Both the position numbers and the translations under genes were made by a program. A stretch of 64,000 nt of DNA from assembly GCA_021794095.1 (NCBI GenBank), contig JAJYRN010000007.1, positions 62,001-126,000 of the forward strand. The letters run 5' to 3'. This stretch comes from Acidobacteriota bacterium. Its GTDB lineage: Bacteria > Acidobacteriota > Holophagae > Holophagales > Holophagaceae. Of the stretch, positions 1 through 64,000 are shown piece after piece (the first letter of the stretch is position 1; the number at the start of each line of letters is the position of its first letter). A model generated the notes under the pieces. It worked only from the letters and a program-made list of their open reading frames with translations, was not told the origin of the DNA and ran no database searches.

Positions 1-48
1 ATAGCAACAGCCATGCCCGGCGGTGTCCATCCCGGGGCAGGAAAGGTG

Positions 49-1227
49 CTATCCATCCTGTCCAATCTTGTCCACGGATGACCAGGGCAGGATCTTCACG
101 CCCTGCCGGGTCTGGGGCTGATGCCCGCCATAGAGGAGGGTGCCTTCGGGGGGGATGCTGGCGTGTCCAGCCAGATCCTGTTGCAGGCCGCGGAGGGGCT
201 CGATCCAGCTGCTGTCGAAGGTCTGGCCGGATTTCATCTCCACCAGGTGGAGGCGGGGACCATCCTCAAGCACCAGATCCACCTCCCGTCCCGAGATTTC
301 CCGGTAGTGGAAGGCCTGGGGCTGGCGGCCCTGGTGGTACTGCTGTTTAAGCAGCTCGGAGGCGGCCCAGCTCTCGAACAAGGCGCCTCGCAGGGGGTGG
401 GTGCGGAGCTGGTCGGGGGACTGGATCCCCAGCAAGTGGCAGGCAAGGCCGGAGTCGAAAAAGTGGAACTTGGGAGCCTTCACCCATCGCTTGCGGAGAT
501 TTGTGTGCCAAGGCGGCAACCGGAAGCCAAGGAAGCTGGTCTCCAGCACCGACAGCCACGCGCGGGCGGTGGGCTGACTGATGCCAGCATCTGTGGCCAG
601 GCGGGACAGGTTCAGTTCCTGGGCCGTGCTTCCCGCGCAGAGGCGCAGGAAGGTGGTGAAGGTAGCCAGGTCACCCACATTCAGGACTTGCCGCACATCG
701 CGTTGCACGTATGTGGCCAGATAGTCCGACAGCCAGCGGCTGGGCGGAATACCCCGGTCATGGATGCGGGGGTAGGCTCCGGCAAACAAGGTGTCGAACA
801 GGCTGTCCGGCGGGTTGGGGAACCGGCGCAGTTCCTCGAGGTTGGGGGGTAACAGATGCAACACGGCCGTACGGCCCGCCAGGGACTGGCTGATGGCTTG
901 GCTCAGTCCAAGGTGCTGAGATCCGGTGAGCATGAACTGGCCGGGAGCGGGATTCCGGTCCACGTGAACCTGGAGGTAGCTCAGCAGATCCGGAGCCTGC
1001 TGAACCTCGTCCAGAATGGCCCCCGAAGGGAATTGGGCCAGGAATCCTCGGGGATCTTCCTGTGCGAAGGCTCGGGTTTCCAAGGGCTCCAGGTTGGTGT
1101 AGGGCTTGTCTGGGAAGGCCTGCTGGCAGAGGGTGGTCTTTCCGGCTTGGCGCGGGCCCGTGAGGGTGACCACCGGGTACAGCTCCGCCGAACGGAGGAG
1201 GACGGGGAGCAGGTTCCGTTGGATCAC
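49..1227 (-). CDS. AAA+ ATPase with C-terminal DUF4143 domain
   Basis: A 392-residue cytoplasmic ATPase of the AAA_14/DUF4143 family. The N-terminal third has a Walker A (TGPRQAGKTTL, about residues 24-34) and a Walker B (AILDEVQQ, about 70-77). The C-terminal DUF4143 part has the nuclease-like pattern EVDLVLEDG...LVEMKSG near residue 320. Such proteins are common in accessory DNA and their substrates are mostly unknown; some are linked to toxin-antitoxin or defence loci. The ATG at 1227 follows an AT-rich stretch (about 1240-1300) that is the likely promoter. Family assignment is firm, function is not. Confidence 0.85.
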   Translation of the reverse strand: MIQRNLLPVLLRSAELYPVVTLTGPRQAGKTTLCQQAFPDKPYTNLEPLETRAFAQEDPRGFLAQFPSGAILDEVQQAPDLLSYLQVHVDRNPAPGQFMLTGSQHLGLSQAISQSLAGRTAVLHLLPPNLEELRRFPNPPDSLFDTLFAGAYPRIHDRGIPPSRWLSDYLATYVQRDVRQVLNVGDLATFTTFLRLCAGSTAQELNLSRLATDAGISQPTARAWLSVLETSFLGFRLPPWHTNLRKRWVKAPKFHFFDSGLACHLLGIQSPDQLRTHPLRGALFESWAASELLKQQYHQGRQPQAFHYREISGREVDLVLEDGPRLHLVEMKSGQTFDSSWIEPLRGLQQDLAGHASIPPEGTLLYGGHQPQTRQGVKILPWSSVDKIGQDG

Positions 1228-1312
1228 AGAACCAGTCTAGATGGGAGTTAGACGAATTAAAAATCAAATTTTGAATCGGTCTAAAACATTAAAGACAGAT
1301 CCTCCATGCGGG

Positions 1313-1408
1313 ATCAGACGGGGTGTCCCGGCATGGCCTGGGGCACCCCGTGGGGGTCCACGAAGGGAGACCTCGTGAGCCGAACGTGAGCAGGCGATCC
1401 TCCCTCGC
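1313..1408 (-). repeat. Hairpin repeat family 1, copy R1
   Basis: Read on the minus strand, this stretch resembles R2 (27855-27953) and R3 (63632-63697). It shares the motif GCCTGCTCACSTTCGG and, farther on, a hairpin followed by CCCGTCTG. The outer stem is a perfect 8 bp (1318-1325 with 1344-1351) enclosing a weaker inner stem. It lies between the Uma2 gene and the AAA ATPase gene. No ORF explains it. Confidence 0.55.
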
Positions 1409-1421
1409 GCCTGCCACGCCC

Positions 1422-1991
1422 TCAGGGCTCGCGTTGGGGCGGGCCGAGCTGGATGGGGAGGGTGTCGCCGAGGAGGCGGAGGGTGGCGCCCCATTCGGCG
1501 CGGGTGAGGGTCTGGTAGAGGCCGTTGGGTCCGAGGCGCAGCAGTTCGGCCCGGCGCTCGTCGGGGTAGACCACCAGGTATTCGGGGACGCCCGCGGCTT
1601 CGTAGCGCCAGCGCTTGGTGGTGAGATCCTTCTGGGCCGTGGCGGGGCTGAGGATCTCCACCACCAGATCGGGGGCGCCTTCGATGCCCCGCTCGGAAAG
1701 CTTGGCGGGATCGCAGACCACCAGCAGGTCGGGCTGGACCACATCGCCGCCCAGGAAGACATCCGTGGGGGCGCTGAAGATCCGGCAGCCGCCGCGGCCG
1801 CTTCCCTGGCGGGCCTCCTGCTGGAGCGCCTGGCCGATGGCCACGTGGAGTTCGGATGAGAAGGTCTGGTGGGCCAGGTTCGGGGCGGGGGTCATGTCGT
1901 AGGCCACGCCGTGGATCAGCTCCCAGCGGCCTTCCCAATCCTTCCAGTCATCCAGCGTGTAGCCGGGGTGTTTCCGTTCGGGCAGGCTCAT
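1422..1991 (-). CDS. Uma2 family (DUF820) putative PD-(D/E)XK nuclease
   Basis: Begins MSLPERKHPGYTLDDW, about 189 residues, the usual Uma2 length. An in-frame ATG 63 bp upstream exists, but the family alignment starts here. Restriction-fold signature: DLVVEILSP near residue 100, then EYLVVYPDERRAELL. Uma2 proteins are abundant in cyanobacteria and other multicellular or environmental bacteria and are presumed endonuclease-like, but few have a known role. The gene is on the same strand as the AAA ATPase and may be cotranscribed, although R1 separates them. Confidence 0.8.
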   Translation of the reverse strand: MSLPERKHPGYTLDDWKDWEGRWELIHGVAYDMTPAPNLAHQTFSSELHVAIGQALQQEARQGSGRGGCRIFSAPTDVFLGGDVVQPDLLVVCDPAKLSERGIEGAPDLVVEILSPATAQKDLTTKRWRYEAAGVPEYLVVYPDERRAELLRLGPNGLYQTLTRAEWGATLRLLGDTLPIQLGPPQREP

Positions 1992-2053
1992 GGGGGCTTC
2001 CGGATCAACGGGCCCAGTTTCGCACGGTTGCCCAGCGAAGGGCGCGGGTGTCA

Positions 2054-2125
2054 CCCCAGGCTCTCCAGCAGTTCCTCAGCCCCGCGGTGCTTGGGATCGA
2101 GCTTGAGGGCCTGCTGGGCGGCCTG
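2054..2125. repeat. 72-bp direct repeat, distal copy
   Basis: Identical over 72 bp to 2761-2832, offset 707 bp. In the minus-strand frame it still encodes QAAQQALKLDPKHRGAEELL, the last residues of the TPR gene, but is detached from it. With the other copy it brackets the brnTA genes. Confidence 0.9.
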
Positions 2126-2130
2126 ACGGA

Positions 2131-2466
2131 TCAGCCGGCCTTGTGGTTCCGGGTCCACTCCGCCAGGGCCTGCCGCATGGCCGCATGGAGGGTGAGCCCC
2201 GAAGCCTGGGCGGATTGCTGCATCTGCTCCCAGAACGCGGGAGGCATCTTGATCACCTTGGGCTGGATGGGTGCTTCCTCGCCCCTGGGCGGACGCCCCG
2301 GCCGGATGCGGATCGGGATGGCGCCCTTGAGTGGTTGGTCCTGATGGGCCATGGCCCAGGCCACATCTTCCGGGTGCCGATTCTGAAGAACCTCCAGGGG
2401 TTCGCCCAGGCCCAGCGAATCCAGGAAGGCTGCTTCGGTCATGGTCTTGGTGCGGGTCCTGGTCAT
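2131..2466 (-). CDS. brnA: Antitoxin of the BrnA/CopG type
   Basis: A 111-residue protein whose start overlaps the end of the BrnT toxin gene by 4 bp, the normal toxin-first order of brnTA. The C-terminal half (PKVIKMPPAFWEQMQ...MRQALAEWTRNHK) fits a ribbon-helix-helix DNA-binding segment. The N-terminal half should wrap the toxin. BrnA usually represses its own operon, and palindromes at 2727-2756 are candidate sites. Its 3' end lies next to the distal copy of the 72-bp repeat. The call rests on partner and layout more than on sequence identity. Confidence 0.7.
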   Translation of the reverse strand: MTRTRTKTMTEAAFLDSLGLGEPLEVLQNRHPEDVAWAMAHQDQPLKGAIPIRIRPGRPPRGEEAPIQPKVIKMPPAFWEQMQQSAQASGLTLHAAMRQALAEWTRNHKAG

Positions 2467-2711
2467 GTGCGCCTCCGTCTCCGGGAAACGGGAAAAGCCG
2501 TGGTGATGCGAATTCCCTCGGGAAAGACTTTCGAGAAAGGAACCCGGTAAAGCTGCCCAGCCACGGTGCCCTCAGCGATGAATCTGTTCCGGCGCTCAGG
2601 ATCGGCGAGGTAACGAAAATCATCCGCATGGAATACCGATTCGGCGGTGGCGACCGCGACATCATGAGCCGCGATTTCGGCCCGGTTGATGTCATCCCAG
2701 ACGAACTTCAC
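2463..2711 (-). CDS. brnT: BrnT family RNase toxin
   Basis: An 82-residue protein typical of BrnT in length and layout: MKFVWDDINRAEIAAHDV, then the VFHADDFRYLADPERR stretch, then a C-terminal IRITTAFPVSRRRR arginine cluster like the RxxSxRxAxxxER ending of BrnT. BrnT has a RelE-like fold and is reported to cleave RNA. It is preceded by a good Shine-Dalgarno (GAGGAG on the minus strand) and by two palindromes. The catalytic residues are not all certain by eye, so activity is not assured. Confidence 0.75.
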   Translation of the reverse strand: MKFVWDDINRAEIAAHDVAVATAESVFHADDFRYLADPERRNRFIAEGTVAGQLYRVPFSKVFPEGIRITTAFPVSRRRRRT

Positions 2712-2726
2712 GGCACCTCCTCAATA

Positions 2727-2756
2727 AAAGGTAATACCTTTGATTGAAAGGTCAAT
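2727..2756. promoter_or_regulatory. Two inverted repeats, candidate BrnA operator
   Basis: AAAGGT (2727-2732) pairs with ACCTTT (2736-2741) around a 3-nt spacer. ATTGA (2743-2747) pairs with TCAAT (2752-2756) around 4 nt. Both lie within 45 bp upstream of brnT, where a self-repressing antitoxin would bind. On the minus strand a TTGACC hexamer (2752-2757) could be a -35; I see no convincing -10. Confidence 0.45.
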
Positions 2757-3822
2757 CCCGCCCCAGGCTCTCCAGCAGTTCCTCAGCCCCGCGGTGCTTG
2801 GGATCGAGCTTGAGGGCCTGCTGGGCGGCCTGGCGGGCTTCGGCGGTGCGGCCCAGGGCCTTGAGGATCTGGCCCTTCCGCCACCAGGCTCCGGCGTAGC
2901 CGGCGCTGCCGCCTTCGAGGGGCTCGCGGAGGACCTGATCCAGGGCGGCGAGGCCTTCCGGGAGGTGCTGGCCGGAGCGGGCGGCCACCTTGCCCAACTG
3001 GAGGCGGAGGAGGCTGGGGGCATCGGTGTGGCCCAGGTGAGCCTGGACGACCTGCCAGGCCAGGTCCGGGCGCCCGGCGTTCAGGTCGGCGTCGCTGGCG
3101 GCGGAGACCGCCCGGGCGCTCCAGGCCACGGGGGGCAGCAGGCGGGCGGCCTCCCCCAGCAGGCGGGCGTTCTTCCCGGCTTCGCCCAGGGCGTGCTTGG
3201 CGGCGTGGCTATCGAGGGAATCGAGGTACTCGGCCACGATCTCGGGATCGCCGGGCGCCGTGGCCAGGGCGCGGCCGAAGTAGGGTTCGGCGTCGTGCCA
3301 GCGATCCTCCTGCACCAGCACCAGGGCCTGGAGGAGGTCCCCCCGGGATGGATTCACCCGGCGCAGGGACTCGGCGCAGGCCAGGGCCTTGCGGGTGCTG
3401 CCGCCCAGAATGCCCGGCAGCATCTCGTAGGCCAGGCCCAGGCTCATCCAGGCATCCTGGAGGGTGGGGTCGGCCTTGGCGGCGGCGCGGAAATCGTCCA
3501 TGGCGTCCAGGGCCTTGCGCAGGGAGCCGAGGTTCCGCTGGGCGATGGCGGTGCCGGCCCGGGCCAGTCCCCGGGCCAGGAGGGCATCGGCCAGGCCGGG
3601 TTGGAGGGCCAGGGCGCGATCCGCCGCGGCCCGGGCTTCCGGGAAGCGCTGGAGGCTGCTGAGTGCCTGGGACTTCGCGGCCCAGGCCAGGGCATCGTTC
3701 GGGTTCTGCTGGAGCCGCCGTCCGGCCTCCGCCAGGGCGGCCAGGTAGTGGCCCGCGTCAAGATCCGGACGCGGGGCGTAGGGAGCCTGGACAGCGAGGG
3801 CGGGTGGGGTGAATGGGATCAT
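2752..3822 (-). CDS. Tetratricopeptide repeat protein
   Basis: A 356-residue protein made largely of TPR-type helical pairs, for example AWAAKSQALSSLQRFPEARA (residues about 46-65), AWMSLGLAYEML near 124 and AWWRKGQILKALGRTAEARQ near 313. These are protein-interaction scaffolds. Alanine and leucine dominate. No clear signal peptide follows this ATG, although the N-terminus (MIPFTPPALAVQA) is apolar. The last 24 codons are duplicated at 2054-2125, and its stop codon lies inside the putative operator of brnT. Function beyond the TPR fold is unknown. Confidence 0.8.
   Translation of the reverse strand: MIPFTPPALAVQAPYAPRPDLDAGHYLAALAEAGRRLQQNPNDALAWAAKSQALSSLQRFPEARAAADRALALQPGLADALLARGLARAGTAIAQRNLGSLRKALDAMDDFRAAAKADPTLQDAWMSLGLAYEMLPGILGGSTRKALACAESLRRVNPSRGDLLQALVLVQEDRWHDAEPYFGRALATAPGDPEIVAEYLDSLDSHAAKHALGEAGKNARLLGEAARLLPPVAWSARAVSAASDADLNAGRPDLAWQVVQAHLGHTDAPSLLRLQLGKVAARSGQHLPEGLAALDQVLREPLEGGSAGYAGAWWRKGQILKALGRTAEARQAAQQALKLDPKHRGAEELLESLGRD
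2761..2832. repeat. 72-bp direct repeat, copy inside the TPR gene
   Basis: The 3' end of the TPR gene, identical to 2054-2125. Similarity fades just inside the gene after one mismatch, so the distal copy is a fragment and not a second TPR gene. Confidence 0.9.
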
Positions 3823-3943
3823 GGGGGGCCTTCACGAGAGGCTGGGACAGGATGAACAGGATAAAGGCATGGGGGGCGCAAGGGCCTTGATCCATCCGAC
3901 ATGGATGCGCCTCATTCATGTGCATGGTTCATGGAAGCCGGTG

Positions 3944-4133
3944 ATGAACCCCCTCTATGCTCAGAATGCCGCGAAGCGGCCCGTCAACTTCACCCTCAAT
4001 AGCGATCTGGTTAGGCTCGGCAAGGAACTGGGGATCAACCTCTCCGGCGTGGGGGAACCAGGACGCGATCGGAGCCTACAACCGGCGGATCGAGGTGGAG
4101 GGTGTGTTCAGCGATGGGTTGAGATCCTTCTGA
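3944..4133 (+). pseudogene. ccdA: ccdA antitoxin gene with internal deletion
   Basis: The 5' part encodes MNPLYAQNAAKRPVNF...ELGINLSG, the N-terminal ribbon-helix-helix half of CcdA. In another frame, from 4050, the sequence encodes GNQDAIGAYNRRIEVEGVF...SDGLRSF then TGA, the C-terminal CcdB-binding tail. The roughly 18-21 residues that normally join the halves are missing and the frame changes at about 4047-4052. One deletion not divisible by three explains both. The stop overlaps the ccdB start as TGATG. A protein read from this ATG would have no toxin-binding tail and would run on into CcdB. Confidence 0.75.
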
Positions 4134-4450
4134 TGGGAGCCTTCGCCGTCCACCGGAACCTGGATGCCCGGACCCAAGGCGACCTCCCGTTCCTCCTCGA
4201 TGTGCAGTCGGAGGTGCTCGCCATCCTGGGCACCCGCGTGGTGGTGCCGTTGTACCGGAGGGCGGCTGTCGGGCCCCAGGTCATGACCCGCCTCACGCCG
4301 GTCCTGCCGTTCCAGGGGCAGGATCTGGTGGCCATGGTGCCTGAGCTGGCGGGCGTTCCCCGCCACCGCCTGGGACCGGCCGCCGGCGATCTCGCGGGTG
4401 CGAGTACGGACCTGCTTCAGGCGCTGGAGCTTCTGCTGACGGGGTTTTGA
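4133..4450 (+). CDS. ccdB: CcdB family gyrase-poisoning toxin
   Basis: 105 residues, full length for CcdB. It keeps the family pattern: an N-terminal AFAVHRN strand, PFLLDVQSEVLAILGTRVVV near residue 22 (compare [20 protein letters not shown] in F-plasmid CcdB), VPLYRR, and a C-terminal LQALELLLTGF helix. In CcdB the last residues contact GyrA; the final Trp-Gly-Ile of the plasmid protein is here Thr-Gly-Phe, so gyrase poisoning is uncertain. The ATG overlaps the ccdA stop, so translation was coupled. An intact toxin beside a damaged antitoxin implies that it is inactive, silent or neutralised elsewhere. Confidence 0.8.
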   Translation: MGAFAVHRNLDARTQGDLPFLLDVQSEVLAILGTRVVVPLYRRAAVGPQVMTRLTPVLPFQGQDLVAMVPELAGVPRHRLGPAAGDLAGASTDLLQALELLLTGF

Positions 4451-4548
4451 AGGGCGTAACAGTGGCCTCCTGACCCCGGGTATAGTGCGGGGGCGCGGGT
4501 TTGCGGTATGCTGGGTGATTGTCTGGACACGGCTCTGGAGGGAATTCC

Positions 4549-5328
4549 ATGACCATCAAGGGTGGGCTGCTGGAAGGCAAGCGAGGCCTGATCATCGGTG
4601 TGGCCAACAAGCGCTCCATCGCCTGGGGCATCACCCAGACGGTGGCGGAGGCCGGCGCGCAGCTCTGCCTGACCTACCAGAACGAGCGCCTGGGCGACAA
4701 CGTCCGCGAGCTGGCGGCGGAACTGAAACACCCGCTGCTGCTGCCCATGGACGTGGGCAGTGACAGCCAGATCGTAATGGCCTTCGACGAGATCCGGAAG
4801 AAGTGGGGGAAGCTGGATTTCGTGGTCCATGCGGTGGCCTACGCGCCCCGGCAGGCCCTGGAAGGCCGCTTCATGGACACCAGCCGCGAGGATTTCCGCG
4901 TGGCCCACGACATCAGCGCCTACTCCCTGGCCGCCGTGGCCCACGCGGCTGCGCCCCTGATGGCCGAGGGCGGCACCATCCTCACCCTCAGCTACCTGGG
5001 CGGCACCCGGGTGGTGCCCAACTACAACGTCATGGGCGTGGCCAAGGCCAGCCTGGAGGCCAGCGTGCGCTACCTGGCCGCGGACCTCGGCCCCCAGGGC
5101 ATCCGCGTGAACGCCATCTCCGCCGGGCCCGTCAAGACCCTGGCCGCTTCGGGCATCTCCGGTTTCAGCTCCATGCTCAAGCACCACCGCAGCCGTACGC
5201 CGCTCCAGAAGGACACCGAGCCGCGGGAAGTGGGGGATGCGGCGCTGTTCTTCGTGAGCGCCATGGGCCGCGGCGTCACCGGGCAAGTGCTCTACGTGGA
5301 TGGCGGCTACAGCATCATGGCGGACTGA
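4549..5328 (+). CDS. fabI: Enoyl-[acyl-carrier-protein] reductase (NADH), FabI
   Basis: 259 residues, the FabI length. It reduces the trans-2-enoyl-ACP bond in the last step of each type II fatty acid elongation cycle. The Rossmann motif GVANKRSIAWGI is at 17-28. The catalytic Tyr159 and Lys166 sit in PNYNVMGVAK, with a second tyrosine at 149 in LSYLGG, matching Tyr156/Lys163/Tyr146 of the E. coli enzyme. The ATG at 4549 has a GGAGGG site upstream. It stands alone, away from fabD and plsX at 45-47 kb. Confidence 0.95.
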   Translation: MTIKGGLLEGKRGLIIGVANKRSIAWGITQTVAEAGAQLCLTYQNERLGDNVRELAAELKHPLLLPMDVGSDSQIVMAFDEIRKKWGKLDFVVHAVAYAPRQALEGRFMDTSREDFRVAHDISAYSLAAVAHAAAPLMAEGGTILTLSYLGGTRVVPNYNVMGVAKASLEASVRYLAADLGPQGIRVNAISAGPVKTLAASGISGFSSMLKHHRSRTPLQKDTEPREVGDAALFFVSAMGRGVTGQVLYVDGGYSIMAD

Positions 5329-5392
5329 AGCGTCAGTCCCATCGCCCCCCGTTGCCGGAATGGAGCTTCCGCACCGCCCATCAACCTGGATC

Positions 5393-6376
5393 TCAGGCGA
5401 TGGTTCCGCCCCTCGGTTTCGGCTTGCTTTTCACCTTCGCTCTGGGTTTCGCGGGGGTGGGCTTGGCTGCTTGGGCCTTCACCGTTCTCGGCTTCACGGG
5501 GTTCGATCTGGCGGGCTTGGCCTTTTTTGCCTCCGCAGGGGCTGCCTTCGAGGTTCGGGCCTTCGCCGCCTTGGTTTTCGGGGCAGCAGGGGCCTTGCTG
5601 GCGCGCGCCAGGGGGGATGCCGGCTTGGCGGTTTTGGTGACCGTCGCTGTGGGCGCAACGGGGGCTGTTCCCATCTCCAACCCAAAGAGCTCCGATAGAT
5701 CCTCCCCTTCCAGGGCGCGGTCTGCGGTGGGTGCCGGGGTGGACACGGCTAGGCCCGAGGCGGCCTGAGCGAGGAGATCGCTGCCATCCACCCCCCGAAG
5801 CTGGAAAAGCAGTTCGGGCTCGGCATCGAGGCGCGCGCCAATGCCGTAGAGGACGGCGGCCACGTGCTTGCACATGTAGGCCCCATCGGGGCAGGAGCAG
5901 GACAGGTTGATGTCGGCTGGCACGGGGAAGAGTCCCCCGCCCTGGCGACAGATACGCTCCATGACCCCCCTGCTGAAGCGGCCCTGAAGAAGTTCCACCA
6001 GGGAGGCAATGGCCCCGCCGCAGTCCTTGCAGAGCGCCTGCCACTGCGGGCCGGACACCGGCTTCACCTTCACCCGCACCTGGTAGATGTGGGATCCGCT
6101 CACCTGCGCCTCCACCAGACCGGCTGATACCTGGAGGTCCAGGACGGACCCGTTGCGCACATAGGTTCGGCCGCGCGGCAGACGGTTGGCGTAGTCGCTG
6201 TAGCGCTCAAGGTTCTCGCACCAGGCCTTGCCCCAGAAGGTGCGGGCGATGGTGCGCCCCTCGATGATGATCGGCGCGACGGGATGCCCATGCTTGCGGA
6301 GCTTCTCCATGGCCCGCGCCGCTTTCCGGCGGCGTTCGGCCACGGAAACATATGCGGGCCAACCGTCATAGGACAT
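5393..6376 (-). CDS. SWIM zinc-finger protein with basic Ala/Lys/Pro tail
   Basis: 327 residues in two parts. Residues 1 to about 190 form a SWIM domain protein, with zinc ligands in SCSCPDGAYMCKHVAAVLYG (about 158-177). The last 110 residues are almost only Ala, Lys, Pro, Arg and Thr in short repeats, like histone H1 or the AlgP tail, and should be disordered and DNA- or RNA-binding. The gene starts 3 bp after the stop of the SNF2 ATPase gene. SWIM and SNF2 genes are often paired, so the two probably act together on DNA. The target is unknown. Confidence 0.85.
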   Translation of the reverse strand: MSYDGWPAYVSVAERRRKAARAMEKLRKHGHPVAPIIIEGRTIARTFWGKAWCENLERYSDYANRLPRGRTYVRNGSVLDLQVSAGLVEAQVSGSHIYQVRVKVKPVSGPQWQALCKDCGGAIASLVELLQGRFSRGVMERICRQGGGLFPVPADINLSCSCPDGAYMCKHVAAVLYGIGARLDAEPELLFQLRGVDGSDLLAQAASGLAVSTPAPTADRALEGEDLSELFGLEMGTAPVAPTATVTKTAKPASPLARASKAPAAPKTKAAKARTSKAAPAEAKKAKPARSNPVKPRTVKAQAAKPTPAKPRAKVKSKPKPRGGTIA

Positions 6377-6379
6377 GGC

Positions 6380-9073
6380 TCATACCTCCAGGGCGGCGTT
6401 CAGGTCGAGGGCTACGAGGCGCAACAACTCATCATCCCGCAGTTCCGTGAGGTTCAGTTCCTTCCCCCCCTCCAGGAGGTCCTGGGAAAGCTGGTTCTTG
6501 GAGCTGATGAGGGCATCAATCCGTTCCTCGACGGTGCCCCGGCAGATGAACTTGTGGACCATGACGTTGCGCTGCTGGCCGATGCGGAAGGCCCGATCCG
6601 TGGCCTGGTTCTCGACCGACGGATTCCACCAGCGGTCGAAGTGGATCACATGCGAGGCGGCGGTGAGGTTGAGCCCCGAACCACCGGCCTTGATGGACAG
6701 CACGAAGAACGGCACCCGTTCATCCTCCTGGAAACGCCGGACCAGCTCCTGGCGCTGCTTGACGGGAGTCCCCCCGTGCAGAACCAGCCCTGGCCTGCCG
6801 AAGATCTCCGCCAGGAAGGCCGCCAGTGGCTCCGTGATTTCCCGGAACTGGGTGAAGACCAGGACCTTTTCCTGCCTTGCCGCGATGGTTTCGCAGAGTT
6901 CCCGGAGACGCCCGAACTTGCCGCTCACCTCTGCCTGCCACGCCCCGTCCCCCGACCACTGGGACGGGTGGTTGCAGATCTGCTTGAAGCGCATGAGGTA
7001 GGCAAGCACAAGGCCCTTGCGCTTGATCCCATCGGTGGCTTCGAGCTGCTCCGCCAGTTCCTTCACCCCCTGCTGGTAGAGGGCGGCCTGGGTGCGGGAG
7101 AGCGGACAATAGGCCTTCAGTTCGGTCTTGTCGGGCAGGTCCGAGATGACTTTCTTGTCCGTCTTGACCCGGCGGAGGATGTAGGGGCGCACCAGATCCC
7201 GAAGGGGGCCGTAGGCATTGTGGGAACGCTGGGCCAGACCCTTGGTGTAGGCCGTGAAGTCCTTGGCTGACCCCAGAAGGCCGGGGTTCAGGAAATCGAA
7301 GATGGACCAGAGGTCGCCCAGGCGGTTCTCCACCGGGGTGCCCGTGAGGGCGATGCGGGCATCCGCCTTGAGTTGCTTCACCTTGTGCGTCTGCTTGGCG
7401 GAGGGATTCTTGATGGCCTGGGCTTCGTCGAGGATCACGTAGCGGAAGCGGAGGCCTGCCAACCAGGGGCTCCGCAGCAGGAACCCATAGGTGGTGATCA
7501 CCAGATCCCTGGACGCCAGGTCAGGGGGTTCAGAGGCGAGGGCACTGGCGGGCAGGGCGGATGGGTGGGCCACCAGGAACGTGAGGCTCGGGGCAAACCG
7601 CTCCAGTTCGGAGACCCAGTTGGCCAGGAGTGAGGCCGGCAGCACGAGAAGGGTGGGGCGGCCGGGGGTTTCGCGCTGCTGGATGAGGAGCAGAGAGAGC
7701 ACCTGGATGGTCTTGCCCAGCCCCATGTCGTCCGCCAGGCAGGCACCCAGCCCCAGGCGGGACAAAAGGTGCAGCCAGCGGACCCCGGCCTGCTGGTAGG
7801 GCCGCAGCGTCCCCTGCAGGGCAGGGCCAGGGTCCACTGCTGCCAGGCCTTCGGGTGAGCGGAGTCCCTGCAGGGTCGCTGCGAGCCAGGGGCCTGCCGT
7901 GACCTTGCCCCAGTCCGCAGCCTCGGCCTCATCGGCGCCTCCGGCGCTGATGCCCGCACCGGACAGCATGCGCATGGCCTCGAAGAAGCTGAGCCCGCCC
8001 CTGGCGGCCAGGTGCTCGGCCTCCGTGAAGCGGTCCATCATGCCCTGCAGCCGCTCCCGATCCACCTCGACCCACCGGCCCCGGATCAGGGCCAGCCCAT
8101 GGGAGGTCGCCAGCAGGGTTCGCAATTCCTCGGGCCCCAGGGCTTCCCCCTCCAGGGTGACGGCCATGCTGAAATCCAGGAGCGCATCCTTGCCCAGGCC
8201 CGCCGGAGCCTTGGTTCCCACCGAGCCTACGACGCGGGGGCGCGGGGGCCGCCCGGCCTTCCAACCCGCGGGCATCCGCACCACCACACCCGCGGCTTCC
8301 AGGGCCGGGACCTCCTGCAACAGCCGGAAGGCTTCCCCTGGAGACCAGCGCAGTGGATGGAAGATCTCACCTGCGTCCATCATCCGGCGCAGCCATGGAC
8401 ACCGTTCGGCGGCCCGCTGGAGGGGCAGCAGCAGCGACAGGAGGCGGGTCTTGTCCGCCGCACCTCCGTACTCCTTGAGGGCCTGGGCCAAGGGCATGTG
8501 CTGAGCCCTGCCCTGAGTCGAGAGTCCTCCCGTATAGGTGGCCAGGAAGGCGAAGGGAGCCCCTTCATCCCGGCGGTTTTCCGCGAGGTTGAAGTGCACC
8601 CGGCCCACCACATTCCACACCGGATTGAGCCTATGCAGGAAGTCTTGAACGGACAGGGCGGCATCCGCGAGTTCCACCGCGAAGGCCCGTTCCATCTCCG
8701 CCCATAGCTCCAGGAGCACCTCTGCGCTCAGGTATTCGGAGCCAGGCATCGGAGGAGCCGCCTGGGCGGTGGCTTCGAGTTCCTCGCGTGACGGGCACGG
8801 GAGAAAGCGTGGTTCGCGGCCGCCTTCAGGGTGCAGGCAGATGGCCGTCACGAAGCGGACGCCGAACTCCCTCCAATAGCCAAGTCCCGGCGGCAGGAAG
8901 CGACCGGCCTCTCTCGCCCCCAGGCGCAGCAGACCGTGTCCAGAGCCCCGTTCGAAAGCTGGCATCAGGGCGGCGAGCAGCTCGGGTTCCGCCGCGGAGG
9001 CCTCATCCCAGGGGGCTACGTAGAGCTGTCCGTGGGGGCTCAGCCAGAGGGTCTGCTGGAGGTTTTCGATCAT
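6380..9073 (-). CDS. SNF2-family DEAD/DEAH-box ATPase
   Basis: 897 residues. About 400 N-terminal residues are poorly conserved, as in bacterial SNF2 proteins that carry a SNF2_N-associated domain. Then come a RecA-like ATPase domain with DDMGLGKTIQVL (about 445-456) and a DEAQ box (ILDEAQAIKNP, about 549), followed by a helicase C domain with the LVLHGGTPVKQRQELV region, the KAGGSGLNLTAA motif and the DRWWNP motif. Such enzymes translocate on double-stranded DNA and remodel protein-DNA complexes; they do not unwind it. It is probably cotranscribed with the SWIM gene. Confidence 0.9.
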   Translation of the reverse strand: MIENLQQTLWLSPHGQLYVAPWDEASAAEPELLAALMPAFERGSGHGLLRLGAREAGRFLPPGLGYWREFGVRFVTAICLHPEGGREPRFLPCPSREELEATAQAAPPMPGSEYLSAEVLLELWAEMERAFAVELADAALSVQDFLHRLNPVWNVVGRVHFNLAENRRDEGAPFAFLATYTGGLSTQGRAQHMPLAQALKEYGGAADKTRLLSLLLPLQRAAERCPWLRRMMDAGEIFHPLRWSPGEAFRLLQEVPALEAAGVVVRMPAGWKAGRPPRPRVVGSVGTKAPAGLGKDALLDFSMAVTLEGEALGPEELRTLLATSHGLALIRGRWVEVDRERLQGMMDRFTEAEHLAARGGLSFFEAMRMLSGAGISAGGADEAEAADWGKVTAGPWLAATLQGLRSPEGLAAVDPGPALQGTLRPYQQAGVRWLHLLSRLGLGACLADDMGLGKTIQVLSLLLIQQRETPGRPTLLVLPASLLANWVSELERFAPSLTFLVAHPSALPASALASEPPDLASRDLVITTYGFLLRSPWLAGLRFRYVILDEAQAIKNPSAKQTHKVKQLKADARIALTGTPVENRLGDLWSIFDFLNPGLLGSAKDFTAYTKGLAQRSHNAYGPLRDLVRPYILRRVKTDKKVISDLPDKTELKAYCPLSRTQAALYQQGVKELAEQLEATDGIKRKGLVLAYLMRFKQICNHPSQWSGDGAWQAEVSGKFGRLRELCETIAARQEKVLVFTQFREITEPLAAFLAEIFGRPGLVLHGGTPVKQRQELVRRFQEDERVPFFVLSIKAGGSGLNLTAASHVIHFDRWWNPSVENQATDRAFRIGQQRNVMVHKFICRGTVEERIDALISSKNQLSQDLLEGGKELNLTELRDDELLRLVALDLNAALEV

Positions 9074-9173
9074 ACTCAGTCATCCATGATGGAGAACGCG
9101 GGACTCCCTCGGCCCGGTCAAGGGGACGCGCTTCGATCTGGGCGCTCCGGCACGGTTGGCGGTCAGCCTCCGA

Positions 9174-9965
9174 TCAGGACGGCGGGCGGGGCACGAGGAT
9201 GTCGGCCCGCTGGGCTGCCTGGGCGCGTTGGGCCGGCGTGAGGGCGCGGGCCTGGAGGATGACGAGCACCTTCTGGAGGGGCGGGAGGCCGTGCCGCGCG
9301 GCGACCAGCATCCAGGCGTAGCCCTCGACGGGATCCACAGGGATGCCGCCTCCCCGGAAGTAGAGCGAGCCAAGCGCCAGGGCGGCCTGGGGCTCTCCGC
9401 GCCGGGCCTTCGGAAGCAGGAGGGCCAGGGCCCGCCGGTCCAGGGCGGCGGCCCGGGCCGGATCCGTGGGCCGCAGAAGGTTGGAAGCGAGCACCATGGC
9501 ATCCGTGTCCTCCCCTGCGGCGGCGGTGAGGGCCCAGTGCAGGGCCTCTGCGGGATCCCGCGGGAGGCCGTCGCCCGCCAGGAACAGCCGGGCCAGGGCC
9601 AGCTGGGCCGGGGGCAGGCCCTGGCGCGCCGCTTTGCGGTACCAGTAGGCCGCCTTGGCGGGATTCCGGGCCAGGAACCCCTGGCCGCCGTCGCGCAGCA
9701 GGCCCATGGCGTAGTCATCCGCCGCGCGTCCCCGGGCCACGCCCCAGAGGCCCCGCAGGGTAGGGCGGGCATCCCAGAGGCAGGCCAGGACAAAGGTGGC
9801 GGCCAGGGCTGCGGCGGTGAAGCGCAGGAACCGGTGGAGGGCCGCACGGCTGCTGCCCCCCTGGAGGTGGAGGCGGAGGGCGAAGAGCGCGCCGAGGAGG
9901 GCGGTGGCTCCCAGGGCCTGGATCAGGGGGAGCAGGGCGGCGGTGCGGAGGTAGGCCCAGTTCAT
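9174..9965 (-). CDS. Membrane-anchored Sel1-repeat protein
   Basis: 263 residues. Two hydrophobic segments (about 9-32 and 48-64) anchor the protein. The rest holds Sel1-like TPR repeats, for example KAAYWYRKAARQGLPPAQLA near 103, EALHWALTAAAG near 139 and GYAWMLVAARHGLPP near 216. Sel1 proteins are scaffolds, often in envelope or signalling complexes. The start overlaps the end of the bcp gene by 4 bp, making this the last gene of the ABC-permease/bcp operon. Its partner is unknown. Confidence 0.75.
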   Translation of the reverse strand: MNWAYLRTAALLPLIQALGATALLGALFALRLHLQGGSSRAALHRFLRFTAAALAATFVLACLWDARPTLRGLWGVARGRAADDYAMGLLRDGGQGFLARNPAKAAYWYRKAARQGLPPAQLALARLFLAGDGLPRDPAEALHWALTAAAGEDTDAMVLASNLLRPTDPARAAALDRRALALLLPKARRGEPQAALALGSLYFRGGGIPVDPVEGYAWMLVAARHGLPPLQKVLVILQARALTPAQRAQAAQRADILVPRPPS

Positions 9966-10429
9966 TGCAGTCCCGACAGGGTGTCCAGCACGTCCTGGAC
10001 ATGGCCCTTGACGCTGACCTTGGGCCAGACGTGGCGGATGATGCCGGCGGGATCCACCAGGAAGGTGCTGCGGATGATCCCTTCCGTCTCCTTGCCGTAG
10101 GCGTATTTCAAGCCGTAGGCGCCCAGGGGTTTGAGCAGGGCGCAGTCAGGATCGGACAGCAGGGGGAAGGTCAGGGCCTGGTTGGCGATGAAGGTCTGGT
10201 GGCTCTTGAGGCTGTCCCGGCTGAGGCCGTACACCTGGGCGCCGAGGCCCTGGGCGCGGGCCAGGCTGTCGCGGAAGTCGCAGGCCTCGGTGGTGCAGCC
10301 CGGCGTGCTGTCCTTGGGGTAGGCGTAGAGGATGGCCCAGGCGCCGCGCAGGTCGCGGTCGGTGACGGTGCGGCCCTGATCGTCCTGGAGAGAGAAAGGG
10401 GGAAGGGGCTGGCCGACGAGGGGGCTCAT
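9962..10429 (-). CDS. bcp: Thioredoxin-dependent peroxiredoxin, Bcp/PrxQ
   Basis: 155 residues from the ATG at 10429 (MSPLVGQPLPPFSLQDDQG). It reduces hydrogen and organic peroxides using thioredoxin. The peroxidatic cysteine is in STPGCTTEACDFRD, with the resolving cysteine five residues later, the PrxQ arrangement. The start overlaps the stop of the upstream permease gene as ATGA, and the 3' end overlaps the Sel1 gene, so the genes are translationally coupled. A link between peptide uptake and peroxide defence is not obvious. Confidence 0.92.
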   Translation of the reverse strand: MSPLVGQPLPPFSLQDDQGRTVTDRDLRGAWAILYAYPKDSTPGCTTEACDFRDSLARAQGLGAQVYGLSRDSLKSHQTFIANQALTFPLLSDPDCALLKPLGAYGLKYAYGKETEGIIRSTFLVDPAGIIRHVWPKVSVKGHVQDVLDTLSGLQ

Positions 10430-11133
10430 GCGGGCTCCGGGGAAAGGGTGGAGATCCATGCTAAGGCCATCACCCCCGCCAGGGCGGCCCAGCCGAGGGG
10501 CGTGGGGTCCACGGTCAGCCGGGGCAGCTCCTCCGCGAGGATCCGGCCCAGGCTGTCGTGGGTGGGGCCGGGCCCCAGGCCCAGGGCCGTCAGGGTGGCT
10601 TCACCCCAGAGGGCGCTCAGCCAGGCGCTGGGGAACAGGGGCTGGATCTGCTGAAGCCCCCAGGGGGCCCAGCGGCGGAGACGCGAGGCCCAACTCGCGC
10701 CCAGAAGGGTTTCCGAAAGCCAGGCCGGCGAGCGGCGGAAGGCCTCCATCCGGGCCCGGAGGGGCGGTTCGAGGTGTAGGGCCAGCAACAGCGCCAGCAG
10801 CAGGACCAGGGGGAGTTCCGCGAGGCCGCCCAGGGCCGCCGCCAGGGGGATGAGAAAGAGCAGGGGCGGCAGGTTGCGCAGGGCGGACAGGGCGCCGCGC
10901 AGGGGGCGGCCCGCCAGGGCCAGAAGCAGCCCCAGCACCAGCGCCAGCAGGGCGCAGAGGGTGGCGGTGCCGAGGCTGCGCGCCCCGGCCAGCAGCAGGC
11001 GCAGCAGGGCATCCCGGCCCAGATCGTCCCGGCCGAGGGGGTGCAGCAGGGCCGGGCCCGTGCCACCCCGGAAGGGATCCAGGGGCAGGTCCGGCAGCGC
11101 CAGGGCCGCCAGGAAGGCGAGGCGCCACCTCAT
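10426..11133 (-). CDS. Oligopeptide-type ABC transporter permease, DppC-like
   Basis: 235 residues, short for DppC (about 300). It begins MRWRLAFLAALALPDLPL. Several Leu/Ala-rich membrane segments are visible. The C-terminal half keeps the family signature: RRSPAWLSETLLGASWASRL stands where the EAA loop is, and WGEATLTALGLGPGPTHDSL matches the ALSFLGLG.QPP.PSWG pattern of DppC. The start overlaps the preceding permease by 4 bp. No ATP-binding gene is in this operon, so a shared or distant ATPase must energise it, if it works. Confidence 0.75.
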   Translation of the reverse strand: MRWRLAFLAALALPDLPLDPFRGGTGPALLHPLGRDDLGRDALLRLLLAGARSLGTATLCALLALVLGLLLALAGRPLRGALSALRNLPPLLFLIPLAAALGGLAELPLVLLLALLLALHLEPPLRARMEAFRRSPAWLSETLLGASWASRLRRWAPWGLQQIQPLFPSAWLSALWGEATLTALGLGPGPTHDSLGRILAEELPRLTVDPTPLGWAALAGVMALAWISTLSPEPA

Positions 11134-11771
11134 GCCTCCTCCTGTTCCAGGGGCAGCGCGGCGAGCCAGAGGAGGGCCAGCACCAGGATCCAGGCGGCGA
11201 GGCCGGCCCGGTCCCGGCGGGCGATGCGATCCATCCAGTCCGTGCCGAGGCCCGGCACGCCGAGCAGGCGCTCGAGCACCAGCCCGGCGGTGAGCCACAG
11301 GGGCAGCCGCGCCGCGAGCCACCGGCCCCAGAGGCGGGCCAGGGCGAGGTGACGGGCCCGCAGAACCGCGCGGCGGCCCCAGGCTTCCGGAAAGGGATAT
11401 TCGGGTGGCAGGGCCTGGGCCAACCACCGCGCCTCGGCGGGCAGGGCGGCCAGGAGGAAGGCCAGCACCCAGCCCGGCAGGCCCGGCGGACCCCAGGCGC
11501 TGGGCCAGAGGACCAGCAGCAGGGCGCCCCAGAGGAGATCCGGCGGGGCTTCCACCAGGGCCAGGGCGCGCCGGGAAGCGAGGGCGGGGCCCCCGGCCCA
11601 GGCCAGGAGCGGGGCGAGCAGGGCCAGGGCGCCCAGGGCGAAGAGCGTGGGGACCAGGGCGTGGACCGGGAAGGCCGGTGGCCGTGCGGAGCGCCAGAGG
11701 GCGCCCGGCAGGAACAGGGCCAAGCCCAGACCCAGGGCCCAGACCGCCAGCCCCTGGAGGCGGTCGCGCAT
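11130..11771 (-). CDS. Oligopeptide-type ABC transporter permease, DppB-like
   Basis: 213 residues beginning MRDRLQGLAVWALGLGLALF, with about five hydrophobic segments; DppB is normally about 310-340. The C-terminal block GLVLERLLGVPGLGTDWMDR followed by AIRRD-like residues matches the ETVFSWPGLG region of DppB. The start overlaps the stop of the binding-protein gene by 1 nt (TGATG). The protein is reduced and very rich in Leu and Ala, which blurs homology, so substrate cannot be inferred. Confidence 0.7.
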   Translation of the reverse strand: MRDRLQGLAVWALGLGLALFLPGALWRSARPPAFPVHALVPTLFALGALALLAPLLAWAGGPALASRRALALVEAPPDLLWGALLLVLWPSAWGPPGLPGWVLAFLLAALPAEARWLAQALPPEYPFPEAWGRRAVLRARHLALARLWGRWLAARLPLWLTAGLVLERLLGVPGLGTDWMDRIARRDRAGLAAWILVLALLWLAALPLEQEEA

Positions 11772-13129
11772 CAGCGCGTCCAGGTCCAGGAGGCGGGACC
11801 GGGCGTGGTCTGGTAGAGCCCGAGGGGGCCGGTGGTGGCGTGGAGCCGCCGGTCCACCCAGAGGATGCTCTGGAAATCCACCAGGGGGAGCGCGCCCGGC
11901 GCCCGGGCCCAGAGGCGCTGAAGCTCGTTCCAGGCCGCCTCTCCCGGTGCCCGGAGGCGGGCCACCAGGGGGGCCAGTTCCGGCGCCTTCCAGCCGGTGA
12001 AGTTCATGGGCCCCTGCGGTTCCATGTACTCCAGGACCGACCAGGGATCCGGCTCGAAGGCGGCGATGAAGCAGGCCAGTTCGAAGTGGCCGGACTGGAG
12101 GCGGGCGATCAGCAGCGCCTGCTCCACGGGCACCAGGTCGAGCTGGACGCCCTCCCGCCGGGCCCGCTCCCGCAGGGCCATGAGCAGCTTTTCCACCGGA
12201 CCGTCCTCCGCCGCATAGAGCAGGGTGAGGGGCCGGTCCTTCGGGAGGGGCTGGGGCGGGGCCTGGATGGCGCAGGGCGCGAAGCCCAGGGCCTCCGGCA
12301 GCAGCCCCCGGCTCGGCCGGGCGCCGGCCCCCAGCAGGTGGGGCGGGAAGGCCTCGGCTCGCCAACGCTCCAGGGCCTGCAAGGGCGCCACGCCGGCCCG
12401 GCTCCAGACCACCAGCTGGTAGGGCTTGGGCTGCACCAGCACCCGGTAGGCTGCGGGCGGCGCTCCCAGCAGGCGCGCCGGCGGCTGACCGAGGGTGAGC
12501 CAGCCCTTGAGCAGGGCCTGGTATTCGGCCTGGCTGTCCCCCAGGAGCCGGAAACGGAGGCCTGGGATGCTGGGATGGAGGAAATGATTTCTCCGGTCCA
12601 GGCGCCAGGCCCCGGGTTCGCAGTGGAGCAGGAAGGGGCCGCTGCCCTGGTCGGGATGCCCCTGGCGGGCGATGGGCACCCGGGCCAGTTCCATCAGCAG
12701 GCGGCCGGGCGGTTTGGGGGAGGACAACACCAGCTCGCCGTGGTCCACCCGGGCCTGCACGCCTTCCACGATGGCGTGCCGGGAGGGGCTGGCGCTGGGG
12801 TCCGTCTGGAGGGCCCGGAGGGTCCACAGCACGTCCCCGACGCCGAGCGGCGTGCCGTCCGGGAACCGGGCATCCGCTCGGAGCCGGAACCGGAGGCTGC
12901 CATCTCGCCGGATCTCCCAGTGCGTGGCCAGGCGGGGCACGATCCGGCCCGCCGGATCCACTCCCACCAGGGCATCACCGGTGAGGGCCTGGAGAATGGC
13001 CTGTTCCGGGCCTTCGCCCCGCACGAAATCCAGGGGGCCGGGATCCCGCGTGAAGCCATCCTCCACCCTCTGGGCGGAGGCCAGCGTGGCAGTCAGGGCG
13101 AACAAGGCACCAGCGAGGCGCTTCAACAT
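11771..13129 (-). CDS. ABC transporter substrate-binding protein, family 5 (peptide type)
   Basis: 452 residues from MLKRLAGALFALTATLASAQ, a signal peptide probably cut after ASA; there is no lipobox, so it is likely periplasmic. SBP_bac_5 features include LATHWEIRRDGSLRFRLRAD (about 65-84) and ARFPDGTPLGVGDVLWTLRA, close to the family's FHDGTPFTAEDVVFSL. It should capture peptides, nickel or a similar ligand for the two permeases downstream, all on one coupled transcript. An ATG 57 bp upstream is in frame, but the signal peptide fixes this start. Confidence 0.85.
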   Translation of the reverse strand: MLKRLAGALFALTATLASAQRVEDGFTRDPGPLDFVRGEGPEQAILQALTGDALVGVDPAGRIVPRLATHWEIRRDGSLRFRLRADARFPDGTPLGVGDVLWTLRALQTDPSASPSRHAIVEGVQARVDHGELVLSSPKPPGRLLMELARVPIARQGHPDQGSGPFLLHCEPGAWRLDRRNHFLHPSIPGLRFRLLGDSQAEYQALLKGWLTLGQPPARLLGAPPAAYRVLVQPKPYQLVVWSRAGVAPLQALERWRAEAFPPHLLGAGARPSRGLLPEALGFAPCAIQAPPQPLPKDRPLTLLYAAEDGPVEKLLMALRERARREGVQLDLVPVEQALLIARLQSGHFELACFIAAFEPDPWSVLEYMEPQGPMNFTGWKAPELAPLVARLRAPGEAAWNELQRLWARAPGALPLVDFQSILWVDRRLHATTGPLGLYQTTPGPASWTWTR

Positions 13130-13229
13130 GCATGCTCCAGAGGCGGGATTTCCTTCAGCATGCCAATCCTGGGGGGCGGCTGCCAAGCCCGATCGCCCCG
13201 GGGCTTGCTACGCTGGGGCAGGAGGATGC

Positions 13230-14981
13230 GTGTCGCAACCATCGCAATCCCGGCTGTTCTGGTGGTGGCCGCTCATGGCCCGCCACCGCCGGACGCTGGT
13301 CTGGGGCCTCGCCGCCACGGTCTGGTGCAGCACCGCCACCTCCTTCGTGCCGTTCTGGTCGGGGCGGGCCGTGCATGCCCTGGAACTGCGGGACTGGTCT
13401 GGATCGAAGGTCTACCTGCTGTGGATGTTGGGCTTCACCCTGGCTGCGGGCATTGGCCGCTACCTGATGCGCAACACCCTCATCGGGCTGAGCCGCGCTG
13501 TGGAGCGGGAGCAGCGGGAAGGACTCTACAGCTTCCTGCTGGGCCGTTCCTTCGCCTTCTATGAGCGGCAGCGGGTGGGCGACCTCATGTCCCGGGTGGG
13601 CGACGACGTCGGGACGGTGCGGATGGCCACGGGGCCGGGGCTGATGAGCTTCCTCCAGGTGGTGTCCATCCTGCCGGTCACCCTGGCGCTGATGCTGCAC
13701 ATCAGCGGCCGGCTGACGCTGGCGGTCATGCTGCCCTTCCCCTTCCTGGCCCTGGGGTTCTACTTCATCGGAAGGCTCAGCCATGGCCTCCAGCGGAAGC
13801 TGCAGCTCGCCTTTTCGGCCCTCTCCACCTTCAGCCACGAAACCATCAGCGGTGAGCGCGTGGTCCAGGCCTTCGGGCTGGAAGAGGCCCGGGTGGGGCG
13901 TTTCCGGGAGCTGAGCCGGGCCCATGCCGCCCTGAGCATGAGGCAGGGTGTGGCGTTCAGCGCCTACGCTCCCCTGTCGGCGCTCATCAGCGGAGCCTCG
14001 GCCCTGGTGCTGGTCACCTACGGCGGCAGCCTCATGGCGCGGGGGGTCCTCGATCTGGGTGATCTGACGGCCTTCACCGGCTTCCTGGCGGCCCTGGCCT
14101 GGCCGATGATGAGCCTGGGCTGGTCCGTGAACCTCTTCCAGCGGGCGCGGGCGGGCCAGGAGCGCATTGACTTCGTGTTGAACAGCCCCGAGCCGGCCTT
14201 GCCGCCCGCGGTCCCCATCAGCCTGCCGGACCAGCCCGCGGCCTTGCTTGTGGAAGGGCTGATCCACCGGTTCGAGGGCGGCCGGGGGCTCGGTCCCCTG
14301 GACCTGGCGCTGGCCCCGGGGGACAGCCTGGCGGTGGTGGGCGGCATCGGCTCGGGCAAGACGCTGCTGCTCCAGGTGCTTGCCGGACTGCGGGAGCCCC
14401 AGCAGGGCCGGCTGCGGGTGGATGACGCGCCCCTGGACGAGCAGAACCTCCGCCGCCACTGGGCCGGCCTGGGCTGGGTGCCCCAGGAGGCCTTCCTGTT
14501 TTCCGACACGCTGCGGATGAACCTGGCCATGGGCCGGCCCGACGCCACGGAGGCGGAACTGGAGGCCATCATCCGGGTGGTCTGTCTGGATGATCTCATC
14601 GGGCGCCTGCCCCAGGGCCTCGATACCGTGGTGGGCGAGCGGGGCGTGGCCCTCAGCGGCGGCGAGCGGCAGCGGGCCGCCCTGGCCCGGGCCCTGCTGC
14701 GCCGGCCCCGCCTGCTGCTGCTGGATGACGCGCTATCCGCGGTGGATGCGGAAACCGAGAGCCGCATCCTGGAGAACCTGCGCGCGTTTCTCGGCACCTC
14801 CACCCTGGTGCTGGCCACCCATCGTGTCTTCGTGGCAGATACCTGTGCCCGGGTCCTCGTGCTCCACGAGGGGAAGACCCAGCAACTGGGCACCCCGGAG
14901 GAACTGGCCGCCCAGACAGGCACCTATGCCCGCCTCAAGCGGCTCCAGAGCCTAGAACGGGAGCTGGTGCGGGGGCAGTGA
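13230..14981 (+). CDS. ABC exporter, fused membrane and ATPase domains
   Basis: 583 residues from a GTG at 13230 (GGAGG 4 nt upstream); an ATG 45 bp later is the alternative. A six-helix type 1 exporter domain (about 15-310) precedes the ATPase: Walker A GGIGSGKTLLLQ (about 371), Q-loop in WVPQEAFLFSDTL, ABC signature ALSGGERQRAALARAL, Walker B LLLLDDALS and the H-loop ATHR. Such half-transporters dimerise and export lipids, peptides or drugs. The Walker A has isoleucine where most have a serine or proline (GxxGSGKT is kept). The gene is divergent from the binding-protein operon; the substrate is unknown. Confidence 0.9.
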   Translation: MSQPSQSRLFWWWPLMARHRRTLVWGLAATVWCSTATSFVPFWSGRAVHALELRDWSGSKVYLLWMLGFTLAAGIGRYLMRNTLIGLSRAVEREQREGLYSFLLGRSFAFYERQRVGDLMSRVGDDVGTVRMATGPGLMSFLQVVSILPVTLALMLHISGRLTLAVMLPFPFLALGFYFIGRLSHGLQRKLQLAFSALSTFSHETISGERVVQAFGLEEARVGRFRELSRAHAALSMRQGVAFSAYAPLSALISGASALVLVTYGGSLMARGVLDLGDLTAFTGFLAALAWPMMSLGWSVNLFQRARAGQERIDFVLNSPEPALPPAVPISLPDQPAALLVEGLIHRFEGGRGLGPLDLALAPGDSLAVVGGIGSGKTLLLQVLAGLREPQQGRLRVDDAPLDEQNLRRHWAGLGWVPQEAFLFSDTLRMNLAMGRPDATEAELEAIIRVVCLDDLIGRLPQGLDTVVGERGVALSGGERQRAALARALLRRPRLLLLDDALSAVDAETESRILENLRAFLGTSTLVLATHRVFVADTCARVLVLHEGKTQQLGTPEELAAQTGTYARLKRLQSLERELVRGQ

Positions 14982-14990
14982 GGACGGGGG

Positions 14991-16622
14991 TCATCCCCCG
15001 TCGCGGAACGTCACCTTGTTGATCTCGGAGAAGGTGGTGATGCCCAGCCGCACCTTCTCGATGGCGCTCTCGCGGAGGAACTGCATCCCGCCGCGGCGGG
15101 CGGCGGCCTTCACCTCCCGGATGGGGGCGCGCTGTACCAGCAGCTCTCGCAGCTCATCGTTGAGGCCCATGAACTCGATGATGGCCTGCCGGCCGCGGAA
15201 GCCGGTGCCATGGCAATCCACGCAGCCGACGCGATCGTAGAGTTTTGCGCTGCGGAGCCAGGCCTCGTCCACGCCGTTCTCCTCCAGCTCCTGGGGGCTG
15301 GGCGGCGGGGCGGGGCGCTTGCACTTGGGGCAAAGCACGCGCACCAGCCGCTGGGCCAGGATGCAGTTCAGCGAGGACACGAAGTTGTAGACCTCCACCC
15401 CCATGTGCTGGAAGCGCCCCAGCACATCCAGCACGTTGTTGGCGTGGACGGTGGTGAAGACCAAGTGGCCCGTGAGGGCCGACTGGATGGCGATCTGGGC
15501 CGTCTCCGGATCGCGGATCTCGCCCACGAGGATCTTGTCGGGATCGTGGCGCAGGATGCTGCGGAGGCCCAGGGCGAAGGTGAGCCCCTTCTTTTCGTTC
15601 ACGGGGATCTGGGTGACGCCTTCCAGCTGGTACTCGACCGGATCCTCGATGGTGATGATCTTGTCCTCGGGCGCCTTGATCTCGCTCAGCACGGCGTAGA
15701 GGGTGGTGGTCTTGCCCGATCCCGTGGGGCCGGTCACCAGGAACATGCCGTAGGGCTCATGGGCGAAGCGCCGGAGCCGGGAGAGTTCGTGGGTGGAGAA
15801 GCCCAGGATCTCCAGGGTGAGGGTCTGGAATTCCTCCGTGAGATTCTCCTTGTCCAGCACGCGGATGACGGCATCCTCCCCGTGGATGGTGGGCATGATG
15901 CTGACGCGGAAATCAATAGCCCGGCCCCGCACCTTGAGCTTGAAACGGCCATCCTGCGGCTTGCGCTTTTCGGCGATGTCCAATTCCGACATCACCTTCA
16001 CGCGGCTGATGATGGGCGAGGCGAAGCGCCGGTCAATGGGATCCGCCGCCGGGTACAGGCTGCCGTCAATGCGGTACTTGATCTGGAACCCCGTGGCCGT
16101 GGTCTCCAGGTGGATGTCCGAGGCCCGCCGCTGGAGGGCGTTGAAAATGGTGGTATCCACCAGGCGGACGATAGGAGCTTCGTCCTTGTCCGTGAGGCGC
16201 TCCAGATCGAGCACCTCGTCGTCCACATCCTCCTCGCGGAGCACCTGGATCTTGAGGGCCTCGCCGGCCTCGTCCAGCACCTTCTGGCCGCTTTCGGACT
16301 TCTTGAGCACTTCCTGGATCTGGGCCTGGGGAGCGCCGGCGAAGCGGATGGGGCGCTTCAGGCGCTGGCGGAGGAGATCCTGGGTGAAGATGTCCAGGGG
16401 GTCGGCCATGGCCAGCCACAGGACACCCTCCCGCTCCTGCACCGGCACGAAGTGGTGTTTGAGCATGAGGTCCAGCGGCAGGGCCTGGAACAAGCCGAAG
16501 TCCACCGGCTCCCGAGTGAGATCCAGCGTGGGGTACAACTCCCGCGCGGGCCGGAAATCCACGAGGGTGGTATCGCCGGGGGCGGCGGGTTCCGGGAGTC
16601 CCTGGGGCGGCTGAGTGGGCAT
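14991..16622 (-). CDS. Type IV pilus / type II secretion assembly ATPase, PilB/GspE
   Basis: 543 residues. An N-terminal MshEN-type domain (about 20-110) precedes the secretion ATPase: Walker A VTGPTGSGKTTTLYAVLSEI near 299, Asp box and Walker B ILVGEIRDPETAQIA near 372, His box TGHLVFTTVHAN, and a zinc-binding pair CPKC...CVDC near 443 and 474. It drives extension of pili or of a type II pseudopilus from the cytoplasmic face. PilB and GspE cannot be told apart by eye. No partner gene is adjacent; an NtrC regulator and a pseudopilin lie near 42-44 kb. Confidence 0.92.
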   Translation of the reverse strand: MPTQPPQGLPEPAAPGDTTLVDFRPARELYPTLDLTREPVDFGLFQALPLDLMLKHHFVPVQEREGVLWLAMADPLDIFTQDLLRQRLKRPIRFAGAPQAQIQEVLKKSESGQKVLDEAGEALKIQVLREEDVDDEVLDLERLTDKDEAPIVRLVDTTIFNALQRRASDIHLETTATGFQIKYRIDGSLYPAADPIDRRFASPIISRVKVMSELDIAEKRKPQDGRFKLKVRGRAIDFRVSIMPTIHGEDAVIRVLDKENLTEEFQTLTLEILGFSTHELSRLRRFAHEPYGMFLVTGPTGSGKTTTLYAVLSEIKAPEDKIITIEDPVEYQLEGVTQIPVNEKKGLTFALGLRSILRHDPDKILVGEIRDPETAQIAIQSALTGHLVFTTVHANNVLDVLGRFQHMGVEVYNFVSSLNCILAQRLVRVLCPKCKRPAPPPSPQELEENGVDEAWLRSAKLYDRVGCVDCHGTGFRGRQAIIEFMGLNDELRELLVQRAPIREVKAAARRGGMQFLRESAIEKVRLGITTFSEINKVTFRDGG

Positions 16623-16633
16623 GCAAGCATCCT

Positions 16634-16905
16634 AGGAGCCTGTCCAAGTAATTGGAACGCCCCGCGCGAGTGGCGCCGCACGAGCCAGGCCAGGAAGGCG
16701 AGGTAAGCGTAGCGGGCACTACGCGATCCGAGCATGACGCCGCATGGCGAAGTGCGCCGCCACTCGCCCTGTGGGCTGGAGCCAGGCGGGCGCTCCGCGG
16801 CGTCACGGCCCTTGAACAACGCACCACGTTGCCCTGCGGGCCTTTCCTTCCGGCGCATCCCGCCTGGCTCCAGCGCGGGGCACTCGAATACTTGGACAGG
16901 CTCCT
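16634..16905 (+). ncRNA. Candidate structured RNA element, copy A
   Basis: This 272-bp gene-free stretch folds into three main helices. Stem I is 16634-16650 with 16889-16905 (17 bp, perfect). Stem II is 16666-16675 with 16758-16767, extended by 16677-16681/16752-16756. Stem III is 16776-16790 with 16859-16873 (15 bp). Inside are small hairpins at 16707-16724 and 16817-16831 and a pair 16807-16811/16838-16842. Copy B (29890-30162) has every one of these helices with different but still paired bases, and shares the loops AGCGGG and CCCTTGAAC. It lies between pilB and nuoA, upstream of the likely nuo promoter. Strand follows the matching orientation of both copies; transcription is not shown. 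Confidence 0.6.
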
Positions 16906-16975
16906 TGTTGAGAACGGCGCGGGGGATGATGGGTGGTCATGGGTCACAACCGACCCTCCGGTCAGGTCTGGGACA

Positions 16976-17005
16976 TTGACCCTGCTGTGACACAGACGGC
17001 ACAAT
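16976..17005 (+). promoter_or_regulatory. Probable promoter of the nuo operon
   Basis: TTGACC (16976-16981) is followed 18 nt later by CACAAT (17000-17005), a fair sigma-70 pair. The nuoA start is at 17025 behind GGAGG. Transcripts from here would not include element copy A. Confidence 0.4.
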
Positions 17006-17024
17006 CGTTCTGCTTGGAGGCCCC

Positions 17025-17378
17025 ATGCGTGGGTATGCGCCCATTCTGCTTTTGGTTCTGATCGCGGCCGTGCTTCCGGTGCTGGTCTGGAGTCTTTCGC
17101 GCCTTCTGCGCCCGAGGTTCCCGAGTGCCGCCAAGTACTCGGCCTATGAGTGCGGCATCACCGCCACCACCGAAGCCCGGGAGAAGTTCAGCGTCCGCTA
17201 CTACCTGGTGGCCGTGATGTTCCTCGTGTTCGACGTGGAGACCGTCTTCCTGATGCCCTGGGCCATCCAGATGAAGGAACTGGCAGCCTTTGGCCTCATC
17301 GAGATGGGCATCTTCCTGTTTCTTCTGCTGTTCGGCTACGGCTACATCTGGTCCAAGGGGGCCCTGACATGGGAATGA
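17025..17378 (+). CDS. nuoA: NADH-quinone oxidoreductase subunit A
   Basis: 117 residues with three membrane helices (about 5-25, 63-83, 90-110). It keeps the family signature [12 protein letters not shown] (about 36-47) and the acidic loop [12 protein letters not shown]. NuoA helps form the quinone tunnel mouth together with NuoH and NuoJ. It is the first gene of nuoABCDHIJKLMN. The ATG at 17025 has a GGAGG site 5 nt upstream. The end overlaps the start of nuoB by 10 bp. Confidence 0.96.
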
Positions 17379-17878
17379 ATCAACCCACCCAGGTCGAACA
17401 ATTCCTCATCACCACCAAGGTTGAGAAGGTCATCAACTGGGCGCGCGCCTCGAGCGTGTGGCCCATGACCTTCGGCTTGGCCTGCTGCGCCATCGAGATG
17501 ATGGCCGCTGGGGCCAGCCGCTTCGACTTCGACCGGTTCGGCGCCGGGATCTTCCGTGCCACGCCGCGCCAGAGCGACCTGATGATCGTGGCCGGCACCG
17601 TCACCTACAAGATGGCGCCCGTCATCAAGAAGCTCTATGACCAGATGCCCGAGCCCAAGTGGGTGATCGCCATGGGCTCCTGCGCCACCGCCGGTGGGCC
17701 CTTCGACTCGTACCACACCATCCAGGGCGTGGACAAAGTGATCCCCGTGGACATCTACATCCCCGGCTGCCCGCCCCGGCCCGAAAGCCTCATCTACGGC
17801 TTCCTGAAGCTGCAGGACAAGATCATGACCAGCAGCCTGGCGGACCGGTACAAGGACATCTTCGAGGAGGTCGGCTGA
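17369..17878 (+). CDS. nuoB: NADH-quinone oxidoreductase subunit B
   Basis: 169 residues from the ATG at 17369; a second ATG at 17375 is possible. It carries cluster N2, the last iron-sulfur centre before quinone. The ligands are the tandem cysteines in [10 protein letters not shown] and the cysteines of MGSCAT and PGCPPRPE. It sits at the membrane junction with NuoD, and all expected ligands are present. Confidence 0.97.
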
Positions 17879-18759
17879 TGTCGGAACCGATCGAACCCCA
17901 GGTTCCGGAGGGGGCTTCCGAAAGCCCTGTCGGCCCCTATGTGTACGACTACGCCGCCGCTCCGCAGCGCCAGATCGTCCCGCCCAAGACGGTGCCCCTG
18001 CCCAGCCTGAAGACCTACGAGGCCGAGGTGATCGCCCAGCAGGCGGCCGACGAGGCCAAGTGGAAGAAGATGCAGGCGGACTACGAAGTGGCGAAGGCCA
18101 AGGCCGAGGCGGAGGGCAAGGACGCCCCCAAGCCGCCCGTGAAGCCGGTGCCCCGCAAGGACGACAACGACATGAAGACGCCCTGGCCCCAGGCGGCCAA
18201 GGATCCCGATCTGCTCCACCTCCAGCGGCTGCTGGGCGAGCAGGTCGAGGAGATCTTCGAGCAGGCCGGCGAGCTGACCTGCCAGGTGCGGAAGGAAGCC
18301 CTGCACGAAGCCCTGCGGATCTGCCGGGAGGATGCGGATCTGAAATACGAGATGCTGGCCGACCAGACCGGCACGCACTACCCCGCCGCCAAGGAGTTCG
18401 CCTTCTCCCTGGTCTATCACCTGACCAGCATCAGCCGGCGGAAGCGGCTGCGCATCCGGATTCTGGTGCCCGAGGGCTTCGAACCGGAGAGCGCCTGCTC
18501 GCTCTATCCCAGCGCCAACTGGATGGAGCGGGAAACCTATGACATGCTCGGCATCCGGTTCAAGGACCATCCCGACATGACCCGCATCCTCTGCCCGGAG
18601 GACTGGGAAGCCTACCCGCTGCGCAAGGAATACCCGGTTGTGGGTCTCGGTCAGCGGGACATTGATTTCCGGGAGGACCGGGGCGGCGTCCTGATGCGGA
18701 TCGCCATGCAGAAGGCCGGCCAGATGGGCATCAACCTCAAGCAGCCGACGGCGGACTAG
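17878..18759 (+). CDS. nuoC: NADH-quinone oxidoreductase subunit C with long N-terminal extension
   Basis: 293 residues, well above the usual 150-220. The conserved NuoC domain starts near residue 108 (PDLLHLQRLLGEQVEEIF) and includes the signature WMERETYDMLGIRFKDHPD and the ILCPEDWEAYPLRK tail. The first 107 residues are a low-complexity Ala/Lys/Pro/Glu linker with a short N-terminal part (YVYDYAAAPQRQIVPPKTVP). The start overlaps nuoB by 1 nt (TGATG). NuoC packs against NuoD in the peripheral arm. The extension has no recognised domain and may occupy the surface left free by the absent NADH module. Confidence 0.93.
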   Translation: MSEPIEPQVPEGASESPVGPYVYDYAAAPQRQIVPPKTVPLPSLKTYEAEVIAQQAADEAKWKKMQADYEVAKAKAEAEGKDAPKPPVKPVPRKDDNDMKTPWPQAAKDPDLLHLQRLLGEQVEEIFEQAGELTCQVRKEALHEALRICREDADLKYEMLADQTGTHYPAAKEFAFSLVYHLTSISRRKRLRIRILVPEGFEPESACSLYPSANWMERETYDMLGIRFKDHPDMTRILCPEDWEAYPLRKEYPVVGLGQRDIDFREDRGGVLMRIAMQKAGQMGINLKQPTAD

Positions 18760-18765
18760 GAGCGG

Positions 18766-19869
18766 ATGGTGTTCAAGAGCGAGGAAATGGAAATCAACCT
18801 CGGGCCTCAGCACCCCTCCACCCATGGTGTGCTCCGGGTGAAGCTGCGGCTGGATGGCGAAACCGTGGTCAAGTGCACGCCGGTCATCGGCTATCTGCAC
18901 CGGGGCCTGGAGAAGATCTGCGAGAACAAGACCTACTTCCAGGGCCAGGTGTGGACGGACCGCATGGATTACGTCGCGGCCATCAGCAACAACCTGGGCT
19001 GGGTCGAGGGGGTGGAGAAACTCTTCGGCATCGAGACGCCGCGCCGCGCGCGCTACATCCGGACCATGCTCACGGAGATGAACCGGATCGCCTCCCACCT
19101 GCTGTGGCTGGCCACCCATGCCCTGGACATCGGGGCCATGACCGTCTTCCTCTATGCGTTCCGCGAGCGCGAACTGCTGCTGGATCTCTTCGAGGCCTTC
19201 TGCGGCGCCCGCCTCACCACCACGGCCTTCCGCATCGGCGGCCTCCGCGAAGACCTGCCTCCCGGCTTCGTGAAGCAGGCCCGGGCCTTCCAGGCGATCT
19301 TCCCCGAGCGCCTGGAGGAGTACGAAACCCTGCTCTCCGAGAACCGCATCTGGAAGAAGCGCACCGTGGGCGTGGCCCGCATCAATGCCGAGGACTGCAT
19401 CGCCCTGGGCGTCACGGGGCCCGTGCTCCGCGCCGCCGGTGTGCCCTACGACATCCGCAAGGCCTTCCCCAGCGCTGCCTACGCCGAGATGGACTTCGAG
19501 ATTCCCACCCGTCCCGAGGCGGACACCTACGCCCGGTACCTGGTGCGGCTCGCCGAGATGCGCCAGAGCCACCGCATCATCCAGCAGTGCCTGGACGGGC
19601 TGCCGGAGGGCCCGGTCATGGCCAAGATCCCCAAGATCCTCAAGTCCGAGGTGAACGAGGTCTACCACGCCATCGAGGCTCCCAAGGGCGAGCTGGGCTA
19701 CTACTTCGTAGGCGAGAAGGGTGGCGTCAACCCCTATCGCATGCATGTTCGGGCCCCCAGCTTCGTGAACCTCCAGGCCCTCCCCAAGATGATCGAAGGC
19801 CGCCTCCTGGCCGACGTGATTGCCGCCATCGGCACCCTCGACGTGGTGCTGGGCGAGATTGACCGCTGA
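18766..19869 (+). CDS. nuoD: NADH-quinone oxidoreductase subunit D
   Basis: 367 residues, the normal length for unfused NuoD (49-kDa subunit), related to the NiFe hydrogenase large subunit. It begins with NLGPQHPSTHGVLR, the loop holding the quinone-contacting histidine, and contains GYLHRGLEKI and the RSPS-like C-terminal stretch as RMHVRAPSFVNLQAL. The residues expected to bind quinone are present. It follows nuoC by 6 bp with an AGGAG site, and is followed directly by nuoH, where many operons have nuoEFG. Confidence 0.97.
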   Translation: MVFKSEEMEINLGPQHPSTHGVLRVKLRLDGETVVKCTPVIGYLHRGLEKICENKTYFQGQVWTDRMDYVAAISNNLGWVEGVEKLFGIETPRRARYIRTMLTEMNRIASHLLWLATHALDIGAMTVFLYAFRERELLLDLFEAFCGARLTTTAFRIGGLREDLPPGFVKQARAFQAIFPERLEEYETLLSENRIWKKRTVGVARINAEDCIALGVTGPVLRAAGVPYDIRKAFPSAAYAEMDFEIPTRPEADTYARYLVRLAEMRQSHRIIQQCLDGLPEGPVMAKIPKILKSEVNEVYHAIEAPKGELGYYFVGEKGGVNPYRMHVRAPSFVNLQALPKMIEGRLLADVIAAIGTLDVVLGEIDR

Positions 19870-19877
19870 GGACGCCC

Positions 19878-21038
19878 ATGCCGCCGCCGATGAACCTCCT
19901 CCAGACCATCGTCATGGGCCTGATCCAGATCGTGGCCGTGCTGATTGTCGTTTTCATCATGGTGCCCCTGCTGACCTTCGCTGAGCGCAAGGTGATCGGC
20001 TACGCGCAGGTGCGCCTGGGGGCGACCCGGACCGCCAGCGGAACCCGTGGGTTCACGGCTTCCCTCAACCGGGGGATGTGGGCCATGGGCAAGGTGCCGG
20101 TCCTTTCCTTCTTCCGTGGCCTGCCGGTCTTCGTCGCGGATGCCGTGAAGCTCATCACCAAGGAGGACATCATCCCGGCCAAGGCGGATCGTGCGGTCTT
20201 CACCCTGGCGCCCATCCTCTCCGTGGTGGCCGCTTTCGGCGTGTTTTCCGCCATCGCCTACTATCCCGGCGTGATGTTCTACATGCCGAAGAGCTGGCCG
20301 CTCATCGGCGGCCTGCCGTTCAACGGGGCCATCGCCGACGTGAACGTGGGTCTGCTCTTCATCCTGGGCCTGGCGTCGGTGGGGGTGTACGGCATCGTGC
20401 TGGGCGCCTGGGCCTCGAACTCCAAGTATCCGCTGCTCGGCGGCCTGCGTTCTGCGGCCCAGATCGTGAGCTACGAGGTGCCGCTCACCCTCAGCCTGCT
20501 GCCCGCCGTGATCCTGGCCGGCACCCTCAATTTCAAGGACATGTCGGTGATCCTGTCCACCGGCCAGGGCATGAGCCCGCTGGCGGTCATCCCCCTCTTC
20601 ATCGGCTTCTTCATCTACCTCACGTGCGGCTTCGCGGAGACCAACCGCGTGCCGTTCGACCTTCCCGAAGCCGAGACGGAATTGGTGGCGGGCTTCCACA
20701 CCGAGTACTCGGGCATGAAGTTCGGATTCTTCTACCTCGCCGAATACGCCAACATGATCGTGGTCTCCTGCCTCGCTACGGCCTTCTTCTTTGGCGGCTA
20801 CTACCTGCTCCCCTTCGGCCTCCAGCGGATCATTCCCGCCAGCGTCCCCTTCCTCGGCCATCCCAGCTTCCTCTTCTTCATGGCGAAGGTGAGCCTCCTG
20901 CTGTTCGTCTTCATCTGGGTGCGGGCCACGCTGCCGCGCTACCGGTACGACCAGCTCATGGACGTGGGCTGGAAGTACCTGATCCCTCTCTCGCTGGTGA
21001 ACCTCTTCATCGCGGCCGTGATCCGCTACGCGTTCTGA
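19878..21038 (+). CDS. nuoH: NADH-quinone oxidoreductase subunit H with an altered quinone-site loop
   Basis: 386 residues, slightly long. TM1 (about 8-32) is followed by FAERKVIGYAQVRLG. The usual GPNRVGP...GLLQP loop (about 13 residues up to ADAVKL) is replaced by about 38 residues (ATRTASGTRGF...GLPVFV, 49-86). The rest is ordinary: KLITKEDIIPAKAD, the ETNRVPFDLPEAETELVAGF quinone-site loop and RATLPRYRYDQLM. NuoH forms much of the quinone chamber and couples it to the proton pumps. The altered loop lies on the side facing NuoB and NuoD. Confidence 0.95.
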   Translation: MPPPMNLLQTIVMGLIQIVAVLIVVFIMVPLLTFAERKVIGYAQVRLGATRTASGTRGFTASLNRGMWAMGKVPVLSFFRGLPVFVADAVKLITKEDIIPAKADRAVFTLAPILSVVAAFGVFSAIAYYPGVMFYMPKSWPLIGGLPFNGAIADVNVGLLFILGLASVGVYGIVLGAWASNSKYPLLGGLRSAAQIVSYEVPLTLSLLPAVILAGTLNFKDMSVILSTGQGMSPLAVIPLFIGFFIYLTCGFAETNRVPFDLPEAETELVAGFHTEYSGMKFGFFYLAEYANMIVVSCLATAFFFGGYYLLPFGLQRIIPASVPFLGHPSFLFFMAKVSLLLFVFIWVRATLPRYRYDQLMDVGWKYLIPLSLVNLFIAAVIRYAF

Positions 21039-21048
21039 GGGAGGATCC

Positions 21049-21558
21049 GTGCGCCTGCTCAAGACTCTGATCCCCGGCGACATCGCGGCTGGTCTCGCGC
21101 TGACCGGCAAGTACTTCGGCAAAGTATTCTTCTCCGCCAACCGGAAGAAGGTCCGCGCCCACCTCAAGCACTTCACCCAGGAGTACCCCGAGATCCCCGT
21201 GCGGCTCGCGCCACGCTTCCGGGGCCGGCTCACCCTGCTCAAGGACGAGCAGGGCGAGATCAAGTGCGTGTGCTGCCTGGCCTGCGAGAAGATCTGCCCC
21301 ACCCAGGTCATCACCATCGAAAAGGGCAAGATGGAAGGGCGCAAGATGCCCTATCCCGTGCGCTACGACTTCGAGATGGAGCGCTGCATCTTCTGCGAAT
21401 TCTGCGTGGAAAGCTGTGGTTTCGACTCCATCATCCTGAACCACCAGTTCGAGCTCGCCGCCTACAACCGGGAGGACTTCTCCCTGGGCATGGAAGGCCT
21501 CGGCCAGAACATGTTCGCCCCATCGCCCGTCGGCAAGTACAGCGTGGCCGAGGACTGA
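21049..21558 (+). CDS. nuoI: NADH-quinone oxidoreductase subunit I, 2[4Fe-4S]
   Basis: 169 residues starting at GTG 21049 behind GGGAGG. It holds clusters N6a and N6b with ligands CVCCLACEKICP (about 74-85, one extra cysteine inside the first motif) and CIFCEFCVESCGF (about 110-122). The second motif ends Cys-Gly where Cys-Pro is usual. NuoI passes electrons to N2 in NuoB. With NuoEFG absent from the operon it is the outermost encoded iron-sulfur subunit, and so a plausible docking point for ferredoxin or another donor. Confidence 0.95.
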   Translation: MRLLKTLIPGDIAAGLALTGKYFGKVFFSANRKKVRAHLKHFTQEYPEIPVRLAPRFRGRLTLLKDEQGEIKCVCCLACEKICPTQVITIEKGKMEGRKMPYPVRYDFEMERCIFCEFCVESCGFDSIILNHQFELAAYNREDFSLGMEGLGQNMFAPSPVGKYSVAED

Positions 21559-21592
21559 ACCACCCCCATTCCGCGCACCCGAAGGACATCCC

Positions 21593-22144
21593 ATGGAACA
21601 TCAACTCGAATCGCTCGGCCGGAACCTGTTCGCGGTCTTCGGGCTCCTGGCCCTGGCCGGGGCCGCCTTCATGGTGGTCTCCAAGCGCGCTGTGCACAGC
21701 GTCCTGGCTTTCCTCTTCACCATGCTCTGCGTGGCCGGCTGCTACCTTTCCATGGACGCCGAATTCCTTGGGGTGGCGCAGATCCTGGTCTATGCGGGCG
21801 GCATCGTGGTGCTGTTCCTCTTCGTCGTCATGCTGGTCGAGCTGACGAAATACAAGGAGAAGGACATCTTCCACACCCAGTCGAGGGCTGCCGCGGTGGC
21901 TGTGATCGCGGGTGTCGTGGCCTTCGCCGGGGTGTTCAAGCACGCGTTCTTCGGCCCGGCCTCGCCGGAGGCGCTGGTGTTGCGGCCTGAGTTGGCCCAG
22001 GGCCTGGATGTGGCCCATCAGAATGCGCAAGCCATCGCCCGTGGGCTTTTCGCAGACTACCTGCTGCCCTTCGAAATTCTGAGCGTGATCCTGCTGGTGG
22101 CCCTGGTGGGAGCCGTGGTCCTGGCTAAGACGGAGCGGGTGTGA
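21593..22144 (+). CDS. nuoJ: NADH-quinone oxidoreductase subunit J
   Basis: 183 residues with five predicted membrane helices. It contains the family region DAEFLGVAQILVYAGGIVVL (about 57-76), including the pi-bulge helix that moves during catalysis. A hydrophilic stretch between about 85 and 150 precedes the last helix (LLPFEILSVILLVALVGAVV). The start follows nuoI by 34 bp. The stop overlaps the nuoK ATG by 1 nt. Confidence 0.95.
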   Translation: MEHQLESLGRNLFAVFGLLALAGAAFMVVSKRAVHSVLAFLFTMLCVAGCYLSMDAEFLGVAQILVYAGGIVVLFLFVVMLVELTKYKEKDIFHTQSRAAAVAVIAGVVAFAGVFKHAFFGPASPEALVLRPELAQGLDVAHQNAQAIARGLFADYLLPFEILSVILLVALVGAVVLAKTERV

Positions 22145-22446
22145 TGATCAGCCTGAACGCAGTTCTCCTCATCTCCTTCGCCCTGTTCTCCATTGGCATT
22201 GCGGGTGTGCTCATCCGGCGGAATGCCCTGGTGATCCTCATGTGCGTCGAGCTCATGCTCAATGCCGCCAATCTGAATTTCATCGCCTTCGCGCGCCACA
22301 GCGGATCCGCTGCCGGGCAGGCCTTCGCCCTGCTGGTGATGGGTTTCGCCGCCGCGGAAGTGGCTGTGGGCCTCGCGCTGGTGGTGGCCCTCTACCGCCG
22401 GCGGGACACCGTCCAGGTGGATGACCTCAACCTGCTGAAGGGATGA
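22144..22446 (+). CDS. nuoK: NADH-quinone oxidoreductase subunit K
   Basis: 100 residues, the usual size, with three membrane helices. It has the conserved glutamates in MCVELMLNAANLNFIAFAR (about 36) and near 72 (AAAEVAVGLAL) that carry protons in the MrpC-like unit. I use the ATG at 22144, which overlaps the nuoJ stop; a GTG one codon earlier is also possible. Confidence 0.95.
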   Translation: MISLNAVLLISFALFSIGIAGVLIRRNALVILMCVELMLNAANLNFIAFARHSGSAAGQAFALLVMGFAAAEVAVGLALVVALYRRRDTVQVDDLNLLKG

Positions 22447-24737
22447 CCACGACCATGAGCCTGGAACCTTCCGCCGTGACCGCCGCCACCCATTCGGGCA
22501 GCCTCCTCTGGCTGATCCCCTTCCTGCCCTTCTTCGGCTTCCTGCTGAATGGCCTGACGGGCCGGAAGCTGCGCAGTACCAAGGTGGTGGATGCCATCGC
22601 CCTGGGCAGCGTCGGGATCTCCTTCCTCCTGACCCTCTTCCATTTCGCCCAACTCATCGGCCTGCCCGCCGATAGCCGTTCCATCCATCAGACCCTCTGG
22701 ACCTGGTTCGATGTGGGCGGCGCCCATGTGCTGGGCGGCCTCACCACCTTCAAGATTGCCTGGGCGTACAAATTCGATGCGCTGAGCGCCTGCATGGCCC
22801 TGTTGGTGACGGGCGCTGGCTTCCTCATCCACCTTTTCAGCACCGGCTACATGGCGGAGGAGCGCAACGACGGGCGCTACTACCGCTTCATGGCCTACAT
22901 GAACCTGTTCGTGTTCAGCATGCTGAACCTGGTGCTGGGCGCCAACATCCTGATGATGTTCCTGGGCTGGGAAGGGGTGGGCCTCTGCTCCTACCTGCTC
23001 ATCGGCTTCTACTTCGAGAAGGAGTTCGCGGCGGTTGCGGGCAAGAAGGCCTTTGTCACCAACCGCATCGGCGATTTCGGCTTCATGATCGGGTTCTTCC
23101 TGATCCTCATGGTCTTCGGCAGCCTCGACTACGACACGCTCATGGGCTCCGTGCGCGGAATCATGGCGCTGCCCTCCATCACCCTGTTCCACCACACGGC
23201 CAGTCCCACCTGGTGGTTCAACCTCATCGGCTGCTGCCTCTTCGTGGGTGCCATGGGCAAGTCGGCTCAGATTCCCCTGTATGTCTGGCTGCCCGATGCC
23301 ATGGCGGGCCCCACCCCGGTCTCCGCGCTGATCCACGCCGCGACCATGGTGACCAGCGGCCTCTACATGATCACCCGGCTGAATTTCATCTACATCAATG
23401 CTCCGGTGGCGCTCTCGGTGGTGCTGCTCTTCGGCTCCCTCACGGCCTTTGTGGCCGCGACCATGGGCCTGGCCCAGTACGACATCAAGAAAGTCCTGGC
23501 CTACTCCACCGTGAGCCAGTTGGGCTACATGTTCATGGGCATGGGCGCCGGAGCGTTCGCCTCGGGCATGTTCCACGTCTTCACCCACGCCTTCTTCAAG
23601 GCCAGCCTCTTCCTCGGATCCGGCGCCGTCATCGCGGCCTGCCACCATGAGCAGGACATGCGGAACATGGGCGGCCTGCGCAAGCTCATGCCCATCACCT
23701 CGCTCGCCATGATCCTGGCCACCTTCGCCATCGCGGGCATCTTCCCGTTCTCGGGGTTCTTCTCCAAGGACGAAATCCTCTGGCAGGTGTTCAACGGGTG
23801 GTATCACCACGGCTTGTATAACGGCCCAGCGCTGAACCTCGTGGCCTGGATCCTGGGCATGCTGGGCGCCTTCTTCACGGCCTTCTACATGACCCGCCTC
23901 ATCGCCATGACCTTCTACGGCGACTACCGCGGCGCGGGGAACGATCCCTACGGATTGAGCGTGCCATCCGCGGCCCACGCCCATGACGATCATGGCCATG
24001 ATGACGACCACGCGCATGGGGCTCACGGGCACGACAGCCATGGTGCCCAGGCTCATCATGGGCATGGCCATGCTCCCACTGAGGTCTCCTGGCGGATGTG
24101 GCTGCCGGTGCTCATCCTCGCGTGCCTGGCGACGGTGGGCGGCTTCCTGAACTACCCCGAGAGTCTCCACCGCATCCTGCCCATCGTGCCCGCAGAGCTG
24201 TTCACCAAGTGGATCGAGCCGCTGCTCTACCAGGTGGCGCCCGTCGTCCATGTGGAACATGCCCCTCCGGCCATCGAGTACGGGCTCATGCTGTGGGCCA
24301 CCCTTGTCTGGGCCCCCAGCGCCATGATCCTGGCCTGGTGGATCTACAAGGTGGATCCCAGCTGGAGCCGGGCGAAGGCCTTCGTGGCGCGCTTCCCCAA
24401 CCTCTACCGCTGGGTGAACGCCAAGTACTACGTGGACGAGTTCTACGAGGCGGCCCTCATCGGCCCCACCAAGCGCTTCTCTGCCCAGCTCTGGAGCTTC
24501 GACACCTGGGTGGTGGATGGCATGGTCAACGGCGCGGCCCGCTTCACCGTGCTCTGGGCCGACAGCATGCACTGGGTGGACCAGAAGATCGTGGATGGCC
24601 TGGTCAATGGCGTGGCGTGGCTGATCCAGCAGACCAGCCTGGTGTTCCGCCGTCTGCAGAGCGGCCGGTTCCAGCACTACGCCTTCGTGATGTTCCTCGG
24701 TTTCCTCGTCTTCGCATTCTGGAAATTCCTGGCCTGA
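22443..24737 (+). CDS. nuoL: NADH-quinone oxidoreductase subunit L with His/Asp-rich insert
   Basis: 764 residues, longer than the usual 610-680. Antiporter-like pump subunit with the conserved LGWEGVGLCSYLLIGFYF, GKSAQIPLYVWLPDAMAGPT and KVLAYSTVSQLGYM segments and the long C-terminal lateral helix (about 690-764). Between pump helices, residues about 508-545 form a loop of His, Asp, Gly and Ala (HAHDDHGHDDDHAHGAHGHD), a typical metal-chelating run. The start overlaps nuoK by 4 bp. The insert is probably a surface loop; a role in zinc or nickel buffering is speculation. Confidence 0.95.
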   Translation: MTTTMSLEPSAVTAATHSGSLLWLIPFLPFFGFLLNGLTGRKLRSTKVVDAIALGSVGISFLLTLFHFAQLIGLPADSRSIHQTLWTWFDVGGAHVLGGLTTFKIAWAYKFDALSACMALLVTGAGFLIHLFSTGYMAEERNDGRYYRFMAYMNLFVFSMLNLVLGANILMMFLGWEGVGLCSYLLIGFYFEKEFAAVAGKKAFVTNRIGDFGFMIGFFLILMVFGSLDYDTLMGSVRGIMALPSITLFHHTASPTWWFNLIGCCLFVGAMGKSAQIPLYVWLPDAMAGPTPVSALIHAATMVTSGLYMITRLNFIYINAPVALSVVLLFGSLTAFVAATMGLAQYDIKKVLAYSTVSQLGYMFMGMGAGAFASGMFHVFTHAFFKASLFLGSGAVIAACHHEQDMRNMGGLRKLMPITSLAMILATFAIAGIFPFSGFFSKDEILWQVFNGWYHHGLYNGPALNLVAWILGMLGAFFTAFYMTRLIAMTFYGDYRGAGNDPYGLSVPSAAHAHDDHGHDDDHAHGAHGHDSHGAQAHHGHGHAPTEVSWRMWLPVLILACLATVGGFLNYPESLHRILPIVPAELFTKWIEPLLYQVAPVVHVEHAPPAIEYGLMLWATLVWAPSAMILAWWIYKVDPSWSRAKAFVARFPNLYRWVNAKYYVDEFYEAALIGPTKRFSAQLWSFDTWVVDGMVNGAARFTVLWADSMHWVDQKIVDGLVNGVAWLIQQTSLVFRRLQSGRFQHYAFVMFLGFLVFAFWKFLA

Positions 24738-24765
24738 GCCCTACGCCCTTCTGGTTGGAGTCCCC

Positions 24766-26391
24766 ATGTTCACCGCAAACACGACACTGATGCTGGTGGC
24801 GACCTTCTTGCCCTTCCTGGGCGCGCTGGTCCTGCTTCTGGTGCCCAAGGGCCAGCGCAAGGTCTTCGAATACGGCTCCCTGGCCGTGATGATCGTCAGC
24901 TTCCTGCTGAGCGTCCCGTTCTGGTTCGGCTATGACCGCGCCAGCGATGCGGTCCAGTGGTTCCATGCCTGGACCTGGATTCCGTCCCTCGGCGTGAAGT
25001 TCGCCGTGGGCATGGATGGCATCAGCCTGCTGCTCTGGCTGTTGACCACCTTCATCGGGCCCATCGCCATCGCCTGTTCCTTCAGTGCCATCCAGGAGCG
25101 CCACAAGGAGTACTACCTCTGGATGCTGGTGCTCCAGACGGCCATGCTCGGCGTCTTCATCACCCAGGACATGTTCCTCTTCTACCTGTTCTGGGAAGTG
25201 ATGCTGGTGCCGATGTACTTCCTCATCGCCATCTGGGGCGGACCGCAGAGGCTCTACGCCGCCATCAAGCTCTTCCTATACACCCTGGCCGGTTCGGTGC
25301 TCATGCTGGTGGCCATCCTGGCCATCTACTTCCTGCAACACAAGACGACCGGCGTGTATGACTTCTCGCTGGCCAGCTTCCAGGCCATGGCGCCCATCAT
25401 CGCCCAGCAGTCCAAGACCTTCCAGATCCTCATGGCCCTGGCCTTCTTCATCGGCTTCGCCATCAAGGTGCCGATGTTCCCCTTCCACACCTGGCTTCCG
25501 GATGCCCACGTGCAGGCGCCGACCGCCGGTTCCGTCATCCTGGCCGCCATCCTCCTGAAGATGGGCACCTACGGCTTCGTGCGCTTCCTGCTGCCCATCC
25601 TGCCCGGCGCCACCAAGGAGCTGATGCCCTACTTCCTCACGCTGGCCCTCATCGGCATCATCTATGGCGCGCTGGTGGCCATGATCCAGAAGGACATGAA
25701 GAAGCTGGTGGCCTACTCCTCCGTGAGCCACCTCGGCATGTGCATGCTCGGCCTGTTCGCCCTGAACCCCTACGGCATCAAGGGCGGCCTGCTCCAGATG
25801 ATCAACCACGGCATTTCCACGAGCGGACTCTTCCTCGCGGTGGGCATCGTCTATGAGCGGCGACACACCCGCATGATCGCGGATTTCGGCGGCCTCTCGA
25901 AGAGCATGCCCGTCTACGCCACCATCTTCATGATCATGACCATGAGCAGCCTGGGCCTGCCGCTGCTGAACGGGTTCATCGGCGAAGGCGTCATCCTCAT
26001 GGGGGCCTTCCAGGCTTTCCCCTGGGCCGCCGTGGTGGCCACGCTGGGCATCATCCTCGGCGCCGCCTACCTGCTGTGGATGTATCAGCGCGTCATGTTC
26101 GGACCCATCACCCCCGTCAACGAGAAGATGGAGGATCTGAACCTCCGCGAGGTGCTCTACTTCGCGCCTCTGGTCATCGTCGCCTTCTGGATCGGCATGT
26201 ATCCCAAGCCGATCATGGATGTCATGGACGCTCCGGTCCGGAAGCTGGTCACCCAGGTGAACCCCGACTTCTACAAGGCTGAGTCGCTGGCGGCTCAGCA
26301 GGCCGCAGCCGCCCGGGTGGGCATGCGCGGGATGGAAGCGCCCGAAGCCCAAGAAACGCCTCTCGCAATGACCCACGGGGGAGGCCACTGA
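24766..26391 (+). CDS. nuoM: NADH-quinone oxidoreductase subunit M
   Basis: 541 residues with about 14 membrane helices. It is the second antiporter-like proton pump of the membrane arm. The signature includes FWEVMLVPMYFLIAIWGG (about 144-161), KVPMFPFHTWLPDAHVQAPT and LVAYSSVSHLGMCMLGLF with the pump lysines. The last 25 residues are a non-conserved tail (MRGMEAPEAQETPLAMTHGG). The stop overlaps the nuoN ATG by 1 nt. Confidence 0.96.
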   Translation: MFTANTTLMLVATFLPFLGALVLLLVPKGQRKVFEYGSLAVMIVSFLLSVPFWFGYDRASDAVQWFHAWTWIPSLGVKFAVGMDGISLLLWLLTTFIGPIAIACSFSAIQERHKEYYLWMLVLQTAMLGVFITQDMFLFYLFWEVMLVPMYFLIAIWGGPQRLYAAIKLFLYTLAGSVLMLVAILAIYFLQHKTTGVYDFSLASFQAMAPIIAQQSKTFQILMALAFFIGFAIKVPMFPFHTWLPDAHVQAPTAGSVILAAILLKMGTYGFVRFLLPILPGATKELMPYFLTLALIGIIYGALVAMIQKDMKKLVAYSSVSHLGMCMLGLFALNPYGIKGGLLQMINHGISTSGLFLAVGIVYERRHTRMIADFGGLSKSMPVYATIFMIMTMSSLGLPLLNGFIGEGVILMGAFQAFPWAAVVATLGIILGAAYLLWMYQRVMFGPITPVNEKMEDLNLREVLYFAPLVIVAFWIGMYPKPIMDVMDAPVRKLVTQVNPDFYKAESLAAQQAAAARVGMRGMEAPEAQETPLAMTHGGGH

Positions 26392-27857
26392 TGACCGGCT
26401 TCGCGCAGGGGCTTCTGGATGCGCTCCTTCAGGATGCGCATCTGATCGTGCCCCAACTGTTCCTGATCACTGTGGCCACCCTCATGCTCTGGCCCGGCGA
26501 CCTGTTCGTGAGCCGGACCGAGAAACACCGGTGGGCGTCCGTCACCCTCGTCGTGCTGGGCGTCACCGCCTGGCTGGTGGCGCGGGTGGACAATGGCCTC
26601 GGCTTTGGCCGCATGTTCCAGATGGATGGGCTCACCCGCGGCTTCCAGCTGCTCTGCATCCTGGGCGCCGCAGGCGCCGTGGCCCTGAGCCAGCGGGTGC
26701 TGAACGGCCTCAAGCAGCAGACCGTGGAGTACTACGCCCTGATCTTGTTTTCCCTGGCCGGGATGCTTTTCCTGTGTGGAGCGTCCGACCTCATCTCCGT
26801 CTATTTCAGCCTTGAGCTGATGGCGATCTCCATCTACATCCTGGTGGCCTACCTCCGGGACTGGAAGACCAGTGTGGAGGCCGGCCTCAAGTATTTCCTT
26901 CTGGGCGCCTTCTCCAGCGGCATCCTCGTCTACGGCATCAGCCTTCTCTACGGAGCCGCAGGCGGAACCACCACCAATCTGGCGGATCTCGGACAGGCTC
27001 TGGCGCTGGTGCCGAAAGCGGATTCCCTCCTGGTTTTCGGTGGGGTCCTGATGGTGCTGGTGGGGATGTCCTTCAAGGTGGCTGCGGTGCCCTTCCACAT
27101 GTGGTCGCCGGACGCCTACGAGGGCGCGCCCACGCCCATCACTGCCTTCATGGCCACGGCGCCCAAGGCTGCGGCCCTGGCGGCCTTCCTGCGCGTATTC
27201 GGCACCGGCTTCCACAGCCTGTTCACCATCTGGGTGCTGCCGCTCTCGTATATCGCCGCTGCCAGCATGATCCTCGGCAATGTGGCGGCGGTCCGCCAGG
27301 TGAGCATGAAGCGCCTGCTGGCCTACTCCAGCATCGCCCATGTGGGCTACATGCTGTTGGGCGTCCTTTCGGCCGATCCGGTAGCCGGGGCCCAGGCTGT
27401 GTGGCTCTACATGGCCATCTACGTGGTCATGAACTTCGGCGCCTTCGCGGTGGTGATCTACCTCCAGGGCCAGGGCGAGGGCGAGCGCATCGAGGATTTC
27501 CGGGGCCTGGGCCGCAAGCACCCCGTCCTGGGCTTCGCGATGATGATATTCCTGCTCAGCCTCGCGGGCATCCCGCCGCTGCTGGGGTTCTTCGGCAAGT
27601 TCTACCTGTTCAAGCTCGCCATCGAGCAAGGCCATGTCACCCTCACGGTGATCGCGCTCCTCACCAGTGCCATCAGCGCCTACTACTACCTGGGTGTGGT
27701 CGCCCAAATGTATTTCAAGGAGCCCACCGAGGGCGAGGCTCCAGCCCTGGGTGGCCTTCCCGCCTTCATCGTGGGTGTGGCCTGTTTCCTGATTCTGGTG
27801 GGCACGGCGTTCGGCCCCTGGCTGCTGGATTGGGCGGGCAAGGTCGCGCTGGGTTGA
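26391..27857 (+). CDS. nuoN: NADH-quinone oxidoreductase subunit N
   Basis: 488 residues with about 14 membrane helices, the third antiporter-like subunit and last gene of the operon. The conserved blocks are YFSLELMAISIYILVAYLRD (about 140), FKVAAVPFHMWSPDAYEGAP (about 226) and LLAYSSIAHVGYMLLGVL (about 309). Its stop codon lies within hairpin repeat R2, and an intrinsic terminator follows 105 bp later. Confidence 0.96.
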   Translation: MTGFAQGLLDALLQDAHLIVPQLFLITVATLMLWPGDLFVSRTEKHRWASVTLVVLGVTAWLVARVDNGLGFGRMFQMDGLTRGFQLLCILGAAGAVALSQRVLNGLKQQTVEYYALILFSLAGMLFLCGASDLISVYFSLELMAISIYILVAYLRDWKTSVEAGLKYFLLGAFSSGILVYGISLLYGAAGGTTTNLADLGQALALVPKADSLLVFGGVLMVLVGMSFKVAAVPFHMWSPDAYEGAPTPITAFMATAPKAAALAAFLRVFGTGFHSLFTIWVLPLSYIAAASMILGNVAAVRQVSMKRLLAYSSIAHVGYMLLGVLSADPVAGAQAVWLYMAIYVVMNFGAFAVVIYLQGQGEGERIEDFRGLGRKHPVLGFAMMIFLLSLAGIPPLLGFFGKFYLFKLAIEQGHVTLTVIALLTSAISAYYYLGVVAQMYFKEPTEGEAPALGGLPAFIVGVACFLILVGTAFGPWLLDWAGKVALG

Positions 27858-27953
27858 CATGAACGAGGGGGGACCGCCTGCTCACCTTCGGTTTGCGGTG
27901 CATCCCCATGCGGTATCCCGGCCAAGCCGGGACACCACGTCTGGTTCGCCGAC
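27855..27953 (+). repeat. Hairpin repeat family 1, copy R2
   Basis: Starts at the nuoN stop. The first 29 nt (27855-27883) are identical to the minus strand of 63669-63697, and the rest matches R1 and R3 in part. It contains a perfect 7-bp hairpin, TCCCGGC-CAA-GCCGGGA, near 27915-27931. An open frame beginning MNEGGPPAHLRF is present but has no similarity beyond the repeat. Confidence 0.6.
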
Positions 27954-27961
27954 CTACACTG

Positions 27962-27991
27962 AAAAGGCGCGGAATCAGACCCGCGCCTTTT
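27962..27991 (+). terminator. Intrinsic terminator after nuoN
   Basis: Perfect 11-bp stem, AAAAGGCGCGG (27962-27972) with CCGCGCCTTTT (27981-27991), and an 8-nt loop. The T run forms the end of the stem, so it may work in both directions. It separates the nuo operon from the atp genes. Confidence 0.75.
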
Positions 27992-28007
27992 CGCGTCAGG
28001 GGGCTCG

Positions 28008-28295
28008 ATGATCTTCAGGCGACGAGGCAGGGCAGGGGGTCCCGGGGACCGGAGCCTCTGGGGCGACCTCGTCTCTCTGGGCCTGATCTTTCCCATCAGC
28101 ATCACCCTGGGCTTTTTTCTGGGACGGTGGATCGGAGCCCAGTTCGGCCATGGGCAGGGCGGCGGCTTGGTCGGTTTGTGCTGGGGCATCGCGACGGCCT
28201 TCTGGGAACTCTACAAGGTCGCCCAGCGGGTGGTGCGCTGGGACGCCCAGGAAACGCGCCGCATCGAGAAGGACCGGGATTCCCATGAGCCCTGA
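28008..28295 (+). CDS. AtpZ/AtpI-family small membrane protein
   Basis: 95 residues with two hydrophobic helices (about 21-41 and 50-70) joined by a short GHGQGGG turn, and basic termini: the AtpZ/AtpQ layout found in front of F0 genes. These proteins form Mg/Ca channels or help assemble the c-ring with AtpI. The end overlaps the next gene by 11 bp, so the two are coupled. Subfamily is uncertain because these proteins are short and divergent. Confidence 0.75.
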   Translation: MIFRRRGRAGGPGDRSLWGDLVSLGLIFPISITLGFFLGRWIGAQFGHGQGGGLVGLCWGIATAFWELYKVAQRVVRWDAQETRRIEKDRDSHEP

Positions 28296-28674
28296 TGGCC
28301 GGCACCACCTCCACTGGGCCACCCGGTTCCAGGTTGGCCTGTTGTTGCTGGGCCTCTTCCTCTGGGGCGGGTTGCGTTCCTGGGGGGCGGCGCTGGCCTT
28401 TCTGGTGGGAGGACTCACCAGTCTCGCCTACTGGGGACTCCACTGGCTCATCACGGCCCGGATGCTGACCCCTTCGGTGCGGTTGCGTTGGGTGTACGGC
28501 GTGCTGTCCCTTGGCAAACTGGCGTTGATCATCGTGGTTTTACGTGTGATGATAGGCAGGTTTCCAGCGGAAACCCTGCCACTGGTGACGGGTCTGCTTC
28601 TCTTTGTGGCGGGCATCCTGTTGGAGGCCCTTCGGCTCGTCCTCCGCGCCACTGCGTCCTTCCCCCCTGATTAG
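28285..28674 (+). CDS. AtpI-like ATP synthase accessory protein
   Basis: 129 residues with four membrane helices (about 17-32, 36-57, 72-90, 97-118), the topology of ATP synthase subunit I. It starts at ATG 28285 inside the end of the AtpZ-like gene and precedes atpB by 13 bp. AtpI family members help assemble the c-ring. Sequence conservation in the family is low, so the call leans on length, topology and place. Confidence 0.7.
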   Translation: MSPDGRHHLHWATRFQVGLLLLGLFLWGGLRSWGAALAFLVGGLTSLAYWGLHWLITARMLTPSVRLRWVYGVLSLGKLALIIVVLRVMIGRFPAETLPLVTGLLLFVAGILLEALRLVLRATASFPPD

Positions 28675-28687
28675 AGGCGTCCCCAAG

Positions 28688-29428
28688 ATGGAACATCACC
28701 CATCGATGCTTTCCCAGTGGCTGACCCTGGTCCTCCACCTGACCCGGCACGCCTGGCCCGGCTTCGCCCATGGCGAAGCCCTGTCCTTCCTGGAACGGTA
28801 TGACAACCTCCTGAACGCCACCCTGGCCGCCCTTCTGGCCATGCTGATCACGGGGCTCGTGCGGCGCGGCCTGACGCGGGTGCCAGGCCCCCTCCAGCAG
28901 ATGGCGGAGTCCATCGTGGGTGGCCTGCGCGACCTCACCGTGGACAGCATTCCCCATCACGGCGAGCGTTACCTCCCCTTCATTGGCACCATCACCCTCT
29001 TCGTCTTCTTCAACAACATCTTCGGCCTGATTCCCGGGCTCAGCCCGGCCACCAGCACCTGGAGCGTGACCCTGGCGGCTGCACTGGTGGTGTTCGCCTA
29101 CTACAATTTCCACGGCATGCGGGAGCACGGCATCGTCAAGTACTGGTCCCATTTCGCCGGACCGCTGCCCTGGTACACCTTCATGTGGATCCTGCTGCTG
29201 CCGCTGGAACTGCTGGGACTGTTTTCCCGCATCCTCAGCCACTCCCTGCGTCTCTTTGGCAACATCGCCGGTGAGCACGTCGTGGCTGGCATTTTCTTCG
29301 CCCTGATGCCGCTCCTGCTGCCGATCCCCATGATGGTGCTGGGCCTCTTCTTCGGGCTGGTCCAGACCTTCGTGTTCGCCCTGCTCACGATCATCTACCT
29401 CAGCGGGGCGGTCTCCCACGAGCATTGA
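28688..29428 (+). CDS. atpB: ATP synthase F0 subunit a
   Basis: 246 residues with about six membrane helices. It carries the proton half-channel helix [20 protein letters not shown] (about 181-200) with the essential arginine, followed by [37 protein letters not shown] near 107 is also typical. It starts at ATG 28688. Subunit b, delta and the F1 genes are not downstream, so the ATP synthase genes are split between loci. Confidence 0.95.
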
Positions 29429-29435
29429 TGCCGTC

Positions 29436-29502
29436 CGGGGGGTGCCCGCTCGCGGGCAAGGCCCTCCCGGGACCCCCCGCGTGTCATCCCGGCGGAGCCG
29501 GG
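29436..29502 (+). promoter_or_regulatory. Hairpins in the atpB-atpE intergenic region
   Basis: An outer stem CGGGGGGT/ACCCCCCG (29436-29443 with 29472-29479) encloses TGCCCGC-TC-GCGGGCA (29443-29458). A third hairpin, CCCGGC-GGA-GCCGGG, is at 29488-29502. There is no T run, so these are more likely RNA-stability or processing signals than a terminator. Subunit c is needed in many copies per complex, and such structures often raise its share of the message. Confidence 0.4.
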
Positions 29503-29582
29503 CCTCCGCGCCATCCCAATCGGTTCTACCCTCACCCGCCCTCAGGATTCCGAACCCCAAGGGCACCTCAAGGAGCACTCCC

Positions 29583-29885
29583 ATGAAGAAGTTCCTCACC
29601 ACCGCCTTCCTCTTCACCATGGCCGTCGCGGCCTTCGCCCAGGGCGTGCCCGCGGCGGCTGCCGGCAACGGCATTTTCGATGGCCGCTTCCTGGCCCACC
29701 TCTCCCTCGCCATCGCGGCCGCCGGCTGCGGTCTCGGCCAGGGCAAGGCCGTGGCCACCGCCTGCGAGGGCGTGGCGCGCAATCCCCAGGCGGGCGGCAA
29801 GATCATGGTCACCATGATCATCGGCCTGGCCATGATCGAGGCCCTGGTGATCTACGTGCTCGTGGCCGCGTTCGCCATCAAGTAG
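29583..29885 (+). CDS. atpE: ATP synthase F0 subunit c
   Basis: 100 residues from ATG 29583. Residues 1-20 ([20 protein letters not shown]) look like a signal peptide and are extra relative to the usual 70-80-residue subunit c. The two-helix hairpin follows, with [20 protein letters not shown], the polar loop ARNPQAG and the ion-binding Glu in [14 protein letters not shown]. The residue after that Glu is Ala, and the Gln/Ser-Thr signature of sodium-type rings is not seen, so proton coupling is likely. A processed N-terminus is inference. Confidence 0.93.
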
Positions 29886-29889
29886 GCTC

Positions 29890-30162
29890 AGGAGCTGGAA
29901 CGGAATAAGCAATGCCATCGCGCGGGGTGCCGGGCAAGTGAGTCAAGGAGGCTGAGGTTCCAGCGGAGCGGGACTCCGTGAACCGAAGCCGACGCGGGAT
30001 CGCGCAGCCCGCCACCCCGCGCCCGGAGGGTTGACGCCCATCCGCGCGCCCCGCGGCGTCAGGGCCCTTGAACCATGAACCACATGGCCCTGCGGGCCCT
30101 TCCTTGCGGATGCATCGCGGCTGGGCGTCAACGATGGCAACGATTATTCCGTTCCAGCTCCT
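29890..30162 (+). ncRNA. Candidate structured RNA element, copy B
   Basis: 273 bp directly after atpE. Stem I is 29890-29908 with 30144-30162 (19 bp, perfect). Stem II is 29920-29929 with 30013-30022, extended by 29931-29935/30007-30011. Stem III is 30030-30040 with 30122-30132. Small hairpins are at 29964-29978 and 30073-30087, with a pair 30062-30067/30094-30099. The order and loops match copy A, while the stem sequences differ and stay paired. It lies between atpE and the terminator at 30175, so the atp transcript should contain it. No protein is encoded. Identity with any known RNA family was not established. Confidence 0.6.
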
Positions 30163-30174
30163 CAGCGCATGCAG

Positions 30175-30209
30175 ACGGGGCGCACCGGATTGGGGCGCCC
30201 CGTTTTTTT
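30175..30209 (+). terminator. Strong intrinsic terminator of the atp genes
   Basis: Perfect 9-bp stem ACGGGGCGC (30175-30183) with GCGCCCCGT (30195-30203), an 11-nt loop and a run of seven T (30203-30209). It ends the atpB-atpE transcript beyond structured element copy B. Confidence 0.85.
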
Positions 30210-30246
30210 ATGAGTATGTGTTCCTGTAGATGAGATCCTTGCAACC

Positions 30247-31416
30247 ATGACTCCCACCCGTCTGTTCCCCCTGCCTCCCGAAGTGACCCAGGTGGTTCTC
30301 GGGGGCGGGTCGCCCATTGATCTGGATGCCCTGAGGGTCCATTCCCGCGAAGCGGCCTTGGATTTCACGCTGAACTACGGCTATGACATGGCCGTGCCCG
30401 CCCAGCGGGCCCACGTGATGCGGGTCTATGAAGACGCCCTCGACTTCCTGGAAGGGGTAGTCCTGGAGGGCACGGACCTCCATGTGCTGTCAGAGGTGGT
30501 CCAGTTGGAGGATCCCCTTGATCTCTTGCTCATGGCGTCCGAACGCCCGCCCACGCTGCGGGGCCGGTGGGCCTGCGCCCTCCTGAGGGTGATGCACACC
30601 CTCTTCCATGTGGACCACAACGTGAACCTGCGGTCCCTTCCGGAAATCCAGCGCCAGGTGTTCGAGCGCTACGACCGGTTCCTGCTCCAGGAAGATGGCC
30701 GGCTGCTCCTGCGCGGGGCCTACGATGTCCCCCTGGTCGCGGTGGAGCGCAAGGAGAACAAGGATCGCGTCTCCATGCTCCTCAAGATGCTCCACAAGCC
30801 GGAGAACGTCGCGGAGACCATCTACGACCAGATCGGCATCCGGTTCGTGGCGGAGGACCATCTTGGGGTACTCATGGTGATCCGCTTCCTCCTGGACCAC
30901 CACGTCCTGATGCCCACCCACATCAAGCCCAGCCGGAGCCGGAATATGATGATTGACCTCCAGGCTCTGGATGCGTGGATGGAGGACCTTCCTTCGGCCT
31001 TCTGCATCCAGGATTTGAGCCCCGATCGGCGCCGGGATCTCAGTGCCCGCCTGGCCCTGAAGACCGCTGTCGCCGGCCAGAACCCGTTTTCCAGCCGGGA
31101 GTATGCGGCCATCCAGTTCACGGCCCGCACGCTGGTCCGCCTGCCGAGTCCCGCCACCCGGGCCTTGGAAACCCTCCAGGAACGTCTCCAGACCATGGGG
31201 GACACAGAGCTTTCGGACCTGGCCCGCATTCCGGAGTTGATCCAGGAAACAGAGGAGTTTACCTTTTTCTTCGCACACGAAGTCCAAGTGATGGAGTTGT
31301 CAGGCTTTCAGAATGCCCAATCCGGGCCCGCATCCCATGCGGAATACAAACAGCGCCAGCGGGATGCCGCCCGGCGGCGAGTGCTCCAGGGAATCCTTCA
31401 GGAGGAACCATGTTGA
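30247..31416 (+). CDS. Conserved protein resembling the TIGR04552 family
   Basis: 389 residues, no signal peptide or membrane helix. The middle (residues about 160-235) reads VERKENKDRVSMLLKMLHKP then TIYDQIGIRFVAEDHLG. This recalls the RelA/SpoT nucleotidyltransferase pattern (related Lys/Arg motif, then a DIIGIR-like strand), and I recall similar proteins labelled TIGR04552 in myxobacteria. Nucleotide synthesis is not shown. The 3' end overlaps a STAS gene by 7 bp, and a response regulator-phosphatase follows, so it may act in that signalling pathway. Family name and fold are tentative. Confidence 0.6.
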   Translation: MTPTRLFPLPPEVTQVVLGGGSPIDLDALRVHSREAALDFTLNYGYDMAVPAQRAHVMRVYEDALDFLEGVVLEGTDLHVLSEVVQLEDPLDLLLMASERPPTLRGRWACALLRVMHTLFHVDHNVNLRSLPEIQRQVFERYDRFLLQEDGRLLLRGAYDVPLVAVERKENKDRVSMLLKMLHKPENVAETIYDQIGIRFVAEDHLGVLMVIRFLLDHHVLMPTHIKPSRSRNMMIDLQALDAWMEDLPSAFCIQDLSPDRRRDLSARLALKTAVAGQNPFSSREYAAIQFTARTLVRLPSPATRALETLQERLQTMGDTELSDLARIPELIQETEEFTFFFAHEVQVMELSGFQNAQSGPASHAEYKQRQRDAARRRVLQGILQEEPC

Positions 31417-31748
31417 ACATCCAGACCCGCCAAGACGGAACCGCCTCTGTGGTGTCCATCCAGGGCAAGGTCAACTTTGAGGTCACCGCCCAGCTTCGCG
31501 ATGTCATCCGCGAGACGGTGGCAGCCGCCCAGCCGAAGCTCCTGGTCATCAACCTGGAGGGTGTCAGCTTCATTGATTCCTCGGGCCTTGGCCTGCTGGT
31601 CGCCGCGCGCAACAGCGTGGACAAGTCGGGTGGCCGCCTGCACCTCTGCTGCCTGCCGCAGCCGGTGAAGAAGACCTTCGATCAGACCAATCTGACGAAC
31701 TACTTCTCCATCTTCGCCACTGAACAGGATGCCCTGCGCGGAGCCTGA
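31410..31748 (+). CDS. STAS-domain anti-sigma factor antagonist
   Basis: 112 residues, a single STAS domain of the SpoIIAA/RsbV type: VVSIQGKVNFEVTAQLRDVI (about 14-33), LVINLEGVSFIDSSGLGLLV (about 45-64) with the phosphorylatable serine after the Asp, and a C-terminal helix. In its dephosphorylated form such a protein binds an anti-sigma kinase and frees a sigma factor. The phosphatase in the next gene is a natural partner. No anti-sigma kinase gene is nearby. The ATG at 31410 follows GGAGG. Confidence 0.92.
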   Translation: MLNIQTRQDGTASVVSIQGKVNFEVTAQLRDVIRETVAAAQPKLLVINLEGVSFIDSSGLGLLVAARNSVDKSGGRLHLCCLPQPVKKTFDQTNLTNYFSIFATEQDALRGA

Positions 31749-31781
31749 AGCCTCGTTTCCAGTCCCGTGTGAAGGGGTGCC

Positions 31782-32948
31782 ATGGCCAAGGGCGTCGTTC
31801 TGGTTGTTGATGACGAAGCCCCGATCCGGGACATTCTCACCTTCTACCTGAAGCGGTCGGACTACCAGGTGCTCACCGCGGGGAATGGGGGCGAGGCCTT
31901 GGCCGAGATGGGCCGGCTCCGCCCCGATCTCATCATTTCCGACCTCCGGATGCCCGGGATGGCCGGCGATGAGCTGTGCAAGCGGGTAAAGGCGGATCCG
32001 GCCACCCAGGATATCTACTTCATCATCCTTTCGGCGCTGGACGGCACCGCTTCCCGCATCGGCGGACTGGCCCTGGGCGCGGACGATATGATCCCCAAGC
32101 CCTTCCACGCCCAGGAGGTGCTCGCCAAGGTCGAGTCCACCTTCCGCCTCATCGGCATGCAGAAGGAAATCAAGCGCCAGAACCGCGAGCTGACCCTGTT
32201 CCAGGGCAAGGTGCGGGAGGAAATGGAACTGGCGGCGGCACTCCAGATGGGACTGCTCCCCAAGCTTCCCGGTGAAGCGCCGGGGGTGCGCTATACGCAT
32301 CGCTACCTCCCTGCGGCTGGGATCGGCGGGGACATCTACGATGTGTTGCCGCTGCCGGACGGGGGGACGGCCCTCATGATCGCGGATGTGAGCGGCCATG
32401 GCGTGTCCGCGGCCCTCATTTCCGCCATGGTGAAGACCTCCTTCGAGAACCAGGCGCGGCGGGGCGGCGATCCGCTGGGCTGGGCGCTCGGCATGAACGC
32501 GGATCTCTGCCGCTCCACCCTCGCCGAGCAGTTCGCCACGGCCTGGATCGGGCGCGTGGATCTCCCAAGGAACACCCTCCGCTACGTCACGGCCGGCCAC
32601 TGTTCCCCGCTGCGCATCGTGGGCGGCGCCGGCGGCGGCCTGCACCGGTCGGAGGTGCTCCGGGGCCGGGGCTTCATGCTGGGGCTCGATGCCCAACTGC
32701 CCTTCACCGAAGAAGGGGTGGAGTTCCTCCCCGGGGACCGGCTGGTGCTCTACACGGATGGCCTGGTGGAGGTGGAACGCGAGGATCGCCTCATGCTCGA
32801 GGAGACCGGGCTCCGGCGCTTGTGTGCCGAGCTGCCCGCGGAGGCCGATGCGGTCGCGGACCACCTGGTGGCGCAGGCCCGGGCTTTCAATGCTCCGGTG
32901 CCCTTCGGGGATGATGTGACGCTCGTGATCCTGGATCGGGTGGATTAG
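31782..32948 (+). CDS. Response regulator fused to PP2C (RsbU-type) phosphatase
   Basis: 388 residues. A receiver domain (1 to about 122) has the acidic pair in VVDDE, the phospho-acceptor Asp in IISDLRMPG (about 53) and the Lys in PKPF (about 106). A short helical linker leads to a SpoIIE/PP2C domain (about 180-388) with metal-binding motifs GGDIYDV, IADVSGHGVSAAL and FGDDVTLVIL. Phosphorylation of the receiver probably switches on dephosphorylation of the STAS protein encoded just upstream. The 3' end overlaps the convergent hldD gene by 4 bp. Confidence 0.93.
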   Translation: MAKGVVLVVDDEAPIRDILTFYLKRSDYQVLTAGNGGEALAEMGRLRPDLIISDLRMPGMAGDELCKRVKADPATQDIYFIILSALDGTASRIGGLALGADDMIPKPFHAQEVLAKVESTFRLIGMQKEIKRQNRELTLFQGKVREEMELAAALQMGLLPKLPGEAPGVRYTHRYLPAAGIGGDIYDVLPLPDGGTALMIADVSGHGVSAALISAMVKTSFENQARRGGDPLGWALGMNADLCRSTLAEQFATAWIGRVDLPRNTLRYVTAGHCSPLRIVGGAGGGLHRSEVLRGRGFMLGLDAQLPFTEEGVEFLPGDRLVLYTDGLVEVEREDRLMLEETGLRRLCAELPAEADAVADHLVAQARAFNAPVPFGDDVTLVILDRVD

Positions 32949-33886
32949 GCATCCAACTCCGCCAGGGTGGCCTCGATGCCGGCTTCCAGGCTGGTGAAGG
33001 GCGCGGCGAATCCGGCGGCGCGGAGGCTGCGCACATCCGCCTGGGTGAAGCTCTGGTACTTGCCGCGCAGGGCGTCAGGGAAGGGGATGTACTCGATGCG
33101 GCCCTGGCCCAGGAGGCGGATCAAGGTGGTCGCGATGTCGTTGAAGCTCCGGGCCTCGCCCGTGCCCGCGTTGAAGATGCCCTTCGTCAGGCCGGCTCCG
33201 CCGAAGTGGAGCGCAATGGCGACGATGTCCTGAACGAACACGAAGTCCCGCACCTGGCCGCCATCCGGGTAGCCGTCCGTGCCTTCGAAGAGGCGGCAGA
33301 CCCCCTGCTCCTTCAGCTGCCGGAGGAGCTGGTGCAGTACCGACATCATGCGGCCCTTGTGGGCTTCCCGCGGGCCGAAGACATTGAAGTAGCGTAGGCC
33401 CACCACCGGGCTCTGGATCGCCGGGAGGAGGCTGCGCACGTGCTGGTCGAAGGCCAGCTTCGAATAGCCGTAGACGTTCAGGGGGCGCTCGTTCCGGGGC
33501 ACGGGTTCGAAGTCTTTACTGGCGCCGTAGGTGGCGGCGCTCGAGGCATAGACGAGGGGCGCACGACGGGCCAGGCACCAGTGCAGCAGCGCCTTCGAAT
33601 CCCCGAAGTTGTTCTCCATCATGTAGCGGCCGTCGGCTTCCATGGTGTCGGAGCAGGCTCCGTTGTGGAACACGGCCTCGGGCCGGAGGTCGAGGGTGCC
33701 GGCCTCCAGCCGCGCGCGGAAGTCGCGCTTGTCCAGGTAGTCGGAGATCACCAGGTCGGCCAGGTTGCGGAACTTCTCCCCGTGGGCGAGGTTGTCCACC
33801 ACCAGGATGTCGGTGTGGCCCGCGCGGTTGAGGGCCTTGACCAGGTTGCTGCCCACAAAGCCGGCCCCGCCGGTGACGATGAACAT
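32945..33886 (-). CDS. hldD: ADP-L-glycero-D-manno-heptose 6-epimerase
   Basis: 313 residues, the usual HldD length. It is an extended SDR epimerase making the heptose donor for LPS inner core. The NAD(P) motif is TGGAGFVGSN (5-14), HNGACSDTMEADGRYMMENN is the characteristic segment near 94, and the catalytic YGYSK (about 139-143) is present along with SSAATYG. It lies at the end of the glycosyltransferase cluster on the same strand, which fits transfer of heptose by the GT9 enzymes upstream. Confidence 0.94.
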   Translation of the reverse strand: MFIVTGGAGFVGSNLVKALNRAGHTDILVVDNLAHGEKFRNLADLVISDYLDKRDFRARLEAGTLDLRPEAVFHNGACSDTMEADGRYMMENNFGDSKALLHWCLARRAPLVYASSAATYGASKDFEPVPRNERPLNVYGYSKLAFDQHVRSLLPAIQSPVVGLRYFNVFGPREAHKGRMMSVLHQLLRQLKEQGVCRLFEGTDGYPDGGQVRDFVFVQDIVAIALHFGGAGLTKGIFNAGTGEARSFNDIATTLIRLLGQGRIEYIPFPDALRGKYQSFTQADVRSLRAAGFAAPFTSLEAGIEATLAELDA

Positions 33887-33918
33887 GTCCGACTCCTCTT
33901 CCCCTAGGATAACGGCCG

Positions 33919-34869
33919 CTAGCCGATGGCGTCCTCGGCCTCGGCCGCCTGGAGGCGGCGCAGGAGGCGGGGGCCCGCTTCCGCCAGCAGGGTGGCGGCG
34001 AGAATCAGGAGGCCGCCCGCCAGCTGGGTGCGACTGAGATGCTCGCGGATGCCGGGAATCCAGCCGCTGATGGCGAGCAGAGCCGTCCAGAGGGGCTCCG
34101 TGGAGAACAGGATGGCGCTTTCCGTGGCGCCCAGTCGGGCCTGCATGGTGCTCTGGACGTAGAAAGCCAGGGTGGTGGCCAGGAGGCCCATGAAGCCGAG
34201 GGCGATCCAGATGCCCGGCCGGGCGAGGGCCCGGGCGGCCCCCTCGAACCCGAAGGGGGCCGGGAGGGTCAGGGCGAGAATCAGTGAGGCCGCGCCGGTG
34301 ACCGCCACCTGCGTGAGGGCCAGCACCCAGCCCGAGGAACGGCGGGAGAAGTGGGCGGTCAGGACGATGTGGACACCGCAGAGCACCGCCGCGAGCAGTG
34401 TCTCGGAGTCACCCCGGTTCCACCCTCCCCAGGCGGCCCCGGGTTCGCGCACCAGCATCAGCAGGCCCACCAGCGCCACGCTCGCGCCCAGGCCATGGGC
34501 GGGCCGCAGCCGATCCCCCGCCAGCAGGGCGACCATGGGCGTGAAGATCACGTAGAGGCCCGTGATGAAGCCGGATTTGGCTGTGGTGGTGAAGCGCAGC
34601 CCGTCCGTTTGGAGCCAGAACAGGGTCACCAGTACCAGCCCCAGCCAGCATCCATCCAACACGGCCCGGCGACGGATGGGCACCTTCAGGAGCGCCATGC
34701 AAAGGCCGAGGCCCGCCGTGCCGATGGCGAAGCGGAGCGTGAGCAGGGCGCCGACGGAGAGCCCCGCCTGCAGGGCGTACTTGGTGGCCGGGAAGCCCCC
34801 GCCCCAGATGGCGGCGGTGAGGGCCAAGCTGAGAACGGCCAGGAGGTGGGACCTGCGGGATGCCTGCAT
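33919..34869 (-). CDS. EamA-family (DMT) transporter
   Basis: 316 residues with ten hydrophobic helices in two EamA repeats. The first begins AAIWGGGFPATKYALQAGLS (about 19-38). A YVIFTPMVALLAGDRLRP segment and an ALGFMGLLATTLAFYVQSTM segment are typical. DMT carriers move small metabolites; specificity cannot be read from sequence. It lies between hldD and the DUF1573 gene on the same strand. A substrate related to the envelope is possible but unproven. Confidence 0.88.
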   Translation of the reverse strand: MQASRRSHLLAVLSLALTAAIWGGGFPATKYALQAGLSVGALLTLRFAIGTAGLGLCMALLKVPIRRRAVLDGCWLGLVLVTLFWLQTDGLRFTTTAKSGFITGLYVIFTPMVALLAGDRLRPAHGLGASVALVGLLMLVREPGAAWGGWNRGDSETLLAAVLCGVHIVLTAHFSRRSSGWVLALTQVAVTGAASLILALTLPAPFGFEGAARALARPGIWIALGFMGLLATTLAFYVQSTMQARLGATESAILFSTEPLWTALLAISGWIPGIREHLSRTQLAGGLLILAATLLAEAGPRLLRRLQAAEAEDAIG

Positions 34870-34889
34870 CCTTCCAGACTAGAAGGCGA

Positions 34890-34913
34890 GGGCGGGCTTG
34901 CAAGGGCCCGCCC
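34890..34913 (-). terminator. Possible terminator after the DUF1573 gene
   Basis: 8-bp GC stem (34890-34897 with 34906-34913), 8-nt loop, 21 bp beyond the DUF1573 stop. It has only a weak pyrimidine tail on the minus strand, so it may act as a Rho-type pause or be neutral. Confidence 0.4.
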
Positions 34914-34934
34914 CGTTTCGTTGACAGGAGGCGG

Positions 34935-35897
34935 CTATTTCAGGATCGCGGCAATGCGAAGCGTCAATTGGGGCTGGTCCGGATCCGTGGTGGTGAGGGC
35001 CAGGGTCTCGCTGTAGCGGCCGGCCTTCACGGTGGCCGGCAGCACGATGTCCAGGGTCTGCTGGGGGGCGGCGGCTTCCATGAGGCCCATCACCCGCACC
35101 TGGGCGAGGGAGCAGGATGCACCCGTCACCCGGAAGGGCTTGCCCTCCGCCTGCTTCAGGACCAGGTGGACGCGCTGCTCTGTGCCTGCGGCGCCCTCGA
35201 ACACCAGGCTGGTGGGGGTGGCCTGGATGGCGGGCTTCAGCTCCCACTGGATGTCCAGGGGCAGCTGGGGCATGCGGGGATTGGTGAAGTGCACGGTCGC
35301 CGTCTCGACGCCCCGGAACTGGCCCTTGGGTACCTTCCGGCCGTCGAAGGCAACCGCGAGCACCGCATCCTTGCCCTCGGAATGCCAGGTGAAACCCAGG
35401 AAGGGCGCGCCGGGGGCCCGGGCATCGGTGATCTTCACGGGATCAGCGCCGCCGGGGGCGTAGCGCAGGGTGGCCTGGGTGGGCACGGAGCGCGCGGCCA
35501 CCAGGTAGAGCGCATCCACGGAGGGCATGATCTCCTGCACCACCTCGGTTTCGAAGGTCAGAGTGACCGTCGGCGTCTTGGGATCGTTGCAGAAGACTTC
35601 GATGGACTTCCGCACCGGGCCCCGATAGCCGTGGGGATCGAAGGTGGCCGCCAGTTCGGTGCTTTCGCCGGGGGCGATGGACCACTTGCCCAGGACCGTG
35701 GCGGTGCAGCCGCAGGAGGGCCGGACCTGAGTAATGCTCAGCACGGCGTTGCCGGTGTTGGTCACCCGGTAGCTGGTGGAAACTTTCCGGTCGGGCGTGA
35801 TGCGGCCGAAATCATGGTGGAAGGTGTCGAAATGGATCACTGGGGCCTGGGCCATGAGGGAGACGGCGGCGCAGGCGAAGAGGAGACGGCGGATCAT
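34935..35897 (-). CDS. Exported DUF1573 domain protein
   Basis: 320 residues with a signal peptide (MIRRLLFACAAVSLMAQA, 1-18). The DUF1573 domain covers about 22-120: HFDTFHHDFGRITPDRKVST, then the VTNTGNAVLSITQVRPSCGC signature with its cysteine pair, and TFDPHGYRGPVRKSIEVFCN. The remainder looks like further immunoglobulin-like beta domains. Such proteins are periplasmic and largely uncharacterised, common in Bacteroidota and Acidobacteriota. It is on the strand of the LPS-core genes, 30 bp from the GT9 gene. Confidence 0.88.
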   Translation of the reverse strand: MIRRLLFACAAVSLMAQAPVIHFDTFHHDFGRITPDRKVSTSYRVTNTGNAVLSITQVRPSCGCTATVLGKWSIAPGESTELAATFDPHGYRGPVRKSIEVFCNDPKTPTVTLTFETEVVQEIMPSVDALYLVAARSVPTQATLRYAPGGADPVKITDARAPGAPFLGFTWHSEGKDAVLAVAFDGRKVPKGQFRGVETATVHFTNPRMPQLPLDIQWELKPAIQATPTSLVFEGAAGTEQRVHLVLKQAEGKPFRVTGASCSLAQVRVMGLMEAAAPQQTLDIVLPATVKAGRYSETLALTTTDPDQPQLTLRIAAILK

Positions 35898-35927
35898 GCG
35901 GAACCTCGACAGGAAGAAGAGGCCATT

Positions 35928-36926
35928 CTACGCCGACACCAGCTCGCGCATCGCGCTCCAAACATCCTCTGGGGTGATCCGGGCCAGGCAGGGGTGCCCT
36001 TCGATGGCGCAGGCCGGCTTGAAACAGGGGGCACAGGGCACATCCTCGCGCCGGAGGCCGCGGCTTTTCGGCCCCCAGGGCGTCGAGCCCTGAGGATCGG
36101 TGGCGCCGTAGATCGCCAGGGTGGGAGCGCCGCAGGCGGCCGCCAGGTGGCTCAGGCCGGAATCGTTGCCCAGGGCCCCCCGGGAGCCCCGCAGCCAGGC
36201 GGCGGCCTCCTTCAGGGTGGTCCGGCCGCAGAGATTAATGCCTTCGGCCCCGGCCACTTCCGCGCAGACGGACGCTTCGTCCGGGGAGCCGAGCACGGCC
36301 ACGGCGAAGCCCTCGGAACGGGCCTTCAGCAGGAACTCACGGTAGGAGGCCGTGGGCCAGGCCTTGGACGGCCAGGTGGAACCGGGCATGAGGCAGAGGT
36401 AGGGTTGGGCGGGGGCTTCGATGGCCACACCGGGATCGAAGTCGGCGTAGGGCATGGGGGGGAGGTCCGGCCAGCGGCGCGCCAGCACCGCATGGTAGCG
36501 GAGCAGGAAGGGGCCTTCCGCCTCCCAGAAGGGGCCGCTGTGCGTATTGAAGAGGCCGGCCAGGCTCTCGTCCACACCGATGCGCTCCGGCACTCGAGCC
36601 AGCCAGGCGGCCAGGGCCGGTCGCAGGGATTTCGGGAAGTGGATGCTCCGGGCGGCGCGGTGGCGGCGGAGCATGCGGGCCATGGCCCAGGGACCGGGTT
36701 TGCCGGCGTCGGGCAGCACCGCATCGCAGAACCACGTGCCTTCCACCAGCGCCAGGGTGGCCTTCGGCCCCCACACCACGATCGGCCTCTCGCCCATCTC
36801 CCGGAGAAGGCGCAGCACGGGGAGCTGCATGGCGGCGTCCCCGATGAACCGCGGGAAGCGCACCCAGGTGGCGCCTTCGGGAATGGGGTTCGGCTGGTCC
36901 ATACCGACTTCTCCGGGTTCACTCAT
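35928..36926 (-). CDS. Glycosyltransferase family 9 (heptosyltransferase-like), first
   Basis: 332 residues of the GT-B ADP-heptose:LPS heptosyltransferase family. It has WVRFPRFIGDAAMQLPVLRL (about 21-40), an acceptor-side domain, LCLMPGSTWPSKAWP (about 180) and the donor-site region ALGNDSGLSHLAAACGAPT (about 259-277) with TPWGP. It transfers heptose or a related sugar to the LPS core at the inner membrane. The start lies 2 bp from the GT2 stop upstream. The acceptor position cannot be assigned. Confidence 0.92.
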   Translation of the reverse strand: MSEPGEVGMDQPNPIPEGATWVRFPRFIGDAAMQLPVLRLLREMGERPIVVWGPKATLALVEGTWFCDAVLPDAGKPGPWAMARMLRRHRAARSIHFPKSLRPALAAWLARVPERIGVDESLAGLFNTHSGPFWEAEGPFLLRYHAVLARRWPDLPPMPYADFDPGVAIEAPAQPYLCLMPGSTWPSKAWPTASYREFLLKARSEGFAVAVLGSPDEASVCAEVAGAEGINLCGRTTLKEAAAWLRGSRGALGNDSGLSHLAAACGAPTLAIYGATDPQGSTPWGPKSRGLRREDVPCAPCFKPACAIEGHPCLARITPEDVWSAMRELVSA

Positions 36927-36929
36927 ATC

Positions 36930-37811
36930 TCAATACCGCGGGTCGCGCCCCTGCGCATTGCGCCAGCCGGCGCGGACGCCATCCCAGGCGGGCGTCAGCA
37001 GATCCCAGCGGCCCTGGAAGATCCGCTTCTGGAGCAGGTAGAGGCCGAAGAAGAACCGCGCGATCCGGGCCCTGGGGTGGATCTGGTGCCGGAGCAGCAG
37101 CCGGTTGCGGGCGTTGTAGAACACCTGCAGGTGGCTCCGCCGCCCCACGGTGCGGGAGCTGAGGTGCAGTACGTCCTGGTCCGTGAGGACCAGCGGCAGG
37201 CCCAGTTCGTGCGCGCGGCGGGACCAGGCCACATCCTCCCAGTAGAGGAAGAACTGCTCGGGCCAGGGGCCGAGCTTCTCCCAGGCGGCGCGGGTGATGA
37301 AGAGGCTGGCGCCGCCGAGGGATTCAGAGGGTCTCAGCACCTGGCAGCCGGGTGGGGCGGGATAGTCGCAGGGCTTGAGGCCGTGGCGGTACCAGCCCCG
37401 GTGCACGTAAGTGCCCTCCCGACGGGGACCATTGACCTGGTGGGTGGCCCAGAGGCCCACCTCGGGATGTCGCCCGGAAAGCTCCATCAGCCGGCTCAGC
37501 ACGCCGGTCTCGATGAGGGCGTCGTTGTTCAGGAACCACACGGCGGCCGCGCCCCCGGCAAAGGCGTGGCGGGCGCCGTGGTTGCAGCCGGCGCCGAAGC
37601 CCGGATTGCCGTGGTCCGTCAGCACCTGGACATCTGGATGGGCCCCCGCGATGGCCGCATCCAGGCCGTCCTCGGGACCGTGATCCACGAGGACCACCCG
37701 ATGGGGTGCGGTCTCGACCTGGACGAGGCACTCCAGACACCGGCGCGTGAGATCGGGAGGGCCGTAGTGGACGAGCACGATGGCGGGGCGGGAATCCTGG
37801 ATGGGGTTCAT
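36930..37811 (-). CDS. Glycosyltransferase family 2, first
   Basis: 293 residues beginning MNPIQDSRPAIVLVHYGPPD. GT-A fold with VVLVDHG, NPGFGAGCNHGAR (about 88-100) and the metal-binding region as WFLNNDA where DxD is usual; FLYWEDVAWSRRAHELG (about 203-219) carries the ED motif. It resembles rhamnosyltransferase-type enzymes of O-antigen or core synthesis. The ATG overlaps the next upstream gene by 4 bp. Its C-terminus is basic (KRIFQGRWDLLTPAW), perhaps for membrane contact. Confidence 0.9.
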   Translation of the reverse strand: MNPIQDSRPAIVLVHYGPPDLTRRCLECLVQVETAPHRVVLVDHGPEDGLDAAIAGAHPDVQVLTDHGNPGFGAGCNHGARHAFAGGAAAVWFLNNDALIETGVLSRLMELSGRHPEVGLWATHQVNGPRREGTYVHRGWYRHGLKPCDYPAPPGCQVLRPSESLGGASLFITRAAWEKLGPWPEQFFLYWEDVAWSRRAHELGLPLVLTDQDVLHLSSRTVGRRSHLQVFYNARNRLLLRHQIHPRARIARFFFGLYLLQKRIFQGRWDLLTPAWDGVRAGWRNAQGRDPRY

Positions 37812-38764
37812 ACGCGCGTGCTCCGGGAGAAATCCCGCAGGGTCCGTCCGGTTCGACCCAGCCGGTAGTCCAGGTAGCCCAGGTATTCGATCCAGAGGTG
37901 GCCGAAGCGTCCGCGGAAAAGAAGCTTCTGCATGAAGTAGGCATGCCGGAGGAGCTGCCGTCCCAGGGCCTGCGGGGCGTGCTGCCGGAGGAAGATCCAG
38001 CGGTTCCGGGCATTGTAGAAGAGCATGAGCGGGCTCCGGTGTCCCGTGGCCATGCCCTCGTGATGCCAGATCTGCACGGCCTCGACCGCACTGAGGCCCA
38101 TTCCCTGGTTCCGGGCGGTCCGGGCGACATGGGAATCCTCGTAGTAGAGGAAGTAGGCCTCCGGGAGGTAGCCGAGGCGTTCGGCGAGTTCTGTGCGCAG
38201 GAACAGACTGCACCCGCTGATGTAGGCCATGGGGTGTTGTTCGAGCTCCTGGAGGCTGGTGCAGGTGCGGGCCCGGTAATCCTCATCCCGCAGCACATGG
38301 CCGCAGGAGGTGCCGTGGGCCTCCGAGGTGATGACGGTGCCCCACAGGCCCACTTCGGGCCGGGCCTCCGCCGCCGACACCAGCAGGCGGCTGTCCCCCT
38401 CCAGCAGCCGCGTGTCGTTGTTCAGCAGCCAGGCGTAGGGCACGCCCTGCTTCCGCAGAAACCGCAATCCCGCGTTGTTGCCTCCGGCATAGCCACGGTT
38501 TTCCGGCAGCGCCAGCAGGCTGACGATGCCCGGACCGGGTAGAACCTCGGCGTCGGGATCCACCCACGCCCAGGGGAAGGAGCCCTGAGCGAGGACCGCT
38601 TCCAGGGCGGGCCGGGCGGCCTCGGCTTCGCTCACCAGCCAGAGGATGCGCGTGGTGGCCGGCTCGCGGGCCAGCAGCGAAGCGATGCAGGTCCGGGTGG
38701 CTTCGGGCTGGTGATGGTCCAGCACGCAGATGCCCACCTGGGGTGAGGGAGCTCCTGGGGTCAT
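37808..38764 (-). CDS. Glycosyltransferase family 2, second
   Basis: 318 residues from ATG 38764. Same architecture as its neighbour, with ENRGYAGGNNAGLRFLRKQG (about 86-105), WLLNNDTRLLEGD (about 110) and FLYYEDSHVARTARNQG (about 218). It is clearly a paralogue of the first GT2, sharing FYNARNR and the YFMQKLLFRGR tail. Both starts overlap neighbours by ATGA. Sugar and acceptor are unknown. Confidence 0.9.
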   Translation of the reverse strand: MTPGAPSPQVGICVLDHHQPEATRTCIASLLAREPATTRILWLVSEAEAARPALEAVLAQGSFPWAWVDPDAEVLPGPGIVSLLALPENRGYAGGNNAGLRFLRKQGVPYAWLLNNDTRLLEGDSRLLVSAAEARPEVGLWGTVITSEAHGTSCGHVLRDEDYRARTCTSLQELEQHPMAYISGCSLFLRTELAERLGYLPEAYFLYYEDSHVARTARNQGMGLSAVEAVQIWHHEGMATGHRSPLMLFYNARNRWIFLRQHAPQALGRQLLRHAYFMQKLLFRGRFGHLWIEYLGYLDYRLGRTGRTLRDFSRSTRV

Positions 38765-39798
38765 GGGCGGTCCAGGGTTTTGGCTGGGGATCGGGGCAGG
38801 AGAATCTCGCAGAGGGCCTCGAACAGGCGTTCCGCGGGCAGCACCTGCATGCAGGGATGGCCGGGCGTCGGGCAACCATGGGAGCCGCAGGCGAGGCAGG
38901 GCAGATCCTCCCGGCGGACGATGCGGACCGCGGGGCCGCGGGGCGCGGTCCAACTGGGTCGGGTGGGACCGAAGGCCACCACACAAGGGCACCCCACGGC
39001 CGCGGCCAGGTGGGCCAGGGCCGAATCATTGCCCACCAGCCCCCGGGCGTGGCGCAGCAATCCCGCGGTGTCCGCGAGCCCCACGGACCCCACCAGGTTG
39101 CAGACGCCCGGGAGCGCCGCCTGGATGGTGTGCGCCTGTTCCGCATCTTCCGGGCCGCTGCCGAGCAGCACCGGCATCCGTCCGGTCTCCAGCAGCCGCC
39201 CGGCCAGCGCGGTCCAAGCGGTGGTGCTGAGCCGCTTGTTCCAGCCATGGGCCCCCAGGGCGCAGGCAACGAAGCCGGCCTCCCCGGACTGGAGGTGATC
39301 GAGCCGCTTGAGGGCGGCGGCTTCGGCTTCGGGGCGGGGGCGGAAGGCATGGGGCCCGCCTTCCGGCAGATCCGGAAAGGCGCTGCGGACCAGAGCCTGG
39401 TAGCGGTCGAAGTGATGGAGGTCCACCTGCCAGAACGGGGCGGTGTGCGTCCCCAGGTAGCGCCCGCCCTTGTCACTCCAGCCGATGCGGAGGGGTACCC
39501 GGGCCACCCAGCCGGCCAGCAGAGGCCGCAGGCTGCGCGTGAGGCCCAGGACGCCCATGGCCTCGTGGCGCCGCAGGGCACGGGCCAGGGCCAGAACCTG
39601 GCGGCCGGCTGGCTCATCGGCGTGGACACCGGAGAAGGCGCTGCTGCCCCGGTAGAGATCCAGCACGCGCTCCGGGCCCCAGGCCACCAGGGGGATCTGG
39701 GCGCGGCGCAGGGGCTCCAGGGACTGGCTGATGAGGATGCCATCCCCGATGAACCGGGGCATGCGCACCCAGAGGGCGTGACGGGGCAGCCCTGTCAT
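38761..39798 (-). CDS. Glycosyltransferase family 9, second
   Basis: 345 residues. It opens LWVRMPRFIGDGILISQSLE (about 9-28), close to the first GT9, with the acceptor-domain TRSLRPLLAGWVARVPLRIG, CALGAHGWNKRLS (about 183) and VGNDSALAHLAAAVGCPCVV (about 257). The C-terminal CLACGSHGCPTPGHPCMQVL segment is cysteine-rich, as in several WaaF-like proteins. Start and stop both overlap neighbours by 4 bp, so the operon is tightly coupled. Confidence 0.92.
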   Translation of the reverse strand: MTGLPRHALWVRMPRFIGDGILISQSLEPLRRAQIPLVAWGPERVLDLYRGSSAFSGVHADEPAGRQVLALARALRRHEAMGVLGLTRSLRPLLAGWVARVPLRIGWSDKGGRYLGTHTAPFWQVDLHHFDRYQALVRSAFPDLPEGGPHAFRPRPEAEAAALKRLDHLQSGEAGFVACALGAHGWNKRLSTTAWTALAGRLLETGRMPVLLGSGPEDAEQAHTIQAALPGVCNLVGSVGLADTAGLLRHARGLVGNDSALAHLAAAVGCPCVVAFGPTRPSWTAPRGPAVRIVRREDLPCLACGSHGCPTPGHPCMQVLPAERLFEALCEILLPRSPAKTLDRP

Positions 39799-40898
39799 GC
39801 GGAGGGCCGGGCGGCCTGGGCCGGCGCTTCTTCTGCGAGCGCGAAGAACAACCGGGCCACTCGCTGCGCGGAAAGGCGGTGGCTGCCGTTGCAGGAAGCC
39901 CCAACCGGGTCCGGATCCACATCCACGACGGGCGACCGCAGAACCAGCGCATAGGGCCCCTGGGGGCCGCAGGCGGCGTCGAAGGTCGGCCCGAAGATGG
40001 CCAGAGTCGGCCGGCCCGTGGCTGCGGAGGTGTGGGCAAGGCCGGTATCCACGGTCACGGTTCCGAAGGCGTGGTACTGGATGGCACAGGCTTCGGGAAT
40101 GGTGGTCCGGCCGGTGGCGTCCAGGCTGCCTGGCACGCGCTCCGCCAACCGGGCGCCAAGCGGCGCTTCATCCGGGCCGCCCAGCCAGACGATCCGGAAG
40201 CCCCGCTCCATGAAGATCCGGGCGAGTTCAGGCCACTTCTCCTCTTCGGGGAACCAGCGCTTGATGTCCACGCGGGTGCCGAAGGCCAAGGCGATGTAGG
40301 GCTCGCCGCCCCAGCCCAGCTCCCGCAGCAGGTCCATGCCCGAGCCCCCGCCGAAGCGCTCGGGCGTGACCGGGAGCAGTTGCATGGTCCGGCGGCCGAT
40401 CAACGGCTCCAGCAAGTCCTCGAAGCGGTTGGCCAGGTGTTTTCCGGGTGTCCGGTAGTTGAAGGTGTGGTGGTAGAGGAAGCGCAGGTGGTTGTCGTTG
40501 TCCCCGGCGCGGATCGGCACCCGGGCCAGCCAGGCGGCCAGGCCCAGCCGGACACTCTGGCTGAGGTTCACCACCGCCACCGGCGGATGGTTCCGCCAGA
40601 GCCGGGCCAGGGCCATCGGATCCTGCTTGCCCTCGCCCCGGCTTTCGATGCGCGACTCGGAGATGAAGGCCGGATCCGTCTCCGCGAACAGGGACGCCCC
40701 GATGTCGTGCCCGACGGCGATCCAGCGGAGGGTGGCGCCTTCCTCCCGGGCGGCCTGGTTCCATTCGGTCTGGAGGGTGTTCACGAAGGGCAGGCTGAAC
40801 ATCAGGTCGCCCAGCTGCCGGGGAAAGCGGATCCAGACTTCCGGGTTGGCCCCTTGCTTCAGTGCCTTGCGAAGGACCTCTGTTCCCACTGCCGCCAT
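39795..40898 (-). CDS. Glycosyltransferase family 9, third
   Basis: 367 residues from ATG 40898 (MAAVGTEVLRKALKQGANPE), which has GGGAG 6 nt upstream; an ATG 18 bp earlier is possible. GT9 features are VWIRFPRQLGDLMFSLPFVN (about 22-41), NLSQSVRLGLAAWLARVPIR, IALAFGTRVDIKRWFPEEEK and TVDTGLAHTSAATGRPTLAI (about 289). It differs from the other two at the donor loop (DTGLAH for NDSGLSH), so it may use another acceptor or sugar. It lies 49 bp after the GT9-like gene that heads the cluster. Confidence 0.9.
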   Translation of the reverse strand: MAAVGTEVLRKALKQGANPEVWIRFPRQLGDLMFSLPFVNTLQTEWNQAAREEGATLRWIAVGHDIGASLFAETDPAFISESRIESRGEGKQDPMALARLWRNHPPVAVVNLSQSVRLGLAAWLARVPIRAGDNDNHLRFLYHHTFNYRTPGKHLANRFEDLLEPLIGRRTMQLLPVTPERFGGGSGMDLLRELGWGGEPYIALAFGTRVDIKRWFPEEEKWPELARIFMERGFRIVWLGGPDEAPLGARLAERVPGSLDATGRTTIPEACAIQYHAFGTVTVDTGLAHTSAATGRPTLAIFGPTFDAACGPQGPYALVLRSPVVDVDPDPVGASCNGSHRLSAQRVARLFFALAEEAPAQAARPSA

Positions 40899-40947
40899 GC
40901 CACGCTCCCGATCCATTCTTCCATGAGTCGCCGCTGGGGCGGATGGC

Positions 40948-41832
40948 TCAGCAGAGCGTGCGCACCACGTGCTCGAACTGGCGCTGGAAGAGGACATCGA
41001 ACGCGATGCCGCCCGTGGGCACCACATTGGGCGACAAAGGATAGAGTTCGAGGATGCGCGGCACCTTCAGCCCTTCCGCGAGGGCGAAGGGCAGCGACTG
41101 GTTTCCGATGAACAGCTTGCACCCCGCGATGAGGCGGGCCAGTTGAAGGAAATCGTCCACCTGGAGCCAAGTCAACCCCGGGAGCTGCCGGCGAAGGTCG
41201 TCGTATTCCTCGCGCAGCCCCACGAAGGCGAGATCGGGCAGGTCTGCCAGGAACCTGAAGTCGAGCTTCTCGTTGCGGTAGCGCTGGCTGCGCGCCAGGA
41301 GGACCGTCGTCCGCGTGGCGGGGTCGGGTTCCACCGCCAGCCAGGGCTGCGAGAGATCCGGCGCGATGCCCAGGAAATAGCCGTACCAGCGGCTGATGCC
41401 CAGGCGGTCGTGGGGCAGGGGCGCCCTCCGGATGACATCGAGATCCACATCCACGGGGCCGCCCTGATGCACCCGGAGGTCCTGGATGTAATCCTGCCGC
41501 TGGAGCAGGGGGGCCATCCGGTCATACATCGCCTGGTTGAACATCACCTTGCCCAGCGGATGGACTAGGTGCTTGTTGGAGATGGGGGCGTCCAGCCCAA
41601 CCTCGAGCGACACGTGGCGGCCTCTGGCCAGGTGCCGGATGGCGGGCAGGGCGTAGATCAGATCCCCGGCGTTGCCAGAATGCTTGAAGGAGATGGGGCC
41701 GTCCGGGAACGCGAACCGGAACTCCTCCGCACGGGTGCCGAACTCCGCCAGGGATTGCAGGGCCAGCTCCTCCCGATGCCGCTTGTAGGTCTTGCGGTGC
41801 GCCAGCTTGACCAGAGCCCAGTAGAACCGCAT
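40948..41832 (-). CDS. Divergent GT9-like glycosyltransferase
   Basis: 294 residues from ATG 41832. It has FKHSGNAGDLIYALPAIRHL (about 49-68), the glycine-rich entry of GT-B heptosyltransferases, and a C-terminal IAGCKLFIGNQSLPFALAEG (about 240-259) where GT9 enzymes have a NDSG/H loop. The middle matches poorly, and the length is 40-70 residues below the other GT9 proteins. It is the first gene of the cluster. It may be a transferase with an altered donor site or an inactive relative. Confidence 0.75.
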   Translation of the reverse strand: MRFYWALVKLAHRKTYKRHREELALQSLAEFGTRAEEFRFAFPDGPISFKHSGNAGDLIYALPAIRHLARGRHVSLEVGLDAPISNKHLVHPLGKVMFNQAMYDRMAPLLQRQDYIQDLRVHQGGPVDVDLDVIRRAPLPHDRLGISRWYGYFLGIAPDLSQPWLAVEPDPATRTTVLLARSQRYRNEKLDFRFLADLPDLAFVGLREEYDDLRRQLPGLTWLQVDDFLQLARLIAGCKLFIGNQSLPFALAEGLKVPRILELYPLSPNVVPTGGIAFDVLFQRQFEHVVRTLC

Positions 41833-42036
41833 CGGCAGAGGTTCTCGGCTCACGGGGCGGTCCTGGTCATGGGCGTTGGGTGGAAGACGAACGGAAGCGG
41901 GTGACGGTAGCACTCGCTGTCCCAGGGCGTCAAGGCTGTGGCTGCCATTGGCGTGGCGGGAAAGATGGCGTCTGCCCCCGCGAATGGGGTCATCATGGAC
42001 GCACTGACCCGATGCGTCACACGTTCCAGGTGGCTG

Positions 42037-43488
42037 ATGATCCTCGCCCAGACCCAACGGATCCTGCTGGTGGAGGACGAGCCCGGGCTCCGGGAAGTCC
42101 TGACGCTGGCGCTGGAGGGAGCCGGGTTCATCTGCGAAGCGGTGCCGGGCCTCGCGGAGGGGCGCCGGGCGCTGTCCGAGGCCGCCTACGACGGGGTGCT
42201 GTCGGACCTGAAACTCAAGGATGGTTCTGGTATCGAGCTGCTGGCCTGGATGAAGGACCAGGGATTCACGACACCGGTGGTCATCATGACGGCCTATGCC
42301 ACCACCGAGACGACCGTGGAGGCCCTCAACCAGGGCGCGGTGGATTTCATCACCAAGCCCTTCAAGCACGAGGATCTCATCGCCACCCTGAAGGGGCTGC
42401 TGGCGGAGGCGGAACCCGCGTCGGCCCCGCCCGAGGATCTGGGGGAACTGGTCGGTGTGGGACCGATCATGCGGAAGATCAATGCCCTCATCGGCAAGGT
42501 GTCGCGGGCGGATTCCACGGTGCTGCTGACCGGCGAGAGCGGCACGGGCAAGGAGGTGGTGGCCCGCCTCATCCACCGCTACTCGGACCGTTCCAAGGGC
42601 CCCTTCGTGGCGGTGAACTGCGGCGCGCTGCCGGAGACCTTGCTGGAATCCGAGCTGTTCGGCTTCGAGAAGGGCGCTTTCACCGGAGCTTCGGCCCTAA
42701 AGCGGGGGCTTTTCGAGGAGGCGGGCGGCGGCATCCTCTTCCTGGACGAGATCGGCGAAATGCCCCTCTCGCTGCAAGTGAAGCTGCTGCGGGTGCTCCA
42801 GGAGCGCCGGATGCGGCGCCTGGGCGCCACGGAAGAACGGCCGGTGGATGTGCGGGTCATCGCCGCCACGAACCGCGACCTCCTCGCCCGGACCCAGGCC
42901 GGGGCCTTCCGGGAGGATCTCTTCTACCGCCTCAACATCCTCCAGATCGAACTGCCACCCTTGCGGGAACGGCCGGAGGATCTGCCCGTGCTGGCGGAAC
43001 ATTTCATCCGCCGCGCCTGCCAGCGGCTGGGCAAGCCCCCCATGCAACTGCATCCGGATGCCATGGCCCAGCTTCTGGACTACGGCTATCCCGGCAATGT
43101 CCGGGAACTGGAGAACCTGATGGAGCGCTGCGTGGCCCTCAACCCCGGGGGGCCCATCACCCGGGAACTGCTGCCTGAGAGCCTGTTCCAGAGGTTGCCC
43201 GGCGGGGTAGAAGGGCGTCCCGCGCCGCTGGTGATTCCGCCGGAGGGTTTCGATCTGGAAGGCTGGCTCCAGGCCCTGAAGGGGTATTTCCTCCGCCGGG
43301 CCCTGGAAGATGTGGGCGGGGTGAAAACCAAGGCCGGCCGGCGCCTGGGCATGAGCTTCCGGGCCTACCGCTACTGGGTGGGCGAGCTGGGTGGGGTCGA
43401 GGCCCTTCCGGCGGCCTTCCCGTGGCCCGAGGACCATCCCCCCCAGACTGAGGATGAGGCCGGAACCGATGGCTCGAAGGACGCATGA
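42037..43488 (+). CDS. Sigma-54-dependent response regulator, NtrC/PilR type
   Basis: 483 residues. A receiver domain (about 1-120: LLVEDEPG, phospho-Asp in GVLSDLKLKDG, Lys in TKPFKHED) is followed by an AAA+ activator domain with Walker A GESGTGKEVVA (about 167), the sigma-54 contact loop FGFEKGAFTGA and Walker B GGGILFLDEIGE. The short C-terminal helix-turn-helix (LEDVGGVKTKAGRRLGMSFR, about 424-443) resembles Fis-type domains. A pseudopilin gene follows, and PilR regulates pilin in other bacteria, but no sensor kinase is adjacent. The ATG has AGGTGG 4 nt upstream; longer in-frame starts add unrelated residues. Confidence 0.92.
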   Translation: MILAQTQRILLVEDEPGLREVLTLALEGAGFICEAVPGLAEGRRALSEAAYDGVLSDLKLKDGSGIELLAWMKDQGFTTPVVIMTAYATTETTVEALNQGAVDFITKPFKHEDLIATLKGLLAEAEPASAPPEDLGELVGVGPIMRKINALIGKVSRADSTVLLTGESGTGKEVVARLIHRYSDRSKGPFVAVNCGALPETLLESELFGFEKGAFTGASALKRGLFEEAGGGILFLDEIGEMPLSLQVKLLRVLQERRMRRLGATEERPVDVRVIAATNRDLLARTQAGAFREDLFYRLNILQIELPPLRERPEDLPVLAEHFIRRACQRLGKPPMQLHPDAMAQLLDYGYPGNVRELENLMERCVALNPGGPITRELLPESLFQRLPGGVEGRPAPLVIPPEGFDLEGWLQALKGYFLRRALEDVGGVKTKAGRRLGMSFRAYRYWVGELGGVEALPAAFPWPEDHPPQTEDEAGTDGSKDA

Positions 43489-43534
43489 AGCCCATGAAAC
43501 CTTGCGATCCAGGCCACTCCTGGCACACTTGACT

Positions 43535-43565
43535 GCCCGCGGGAGGCTTCCCCGGGCCCCTTTTT
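43535..43565 (+). terminator. Intrinsic terminator after the NtrC-type regulator gene
   Basis: Stem GCCCG(C)GGG (43535-43543) pairs with CCC-CGGGC (43550-43557) around a 6-nt loop with one bulge, followed by CCC and five T. It separates the regulator from the pseudopilin gene, which therefore needs its own promoter. Confidence 0.55.
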
Positions 43566-43578
43566 CCGGATTTGACCC

Positions 43579-44064
43579 ATGCTGCCTGTGACTTCCAGAA
43601 CCCGTGGTTTCTCCCTGCTCGAACTGCTGGTGGCCATGATGATCATCGCGGTCATCGCCACCCTGGGCTTCAAGCAGTACCAGAAATACAGCGCCAATGC
43701 CCGCTATCTCAAGGCTCAGGACGACATCAGGATCGTGGCCGACGGCCTGGACCAGTACTACCTCAAGCACGCCCGCTACCCCGATTTCGGCAGCTACGAG
43801 GCGATGGTGGACAACAATTCGCCCCTGGTGAAGGAAAGCATGATCAAGGTGGGAATGAGCCCGCAGGATCCCTTCGGGCAGCCCTACGAGGGCAAGTCCA
43901 CCCGGGGCAACTATGAGCTGAAGTGCCAGGGCGATCCCAATCACCCGAATGAATTCGGCCCTTTCAACCGCACGCCCGGGCAGGGGATGACCACCCTCAA
44001 TGCCGCGCCTGTGGGCGCGACGGCTCCCGCCACTGGCAGTCCGGCTCCCGGAGGCGGCAAGTGA
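43579..44064 (+). CDS. Type II secretion/type IV pilus pseudopilin, GspG-like
   Basis: 161 residues. A class III leader (MLPVTSRTRG) is cut before the phenylalanine of FSLLELLVAMMIIAVIATLG, with the essential Glu at +5. The soluble part (QDDIRIVADGLDQYYLKHARYP...MSPQDPFGQPYEG) matches the GspG pattern in which calcium-binding loops follow the PxDPWG-like motif. The C-terminal 25 residues are Ala/Pro/Gly-rich. It should be a major subunit of a short pseudopilus or pilus, extended by an ATPase such as the PilB/GspE encoded at 15-16.6 kb. It overlaps the next gene by 4 bp. Confidence 0.88.
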   Translation: MLPVTSRTRGFSLLELLVAMMIIAVIATLGFKQYQKYSANARYLKAQDDIRIVADGLDQYYLKHARYPDFGSYEAMVDNNSPLVKESMIKVGMSPQDPFGQPYEGKSTRGNYELKCQGDPNHPNEFGPFNRTPGQGMTTLNAAPVGATAPATGSPAPGGGK

Positions 44065-44594
44065 TAGACCTCCAGCGGCTCCCGGCAGAGGGGCTCCGGA
44101 TCGAGGGCGCGGTGGAACGCATGCCCCTCGAGGACGGTACGGTCCTGCGCGATCTGACCTGGATGCTGTTCGTGATGCCCTCGGACCAGGATGTGTTCCT
44201 GGAGGTGAAAGGCACGGCCCAGTGGGAAGGCGCCTGCAGCCGCTGCCTGGCGCCTCTTGACCGCTCCCTGTCTGTCTTCGCCCAGTTCCTGGGGAGCGGC
44301 GACGCCGAGCTGGTGGCCCGGGGCGCCCATTCCCTGGGTTCCCAGGATCTCGATGTGGTCTTCCTGCCCGAGGCCACCCTGGATGAACTCGCCCTGGTGC
44401 GGGAGCAGTTCGAGCTGCAGGCGCCCATGCGGCCGCTCTGCGAAGAGGGCTGCAAGGGGCTCTGCCCGGTCTGTGGGAAGAACTGGAACAAGGGCCCCTG
44501 CCAGTGCCGGCCTGAATCCGGGCAGGGGCCTTCTGCCTTCAGCCGCGCCCTCGCCCGAGCCCTGGGGGGAATCAAGCTGGACCCCGAGCCCTGA
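44061..44594 (+). CDS. YceD family (DUF177) protein
   Basis: 177 residues starting at GTG 44061 behind GGAGG. DUF177 has a conserved cysteine pair in ACSRCLAPLDRSLSV (about 53-67) and a C-terminal GLCPVCGKNWNKGPCQC cluster. YceD is linked to 23S rRNA maturation and almost always precedes rpmF, as here. The 5' end overlaps the pseudopilin gene, so the two are joined in one transcript, an unusual neighbour for this family. Confidence 0.9.
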   Translation: MIDLQRLPAEGLRIEGAVERMPLEDGTVLRDLTWMLFVMPSDQDVFLEVKGTAQWEGACSRCLAPLDRSLSVFAQFLGSGDAELVARGAHSLGSQDLDVVFLPEATLDELALVREQFELQAPMRPLCEEGCKGLCPVCGKNWNKGPCQCRPESGQGPSAFSRALARALGGIKLDPEP

Positions 44595-44639
44595 TCCCCT
44601 TATTCTGGAACATTCGCGTTTTCGAACGAGGAGCAAGCC

Positions 44640-44825
44640 ATGCCGAATCCCAAGCGCCGCCATTCCCGGGCCCGTCGTGACCGCCGGCGCACCCACGATT
44701 CCCTCGAAGTCATGAGTGCCAGCACCTGCCCGAACTGCCAGACGCCCAAGCTGCCGCACCGCGTGTGCCCGAGCTGCGGTTTCTACCGCGGCAAGCTGGC
44801 GGTCCGGACCGCCGAGACTGCCTGA
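44640..44825 (+). CDS. rpmF: 50S ribosomal protein L32
   Basis: 61 residues, typical L32. It begins MPNPKRRHSRARRDRRRTHD and carries the zinc-type pairs CPNC (about 30-33) and CPSC (about 43-46). It lies between yceD and plsX, the standard rpmF-plsX order. Confidence 0.97.
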   Translation: MPNPKRRHSRARRDRRRTHDSLEVMSASTCPNCQTPKLPHRVCPSCGFYRGKLAVRTAETA

Positions 44826-44835
44826 GGCAGGCCGG

Positions 44836-45861
44836 GTGGGTAGCCACCGCATCGCGTTGGATGCCATGGGGGGCGATCACGCTCCCCGGGTCACCCTGCA
44901 TGGCGCCCGGGAGGCGCTGGAGGCTTGGCCGAATCTGTACATCCTTCTGGTGGGGGACGAGGCGGTGCTCCGTCCCGCCCTGGCTCGGCATGAATTCAGT
45001 CCGGCGCTCCTGGCCCGGCTGGAGGTCGTGCATGCCTCCCAGACCGTGACCATGGAGGATAAGGCCACCTGCATCCTGAAGGACAAGAAGGACAGCTCGA
45101 TCCGCGTGGCCGCCCAGCTTGTGCGGGATGGGCGGGCCCATGGCATGGTGTCCATGGGTCACACCGGCGCGGCCATGGTGGCTTCCAGCCTGGTCATCGG
45201 AAAGCTCGAAGGGGTGGACCGCCCCGCGCTGGCCAGCGTCATGCCCAATACGAAGGGCGGCCCCACCGTGCTGTTGGATGTGGGCGCCAATGTGGACAGC
45301 CGCGCGGAGCACATCGCTCAATTCGCGGTGATGGGCTCGGTGTACGCCGAGGAGGTGCTCGGGCTCGAGCGGCCCCGCGTGGGCATCCTCAGTGTGGGCG
45401 AAGAGGACGGCAAGGGCACCGATGTGACCAAGGACGCTTCCGCCATGCTGCGGGAGCTGGACATCCGCTTCGAGGGCAACGCCGAGGGCCGTGACATCTG
45501 GAACGGCACGTTCGACGTCATCGCCTGCGACGGCTTCGTGGGCAACGTGGTGCTGAAATCCAGCGAAGCTTTGGCAGAGGGCATCATCGGCGGCCTGAAG
45601 GACAGCTTCATGGAGAGCCTCATCACGAAGCTGGCGGGCCTGCTGGCGCGCCCAGCCCTGCGCCGGTTCAAACAGCGGCTCGATTACGCCGAGTACGGCG
45701 GCGCTCCCCTGCTGGGGGTCAAGGGCGTGAGCATCATCGGCCACGGCCGGAGCGACCACAAGGCCGTGCGCAACGCCATCCGCGCCGCCCTGCGCGCCGT
45801 GGAGCACCAGCTCCATGAGCGCATCCGGGAGCGCGTCGCCCAGCTGCTGCCCCAGGACTGA
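44836..45861 (+). CDS. plsX: Phosphate acyltransferase PlsX
   Basis: 341 residues from GTG 44836 (GAGGCAGG upstream), the normal PlsX length; the ORF extends further 5' but overlaps rpmF. It makes acyl-phosphate from acyl-ACP for PlsY in phospholipid synthesis. Visible signatures are IALDAMGGDHAP (about 5-16), VSMGHTGAAMVASSLVIGKL and DVGANVDSRAEHIAQFAVMG, and the C-terminal VKGVSIIGHGRSDHKAVRNA. fabH often follows plsX but is missing here; fabD comes next after 186 bp. Confidence 0.95.
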   Translation: MGSHRIALDAMGGDHAPRVTLHGAREALEAWPNLYILLVGDEAVLRPALARHEFSPALLARLEVVHASQTVTMEDKATCILKDKKDSSIRVAAQLVRDGRAHGMVSMGHTGAAMVASSLVIGKLEGVDRPALASVMPNTKGGPTVLLDVGANVDSRAEHIAQFAVMGSVYAEEVLGLERPRVGILSVGEEDGKGTDVTKDASAMLRELDIRFEGNAEGRDIWNGTFDVIACDGFVGNVVLKSSEALAEGIIGGLKDSFMESLITKLAGLLARPALRRFKQRLDYAEYGGAPLLGVKGVSIIGHGRSDHKAVRNAIRAALRAVEHQLHERIRERVAQLLPQD

Positions 45862-45908
45862 GCGTGCCTTCGAGTCCTTCGGTCGAACAGAGGAAAAGGA
45901 TCAACCAC

Positions 45909-45991
45909 GAAGACACGAAGGCGTGAAGACCTGCAAAGGATTCCCTTGTCTTCGTGTCTTCCTGTCTTCTCGGTATCGGCTGCGCCGATAC
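45909..45991. repeat. Inverted repeats between plsX and fabD
   Basis: A 12-bp stem, GAAGACACGAAG (45909-45920) with CTTCGTGTCTTC (45950-45961), has a 29-nt loop. A second perfect hairpin, GTATCGGC-TGC-GCCGATAC, is at 45973-45991. CACGAAG-type iterations of this kind are scattered in many environmental genomes. There is no T run. Confidence 0.5.
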
Positions 45992-46047
45992 GCGAGGCAA
46001 ACTGAAATATCGTGCTGAATGGTTTCAAGGGATTGCCGGAGGTTCCG

Positions 46048-47004
46048 ATGGGCAAGGTGGCGTGGCTGTTCCCCGGTCAGGGTTCCCAGGCAGTGGGCAT
46101 GGGCGTGGCGCTGGCTTCCGCGGAACCGGCGGCCCGGGCGGTCCTCCAGGATGCGGACGCGGCCCTGGGCTTTCCCCTGTCGAAGCTGATGGCGGAAGGC
46201 CCTGAGGACACGCTGAAGCTCACGGAACACACCCAGCCCGCCATCCTCACCCACAGCACCATGGTGGTGCGCGCGTTCGCGCATCTGCTGCCCCGGCCCG
46301 ATTTCGCCGCCGGTCATTCCCTGGGTGAGTACAGCGCGCTGGTGGCCATCGGAGCCCTGGGTTTCCGGGATGCCGTGCGCACCGTGCGCGAGCGCGGCCG
46401 GGCCATGCAGGAGGCCGTGCCCGTGGGGGTGGGGGCCATGGCCGCCCTGCTGGGCATGGCACTGGCGGATGTGGAGGCCAGCTGCGCGGAAGCCGCCGCG
46501 GCCACCGGGAAGATCGTCGTTCCGGCCAACTTCAACGGCCCTGGCCAGATTGTCATCGCCGGCCATGCCGAAGCGGTGGAGGCCGCCCTGGAGGCCGCCA
46601 AGGCCCGCGGCGGGCGCAAGGCCATGAAACTGCCGGTCAGCGCGCCGTTCCATTCGCCGCTCATGGAGCCCGCCCGCGCCCGCATGGAGCCCCTCCTGCG
46701 GAGCCTGGTGTTCAAGACGCCGGTGTGTCCGCTTGTGAACAACGTGGATGCGGCCCTCGTGCGCGATCCCGAGGCGCTGCGCGACGGGCTCGTCCGGCAG
46801 ATCCCGGGTGCGGTGCGGTGGGAAGCCACCCTGGGCTTGCTGCTGGACCAGGGCGCCACCACGTTCCTGGAACTGGGCCCGGGCAAGGTGCTGACCGGCC
46901 TGGTGAAGCGCCAGGCCAAGGAGCGGGGCCTGGAGATCAGGGCCCTCAGCCTGGGCGCTCCTGAGGATCTGGCAACATTCCAGGAGCATGCCTCCGAGAT
47001 GTGA
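46048..47004 (+). CDS. fabD: Malonyl-CoA:ACP transacylase FabD
   Basis: 318 residues from ATG 46048 behind GGAGG; a further in-frame ATG 36 bp upstream has no good site. It loads malonate onto ACP. The signatures are WLFPGQGSQAVGMG (about 6-19), the nucleophile serine in AAGHSLGEYSALVA (about 90), the arginine in RTVRERGRAMQEA and the histidine in VSAPFHSPLM (about 203). It follows plsX on the same strand in the usual lipid gene order, minus fabH. Confidence 0.96.
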   Translation: MGKVAWLFPGQGSQAVGMGVALASAEPAARAVLQDADAALGFPLSKLMAEGPEDTLKLTEHTQPAILTHSTMVVRAFAHLLPRPDFAAGHSLGEYSALVAIGALGFRDAVRTVRERGRAMQEAVPVGVGAMAALLGMALADVEASCAEAAAATGKIVVPANFNGPGQIVIAGHAEAVEAALEAAKARGGRKAMKLPVSAPFHSPLMEPARARMEPLLRSLVFKTPVCPLVNNVDAALVRDPEALRDGLVRQIPGAVRWEATLGLLLDQGATTFLELGPGKVLTGLVKRQAKERGLEIRALSLGAPEDLATFQEHASEM

Positions 47005-47128
47005 CCAAGAGCAAGGCCCCCTCTATTCATGCCTGGATGCAGATAACGGTATGATTTCAAGGAACGGGACGGGAAGGGCGCCGCGCGGATGAGTGGTCGC
47101 TGCCTTGTCCCCGCATCGCGAGGGGCCC

Positions 47129-48919
47129 ATGCGCAAGGATCTCGTCTTCGGAATGGCCGGATCGGGGGGCGACGGCATCGTCTCCGCCGGCGACTCGCTG
47201 CTCCAGGCCGCCTCGGCTGAGGGTTATCACGGCGTGATGACCAAGAGCTTCGGCTCCCAGATCCGCGGCGGCGAATCCTCCTGCCGCGTGCGCATCAGCA
47301 CGGAACCCATTCCGAATCCCGGCGGCAACCTGGATGTGGCCGTGGCCCTGAACTGGGAGGACTTCCTCAAGTTCGGCGCGGAGCTGCCGGTCAGCGGCAC
47401 CACCGTGGTGATCTACGAGGCCGCCACCGGCGTCGCCGAGAACCAGATCCCCCTGGTGGGGGTGACGCCCCTGCAGGTGATCGCCGTGCCCATCGCCGGA
47501 ATCGCCAAGGAAACCGCCGGGACCGAGCGCGCCAAGAATACCGTGGTGCTCGGTCTCATCGCTGGCTGGTTCGGCATCGGCGGGCAGGCGGTCATGGCTG
47601 GCATCAAGAAGAAGCTGGCCAAGAAGGGCGAGGAACTGGTGGCCGCCAATCAGCGCGCCTTTGATGCGGGCGTGGCCTTCGCGAAGGAACATCCCCTCAA
47701 GACCGACATGACCGTGATCCCCTCCGGCAACAAGGGGGCGCTAAAGCTCCTGACCGATGGCAACGACATGGCCGCGGCCGCCGCCATCTTCGCGGGATGC
47801 CAGTTCTTCGGCGGCTACCCGATCACCCCCTCCACCGAGATCATGCAGTTCTTCACCAACCACGTCTGGAAGTACGGCGGCGCGGTGCTGCAGGCTGAGG
47901 ACGAGATCGCGGGCATCGGCGCGGCCGTGGGCGCTTCCTTTGCCGGGAAGAAGGCCATGACCGCCACCAGCGGCCCGGGCCTTTCGCTGAAATCCGAAAT
48001 GATGGGTTTGGCCAGCATCGCCGAACTGCCCCTGGTGATCGTGGATGTTCAGCGCGGTGGCCCCTCCACGGGCTTGCCCACCAAGACCGAGCAGTCCGAC
48101 CTTTTCGCCGCGGCCTTCTCGGCCCACGGCGATGTGATCCGTCCCGTGCTGGCGCCCACTTCCGTGGCGGATACCTTCCGCGTCGTGGTGGAGGCCTTCA
48201 ACATTGCCGAGCACTATCAGACGCCGGTCATCGTGCTCTCGGACCAGGAAATCTCCCAGCGCAAGGAGACCATGGATCCCATTGACACCACCCAGTTCAA
48301 GATCGAGGAGCGGCTGCGGCCCACCGCGGCGGACCTCCAGGAGTACAAGCGCTTCCGCATCACCGAGAACGGCATCAGCCCCATCAGCCATCCCGGGATG
48401 CCCGGCGGGGCCTACCTGGCGGCGGGCATCGAGCACAGCGAGACGGGCGCTCCCACCAACAGCGGCTCCGTGCACCAGCGCATGAACGACAAGCGCACAA
48501 AGAAGTTCGATCCGCTGCTGAACCGTGAGGATCTCTTCGAGATCACCGGCAATCCCGACGCACCGCTGGCCCTGGTGGCCTGGGGCAGCGTGGCGGGTGT
48601 CTGCCGCGAGGCGCTCCAGATGGCCCAGGCCGAGGGCCTGAATGTGAAGCTGATGGTGCCCTACCTGCTCTACCCCGTGGCCGAAGCGACCTACAACCGG
48701 TTCTTCGCGTCGGTGCAGAAGGGTCTGGTCGTCGAGCAGTCCCACCTGGCCCAGACCTTCAAGGTGCTGCGCATGCACCTCGACCTGCCCAAGGGCCTCA
48801 AGTCCCTGGCCCGCAGCGGCGCCAATCCCTTCCTGCCCGGCGAGATCGTCGAGGCCCTCCATCATCTCCTCGCGGAGCTGCAGCGCAGCCACGAGGGCAA
48901 GCTTCAGCCCCAGGAGTGA
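47129..48919 (+). CDS. korA: 2-oxoacid:ferredoxin oxidoreductase, fused gamma-alpha subunit
   Basis: 596 residues. The N-terminal 190 residues are the gamma domain (GMAGSGGDGIVSAGDSLLQA; SFGSQIRGGESSCRVRIS). The alpha (pyrimidine-binding) domain follows, with FFGGYPITPSTEIMQFF (about 228), EDEIAGIGAAVGASFAGKKA and TSGPGLSLKSEMMGLASIAE. With KorB it makes acyl-CoA, CO2 and reduced ferredoxin from a 2-oxoacid, or runs in reverse; 2-oxoglutarate is the likely substrate. It starts at ATG 47129. Reduced ferredoxin could feed the NuoEFG-less complex I, which is inference. Confidence 0.92.
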   Translation: MRKDLVFGMAGSGGDGIVSAGDSLLQAASAEGYHGVMTKSFGSQIRGGESSCRVRISTEPIPNPGGNLDVAVALNWEDFLKFGAELPVSGTTVVIYEAATGVAENQIPLVGVTPLQVIAVPIAGIAKETAGTERAKNTVVLGLIAGWFGIGGQAVMAGIKKKLAKKGEELVAANQRAFDAGVAFAKEHPLKTDMTVIPSGNKGALKLLTDGNDMAAAAAIFAGCQFFGGYPITPSTEIMQFFTNHVWKYGGAVLQAEDEIAGIGAAVGASFAGKKAMTATSGPGLSLKSEMMGLASIAELPLVIVDVQRGGPSTGLPTKTEQSDLFAAAFSAHGDVIRPVLAPTSVADTFRVVVEAFNIAEHYQTPVIVLSDQEISQRKETMDPIDTTQFKIEERLRPTAADLQEYKRFRITENGISPISHPGMPGGAYLAAGIEHSETGAPTNSGSVHQRMNDKRTKKFDPLLNREDLFEITGNPDAPLALVAWGSVAGVCREALQMAQAEGLNVKLMVPYLLYPVAEATYNRFFASVQKGLVVEQSHLAQTFKVLRMHLDLPKGLKSLARSGANPFLPGEIVEALHHLLAELQRSHEGKLQPQE

Positions 48920-48926
48920 GGTTCCC

Positions 48927-49802
48927 ATGAGCGCCACCTGCGAATTCCAGGCAAAAGACTACAAGAGCGATCTGAAGCCCATCTGGTGCCCCGGATGTGG
49001 TGACTACTCCGTGGTGCAGGGCATCTACCGCGCCCTGGCCGCCATCGGCCGTCCGCCCCACGAGATCGCCTTCATTTCCGGCATCGGCTGCTCCAGCCGC
49101 ATTCCGGGCTACACCACGGCCTACGGTTTCAACACCGTCCATGGCCGCGCCCTGCCCATCGCCCAGGGCATCAAGCTGGCCAACCCCGACCTCCTGGTGC
49201 TGGCCGCCGGCGGCGACGGGGATGGCTTCTCCATCGGCGGCGGCCACATCGCCCACCTCATCCGCCGCAACATTGACATCACCTACATCGTGATGGACAA
49301 CCAGATCTACGGCCTCACCAAGGGCCAGCTCTCGCCCACGTCCCAGAAGGGGCGCATCACCGTCACCTCTCAGCACGGCAGCCTGGAAGAGCCGGTCAAT
49401 CCGCTGCTCTACACCCTGGCCTACGGCGCGGGCTTCGTGGCCCAGGCTTCGCCCACGGATCTGGCCAGCATGGCGTCCATCATCGAGGAGGCCATCCGCT
49501 ACCCCGGCTTCGCCTTCGTGAACATCCAGTCCCCGTGCGTCACCTATGGCGAGGAAGCCCAGCAGATCAAGGGCCTCAAGGCCATCAGCGAGAACCTCTC
49601 GACCCTCGGCCACAACCCGGCGGACCGCCTGGCGGCCATGGATCTGGCCCAGCAGTACGGCCGAAAGCTGCACCTCGGGGTGTTCTACCGGAATCCCGAA
49701 CCTGCGCCCACCTACGATGGGCTGATCCGCGAGCGGCAGGCCGCCCTCTCCAAAGGCGCGCTCCCGAAAGAGCGTATCCTCGATCTCTTCATCAAGAAGT
49801 GA
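48927..49802 (+). CDS. korB: 2-oxoacid:ferredoxin oxidoreductase, beta subunit
   Basis: 291 residues, the thiamine-diphosphate subunit, 7 bp after korA. A cysteine pair is in WCPGCGDYSVVQGIYRAL (about 20-37), with a further cysteine in SGIGCSSRIPGY. The cofactor motif runs from GGDGDGFSIGGGHIAHLI (about 94) to VMDNQIYGLTKGQLSPTS. Residues needed for cofactor binding are present. The beta subunit carries one [4Fe-4S] cluster in relatives. Confidence 0.94.
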   Translation: MSATCEFQAKDYKSDLKPIWCPGCGDYSVVQGIYRALAAIGRPPHEIAFISGIGCSSRIPGYTTAYGFNTVHGRALPIAQGIKLANPDLLVLAAGGDGDGFSIGGGHIAHLIRRNIDITYIVMDNQIYGLTKGQLSPTSQKGRITVTSQHGSLEEPVNPLLYTLAYGAGFVAQASPTDLASMASIIEEAIRYPGFAFVNIQSPCVTYGEEAQQIKGLKAISENLSTLGHNPADRLAAMDLAQQYGRKLHLGVFYRNPEPAPTYDGLIRERQAALSKGALPKERILDLFIKK

Positions 49803-49809
49803 GGCGGCC

Positions 49810-50334
49810 ATGACGACGCGCGGCATTGATTTCAAGGCCCTCAGCCTGAAGGATGCGCTGGATCTGGCCGTGCTCATCGAGCAGGAGGCCAAGGAACGCT
49901 ACGAGGAATTCGCGGCCCAGATGGACCAGCACCGCACGCCTGAGGCGGCGACGTTCTTCCGCCACATGGCCCTCAACGAAGCCAAGCACGGCGAGGAATT
50001 GGCCGCCCGGCGCGCCACCTTGTTCGGGAATGCGCCTGCCTCGGTCACCCGGGCCATGATCTTCGATATCGAGGCGCCGGACTACGACGCGGCCCGGGCT
50101 TTCATGAGCCCGCGGAAAGCCATGGAGGCCGCCCTGGCTTCCGAGGTGAAGGCCCATGCCTTCTTCATGGCGGCGATGCCTTCCATCCAGGACCAGGGGG
50201 TCAAGCTCCTCTTCCAGGAACTCAGTGGTGAGGAGGTCCAGCATCAGGATCTGGTGAAGGCCGAACTGGCCAAGCTGCCGCCGGATTCAGGCCTCTCTGA
50301 CGAGGACTTCGTGGACGAGCCCGCGGCCCAGTAG
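49810..50334 (+). CDS. Ferritin-like/rubrerythrin-type diiron protein
   Basis: 174 residues forming a four-helix bundle with two glutamate plus two ExxH ligand sets: LIEQEAKERYEEF (about 22-34), LNEAKHGEELA (about 56), ASEVKAHAFF (about 109) and GEEVQHQDLVK (about 137). No rubredoxin domain follows, so it is an erythrin or ferritin-like short form. It is likely to deal with peroxide or iron, protecting the oxygen-sensitive oxidoreductase encoded 8 bp upstream. The partner idea is inference from position. Confidence 0.85.
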   Translation: MTTRGIDFKALSLKDALDLAVLIEQEAKERYEEFAAQMDQHRTPEAATFFRHMALNEAKHGEELAARRATLFGNAPASVTRAMIFDIEAPDYDAARAFMSPRKAMEAALASEVKAHAFFMAAMPSIQDQGVKLLFQELSGEEVQHQDLVKAELAKLPPDSGLSDEDFVDEPAAQ

Positions 50335-50358
50335 GTCGCGCAGGAGGAACGGGTTGTC

Positions 50359-50979
50359 ATGAGCGATTTCGACCGAAAGGCCGCCACCTGGGACCAGGAT
50401 GCAACCAAGGTGGCACGGGCCGAGCGGGTGGCAGAAGCCATCCGCGAGATGGTGGATGATCTGGCCGGCCGCCATGCCCTGGAAGTGGGCTGCGGCACGG
50501 GTCTGCTGGGCTTCGCCCTCCGTCCCCATGTGGCGCGCATTACCCTGGCCGACACCTCCCCGGGCATGCTGGAGGTGCTCCGCGGAAAGATCGCGGATGC
50601 AGGCTTCCAGGGCATGGAGGCGCTCCAGCACGACTTCACCCAGGGCCCCCTGCCGGAGGCCCGCTACGGCCTGGTGTGCAGCCTGATGGTCCTACACCAC
50701 ATCCCGGATACCGAAGCGGCCTTGCAACGCTTCCACGACATCCTGGAGCCGGGAGGGCTGCTCTGCATGGCGGATCTGGACCCGGAAGACGGCTCCTTCC
50801 ACGGGGCCAACGTGACGGATGTCCACCTGGGATTCGATCGCGAAACGCTGCGCGCCCAGCTCCAGCGGGCCGGCTTCCAGGACGTCCGCTTCCGCACGCC
50901 CTTTGTGATCGCCCGTGAGACCGACCAGGGCCCCCGCCAATTCCCCGTCTTCCTGGTGGCGGCACGCCGACCGGCCTGA
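50359..50979 (+). CDS. Class I SAM-dependent methyltransferase
   Basis: 206 residues. SAM motif I is HALEVGCGTGLLGFALR (about 39-55), then LADTSPGMLEVLR (motif II) and VCSLMVLHHIPDTEAALQRF (about 108), typical of the UbiE/Methyltransf_11/25 group. The substrate is unknown. It is the last gene before a convergent terminator, 24 bp after the ferritin-like gene. Confidence 0.92.
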   Translation: MSDFDRKAATWDQDATKVARAERVAEAIREMVDDLAGRHALEVGCGTGLLGFALRPHVARITLADTSPGMLEVLRGKIADAGFQGMEALQHDFTQGPLPEARYGLVCSLMVLHHIPDTEAALQRFHDILEPGGLLCMADLDPEDGSFHGANVTDVHLGFDRETLRAQLQRAGFQDVRFRTPFVIARETDQGPRQFPVFLVAARRPA

Positions 50980-51006
50980 TCCACACGAACGAGAGGGATA
51001 TCGCGG

Positions 51007-51052
51007 ACCTTCAGCGGCCCCACCCTTCAACCCGGGTGGGGCCGCTGAAGGT
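51007..51052. terminator. Bidirectional terminator between convergent genes
   Basis: Perfect 19-bp stem, 51007-51025 with 51034-51052, and an 8-nt loop TTCAACCC. It lies between the methyltransferase (+) and pepD (-) stops. It has no T run on either side, but its strength and place fit a shared terminator. Confidence 0.7.
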
Positions 51053-51059
51053 GTCCGCC

Positions 51060-52526
51060 CTACACCGCTTCCAGGATCGCCTTGAGCAGAATCCAGAAAT
51101 TGGCGACGGAGGGGACGCTCACGTTCTCATCAGGCGTGTGGACATCCCACATGTTGGGGCCGATGGAAACCATCTCCATGTCCGGGTACTTCTCGCCGAT
51201 GAGGCCGCATTCCAGACCGGCGTGGATGGCCTTGATGGCCATGGGTTTCCCGAAGGTCTTCTCGTGGACGGCGTTCACGACCTTGACCAGGGAGGCCTTG
51301 GGCTCGGGCTTCCAGCCGGGGTAGCCGTCGCCGCGGGTGGTCTCGAAGCCCGCAAGGCGGGAGAGGGCCTGCACGCGGTCCGCGACCACGAACTTGGAGG
51401 CTTCCACGGAGGAGCGGTGGCTCAGGCAGACCTCCACCTCGGCGCCGCGGGTGGCGATCATGGCCAGGTTGGTCGAGGTCTGCACGAGGTCCGTGATGTC
51501 CGGGCTCATGGCCACCACGCCGTGCACCATGCCGAAGAGGTAGTCCACGACCGCCTGGGTGTCCTCGGGCGCGAACGCGTACTCCGGGGCTTCGGGGGCG
51601 GGCGCCAATTCCAGGGCCAGCCCCGGATCGAAGGCGCCCAGTTCGTCCTGGGCAATCTTCTGCTCGCGGGCGAGGGCGACGCGGACGGCGCCCTCCTGGG
51701 CGGGATTCATGAAGACGAGGGCCCAGGCTTCGCGGGGGATGGCATTGCGCTTGTTGCCGCCGTGGAATTCACCCACCTGGAGGTCGAACTCGGGCACCAG
51801 GCGGAACAGCAGCTGGCCGAGGATGCGCAGGGCGTTGCCGCGGCCCTGGTGGATCTCCACCCCGGAATGGCCGCCCTTGAGGCCCAGCACCTTGATGCGG
51901 AAGGGCCGGGCGCCCGCGGCGACCGGCACCTGCTTCATCTTCCGGGTCGCCACGGTATCCATGCCGCCGGCGCAGCCGATGGTGAGATCGCCCTCCTCCT
52001 CGCTGTCGAGGTTGAGAAGGTACTTGCCCTTCAGGAGGCCGGGTTGGAGGTTGCCCGCGCCGGTCAGGCCCGTCTCCTCGTCAATGGTGATGAGCACTTC
52101 CAGCGGGCCGTGGGCGATGTCCTTGGATGCCAGAACGGCCATGGCTGAGGCCACGCCGATGCCGTTGTCCGCGCCGAGGGTGGTGCCCTTGGCGCGCAGC
52201 AGGTCGCCATCGCGCCAGACCTGGATGGGATCCTTGGTGAAGTCGTGATTCGTGGCTTCGTTCTTCTCACAGACCATGTCCACATGGGCCTGCATGGCCG
52301 TGATGGGAGCCTTCTCACGCCCCGGCGTGGCGGGCTTGCGGATGATGACGTTGCCGATGGGATCCTGCATGGCCTCCAGGCCGAGCGCCTTGGCCTGTTC
52401 CAGCACCCAGGTCGCCGCCGCTTGCTCGTTCTTGGATCCGCGCGGGATCTTCGAGAGCTCCAGGAAGTAGGACCAGAGGGTCTTCGGTTCGAGGGATTCG
52501 AGCAGGGCGTCCACAGGGGCCTCCAA
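51060..52526 (-). CDS. pepD: Aminoacyl-histidine dipeptidase, PepD-like (M20)
   Basis: 488 residues from a TTG at 52526, chosen because AGGAGG lies 7 nt upstream; a GTG 33 bp earlier is an alternative. Family features are LSKIPRGSKNEQAAATWVLE (about 25-44), DPIGNVIIRKPAT, the zinc-binding MQAHVDMVCEKN (about 78-89), LGADNGIGVASAMAVL, ITIDEETGLTGAGNL and GGHSGVEIHQGRGNA. It hydrolyses dipeptides such as Xaa-His in the cytoplasm. It points towards the shared terminator. Confidence 0.94.
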   Translation of the reverse strand: MEAPVDALLESLEPKTLWSYFLELSKIPRGSKNEQAAATWVLEQAKALGLEAMQDPIGNVIIRKPATPGREKAPITAMQAHVDMVCEKNEATNHDFTKDPIQVWRDGDLLRAKGTTLGADNGIGVASAMAVLASKDIAHGPLEVLITIDEETGLTGAGNLQPGLLKGKYLLNLDSEEEGDLTIGCAGGMDTVATRKMKQVPVAAGARPFRIKVLGLKGGHSGVEIHQGRGNALRILGQLLFRLVPEFDLQVGEFHGGNKRNAIPREAWALVFMNPAQEGAVRVALAREQKIAQDELGAFDPGLALELAPAPEAPEYAFAPEDTQAVVDYLFGMVHGVVAMSPDITDLVQTSTNLAMIATRGAEVEVCLSHRSSVEASKFVVADRVQALSRLAGFETTRGDGYPGWKPEPKASLVKVVNAVHEKTFGKPMAIKAIHAGLECGLIGEKYPDMEMVSIGPNMWDVHTPDENVSVPSVANFWILLKAILEAV

Positions 52527-52637
52527 GTGCGTCCCTCCTGCGGAGACACGCTGCTCCACTCTATAACGGACCTCTGGATCGGGCCCTCCCCCGTGACCGG
52601 GGTCACGCCTCTAACCGAAGGGACTGTGCCCGGCCCT

Positions 52638-53930
52638 TCAGCGATCCGGGGCGGGAAGGATGCCCAGCTGGGTGTAGATGGGCCGCAGGGAGCGGCGGAT
52701 CTCACCCAGGCGGGAGACAAACCACGCGGCGCCTACAACGCAGAGTCCGCCGCCGAGGGCCAGGGTGGCGGGGGCGCCGATGCGGTCAGCTGCCCAGCCG
52801 GCGAGGAGGCTGCCGAAGGGCATGGTCCCCTGGAAGGCCATGGCGAAGTAGCTCATCACCCGGCCCCGCTTGTCCTCCTCCAGGATGGTCTGGAGGATGG
52901 TGTTGCTGGCGGCCATCTGCTGCATCATCCCGAAGCCGGTGACGAGCAGGAGCGCCAGGGATAAAGGCAGCCAGCGGGAGAAGCCGAAGGCGATGATGCC
53001 CACCCCAAAGAGGGCTGCCGTGGTGGGAATCACCCGCAGGAGGCCCCGCACGCTCTTCCGCGAGGCCAGCCAGGCCGCGCTCCCCAGGGCCCCGAGCCCG
53101 GAGGCGCCCATGAGGAAGCCCAGGGTGTGGGCCCCGCCACCCAGGACGCGGCTGGCGAAGATGGGCATGAGCACGGTGTAGGGCATCCCCACGAAGCTGA
53201 CCAGGGCCAGCAGCAGGAGGATGTTCCGCACGGGCGGGAATTCGGTCACGTAATGCCAGCCCTCCCGTAGTTCGGTGCTGACGCTCTCCGCGGCCCGACG
53301 CACCTGGGGCACCCGTACCGTCATCAGCAGGAGCGAGACGATCACCGCCAGGTAACTGATGCCATCAATGAGGAAGCAGTAGCCCTCGCCGAACCCGGCG
53401 ATGACGAGGCCCGCCAGGGAGGGGCCGATGAGGCGCGAGCCGTTCACCATGGAGGAATTGAGGGCGATGGCGTTGGGCAGATCCTCGCGCCGCTCCACCA
53501 TCTGGGGCAGAAAGGCCTGGCGGGCGGGCATGTCGAAGGCGTTGACGATGCCCTGGAACACGCTCAGCCAGAGGATCTCCGGGACGGTGATGCGATGGCC
53601 CAGGGCCAGGGCCGCCAGGGCGAAGGACTGGAGCATGGAGAGCACCTGGGTGACCACCAGCACCCGATGGCGATCCAGGCGGTCCACCCACACCCCGGCG
53701 AAGGGGCCCAACAGGAAGCCGGGGATCTGGCTGGCGAAGCCCGTGAGGCCCAGCAGGAAGGCCGAGCCCGTGAGTCGGTACACCAGCCAAGCCGTGGCCA
53801 GCCGCGTCATCCAGGTGCCGATGAGGGAAAGACTTTGGCCCCCGAAGAACAGCCGGTAGTTCCGGAAGCGCAGGGCGCGCAACGCGTAGCCCCATCTGCC
53901 CGCCTCCTCCTCCTGTCCCTGCGGGTCCAT
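52638..53930 (-). CDS. MFS transporter, MFS_3/EntS type
   Basis: 430 residues from ATG 53930, which has a GGAGGAGG site; an ATG 18 bp earlier lacks spacing. Twelve membrane helices; the first follows LRALRFRNYRLFFGGQSLSL (about 16-35). WVDRLDRHRVLV between helices 2 and 3 and GFGMMQQMAASNTILQT later are typical of this exporter group, which includes the enterobactin exporter. The substrate is unknown. It is divergent from the desulfidase gene, with a gap of about 100 bp. Confidence 0.88.
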   Translation of the reverse strand: MDPQGQEEEAGRWGYALRALRFRNYRLFFGGQSLSLIGTWMTRLATAWLVYRLTGSAFLLGLTGFASQIPGFLLGPFAGVWVDRLDRHRVLVVTQVLSMLQSFALAALALGHRITVPEILWLSVFQGIVNAFDMPARQAFLPQMVERREDLPNAIALNSSMVNGSRLIGPSLAGLVIAGFGEGYCFLIDGISYLAVIVSLLLMTVRVPQVRRAAESVSTELREGWHYVTEFPPVRNILLLLALVSFVGMPYTVLMPIFASRVLGGGAHTLGFLMGASGLGALGSAAWLASRKSVRGLLRVIPTTAALFGVGIIAFGFSRWLPLSLALLLVTGFGMMQQMAASNTILQTILEEDKRGRVMSYFAMAFQGTMPFGSLLAGWAADRIGAPATLALGGGLCVVGAAWFVSRLGEIRRSLRPIYTQLGILPAPDR

Positions 53931-54027
53931 GCCTTCCTCCTCCGCCATCCTCCCTTGGCCGCTCGGCGCGGGCAAGGGGAGAGCCGGCTACCATGGCGGG
54001 ATGCGCCACAAGGCGCCACGAGGATCC

Positions 54028-55290
54028 ATGCGCTTCTCCGACTACCTCGACGCCGAATGGAAGCCCGCCCTTGGCTGCACCGAGCCGGCGGCCGTGGCCC
54101 ACGCGGCGGCCCTGGCCGCGGACCAGGCGCGGGGCGCGCTCCAGCGCGTGCGCCTCCGGGTGGATATCCGCACCTACAAGAACTGCCACGCCGTGGGGAT
54201 TCCCCATGCCGAGGGCAGGACCGGCATCCTGTGGGCCCTGGCCCTGGGTGCCCAGCTGCCGGATGCCTCCCTGGGGTTGCGCTGCTTCGAGGCGGTGACC
54301 CCGGAGGTGCTGGAGGGCGCGGGCCGCCTCCTTCAGGGGGGCGCGCTCCAGGTGGAGCTGGATGCCGAGAGTCCGGACCTCCTCATTGACTGCACGGTGG
54401 AGGGCAAAGCGGGAACCGGCCGGGCTGTGCTGGCCCGGGAGCACACCCGGGTGGCCCTGCTGGAGCGGGATGGGCGGCGCGTGGGGGGTGAAGAAGGCCA
54501 GGCGACGGAGGCGGTGCGGGATGTCCGCGCCCTTCTGGCGGAGATGAGCCTGCACGACCTGATGGTGCTGGCCCGCGATCTGGCGCCGGAGGACCGCGAA
54601 CGCCTTCGCGAAGGGGCCGCCTGCAACCTGGCCATGGCCGAGCATGGCGTGTCGCTGATGCCGGCGGGATTCGTGCCGGAGGAAGGCCACGACCCGCTGA
54701 CCCGCTACTCCCGTCTGGTGAGCGCCGGGGTCTATGCCCGCATGTCCGGCGAGCCGCGAATGGTGTACTCGCTGGCGGGATCCGGCAACAAGGGCATCAC
54801 CGTCGCGGTGCCCCTCACGCTCTGGGGCCGCGGGAAGGGCCATGCCCAGGCCCGGGTGGACGAGGCCCTGGCCTTCGCCTGCCTGATGACCTCCAGCACC
54901 ACGCACCGGCTGGGCACCCTGTCCTCCATCTGCGGCGCGGCCAACGCCGCGGGCATCGGCATCGCCTCCGGGCTCGTCCTCCTGGAGGGTGGCGCGCCCC
55001 AGCAGGTGGATCTGGCCATCCAGAACATGGTCGGCAACCTGGCGGGCATGATCTGCGATGGAGCCAAGATCGGGTGCGCGATGAAGACCATGACCGGCGC
55101 CGATGCCGCCTTTCGCTCCGCGACTTTGGCTTTGGCGGGCTTCGGCATTCCGGCCACGGATGGCATCGTGGGCGACGGGGGCGCGGCCTCCCTCGCCAAC
55201 CTCGGCCGCCTGGCCCAGCGCGGCATGGCCGGCGTGGATGCCGAGGTGCTGGACATCATGCAGGGCAAACTCGCCACGCCCCACCCCTGA
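54028..55290 (+). CDS. L-cysteine desulfidase family protein (CyuA/UPF0597)
   Basis: 420 residues from ATG 54028 (GAGG upstream; an ATG 27 bp earlier is possible). It belongs to the iron-sulfur desulfidase/serine dehydratase-alpha group. The cysteines expected to hold the cluster are in PALGCTEPAAVA (about 11-22), SSICGAANAAG (about 300) and CDGAKIGCAMK (about 344). MVYSLAGSGNKGITVAVPLT is the other conserved block. It converts cysteine to pyruvate, ammonia and sulfide. The desulfidase and alternative dehydratase roles cannot be separated here. Confidence 0.88.
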   Translation: MRFSDYLDAEWKPALGCTEPAAVAHAAALAADQARGALQRVRLRVDIRTYKNCHAVGIPHAEGRTGILWALALGAQLPDASLGLRCFEAVTPEVLEGAGRLLQGGALQVELDAESPDLLIDCTVEGKAGTGRAVLAREHTRVALLERDGRRVGGEEGQATEAVRDVRALLAEMSLHDLMVLARDLAPEDRERLREGAACNLAMAEHGVSLMPAGFVPEEGHDPLTRYSRLVSAGVYARMSGEPRMVYSLAGSGNKGITVAVPLTLWGRGKGHAQARVDEALAFACLMTSSTTHRLGTLSSICGAANAAGIGIASGLVLLEGGAPQQVDLAIQNMVGNLAGMICDGAKIGCAMKTMTGADAAFRSATLALAGFGIPATDGIVGDGGAASLANLGRLAQRGMAGVDAEVLDIMQGKLATPHP

Positions 55291-55380
55291 ACCCCATCCG
55301 CACTCGCCGGGGCTCTGCCCGGGGATTTCTTTGTAACCTTGGCGGGATGCCCAGGTAGAGAAACGGTAGGAGTCGCCGAC

Positions 55381-55590
55381 GTGGAGGATGGGGATGCCAT
55401 GGCCCAGGTAAAGGATGGTCGCGTGGAGCGGCTGTCCCTCCTGTTCGAACGGCACCACCTGCGCCTCTTCAATTTCTTCCTGAGGCTGACGCGCCACCGG
55501 GGTGCCAGCGAGGATCTCGCCCAGGAAGTCTTCCTCCGGATGCTGCGGTACCGCGCCAGCTATCGGCCGGGGACGCCTTTCCTGCCCTGG
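55381..55590 (+). pseudogene. 5' fragment of an ECF sigma factor gene
   Basis: From GTG 55381 (TAGGAG 8 nt upstream) the frame encodes MEDGDAMAQVKDGRVERLSL then FNFFLRLTRHRGASEDLAQE and VFLRMLRYRASYRPGTPFLP: region 2 of an ECF sigma factor, including the -10 recognition helix. Homology stops after PFLPW at about 55588. Region 4, which binds the -35 element, is gone. The open frame continues to 55743 with unrelated residues, so any product would not be a working sigma factor. Confidence 0.7.
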
Positions 55591-56204
55591 AAGCGGCCGA
55601 TCACCTCCAGGTGGCTCAGGAACGGCCATGGACCTGGTCCTTCTATCCCAGGTCCTACAGCGATTCCGGGAAACCGGGGCGGGTGTCATCGCTGTTCCGG
55701 CACCTCCTCATTCCGAAGGGATGGGTGCTTCAGGATGGGGTGAGCGCCGCCAGGGACCTGTCGCAGGTCGTCCTGGCGCCCCTGGACGTCCCTGGGCGGC
55801 GGATCCATCCGCGTCTCCAGGCGCAGGGACTCCAGGAAGCCGGATCTGGATTCCACATGCCGTACGGTTCCGATTCTGTCCAGCTCTTCAGGCTCCTCGC
55901 CGAGCAGAACATCCGCATGGCCAACGACCAGGCGAGCCTGGACGAAGCCGCTGTCGCGTGTGGACTCGACCGGTACCGAATGGAGAAGGGCGCCTATCCC
56001 GAGCGCCTGTCCGACCTGGCGATTCCCCTGCCCGCGGACCTCATCGGTGGTCAGCCCCTGCACTATCGGCGCACGGCCGAGGGCGGCTACATGCTCTACA
56101 GCGTGGGCTGGAACGCCAGGGATGACGGTGGAACACCGGGCCAGGGCAAGAATGCGTGGACCCAGGGGGATTGGGTCTGGACGATCGCGGGAAACCGGGA
56201 ATAA
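55590..56204 (+). pseudogene. 3' fragment of an unknown gene joined to the sigma fragment
   Basis: In the +2 frame relative to the sigma fragment, the sequence reads LEAADHLQVAQERPWTWSFY and continues to TAA at 56204 (about 200 residues; a GTG at 55611 could start it). The end, CGLDRYRMEKGAYPERLSDL...YRRTAEGGYMLYSVGWNARDDGG, matches the C-terminus of exported hypothetical proteins found in acidobacteria and planctomycetes, which have a membrane N-terminal half absent here. No convincing start or signal peptide is present. It looks like the far side of a deletion. Confidence 0.55.
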
Positions 56205-56282
56205 AGATCCCTGACCGATCGGAATGGTTCGAGGGCGATCGCGGTCGAGGAGACCCGTGGCCCCACGCGGGACTGCGGGCTC

Positions 56283-57842
56283 CTAGTCCATCATCACCGG
56301 CCCGGTGGCCCGGGTCTTCTTGATGAGCAGCAGCAGGGGCAGGAGCAGGAAGCAGATCACGCCCATGAACCAGAAGGTGTCGGAGAAGGCCATCATGGTG
56401 GATTGCCGGATGACCATGCCGTAGGCCGAGCCCTGGGCCATGTGCGCGGCATCCGCGCCCGACAGTCCGCCCTGGATCACGCCGACCTGGGTGGCCCGGG
56501 CCAGGAAGTTCTGGTAGGCCGGGTTGCCGGGCACCAGATTGCCGATCAGGTTCGCCTGGTGGAACTGTGAACGCCGGGCCAGCATGGTGGTGGCGATGGC
56601 GATGCCGGAACTGCCGCCGATGTTGCGCAGCAGGTTCATGATGCCTGCGGCGTAGCCCGTCTTCTCATGGGGAATGTGCTGGAACGCCATGACGTTGATG
56701 GGCACGAAGAGGAAGGCGAACCCGAGGCTCTGGACCACCCGGCTCCACATGGCTGTGTTGAAGTCCACCCCGAGGTTGAAACCGGACATCTGGATGAGAC
56801 CGATTCCGCAGAAGAGGAACCCTGTTCCGATGAGCCAGCGGGTGTCGAACCGCTTCAGGAGCAGGGCCACCACCGGCATCATCACCAGCACGGCCACACC
56901 TCCCGGGCTCAGGACCCATCCGCTGAGCAGGGCCGTGTAGCCCAGGAGGGTCTGCAGGAAGATGGGAAGCAAAGCCAGGCTGCCGTAGAGGACGAACCCG
57001 AGGATGAAAAGCATCACGGAGGCCACGGCGAAGGTGCGGTCCTTCATCAGCCGGAGATCCACGATGGGATGATCTTTCCGAAGCTCGTGGAACACTGCGG
57101 AAATCAAAGCCACTCCGGCTACGACGGCGAAGAAGACGATGAAGTGCGACGAGAACCAATCCTTGCGTTGGCCTTCATCCAGGACGATCTCCAGGGAGGC
57201 CAGCCCCAGGGTGATGAGGCCGATGCCAAAGAAATCGAAAGGGCTTTCCTTGAGGGAGATGCGGTGGAACTTCGGTGGATCATGCACCAGGGCTGTGGTG
57301 AGCGCGATGGAGAGGAAACCGACGGGAATGTTGATGAGGAAGATCCAGTGCCAGCTGAAATTGTCGGTGATCCAGCCGCCCAGCACGGGGCCGATGATGG
57401 GGGCCAGCACCACGCCCATGCCGTAGAAGGCCATGGCTGCCCCACGCTTCTCGTGGGGGAAGGTCTCCACCAGGATGGCCTGGGAGATGGGCTGGAGCCC
57501 GCCACCGCCCAGTCCCTGGAGCACGCGGAAGAAGATGAGCCAGCCCAGCGAGGGCGCGATGCCGCAAAGCAGTGAGGCCAGGGTGAAGATGCTCACGCAG
57601 AGCATGTAGAACCGCTTCCGCCCGATGAGGCTGGAGAAGTAACCCCCCAGGGGCAGCACGACGGCATTGGCCACCAGGTAGGAGGTGAGAACCCAGGTCG
57701 TCTCCTCCACCGTGGCGGAAAGGCTCCCGGCGATGTGGGGCAGGGCCACGTTCGCCACGCTGGTGTCCAGCACTTCCATGAACGTGGCGATCATCACCGT
57801 CATGGCGATGACCCACGGGTTGATGGCCCGGCGTTCGTTCAC
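56283..57842 (-). CDS. emrB: DHA2-family MFS multidrug transporter, EmrB
   Basis: 519 residues with 14 membrane helices. The start NPWVIAMTVMIATFMEVLDT (about 8-27) includes the LDxTIVNVALP-like motif as LDTSVANVALPHIAG. GYFSSLIGRKRFYMLCVSIF is motif A, and FRVLQGLGGGGLQPISQAIL carries motif C features. It is the inner-membrane antiporter of a tripartite pump. The ATG overlaps the emrA stop by 4 bp. It is the last gene of marR-tolC-emrA-emrB. Confidence 0.95.
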   Translation of the reverse strand: MNERRAINPWVIAMTVMIATFMEVLDTSVANVALPHIAGSLSATVEETTWVLTSYLVANAVVLPLGGYFSSLIGRKRFYMLCVSIFTLASLLCGIAPSLGWLIFFRVLQGLGGGGLQPISQAILVETFPHEKRGAAMAFYGMGVVLAPIIGPVLGGWITDNFSWHWIFLINIPVGFLSIALTTALVHDPPKFHRISLKESPFDFFGIGLITLGLASLEIVLDEGQRKDWFSSHFIVFFAVVAGVALISAVFHELRKDHPIVDLRLMKDRTFAVASVMLFILGFVLYGSLALLPIFLQTLLGYTALLSGWVLSPGGVAVLVMMPVVALLLKRFDTRWLIGTGFLFCGIGLIQMSGFNLGVDFNTAMWSRVVQSLGFAFLFVPINVMAFQHIPHEKTGYAAGIMNLLRNIGGSSGIAIATTMLARRSQFHQANLIGNLVPGNPAYQNFLARATQVGVIQGGLSGADAAHMAQGSAYGMVIRQSTMMAFSDTFWFMGVICFLLLPLLLLIKKTRATGPVMMD

Positions 57843-58939
57843 TTCACGAACACCGTGACTTCCACGTTCATGCCGGGGCGGAGGATGACCTTGCCCATCT
57901 CGGATTCATCCACGCGGATCTTCACGGGGATGCGCTGCACCACCTTCACGAAATTGCCGACGGCATTCTCGGGCGGCAGCAGGCTCATGCGGGAGCCGGT
58001 GGAGCCGGCGATGGAATCCACGTGGCCCTTCAGCACCATGCCGTTCATGTCCACTTCGACTTCGGCTTTCTGGCCCGGCTTCATCCGGGCGAGCTGGGTC
58101 TCCTTGAAATTGGCGGTGATCCAGGTCTGATGCAGGGGGATGAGGGTCATCAGGCTCTGCCCGGGCTGGATGGTCTGGCCCAGCTCGACGAACTTGCGGG
58201 TGACCACGCCATCCACGGGCGCCACGATGCGAGTGTAGCCCTTCTGGAGGCGGAGGGCCTCCACGGCGGCCTCGGCCTGGGCCACCTGGGCCTTGGCGGC
58301 CTCCAGCCGGGCGGCGGCGGCGCCCACGGCCAGACGGCGGCTCTGGGCCTCGTGGTCGAGGGAGGCCAGGCGCGCCTGGGCGGCCTTGTACTGGTTATCA
58401 GCCACGTCCGCCTGGGTCCGGTAGGCGTCGAACTGCTGGGCGCTGATTTCCTGGCGCGCCGCCAGGGGCTTCATGCGCTGGACGTCCATGCGGGCCTTGT
58501 CCGCCGCAGCTTTCTGGGCGTCCAGGTTGGCCCGTGCCACCGCAAGGTCGGAACCCTGGGCCGCGCGGCAGGCCACCTGGGCGCGCTCGGACTCGGCCTG
58601 GGCCATCTGCACCTGGGCCTGGGCGGCCAGGAGGGCGGCCTTGGTCTCATCCAGCTTCGCCTGGATGTCCTTGGGGTCCACCTCCACCAGGAGATCACCC
58701 GCTTTCACGGGCTGGTTGTCGGTGACCAGCACCTTCTCCACGCTGCCGTACACCCGGGAGGAGATGGGCACCAGGTGGCCATCCACCTGGGCATCGTCCG
58801 TGTTCACGCGGTTCCTGGAATAGAACCACATGCCCACGCCGATCAGGAGCAGGATGGGCACGGCGATCTTGAAGACCGCCAGCGCGCGTCCGCCGGTGGG
58901 CGGGGCGCTGGTTTCCGGAGTGGTTGCCTCTTGCGTCAT
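57839..58939 (-). CDS. emrA: Membrane fusion protein, EmrA/HlyD type
   Basis: 366 residues. One membrane helix (about 23-42: ALAVFKIAVPILLLIGVGMW), then the first half of the lipoyl domain (NTDDAQVDGHLVPISSRVYG, about 50-69), a long alpha-helical coiled-coil hairpin rich in Ala/Gln/Lys (about 100-205), and the second lipoyl and beta-barrel parts (GYTRIVAPVDGVVTRKFVEL; QTWITANFKETQLARM). It bridges EmrB and TolC. The start is 10 bp after the tolC stop. Confidence 0.95.
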   Translation of the reverse strand: MTQEATTPETSAPPTGGRALAVFKIAVPILLLIGVGMWFYSRNRVNTDDAQVDGHLVPISSRVYGSVEKVLVTDNQPVKAGDLLVEVDPKDIQAKLDETKAALLAAQAQVQMAQAESERAQVACRAAQGSDLAVARANLDAQKAAADKARMDVQRMKPLAARQEISAQQFDAYRTQADVADNQYKAAQARLASLDHEAQSRRLAVGAAAARLEAAKAQVAQAEAAVEALRLQKGYTRIVAPVDGVVTRKFVELGQTIQPGQSLMTLIPLHQTWITANFKETQLARMKPGQKAEVEVDMNGMVLKGHVDSIAGSTGSRMSLLPPENAVGNFVKVVQRIPVKIRVDESEMGKVILRPGMNVEVTVFVK

Positions 58940-58949
58940 GGGGTCTCCC

Positions 58950-60338
58950 TCAGCGGGTGTAGAGCTTTTCGATCTGGCCCGTGGCCCGCGCCAGATCCGC
59001 GCGGGCCTGGTTCAGGCGGTAGAGGGCGCCGATCTGGTTGTCGTTGGCGCGGGCCAGGTCATCCTGGGCGTTGATGACTTCGATGTTGCTGCTCACGCCG
59101 GCTTCGAAGCGGTGGCGCGCCTGGGTGAGGGCCTCTTCGGAGAGCTTGAGGGCCAGGTCCGCCACTTGCACCTCGTTCTGGGCGGATTCCATCTGGGCCT
59201 GGGCCACTTGGATCTCCAGCCCCACCTGGGAGGTCACATCCCGGCGGGCCTGCTGGACCTGGGCTTCCTCCAGCTTGGCCTTGGCCACCCGGGCGGACAC
59301 CAGGCCGCCGGTGAAGAGGGGCACCTTCACACCCACGGACAACTGGTACGTCGGCACCCAGGGCTCGGACTGGAGGCCGGTGGAGCCGTAGGCGGCCGAG
59401 GCCACCACCGAGGGCAGGCGGAGGCTCTGGGCGGCCTGCCGCAGGTGTTCCGCGGCCCGCTGCCGGGCGTCGAGGGCGGCCAGTTCCGGCCGCTGGGCCA
59501 GGCCCTCCCGGTAGGCCGTCTTGAAATCCAGCGCGGGCAGGGCCGGCGCGGCGAGGGTGTCCTCCAGCTCGATGGGCGTGCCGGGCTTGAGGTCGAGGAG
59601 CTTTCCGAGGCCCGCCAGGGCCGTGATGCGCTGCGTGTTGGCCTGGATCAGCCGCTGGCGCTCCATCTGAAGCTGCACCTGGGATCGGAGGGTGTCGAGC
59701 TTGGTGCCTACGCCCTGCTTCTGCTGGTTGGCGGCGAGGGTGGCCAGGGCCTCGGCCAGCTCCACCCGGGACTGGGCGGCCTTCATGGCGGCGGTGGCCC
59801 GCAGGGCCTGGAGATACTGGCCCACCACCAGGGCGGCGATCTCCTCCCGGACGGCCCGCCCCTGGGCCTGGCTGGCGGCTTCCATGTCGCGGGAGGCGCG
59901 CCAGCGCTTCCAGAGGCTCAGGTCGAAGATCGGCGCCTCGGCTTCCACGCCGATGCTGCCCCAGTTGTAGGGGCCGACCCGGACTGGGCCATGGGGCTGG
60001 GGCTGGCCGAACAGGGCATCCAGGTTGTACTTGTTGCGCTGGCCGCTGGCCTGGGCCGAGACGGTGGGCATGAGGGCGGCCACGGCCGACCGCCGGTCGG
60101 CCTGACTGTCGGCGATGGCCAGCAGGGATTGCTGCACCCGGGGGTTCTGATCCAGGGCGGTCCGCAGGGCCTGGGCGAGGGTCAGGCGCACCGCAGGCAC
60201 GGGACTGGCGGCGGGCGCCTCCGGCGGAGCCTGGGCCGGAGCCTGGCCCCAGGCGGCGCTGGCACTGACCAGGGCGAGCGCCAGCACCGGCCCCCGGCCG
60301 TGGCGGGTCGCGAGGGCCCGGGAAAGGGTGCGTGGCAT
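58950..60338 (-). CDS. TolC-type outer-membrane efflux protein
   Basis: 462 residues from ATG 60338 (GGAGG 5 nt upstream). A signal peptide ends near SAAWGQA (about 31), then a Pro/Ala-rich linker. Two OEP repeats follow: LTLAQALRTALDQNPRVQQS (about 52), and QPELAALDARQRAAEHLRQA with a long helix near 340-430. It forms the trimeric outer-membrane channel of the EmrAB pump. Being in the operon with the pump, it is dedicated to this system more likely than shared. Confidence 0.93.
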   Translation of the reverse strand: MPRTLSRALATRHGRGPVLALALVSASAAWGQAPAQAPPEAPAASPVPAVRLTLAQALRTALDQNPRVQQSLLAIADSQADRRSAVAALMPTVSAQASGQRNKYNLDALFGQPQPHGPVRVGPYNWGSIGVEAEAPIFDLSLWKRWRASRDMEAASQAQGRAVREEIAALVVGQYLQALRATAAMKAAQSRVELAEALATLAANQQKQGVGTKLDTLRSQVQLQMERQRLIQANTQRITALAGLGKLLDLKPGTPIELEDTLAAPALPALDFKTAYREGLAQRPELAALDARQRAAEHLRQAAQSLRLPSVVASAAYGSTGLQSEPWVPTYQLSVGVKVPLFTGGLVSARVAKAKLEEAQVQQARRDVTSQVGLEIQVAQAQMESAQNEVQVADLALKLSEEALTQARHRFEAGVSSNIEVINAQDDLARANDNQIGALYRLNQARADLARATGQIEKLYTR

Positions 60339-60376
60339 GACGACCTCCATCCGATGTGGTGCAGCCCCCTCCGGCA

Positions 60377-60844
60377 TCATACGGGCAGCCCGCTGTTGGC
60401 CCGCATCCGGTTCAGGAAACCTTTGAACTGGTCCAGCTCCGCCCGGGTGAACCCCTTCAGGTGCGCATTGAGCACCTTGACGGCGACGGGGGGCATGAGG
60501 GGACAGATCGCCCGCCCCGCCTCCGTGATTTCCAGGCTGACGACCCGGCGATCCTTGCTGTTCCGGGCGCGGTGGATCAGGCCCTTCTCCTCCAGGCGGT
60601 CCAGCATGCGCGTCATCGAGCCCGTGTCGTAGTGGGTGGAACGGCAGAGCTGGGCGGCCGTGGAGGCGCAGCCGTTGGCGATCCGCATGAGGATGCCCCA
60701 CTGCGCGGCGGTGATGTCCGTGCCCCTCCGGGCCATTTCCTCATCCATGGCGGCCTGGAGCCGCCGGGACACATCCGCGATGAGCCGCCCGAGGCTGTCC
60801 TCGGGCGTGTAGGTCTCGGGGCTGTAGAGAGGAGCGTGGGTCAC
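60377..60844 (-). CDS. MarR family transcriptional regulator
   Basis: 155 residues starting at GTG 60844 (MTHAPLYSPETYTPEDS). The winged helix covers TAAQWGILMRIANGCASTAA (about 45-64), the recognition helix near YDTGSMTRMLDRLEEKGLIH (about 71-90) and the wing RARNSKDRRVVSLEIT. It heads marR-tolC-emrA-emrB, the layout in which MarR-type EmrR proteins repress the pump until a phenolic or drug ligand binds. Palindromes overlap its promoter at 60878-60933, supporting self-repression. Confidence 0.94.
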   Translation of the reverse strand: MTHAPLYSPETYTPEDSLGRLIADVSRRLQAAMDEEMARRGTDITAAQWGILMRIANGCASTAAQLCRSTHYDTGSMTRMLDRLEEKGLIHRARNSKDRRVVSLEITEAGRAICPLMPPVAVKVLNAHLKGFTRAELDQFKGFLNRMRANSGLPV

Positions 60845-60877
60845 AGAGCCTGGGAACGGGAATCGAGCGAGTTTGTT

Positions 60878-60933
60878 TGCCTAGGCACTAACTGCCAAGG
60901 CAGTAATTTACGAAACCCACCGCCGCCTGTCAA
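60878..60933 (-). promoter_or_regulatory. Promoter and MarR-type operators of the efflux operon
   Basis: On the minus strand, TTGACA (60928-60933) and TAAATT (60905-60910) are separated by exactly 17 nt. Just downstream of the -10 are two palindromes: ACTGCC-TT-GGCAGT (60891-60904) and TGCCTAGGCA (60878-60887). A repressor bound there would block initiation. The two share the half-site TGCC, so both may bind the same protein. Confidence 0.75.
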
Positions 60934-60967
60934 GGGGCGGGGCTCATCCATCCGGGTGGAACCCCGT

Positions 60968-62170
60968 TCAGCGGGTGGCGTGCCGCTGGAGCAGGGCCCG
61001 GAACGCCTGGAAGATCCGGAGCATCTGGGGCGCCTTGTAGGGGAACAGATCCGGGGGGTCCATGGTGTGGACCACCATGGCGGTATCCGCCTCGAAGATG
61101 AGCAGCGTCCCGTCCGGGGTCTCGCCGCAGTCCAGCGCGTAGTAGTCCAGGGCGATGCGGTCCTGCAGGGCCCGGAACGCCGCGGCGTGGCGCAGGGCGA
61201 AATCCGGGTCGAAGGTGGCGAACACCCTCGCTTCCTCGGCGCGGCGCTCAGCGTGCTCCACCATGCCTGCATTGAGGTAGTGCAGCATCCAGTGCGGGGC
61301 CAGGGCCATGTGGCAGATGAAGGGGCGCCCCTCGATCAGGGATACGCGGTACTTCCGGAACAGCCCGTCGGGGCTCCGGTAGTCCACGAAGGGGGAAAGG
61401 TAGAAATCGCCCGCGCTGGACTGGCTCAGGTAGGGCGCCAGGGCCTCGGGATGGTCCAGCTTCTCCAGGCCCTTGCCCGCATGGGAGCCCGTGGGGCGCA
61501 GCAGGATGGGATAGGTTCCGCCCGGCAGCAGGTCCGCCAGGGCGATCTGACCGGCGGCGAGCCGCTCCACGTCCGTCCGGGCGAGCCGGACGGTGGGGGG
61601 GACGAGCACGCCGGGGCAACCGGCCAGGTGGGTCCACAGGCGGTCCCGGGCGAGCAGGGGAATCCGGCCGGGATCCAGCAGCACCGGGCGCGGCCAGCCC
61701 GCCAGGGCGCCCTCCAGGAAGGCCAGCAAGGGCCGGTTGGCGTCGGATTCGGCGATGCCCACCAGCGCGAGGTCGTGGTCGGGGATGCCGTCGGGCAGGG
61801 GGCGATCCGGCAGGACGAACACCAGGTCGAGGCGGACATCCGAATCCTCGAGCAGGAACTGCACCGGGACATTGGCCATGATTTCGCCGGGGCCGACGAA
61901 CATGAGCAGCCGGAGGCCCACCGGGCGTGCGGGCGAGATGCGGAAGAGCCGCTGGACCTCCAGCGCCCGGGCCTGCCAGGCGAGCCCTTCCTCCGGCTGG
62001 AACGCCATCTCGAAGATGAGGCCCAGATCCAGCATGGCTCCGGCCTCCCGGGGATCCGCCTGGATGCGCTCCAGCAGGCCCTGGGCGAGGGGCACGAGAT
62101 TCTCCCCCCGGAAGGCCCGCGTGGCCAGACGGGCGAGGCCGAGGTGTTCGGAAGGGGGCAGGGGCGTCAT
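60968..62170 (-). CDS. ATP-grasp-like protein with TPR-like N-terminus
   Basis: 400 residues from ATG 62170. The first 90 residues look helical and TPR-like (LGLIFEMAFQPEEGLAWQAR). The C-terminal part (about 215-370) has ATP-grasp features: LLPGGTYPILLRPTGSHAGK (about 224-243), KYRVSLIEGRPFICHMALAP and ALDYYALDCGETPDGTLLIF with an EADTA ending that could hold metal. RimK-like ligases have this order. The neighbouring gene encodes an amino acid decarboxylase, so a role in joining or modifying an amine or amino acid is possible. I cannot assign the substrate. Confidence 0.6.
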   Translation of the reverse strand: MTPLPPSEHLGLARLATRAFRGENLVPLAQGLLERIQADPREAGAMLDLGLIFEMAFQPEEGLAWQARALEVQRLFRISPARPVGLRLLMFVGPGEIMANVPVQFLLEDSDVRLDLVFVLPDRPLPDGIPDHDLALVGIAESDANRPLLAFLEGALAGWPRPVLLDPGRIPLLARDRLWTHLAGCPGVLVPPTVRLARTDVERLAAGQIALADLLPGGTYPILLRPTGSHAGKGLEKLDHPEALAPYLSQSSAGDFYLSPFVDYRSPDGLFRKYRVSLIEGRPFICHMALAPHWMLHYLNAGMVEHAERRAEEARVFATFDPDFALRHAAAFRALQDRIALDYYALDCGETPDGTLLIFEADTAMVVHTMDPPDLFPYKAPQMLRIFQAFRALLQRHATR

Positions 62171-62199
62171 GGGCGTCCTTGGCAGGAGGGGGTGGGCAT

Positions 62200-63708
62200 T
62201 CAGTCTTTGGCCAGAGCCAGCACGGCTTGCAGGAGACGGTCCAGGTCTTCGCGCCGGGTGCGGTGATTGACGATGGCGGCGCGGAGGGCCAGCTTCCCGT
62301 TCAGCACCGTGGTCGAAGGCGCGGCGAGGCCCGATTCCTGGACCCGCACGGCGATCCGGGCGTTCAGAGCATCGGGATCTTCCCCACGGTGGCGGAAGCA
62401 GACGATGTTCAGCGGGACGGGCGCGAGGAGTTCCAGCTCCGGCGTGGCCTTGATCCGCGCCTCGAGGTACGTCGCCAGGGCGCAGGTCTCCTCGATGGTG
62501 TGGCCGAGGCGCTCCAGGCCGTAGGCCTTCAGGGTGAACCAGGTCTTCAGGGCGCGGAAGCCCCGGCTGAGGTCCGGCCCGAGGTCCGTGGGCCACGGCG
62601 AACCGGCGGCCATGCCCCGGGTCTCCCGGCGCAGGTAGGCCGCGGGGGTGGCGAAGGTCGCCCGGTGCATGTCCCCGTCGCGCACAAGCAGGTAGCCCGC
62701 GTCGTAGGGCACCTGGCCCCACTTGTGGAAGTCGAAGGCGAGGGAATCGGCCCGCTCGATGCCCCGCAGCAGCCCGGCCCGCGCCGGGGCCAGGATGGCG
62801 AGGGCGCCGAAGGCCCCATCCACATGGAACCAGAGCTCCTCCCGGGCGCAGAGATCGGCGATCGCGGCGAGGTCGTCCACCGCGCCGGTATCCACGGTGC
62901 CGGCGGTGCCCACGACGAGGAAGGGCTGGAAACCGGCGGCCCGGTCCTCCGCGAGGGCGAGGCGCAGCGCGTCCAGATCCAGGCCGCCGCCCGGGGCCGT
63001 CGGCAGCTGGCGCAGGGCCTGCGCGCCGAGGCCGGCCATGTCCAGGGCGCGGGGTACGCAGCTGTGGACGGCCCGGGAGGCGTAGGCCCGCAGGCGGAGC
63101 CCATCCGCGCCCAGGCCCTCCGTGCGGACGGCCTCGCCCAGGGCAGCCCGGCGGGCCACGAGGACGCCCAGGAAGTTCGCCATGGAGGTGCCCGTGACGA
63201 ACAGCCCGCTGGCGCCTTCGGGGAAGCGGAAGATCTCCCGGACCCAGGCGAGGATCTGGCGCTCCACCTCGATGGGCGCGTGGTCCCGGCCGCCGAGGTT
63301 GGCGTTCAGGCCCCCGGCCAGCATCTCCCCCAGCAGCCCCGCCACCGTGCCGCCGCCGTGGACCCAGCCCAGGAAGCCCGGGTGCACATTGCCGGTCGCG
63401 TAGGGGAGCACGTCCCGCAGGAAGGCGGCGTGGATCTCCGCAAGGGGTGCGGCCTGGAGCGGCAGGGGCTCCCGCAGGCGGGCCCGGGCCTCCGCGGGCA
63501 TGGGCTGCCAGGTCGGGCGGCTGCGGATCCCCTCCACGTAGTCCAGGATGTCGTCCAGCATGCGATGAGCCTGCCGCCGGGTGCCCGGCCAGTCCTCCGG
63601 GTCCAGATCGCTGCGTCCAGGATCAGGCGGGGTGCTCCAGCTTGGCTGGGGCACCGTATGCCAAAGGCGAGCAGGCGGTCCCCCCTCGTTCATGTCAGGG
63701 CCCTCCAT
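62200..63708 (-). CDS. PLP-dependent group II amino acid decarboxylase
   Basis: 502 residues from ATG 63708 (GGAGGT 7 nt upstream). The Pfam pyridoxal_deC fold has VTGTSMANFLGVLVARRAAL near 163, the cofactor Asp in FHVDGAFGALAI (about 292), the aldimine lysine in AFDFHKWGQVPYDAGYLLV (about 326) and VGTAGTVDTGAVDD. Aromatic-L-amino-acid and related decarboxylases look like this. Residues about 4-30 (DMNEGGPPARLWHTVPQPSW) are encoded by hairpin repeat R3, so the N-terminus is not family sequence, which starts near LDPEDWPGTRRQAHRMLDDI. Substrate is unknown. Confidence 0.9.
   Translation of the reverse strand: MEGPDMNEGGPPARLWHTVPQPSWSTPPDPGRSDLDPEDWPGTRRQAHRMLDDILDYVEGIRSRPTWQPMPAEARARLREPLPLQAAPLAEIHAAFLRDVLPYATGNVHPGFLGWVHGGGTVAGLLGEMLAGGLNANLGGRDHAPIEVERQILAWVREIFRFPEGASGLFVTGTSMANFLGVLVARRAALGEAVRTEGLGADGLRLRAYASRAVHSCVPRALDMAGLGAQALRQLPTAPGGGLDLDALRLALAEDRAAGFQPFLVVGTAGTVDTGAVDDLAAIADLCAREELWFHVDGAFGALAILAPARAGLLRGIERADSLAFDFHKWGQVPYDAGYLLVRDGDMHRATFATPAAYLRRETRGMAAGSPWPTDLGPDLSRGFRALKTWFTLKAYGLERLGHTIEETCALATYLEARIKATPELELLAPVPLNIVCFRHRGEDPDALNARIAVRVQESGLAAPSTTVLNGKLALRAAIVNHRTRREDLDRLLQAVLALAKD
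63632..63697 (-). repeat. Hairpin repeat family 1, copy R3, inside a gene
   Basis: The minus strand of 63669-63697 is identical to 27855-27883 of R2. The rest shares CGGTGC and a hairpin whose stem is CCAGC-CAA-GCTGG, where R2 has CCCGGC-CAA-GCCGGG: the loop is the same and the pairs differ. It lies in the first 25 codons of the decarboxylase gene. Confidence 0.6.
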
Positions 63709-63771
63709 GCCTGCCACCTCCTGGATTCTGAGGATAGTCTGCTCTCAGATCCCAATCCCGGAGGAGATCCC

Positions 63772-64000
63772 ATGGGCCCGCGCCAGCCGGAGGAAGCTCC
63801 GTTGAACGTTTTCGAGTCCCTTCAGGATTTCTTTGATCCCGGCCAGCATCCGCCCACGCCGCTGGTGCGCCTGCCGCCGCCGCTGAATCCCTTCACGCCG
63901 GAGGCGCGGGTGCGGATCTACGCCAAGCTGATGTTCCTCACGCCGACCCTGAACTTGAAATGGGGGCCCGCCTTCGCGATGTTGCAGGAGGCTGCGCGGG
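63772..64000 (+). CDS. PLP-dependent enzyme, cysteine synthase-like (partial)
   Basis: Only the first 76 codons are in the window, and the gene runs off the right end. It begins MGPRQPEEAPLNVFESLQDF with GGAGGAG 5 nt upstream. PPTPLVRLPPPLNPF followed by RIYAKLMFLTPTLNLKWGPA matches the N-terminus of a group of beta-elimination PLP enzymes related to cysteine synthase. The PLP lysine region may be altered: WGPAF stands where many relatives have KSLPA. It is divergent from the decarboxylase. Confidence 0.6.
   Translation, partial: MGPRQPEEAPLNVFESLQDFFDPGQHPPTPLVRLPPPLNPFTPEARVRIYAKLMFLTPTLNLKWGPAFAMLQEAAR

Follow-up and report, generated by a model that had tools for sequence, protein, structure and literature searches.

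Genomic islands and phages that target tRNA genes integrate at the 3' end of the gene and re-create that end. The entry of chromosomal toxin-antitoxin (TA) genes without a carrier mobile element is largely unexplained. According to the accounts summarised in PMC3874152, PMC1643837 and PMC3031569, restriction-modification (R-M) genes insert with a long and variable duplication of the target, of about 100 bp; the original descriptions are those of Nobusato et al. (2000) and Furuta et al. (2010). Single crossovers of small molecules in the laboratory likewise produce partial target duplications, of 109-950 bp (PMC3240628). We found no report of insertion with long target duplication for TA operons in the literature searched, which lay mostly outside the subscription journals.

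Here we describe a brnTA operon in a 64-kb stretch of DNA (64,000 nucleotides, the window) from a soil bacterium of the genus Geothrix, genome G000. A repeat search of the window returned a pair of direct repeats, identical at 75 of 76 positions and 707 bp apart from start to start (Table 1). When the window was compared with itself by BLAST, this pair (E = 4e-31) was the sole such pair spaced within 8 kb. The 72/72-identical stretch described in the original prediction is contained within this repeat, and its 707-bp spacing was reproduced. The repeat does not, as had been stated, comprise the last 24 codons of the TPR gene: it spans codons 330-354 plus one base, and the intact gene ends Arg-Asp-stop (CGG GAT TGA), with these two codons and the stop outside the repeat and not duplicated. 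In the distal copy, a TGA stop directly follows Gly354, and in the TPR tails of a related genome, G021, the stop also directly follows the same Gly codon. The other elements of the predicted arrangement hold, in that the TPR gene, which is present in 70 of the 77 genomes of the family, retains its full ORF and brnTA lies between the copies, with the brnA stop codon (2131-2133) one base from the distal copy. Rfam gave no match in window positions 1-6000. Near the TPR gene, a GGACAGGATGAACAGGAT motif lies at 3845-3862; in several Geothrix, the TPR stop is followed by similar AGGATTAACAGGATTAA repeats, which encode the last TPR residues, Gly-Gln-Asp. A ccdAB pair is located upstream of the TPR gene (3957-4450), and its ccdA is apparently frameshifted in the window and intact in G029 (L032 984-1546).

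Table 1 Features of the brnTA locus in the window and of two further bracketed TA loci.
Feature	Coordinates	Strand	Basis or remarks
Uma2-family nuclease gene	1422..1991	-	PF05685, E 1.2e-29; next gene behind the distal copy
Gene-end repeat, distal copy; read as displaced old TPR 3' end	2054..2129	-	Direct repeat; TGA directly after
Putative brnA antitoxin gene	2131..2466	-	111 aa; position; overlaps brnT by 4 bases
brnT-like RNase toxin gene, predicted	2463..2711	-	82 aa, GTG start; PF04365; fold match
Palindrome AAAGGTAATACCTTT	2727..2741	.	Upstream of brnT; seen in the sequence
TPR-repeat protein gene, target	2752..3822	-	Intact ORF, 356 codons; TPR Pfam families
Gene-end repeat, proximal copy in the intact TPR gene	2761..2836	-	Codons 330-354; direct repeat, 75/76
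hicAB locus	G000:C22:153173-155180 (L141 7173-9180)		307-bp copy, 96%
Bracketed brnTA of G026	G026:C146 (L179 1259-2390)		118-bp copy, 99%

The interval between the copies holds only the brnT-like toxin gene and a putative ribbon-helix-helix antitoxin gene, and the 707-bp unit has no recombinase ORF between the copies. The toxin matched the Pfam family BrnT_toxin (PF04365) with an E value of 2.3e-6, which is nevertheless below the curated cut-off. An AlphaFold model built with five Geothrix homologues reached a pLDDT of 88.7, and Foldseek returned two clear PDB matches for this model, 7vd7 (a Salmonella toxin) and 3u97 (Brucella BrnT; TM 0.72-0.76). The same two structures ranked top in a PDB profile search. 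By sequence family and by its modelled, RelE-like BrnT fold, the product is thus a predicted BrnT toxin. The putative BrnA gave no Pfam match at the default threshold and none to PF14384, the only signals being weak matches to RHH_4/RHH_1 (E about 0.1); its homologues adjoin brnT in other Geothrix. The palindrome is likely, judging from its sequence and position, to be the operator of the brnTA operon. For the Uma2 gene, the start was set at MSLPERK by comparison with G021, in which the gene order is the same.

The comparison with relatives drew on 40 genomes in which the sequence behind the TPR gene was readable. The second TPR copy was absent from 36 of them and present in G000, G021, G022 and G026; the second TPR ends of G057 and G069 were left out of the count, because each sits at the end of a contig and could reflect a mixture of strains. 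The same junction between the brnA stop and the TPR copy was found in three species, represented by G000, G022 and G021, the latter two being low-coverage metagenome assemblies. Whereas the copies are 75/76 identical in G000, identity falls to 96% in G022, and in G021 the copy is degenerate and brnT has also lost most of its length. Between G000 and G021, identity is 90.5% for brnA, 88% for Uma2 and 88% for fabI. The divergence of brnA and Uma2 is therefore close to that of fabI, which indicates that the block has long been inherited vertically and that the insertion predates the split of G000 and G021. As read from these sequences, the brnTA insertion is old and dates to a common ancestor of three or more Geothrix species. 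The recent event that had been suggested is not supported, given the shared junction, the drift of the copies in two genomes and the fabI identity of about 88%. G011 is without the insertion although it is as close in fabI (90%). In most Geothrix, pilin genes or a variable polysaccharide cluster lie behind the TPR gene, and many relatives have one TPR end but differ in their downstream genes. Clean loss of the module by recombination between the copies is possible in principle; such a deletion was seen in no genome compared.

The TPR gene end appears to have received further insertions. In G021, four TPR-end copies lie downstream of the gene, the last of them weak (73%), and the cargo between them comprises brnA, a pair of genes encoding 98 and 92 aa to which no family was assigned, and an NTP_transf_8 nucleotidyltransferase gene. 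Three of these four copies (G021:C49; L027 7868-9914 and 11175-11234), namely those at brnTA and the 98+92-aa pair and the weak fourth, begin at or near CCCGCCA with differing cargo, a shared start that random joining does not predict. In G026, the full TPR gene is followed by a nucleotidyltransferase gene on the opposite strand and then by a 141-bp TPR end that runs into a flippase gene. The sole TPR end of G027 stands directly before the same flippase gene and is collinear with the distal end of G026 over about 630 bp, so that, by this alignment, G026 and G027 are the filled and the empty site. The search for an empty site in relatives that had been proposed for brnTA was thus successful for the G026 event. 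Because the old downstream sequence follows on from the distal copy of G026, this copy is the original gene end, moved outwards; in G000, the stop codon immediately behind Gly354, a feature shared with the G021 copies, suggests the same origin for the distal copy. The copies at the TPR gene are about 57, 76, 81, 141 and 271 bp long. A 57-bp TPR gene end follows at once behind a vapBC-like pair in G029 (G029:C29; L032 156-851), on a contig apart from the TPR gene that stops 155 bp past this piece, next to ccdAB and fabI. With a sequence model built from the TPR tail, strong matches were confined to TPR loci, and no copies lay scattered through the genomes. When a donor switch was sought inside the TPR gene, the gene proved to be a mosaic in G026 and G021.

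The same bracket was found at other loci. In G000, hicAB, which itself lies in a variable island, sits between a 472-codon gene and a 307-bp, 96% identical copy of the 3' end of that gene. A second brnTA of G026 is flanked by a cytochrome c gene and a 118-bp, 99% identical copy of a segment of it, which is internal rather than the very end of the gene. No clean empty site was found for hicAB or for this cytochrome-flanked brnTA. The brackets are direct repeats of resident sequence of roughly 100 bp (76, 307, 118 and 141 bp). In G037, the similarity of a homologue to the window brnTA is confined to the inter-copy interval, and G029 and G040 each carry the G026 brnTA unit (about 575 bp) by itself. 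TA operons thus recur without the flanking copies, and the operon itself appears to be the moving unit. Such repeats are rare: 397 kb of contig C16 contained none with a length of 50 bp or more and an identity of 88% or more at a spacing of 0.2-6 kb, and about 836 kb of G000 yielded just two pairs with 70 bp or more, 95% identity or more and a spacing above 200 bp, both around TA modules. This rarity is an estimate from a sample of 397 kb, 375 kb and the window, about 28% of the genome. Elsewhere in G000, a further brnTA-like pair with an AAA/DUF4143 gene lies between 50-bp, 94% identical repeats (G000:C1; L144 4360-6732), and a 131-bp inverted sequence, 99% identical, occurs near both ends of contig C22 (1-131 and about 156035-156165), likely as a repeat at an assembly break. 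Integron-like arrays (GCCTAACGAA...GTTAGGC) were noted in G029:C11 (L185), G006:C17 (L167), G025 (L168), G044 (L158) and G010:C7 (L249), and several of them hold TA cassettes.

The copies appear to have been kept alike within genomes. At sites 30 and 35, the gene and the copy of both G000 and G022 carry C and T, and the gene and the brnTA copy of G021 carry A and C; at site 47, both G000 copies have C and both G022 copies have G. Moreover, the G000 copies differ at one of 76 positions despite a duplication older than the split of G000 and G021, whereas a rough Poisson expectation is 7 differences (P = 0.007 for one or none). This sharing of variants within genomes is moderate evidence, from few sites, for later gene conversion between the copies. 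The ongoing exchange envisaged in the original prediction is borne out to this extent, as three variable sites are common to the copies within a genome and not to the orthologues. Taken together, the repeat is real, the insertion is old and the pattern recurs in Geothrix.

We consider it probable that brnTA was inserted behind the TPR gene by recombination that duplicated the 3' end of the gene, making it a TA counterpart of insertion with long target duplication. The locus could instead descend from an old tandem duplication of the TPR end, since eroded, into which brnTA fell by chance and to which it is unrelated. The drift of the copies in G022 and G021 would fit such a history, as would the junction from TPR to pilin or O-antigen genes, a variable region in the genus. 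We regard it as unlikely, because cargo separates every downstream copy seen from the gene, only one TPR end is present in 36 of 40 genomes, where the original prediction expected an old duplication to show both copies in all relatives, and two other loci bracket TA modules in the same manner with other genes. Somewhat less likely again is that a recombinase acting in trans integrated the module site-specifically, using an att site of the gene 3' end and re-creating that end. The target is indeed a gene 3' end, the start of the copy lies at about CCCGCCA for brnTA and the 98+92-aa pair and perhaps for the fourth copy, and the 76-mer can form a hairpin; yet the unit encodes no recombinase, the varying copy lengths leave no constant att core, and the hairpin has only moderate stability (z about -2.5) and is missing from one G021 copy. 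A hairpin or attC-like site in the gene-end copy was considered as a candidate and rejected, being foldable but not conserved. From the integration with end re-creation that had been proposed at the outset, we thus retain the insertion, the intact gene and the displaced old 3' end, in accordance with the single TPR end of most genomes and the filled and empty sites of G026 and G027, and we do not favour its site-specific form, given the missing recombinase and copies ranging from about 57 to 271 bp.

Two further explanations carry very little weight. Geothrix has attC-like arrays with repeats of about 125 bp that carry BrnT-type cassettes, and the window brnTA might be a stray cassette of this kind; this is highly improbable, because the gene-end copy is TPR coding sequence without a GTTAGGC/GCCTAAC box and the attC-like repeats present at other BrnT loci do not occur beside the window brnTA. 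Repeat-flanked loci are prone to misassembly, but the independent G022 assembly shows these junctions too, and with substitutions of its own, making an assembly artefact the least credible of all.

Insertion by duplicating recombination, the reading that we prefer, would have proceeded as follows. An operon of about 625 bp would have entered behind the TPR gene in the ancestor of at least three Geothrix species, duplicating the 3' end of the gene, so that the intact gene now leads into the module, and its former end, displaced to the far side, survives as a 76-bp fragment. RecA-dependent recombination of the resident TPR gene with imported DNA carrying a TPR 3' end and the TA operon is the most likely route, either as a single crossover of a circularised fragment or with one homologous and one illegitimate junction. 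No donor of the insertion was found, and the single-crossover route is one that we infer. Copy lengths that vary over all loci from about 57 to 307 bp, and the absence of a recombinase, speak against an integrase. Gene conversion would afterwards have kept the G000 copies nearly identical, and addiction to the toxin may have helped the module to persist. A broader reading is possible, though we offer it tentatively: bare TA operons in Geothrix may be mobile units without transposase or attC that insert time after time, each time duplicating a long segment of an adjacent gene, favour the 3' end of a single conserved gene, stack there, are held by addiction and have their copies maintained by gene conversion.

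As in tRNA-gene islands and phages, the target stays intact, the old end is displaced to the far side and insertions can stack, whereas the insertions at the TPR end have neither an integrase nor a fixed core length. BrnT-type modules are cassettes in Geothrix arrays, as TA genes are in chromosomal integrons, but the window brnTA lacks an attC site. Single crossover and homology-facilitated illegitimate recombination of linear DNA also leave a partial target duplication beside foreign DNA (PMC3240628); those events involved engineered plasmids in E. coli. The R-M-like footprint at brnTA and hicAB, the sister empty site and the stacked events provide a concrete system for testing the route of entry. 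With R-M insertion, the locus shares a small operon of the addiction type that has no recombinase of its own, a resident duplication of about 100 bp and variable length, and an empty site in a relative, here for the G026 event. It differs in its host, Geothrix (Acidobacteriota) rather than Helicobacter, in the several successive ends of one gene, and in its cargo, which consists of type II TA operons (brnTA, hicAB) and a nucleotidyltransferase gene instead of R-M genes. Because the cargo is TA and not R-M, we view it as a variant that works like R-M insertion rather than a member of the R-M form, and the recurrence of such bracketed modules in Geothrix suggests that TA genes can enter chromosomes as some R-M genes do.

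Follow-up and report, generated by a model that had tools for sequence, protein, structure and literature searches.

Expansion of the TM1-AH1 loop of NuoH together with a lengthened NuoI segment in the NuoEFG-less complex I of Holophagaceae

The window analysed here, a 64,000-nucleotide stretch of DNA, belongs to a draft genome of 2.99 Mb; among named relatives, Geothrix and other Holophagaceae are the closest. It contains eleven complex I genes, nuoABCDHIJKLMN, together in one run on the + strand (17025..27857). No nuoE, nuoF or nuoG is present in this cluster. Genes of the E/F/G type all lie outside it, and the locus has the gene set of the 11-subunit complex I-like class and not that of a 14-subunit complex I with E, F and G in the same operon. 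Use of ferredoxin or another non-NADH electron donor is a feature expected of the 11-subunit class. NuoC (17878-18759) carries an N-terminal extension of about 100 residues in which Pro, Ala and Lys are abundant, the 30-kDa domain starting only at residue 136 of 293; shorter NuoC leaders of similar bias occur in other acidobacterial EFG-less clusters. Directly after the nuo cluster (28008-29885) lie F0 ATP synthase genes, comprising an ATPase_gene1-type gene, an a-subunit gene and a c-subunit-like ORF, the last named from a reading of its sequence.

A second complex I is encoded in the same genome, in at least three separate places. E and F accompany its nuoABCD genes at C16:312-319 kb (E/F at C16:316-319 kb); its nuoHIJKLMN genes, next to a gene resembling glutaminyl-tRNA synthetase, are at C16:171-179 kb; and a NuoG-type match is at C15:55 kb. 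Another contig carries an apparent NAD-linked [NiFe] hydrogenase cluster (C8:183-190 kb, L118) with a 622-aa ORF containing a NuoF-type domain and a HoxU-like protein.

The nuoH gene of the window (19878..21038, + strand) is an open in-frame ORF of 386 aa, and its product matches the PF00146 (NADHdh) profile with 338.6 bits against a cut-off of 27. After YAQVRLG the protein reads ATRTASGTRGFTASLNRGMWAMGKVPVLSFFRGLPVFV, a stretch of 38 residues, and continues with ADAVKL of amphipathic helix 1 (AH1). Loop length was measured as the number of residues between RLG and the AD of AH1, which is 13 in canonical NuoH; the window segment corresponds to residues 49-86 (20022..20135, + strand). The loop of the second NuoH differs (GPNRAALFGRIRIIGLAQLL, 19 residues by the same measure). 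The net gain of 25 residues is located between R51 and G81, with an inserted part proper of 29 residues versus 4 elsewhere (residues 52-80; 20031..20117, + strand). The initial annotation, which had described a quinone-site loop 25 residues longer than usual, was thus correct in size, as confirmed in 45 distinct carriers, and in placement, the loop being the one that joins TM1 to AH1 at the quinone entrance. Its further statement that the GPNR motif is lost holds for P and N, but G and R are kept: the site reads GATR in the window (residues 48-51; 20019..20030, + strand) and G(A/S)TR in carriers, with one GYTR. G48, T50 and R51 are invariant in carriers, and over an alignment of 80 sequences from carriers and non-carriers G48 never varies, while the conservation of R51 is 90% or more. 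GPTR is found in ordinary NuoH of SAR202 and related Chloroflexota and GPMR in that of the sister family and Vicinamibacterales, so that the N of GPNR was never fixed, the motif is typical of NuoH rather than defining, and the unusual step is the replacement of P by A or S. The subunit looks functional, as had been supposed, since the E-channel and other core positions (E36, R37, R46, E200, E254, R257, D261, E266, E268 and E276 in window numbering) are invariant over the 80 sequences.

The 38-residue loop was found in 29 of 29 inspected loci of the genus (L005-L033), in all 38 carrier loci from named records, and in six loci from six further genera of the family, one each. Its length is identical in 45 distinct carrier sequences, a recurrence far above chance. 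A pair of frameshifts, raised initially as a possible source of the apparent insert, or another sequencing or assembly error, is rejected and has a negligible probability, because the frame is open and the same length recurs in distinct sequences from isolates and MAGs.

When 297 genomes of the phylum were searched with a profile of the segment, full-length matches (at least 109 bits) numbered 27, all in one family (f1) and made up of 21 in the genus of the window and one in each of six other genera. All other matches reached at most about 30 bits, and 85 more genomes matched weakly, nearly all in the AH1 half. A stretch in genome G119, with 24 bits and two stops, was taken as a chance match. 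The order of the match list, in which 20 of the 185 non-matching genomes are named, suggests that no member of family f1 lacks the insert. Relatives' contigs were also scanned with two peptide patterns, one of them inside the insert; among the best 80 of 159 relatives the carriers are L036-L073, and the insert is absent from L074-L115 (L079 has no readable loop). Full-length NuoH of the window type is present in 32 of 36 genomes of the same genus. Three of the exceptions (G011, G026 and G033) are 71-77% complete, and the fourth (G030), at 96% completeness, is spread over 530 contigs and has just a C-terminal piece of NuoH. A literature search, with subscription papers mostly outside its coverage, gave among the papers listed no report of this insert or of Geothrix or Holophaga complex I.

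In a tree of 66 NuoH representatives chosen by hand, calculated with the loop columns removed, the carriers form a single clade (100/100) on a stem of 0.83. Their sister is a family of the same class (f2) with a loop of 13 residues and GPMRVGP (98/93). The best explanation is a single origin of the insert on the stem of the family, followed by its retention. One sequence titled Deltaproteobacteria (L071) is almost identical to the NuoH of a Holophaga bin (L072) and is grouped beside it in the tree; it probably comes from a mislabelled or contaminated bin. The insert is a real and conserved remodelling, specific to the family, of a loop that is normally short and does not vary in length.

Eleven positions over residues 48-83 are invariant in the 45 carriers (G48, T50, R51, A53, N64, W68, G71, P74, R80, G81 and P83), of which A53, N64, W68, G71, P74 and R80 belong to the insert proper. 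Asp and Glu are absent from 12 of 12 printed inserts, and the net charge is +3 to +5. The pN/pS of insert residues 52-80 is 0.52 (TM1, 0.55; TM2, 0.49; AH1 stretch, 0.36), with a pS that is high and may be saturated. The insert is constrained like the TM helices and not more, and purifying selection stronger than that is unsupported. These values bear on the possibility that the insert is a lineage-specific ornament, grown by chance on the family's stem and tolerated at the surface with no specific role at the entrance. A pN/pS equal to that of ordinary TM segments is consistent with such an origin, as are the smaller expansions of the same loop in other lineages and the long carrier stem, which suggests generally fast change. 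The exact length kept in seven genera, the invariance of N64, W68, G71, P74 and R80, and a matching change of NuoI in independent lineages argue against it, and we consider an ornament unlikely, though quite conceivable.

AlphaFold2 (AF2) was run on the isolated NuoH and NuoI chains, whose models carry no inter-subunit contacts. NuoH was predicted with the complex I fold (mean pLDDT 75, pTM 0.79), including TM1, AH1 and the later helices, and the top Foldseek matches of the model are chain H of complex I, e.g. 8e9g_H and 4hea_H (TMq 0.74 each). The insert was predicted as a helix at residues 59-69 and a turn at 76-79, with pLDDT of about 55-65. The moment of this helix was not significant in 12 sequences (permutation p 0.08-0.27). 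The NuoI model (mean pLDDT 66, pTM 0.47) has a short helix at residues 32-38, within its own extra stretch and of modest confidence.

Two functional links had been proposed for the insert, to the lack of NuoEFG and to another quinone. All 45 judgeable carrier clusters have nuoD next to nuoH and no E/F (a forty-sixth locus, L061, was left out because its contig starts too late), and the insert was seen in no complex with E/F, including the ordinary 14-subunit, EFG-bearing complexes whose possession of it had been named as counter-evidence. The expected co-occurrence with EFG loss therefore holds among carriers, but of the 64 non-carrier loci 42, three of them from the sister family, likewise have nuoD next to nuoH, no E/F, and, unlike the window NuoH, no insert. 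The remaining non-carrier loci have E/F between D and H (11), no D upstream (9) or another order (2). The insert was consequently gained after EFG had been lost, or independently of that loss, which is rejected as a sufficient cause. Adaptation to the loss of the NADH module, or to the docking of another donor such as ferredoxin, is thus very unlikely. The loop is at the membrane end of the complex, far from where the N-module attaches. An adaptation to a different quinone would accord with a loop placed at the entrance, but is highly improbable. The same genomes hold a second complex I with another loop that would share the quinone pool, and the predominant quinone reported for Acidobacteriota, at the level of the phylum, is MK-8, in five new strains and in 'many known type strains' (PMC13362970).

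The change in NuoH has a counterpart in NuoI (nuoI, 21049..21558, + strand), which was compared over the segment between an invariant Thr (T19), close to where the N-terminal helix ends, and the Tyr of the QYPE-type motif (Y46). This segment has 26 residues in the window and 12-13 in most canonical complexes, the extra residues being about 26-39 (about 21124-21165, + strand). The comparison comprised 122 NuoH-NuoI pairs, after 16 rows were set aside (in 15 no NuoI could be read in the locus, and in L049 it was broken) and duplicates were dropped (L116, L117, L139, L146-L155, L162, L181 and L184). Where the NuoH loop is 13-14 residues long, the NuoI segment has 12-13 residues in 41 of 53 pairs, 15 in 11 and 18 in one; at a NuoH loop of 18-19 it has 15-28 (24/24), and in carriers, with a loop of 38, it has 23 or 26 (45/45). 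The Spearman correlation of the two lengths, 0.93, is inflated by relatedness and overstates the evidence, because there are only three clear independent expansions. Each of these has a sister that is short in both subunits: in Holophagaceae the NuoI segment is 23 or 26 versus 12 in the sister family, in the second complex of Holophagae 19 versus 12 (L126, L188 and L190), and in Marinimicrobia/FCB 15 versus 12 (L110). A possible fourth expansion (L131; NuoH loop 18, NuoI segment 28) is on a long branch of uncertain place. NuoI is lengthened alone, at a NuoH loop of 13, in 11 Chloroflexota loci (15 residues) and in L132 (18 residues). The lengthening of the NuoI segment together with the NuoH loop is new here.

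Changes in a third subunit were found in NuoB (nuoB, 17375..17878, + strand), where position 25 (17447-17449) is Ala in 39 of 39 carriers and Lys in 26 of 38 non-carriers. Further carrier-only substitutions are E109, E117 and G124 in NuoI and F34 in NuoH. The second cluster motif of NuoI (residues 117-124; 21397-21420) reads CIFCEFCVESCG; nearly all carriers have Glu117 instead of Gly and Gly124 instead of Pro or Asn, changes which may shift a cluster potential.

The reading we favour, and to which we give an even chance, is that the family-specific loop expansion acts with NuoI as a brace or lid in the EFG-less complex I of Holophagaceae. The added NuoH residues would comprise a short helix of basic and aromatic character and, after it, a hydrophobic stretch kinked by Pro, and would lie next to the quinone entrance, at the membrane surface on its cytoplasmic face. 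In this position they would pack against two partners, the N-terminal region of NuoB and the NuoI segment, which is both lengthened and basic. The packed segments would serve as a built-in brace or lid, steadying the bottleneck at TM1/AH1 as well as the junction of the two arms. Electron transfer would otherwise be ordinary, and so would proton pumping. This role as brace or lid draws on the identical length and eleven invariant positions in 45 carriers, a pN/pS like that of TM1 and TM2, the joint lengthening of NuoH and NuoI in three sister contrasts, the single carrier clade and the carrier-specific change in NuoB. Against it stand the low confidence of the insert in the isolated-chain AF2 model, a helix that is not significantly amphipathic, the ability of NuoI to lengthen alone, and a constraint no greater than that of TM helices.

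The proposed brace or lid would occupy a place that other lineages fill with accessory subunits. In the available parts of the papers cited, the quinone entrance is described as framed by TM1, AH1 and TM6, with a bottleneck alike in 23 compared structures, and the softest opening mode includes motion of the TM1-AH1 loop (PMC8799541). NDUFA9 overhangs the tunnel opening, and NDUFS8 (NuoI) has an N-terminal amphipathic helix at the membrane by ND1 (PMC8762328), while a lipid-rich cleft formed by ND1, NDUFS8 and NDUFA12 is mentioned for Paracoccus, and mycobacteria have MSMEG_2064 in place of NDUFA9 (PMC11522691). By analogy with MSMEG_2064, the insert could be the place where a small accessory subunit, so far unrecognised, docks or binds in the complex of Holophagaceae. 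The basic, aromatic surface motif and the lineage-specific accessory subunits described near this corner in the accessible text (PMC11522691) would fit, but the nuo cluster contains no extra gene, and this explanation appears rather improbable. In a wider interpretation, which is tentative and on balance doubtful, the NuoH insert and the NuoI segment are a core-encoded gate over the mouth of the quinone tunnel, their lengths co-evolve and tune quinone access across bacteria, and Holophagaceae present the extreme form. For the question of how quinone gets through the narrow entrance of complex I, a tripled TM1-AH1 loop with a matched change in NuoI would offer a ready-made variant for testing loop control of quinone access or of the joining of the arms. 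Geothrix includes cultured isolates, and the protein is therefore within reach.

Among known systems, the window NuoH shares with the NuoH/Nqo8/ND1 family (PF00146) the full-length family match, the E-channel and the core motifs, and differs from it in the TM1-AH1 loop, where the fixed-length GPNR(V)GP loop of 13 residues is replaced by 38 residues with G(A/S)TR. The second NuoH of Holophagaceae and the sister family (C16; L122, L163-L180) also has a lengthened loop (18-19 residues) and a NuoI segment of 19, but it keeps GPNR, gains only five or six residues of other sequence, and has a separate origin in the tree. In Marinimicrobia/FCB (L074, L108 and L111) the NuoH loop has 19 residues and the NuoI segment 15; this loop is unrelated in sequence to the insert and likewise of separate origin. 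The TM2-TM3 loop on the outer side of the window NuoH (about 20253-20327) is longer than in most aligned relatives by some nine or more residues, reminiscent of the TMH2-3 loop of Thermus thermophilus Nqo8, which the available part of PMC8762328 gives as 10 residues longer than the eukaryotic one. That Nqo8 loop, as a bacterial NuoH loop doing the job of eukaryotic accessory subunits, parallels the role proposed for the Holophagaceae insert, but it is a different loop, on the opposite side of the membrane.
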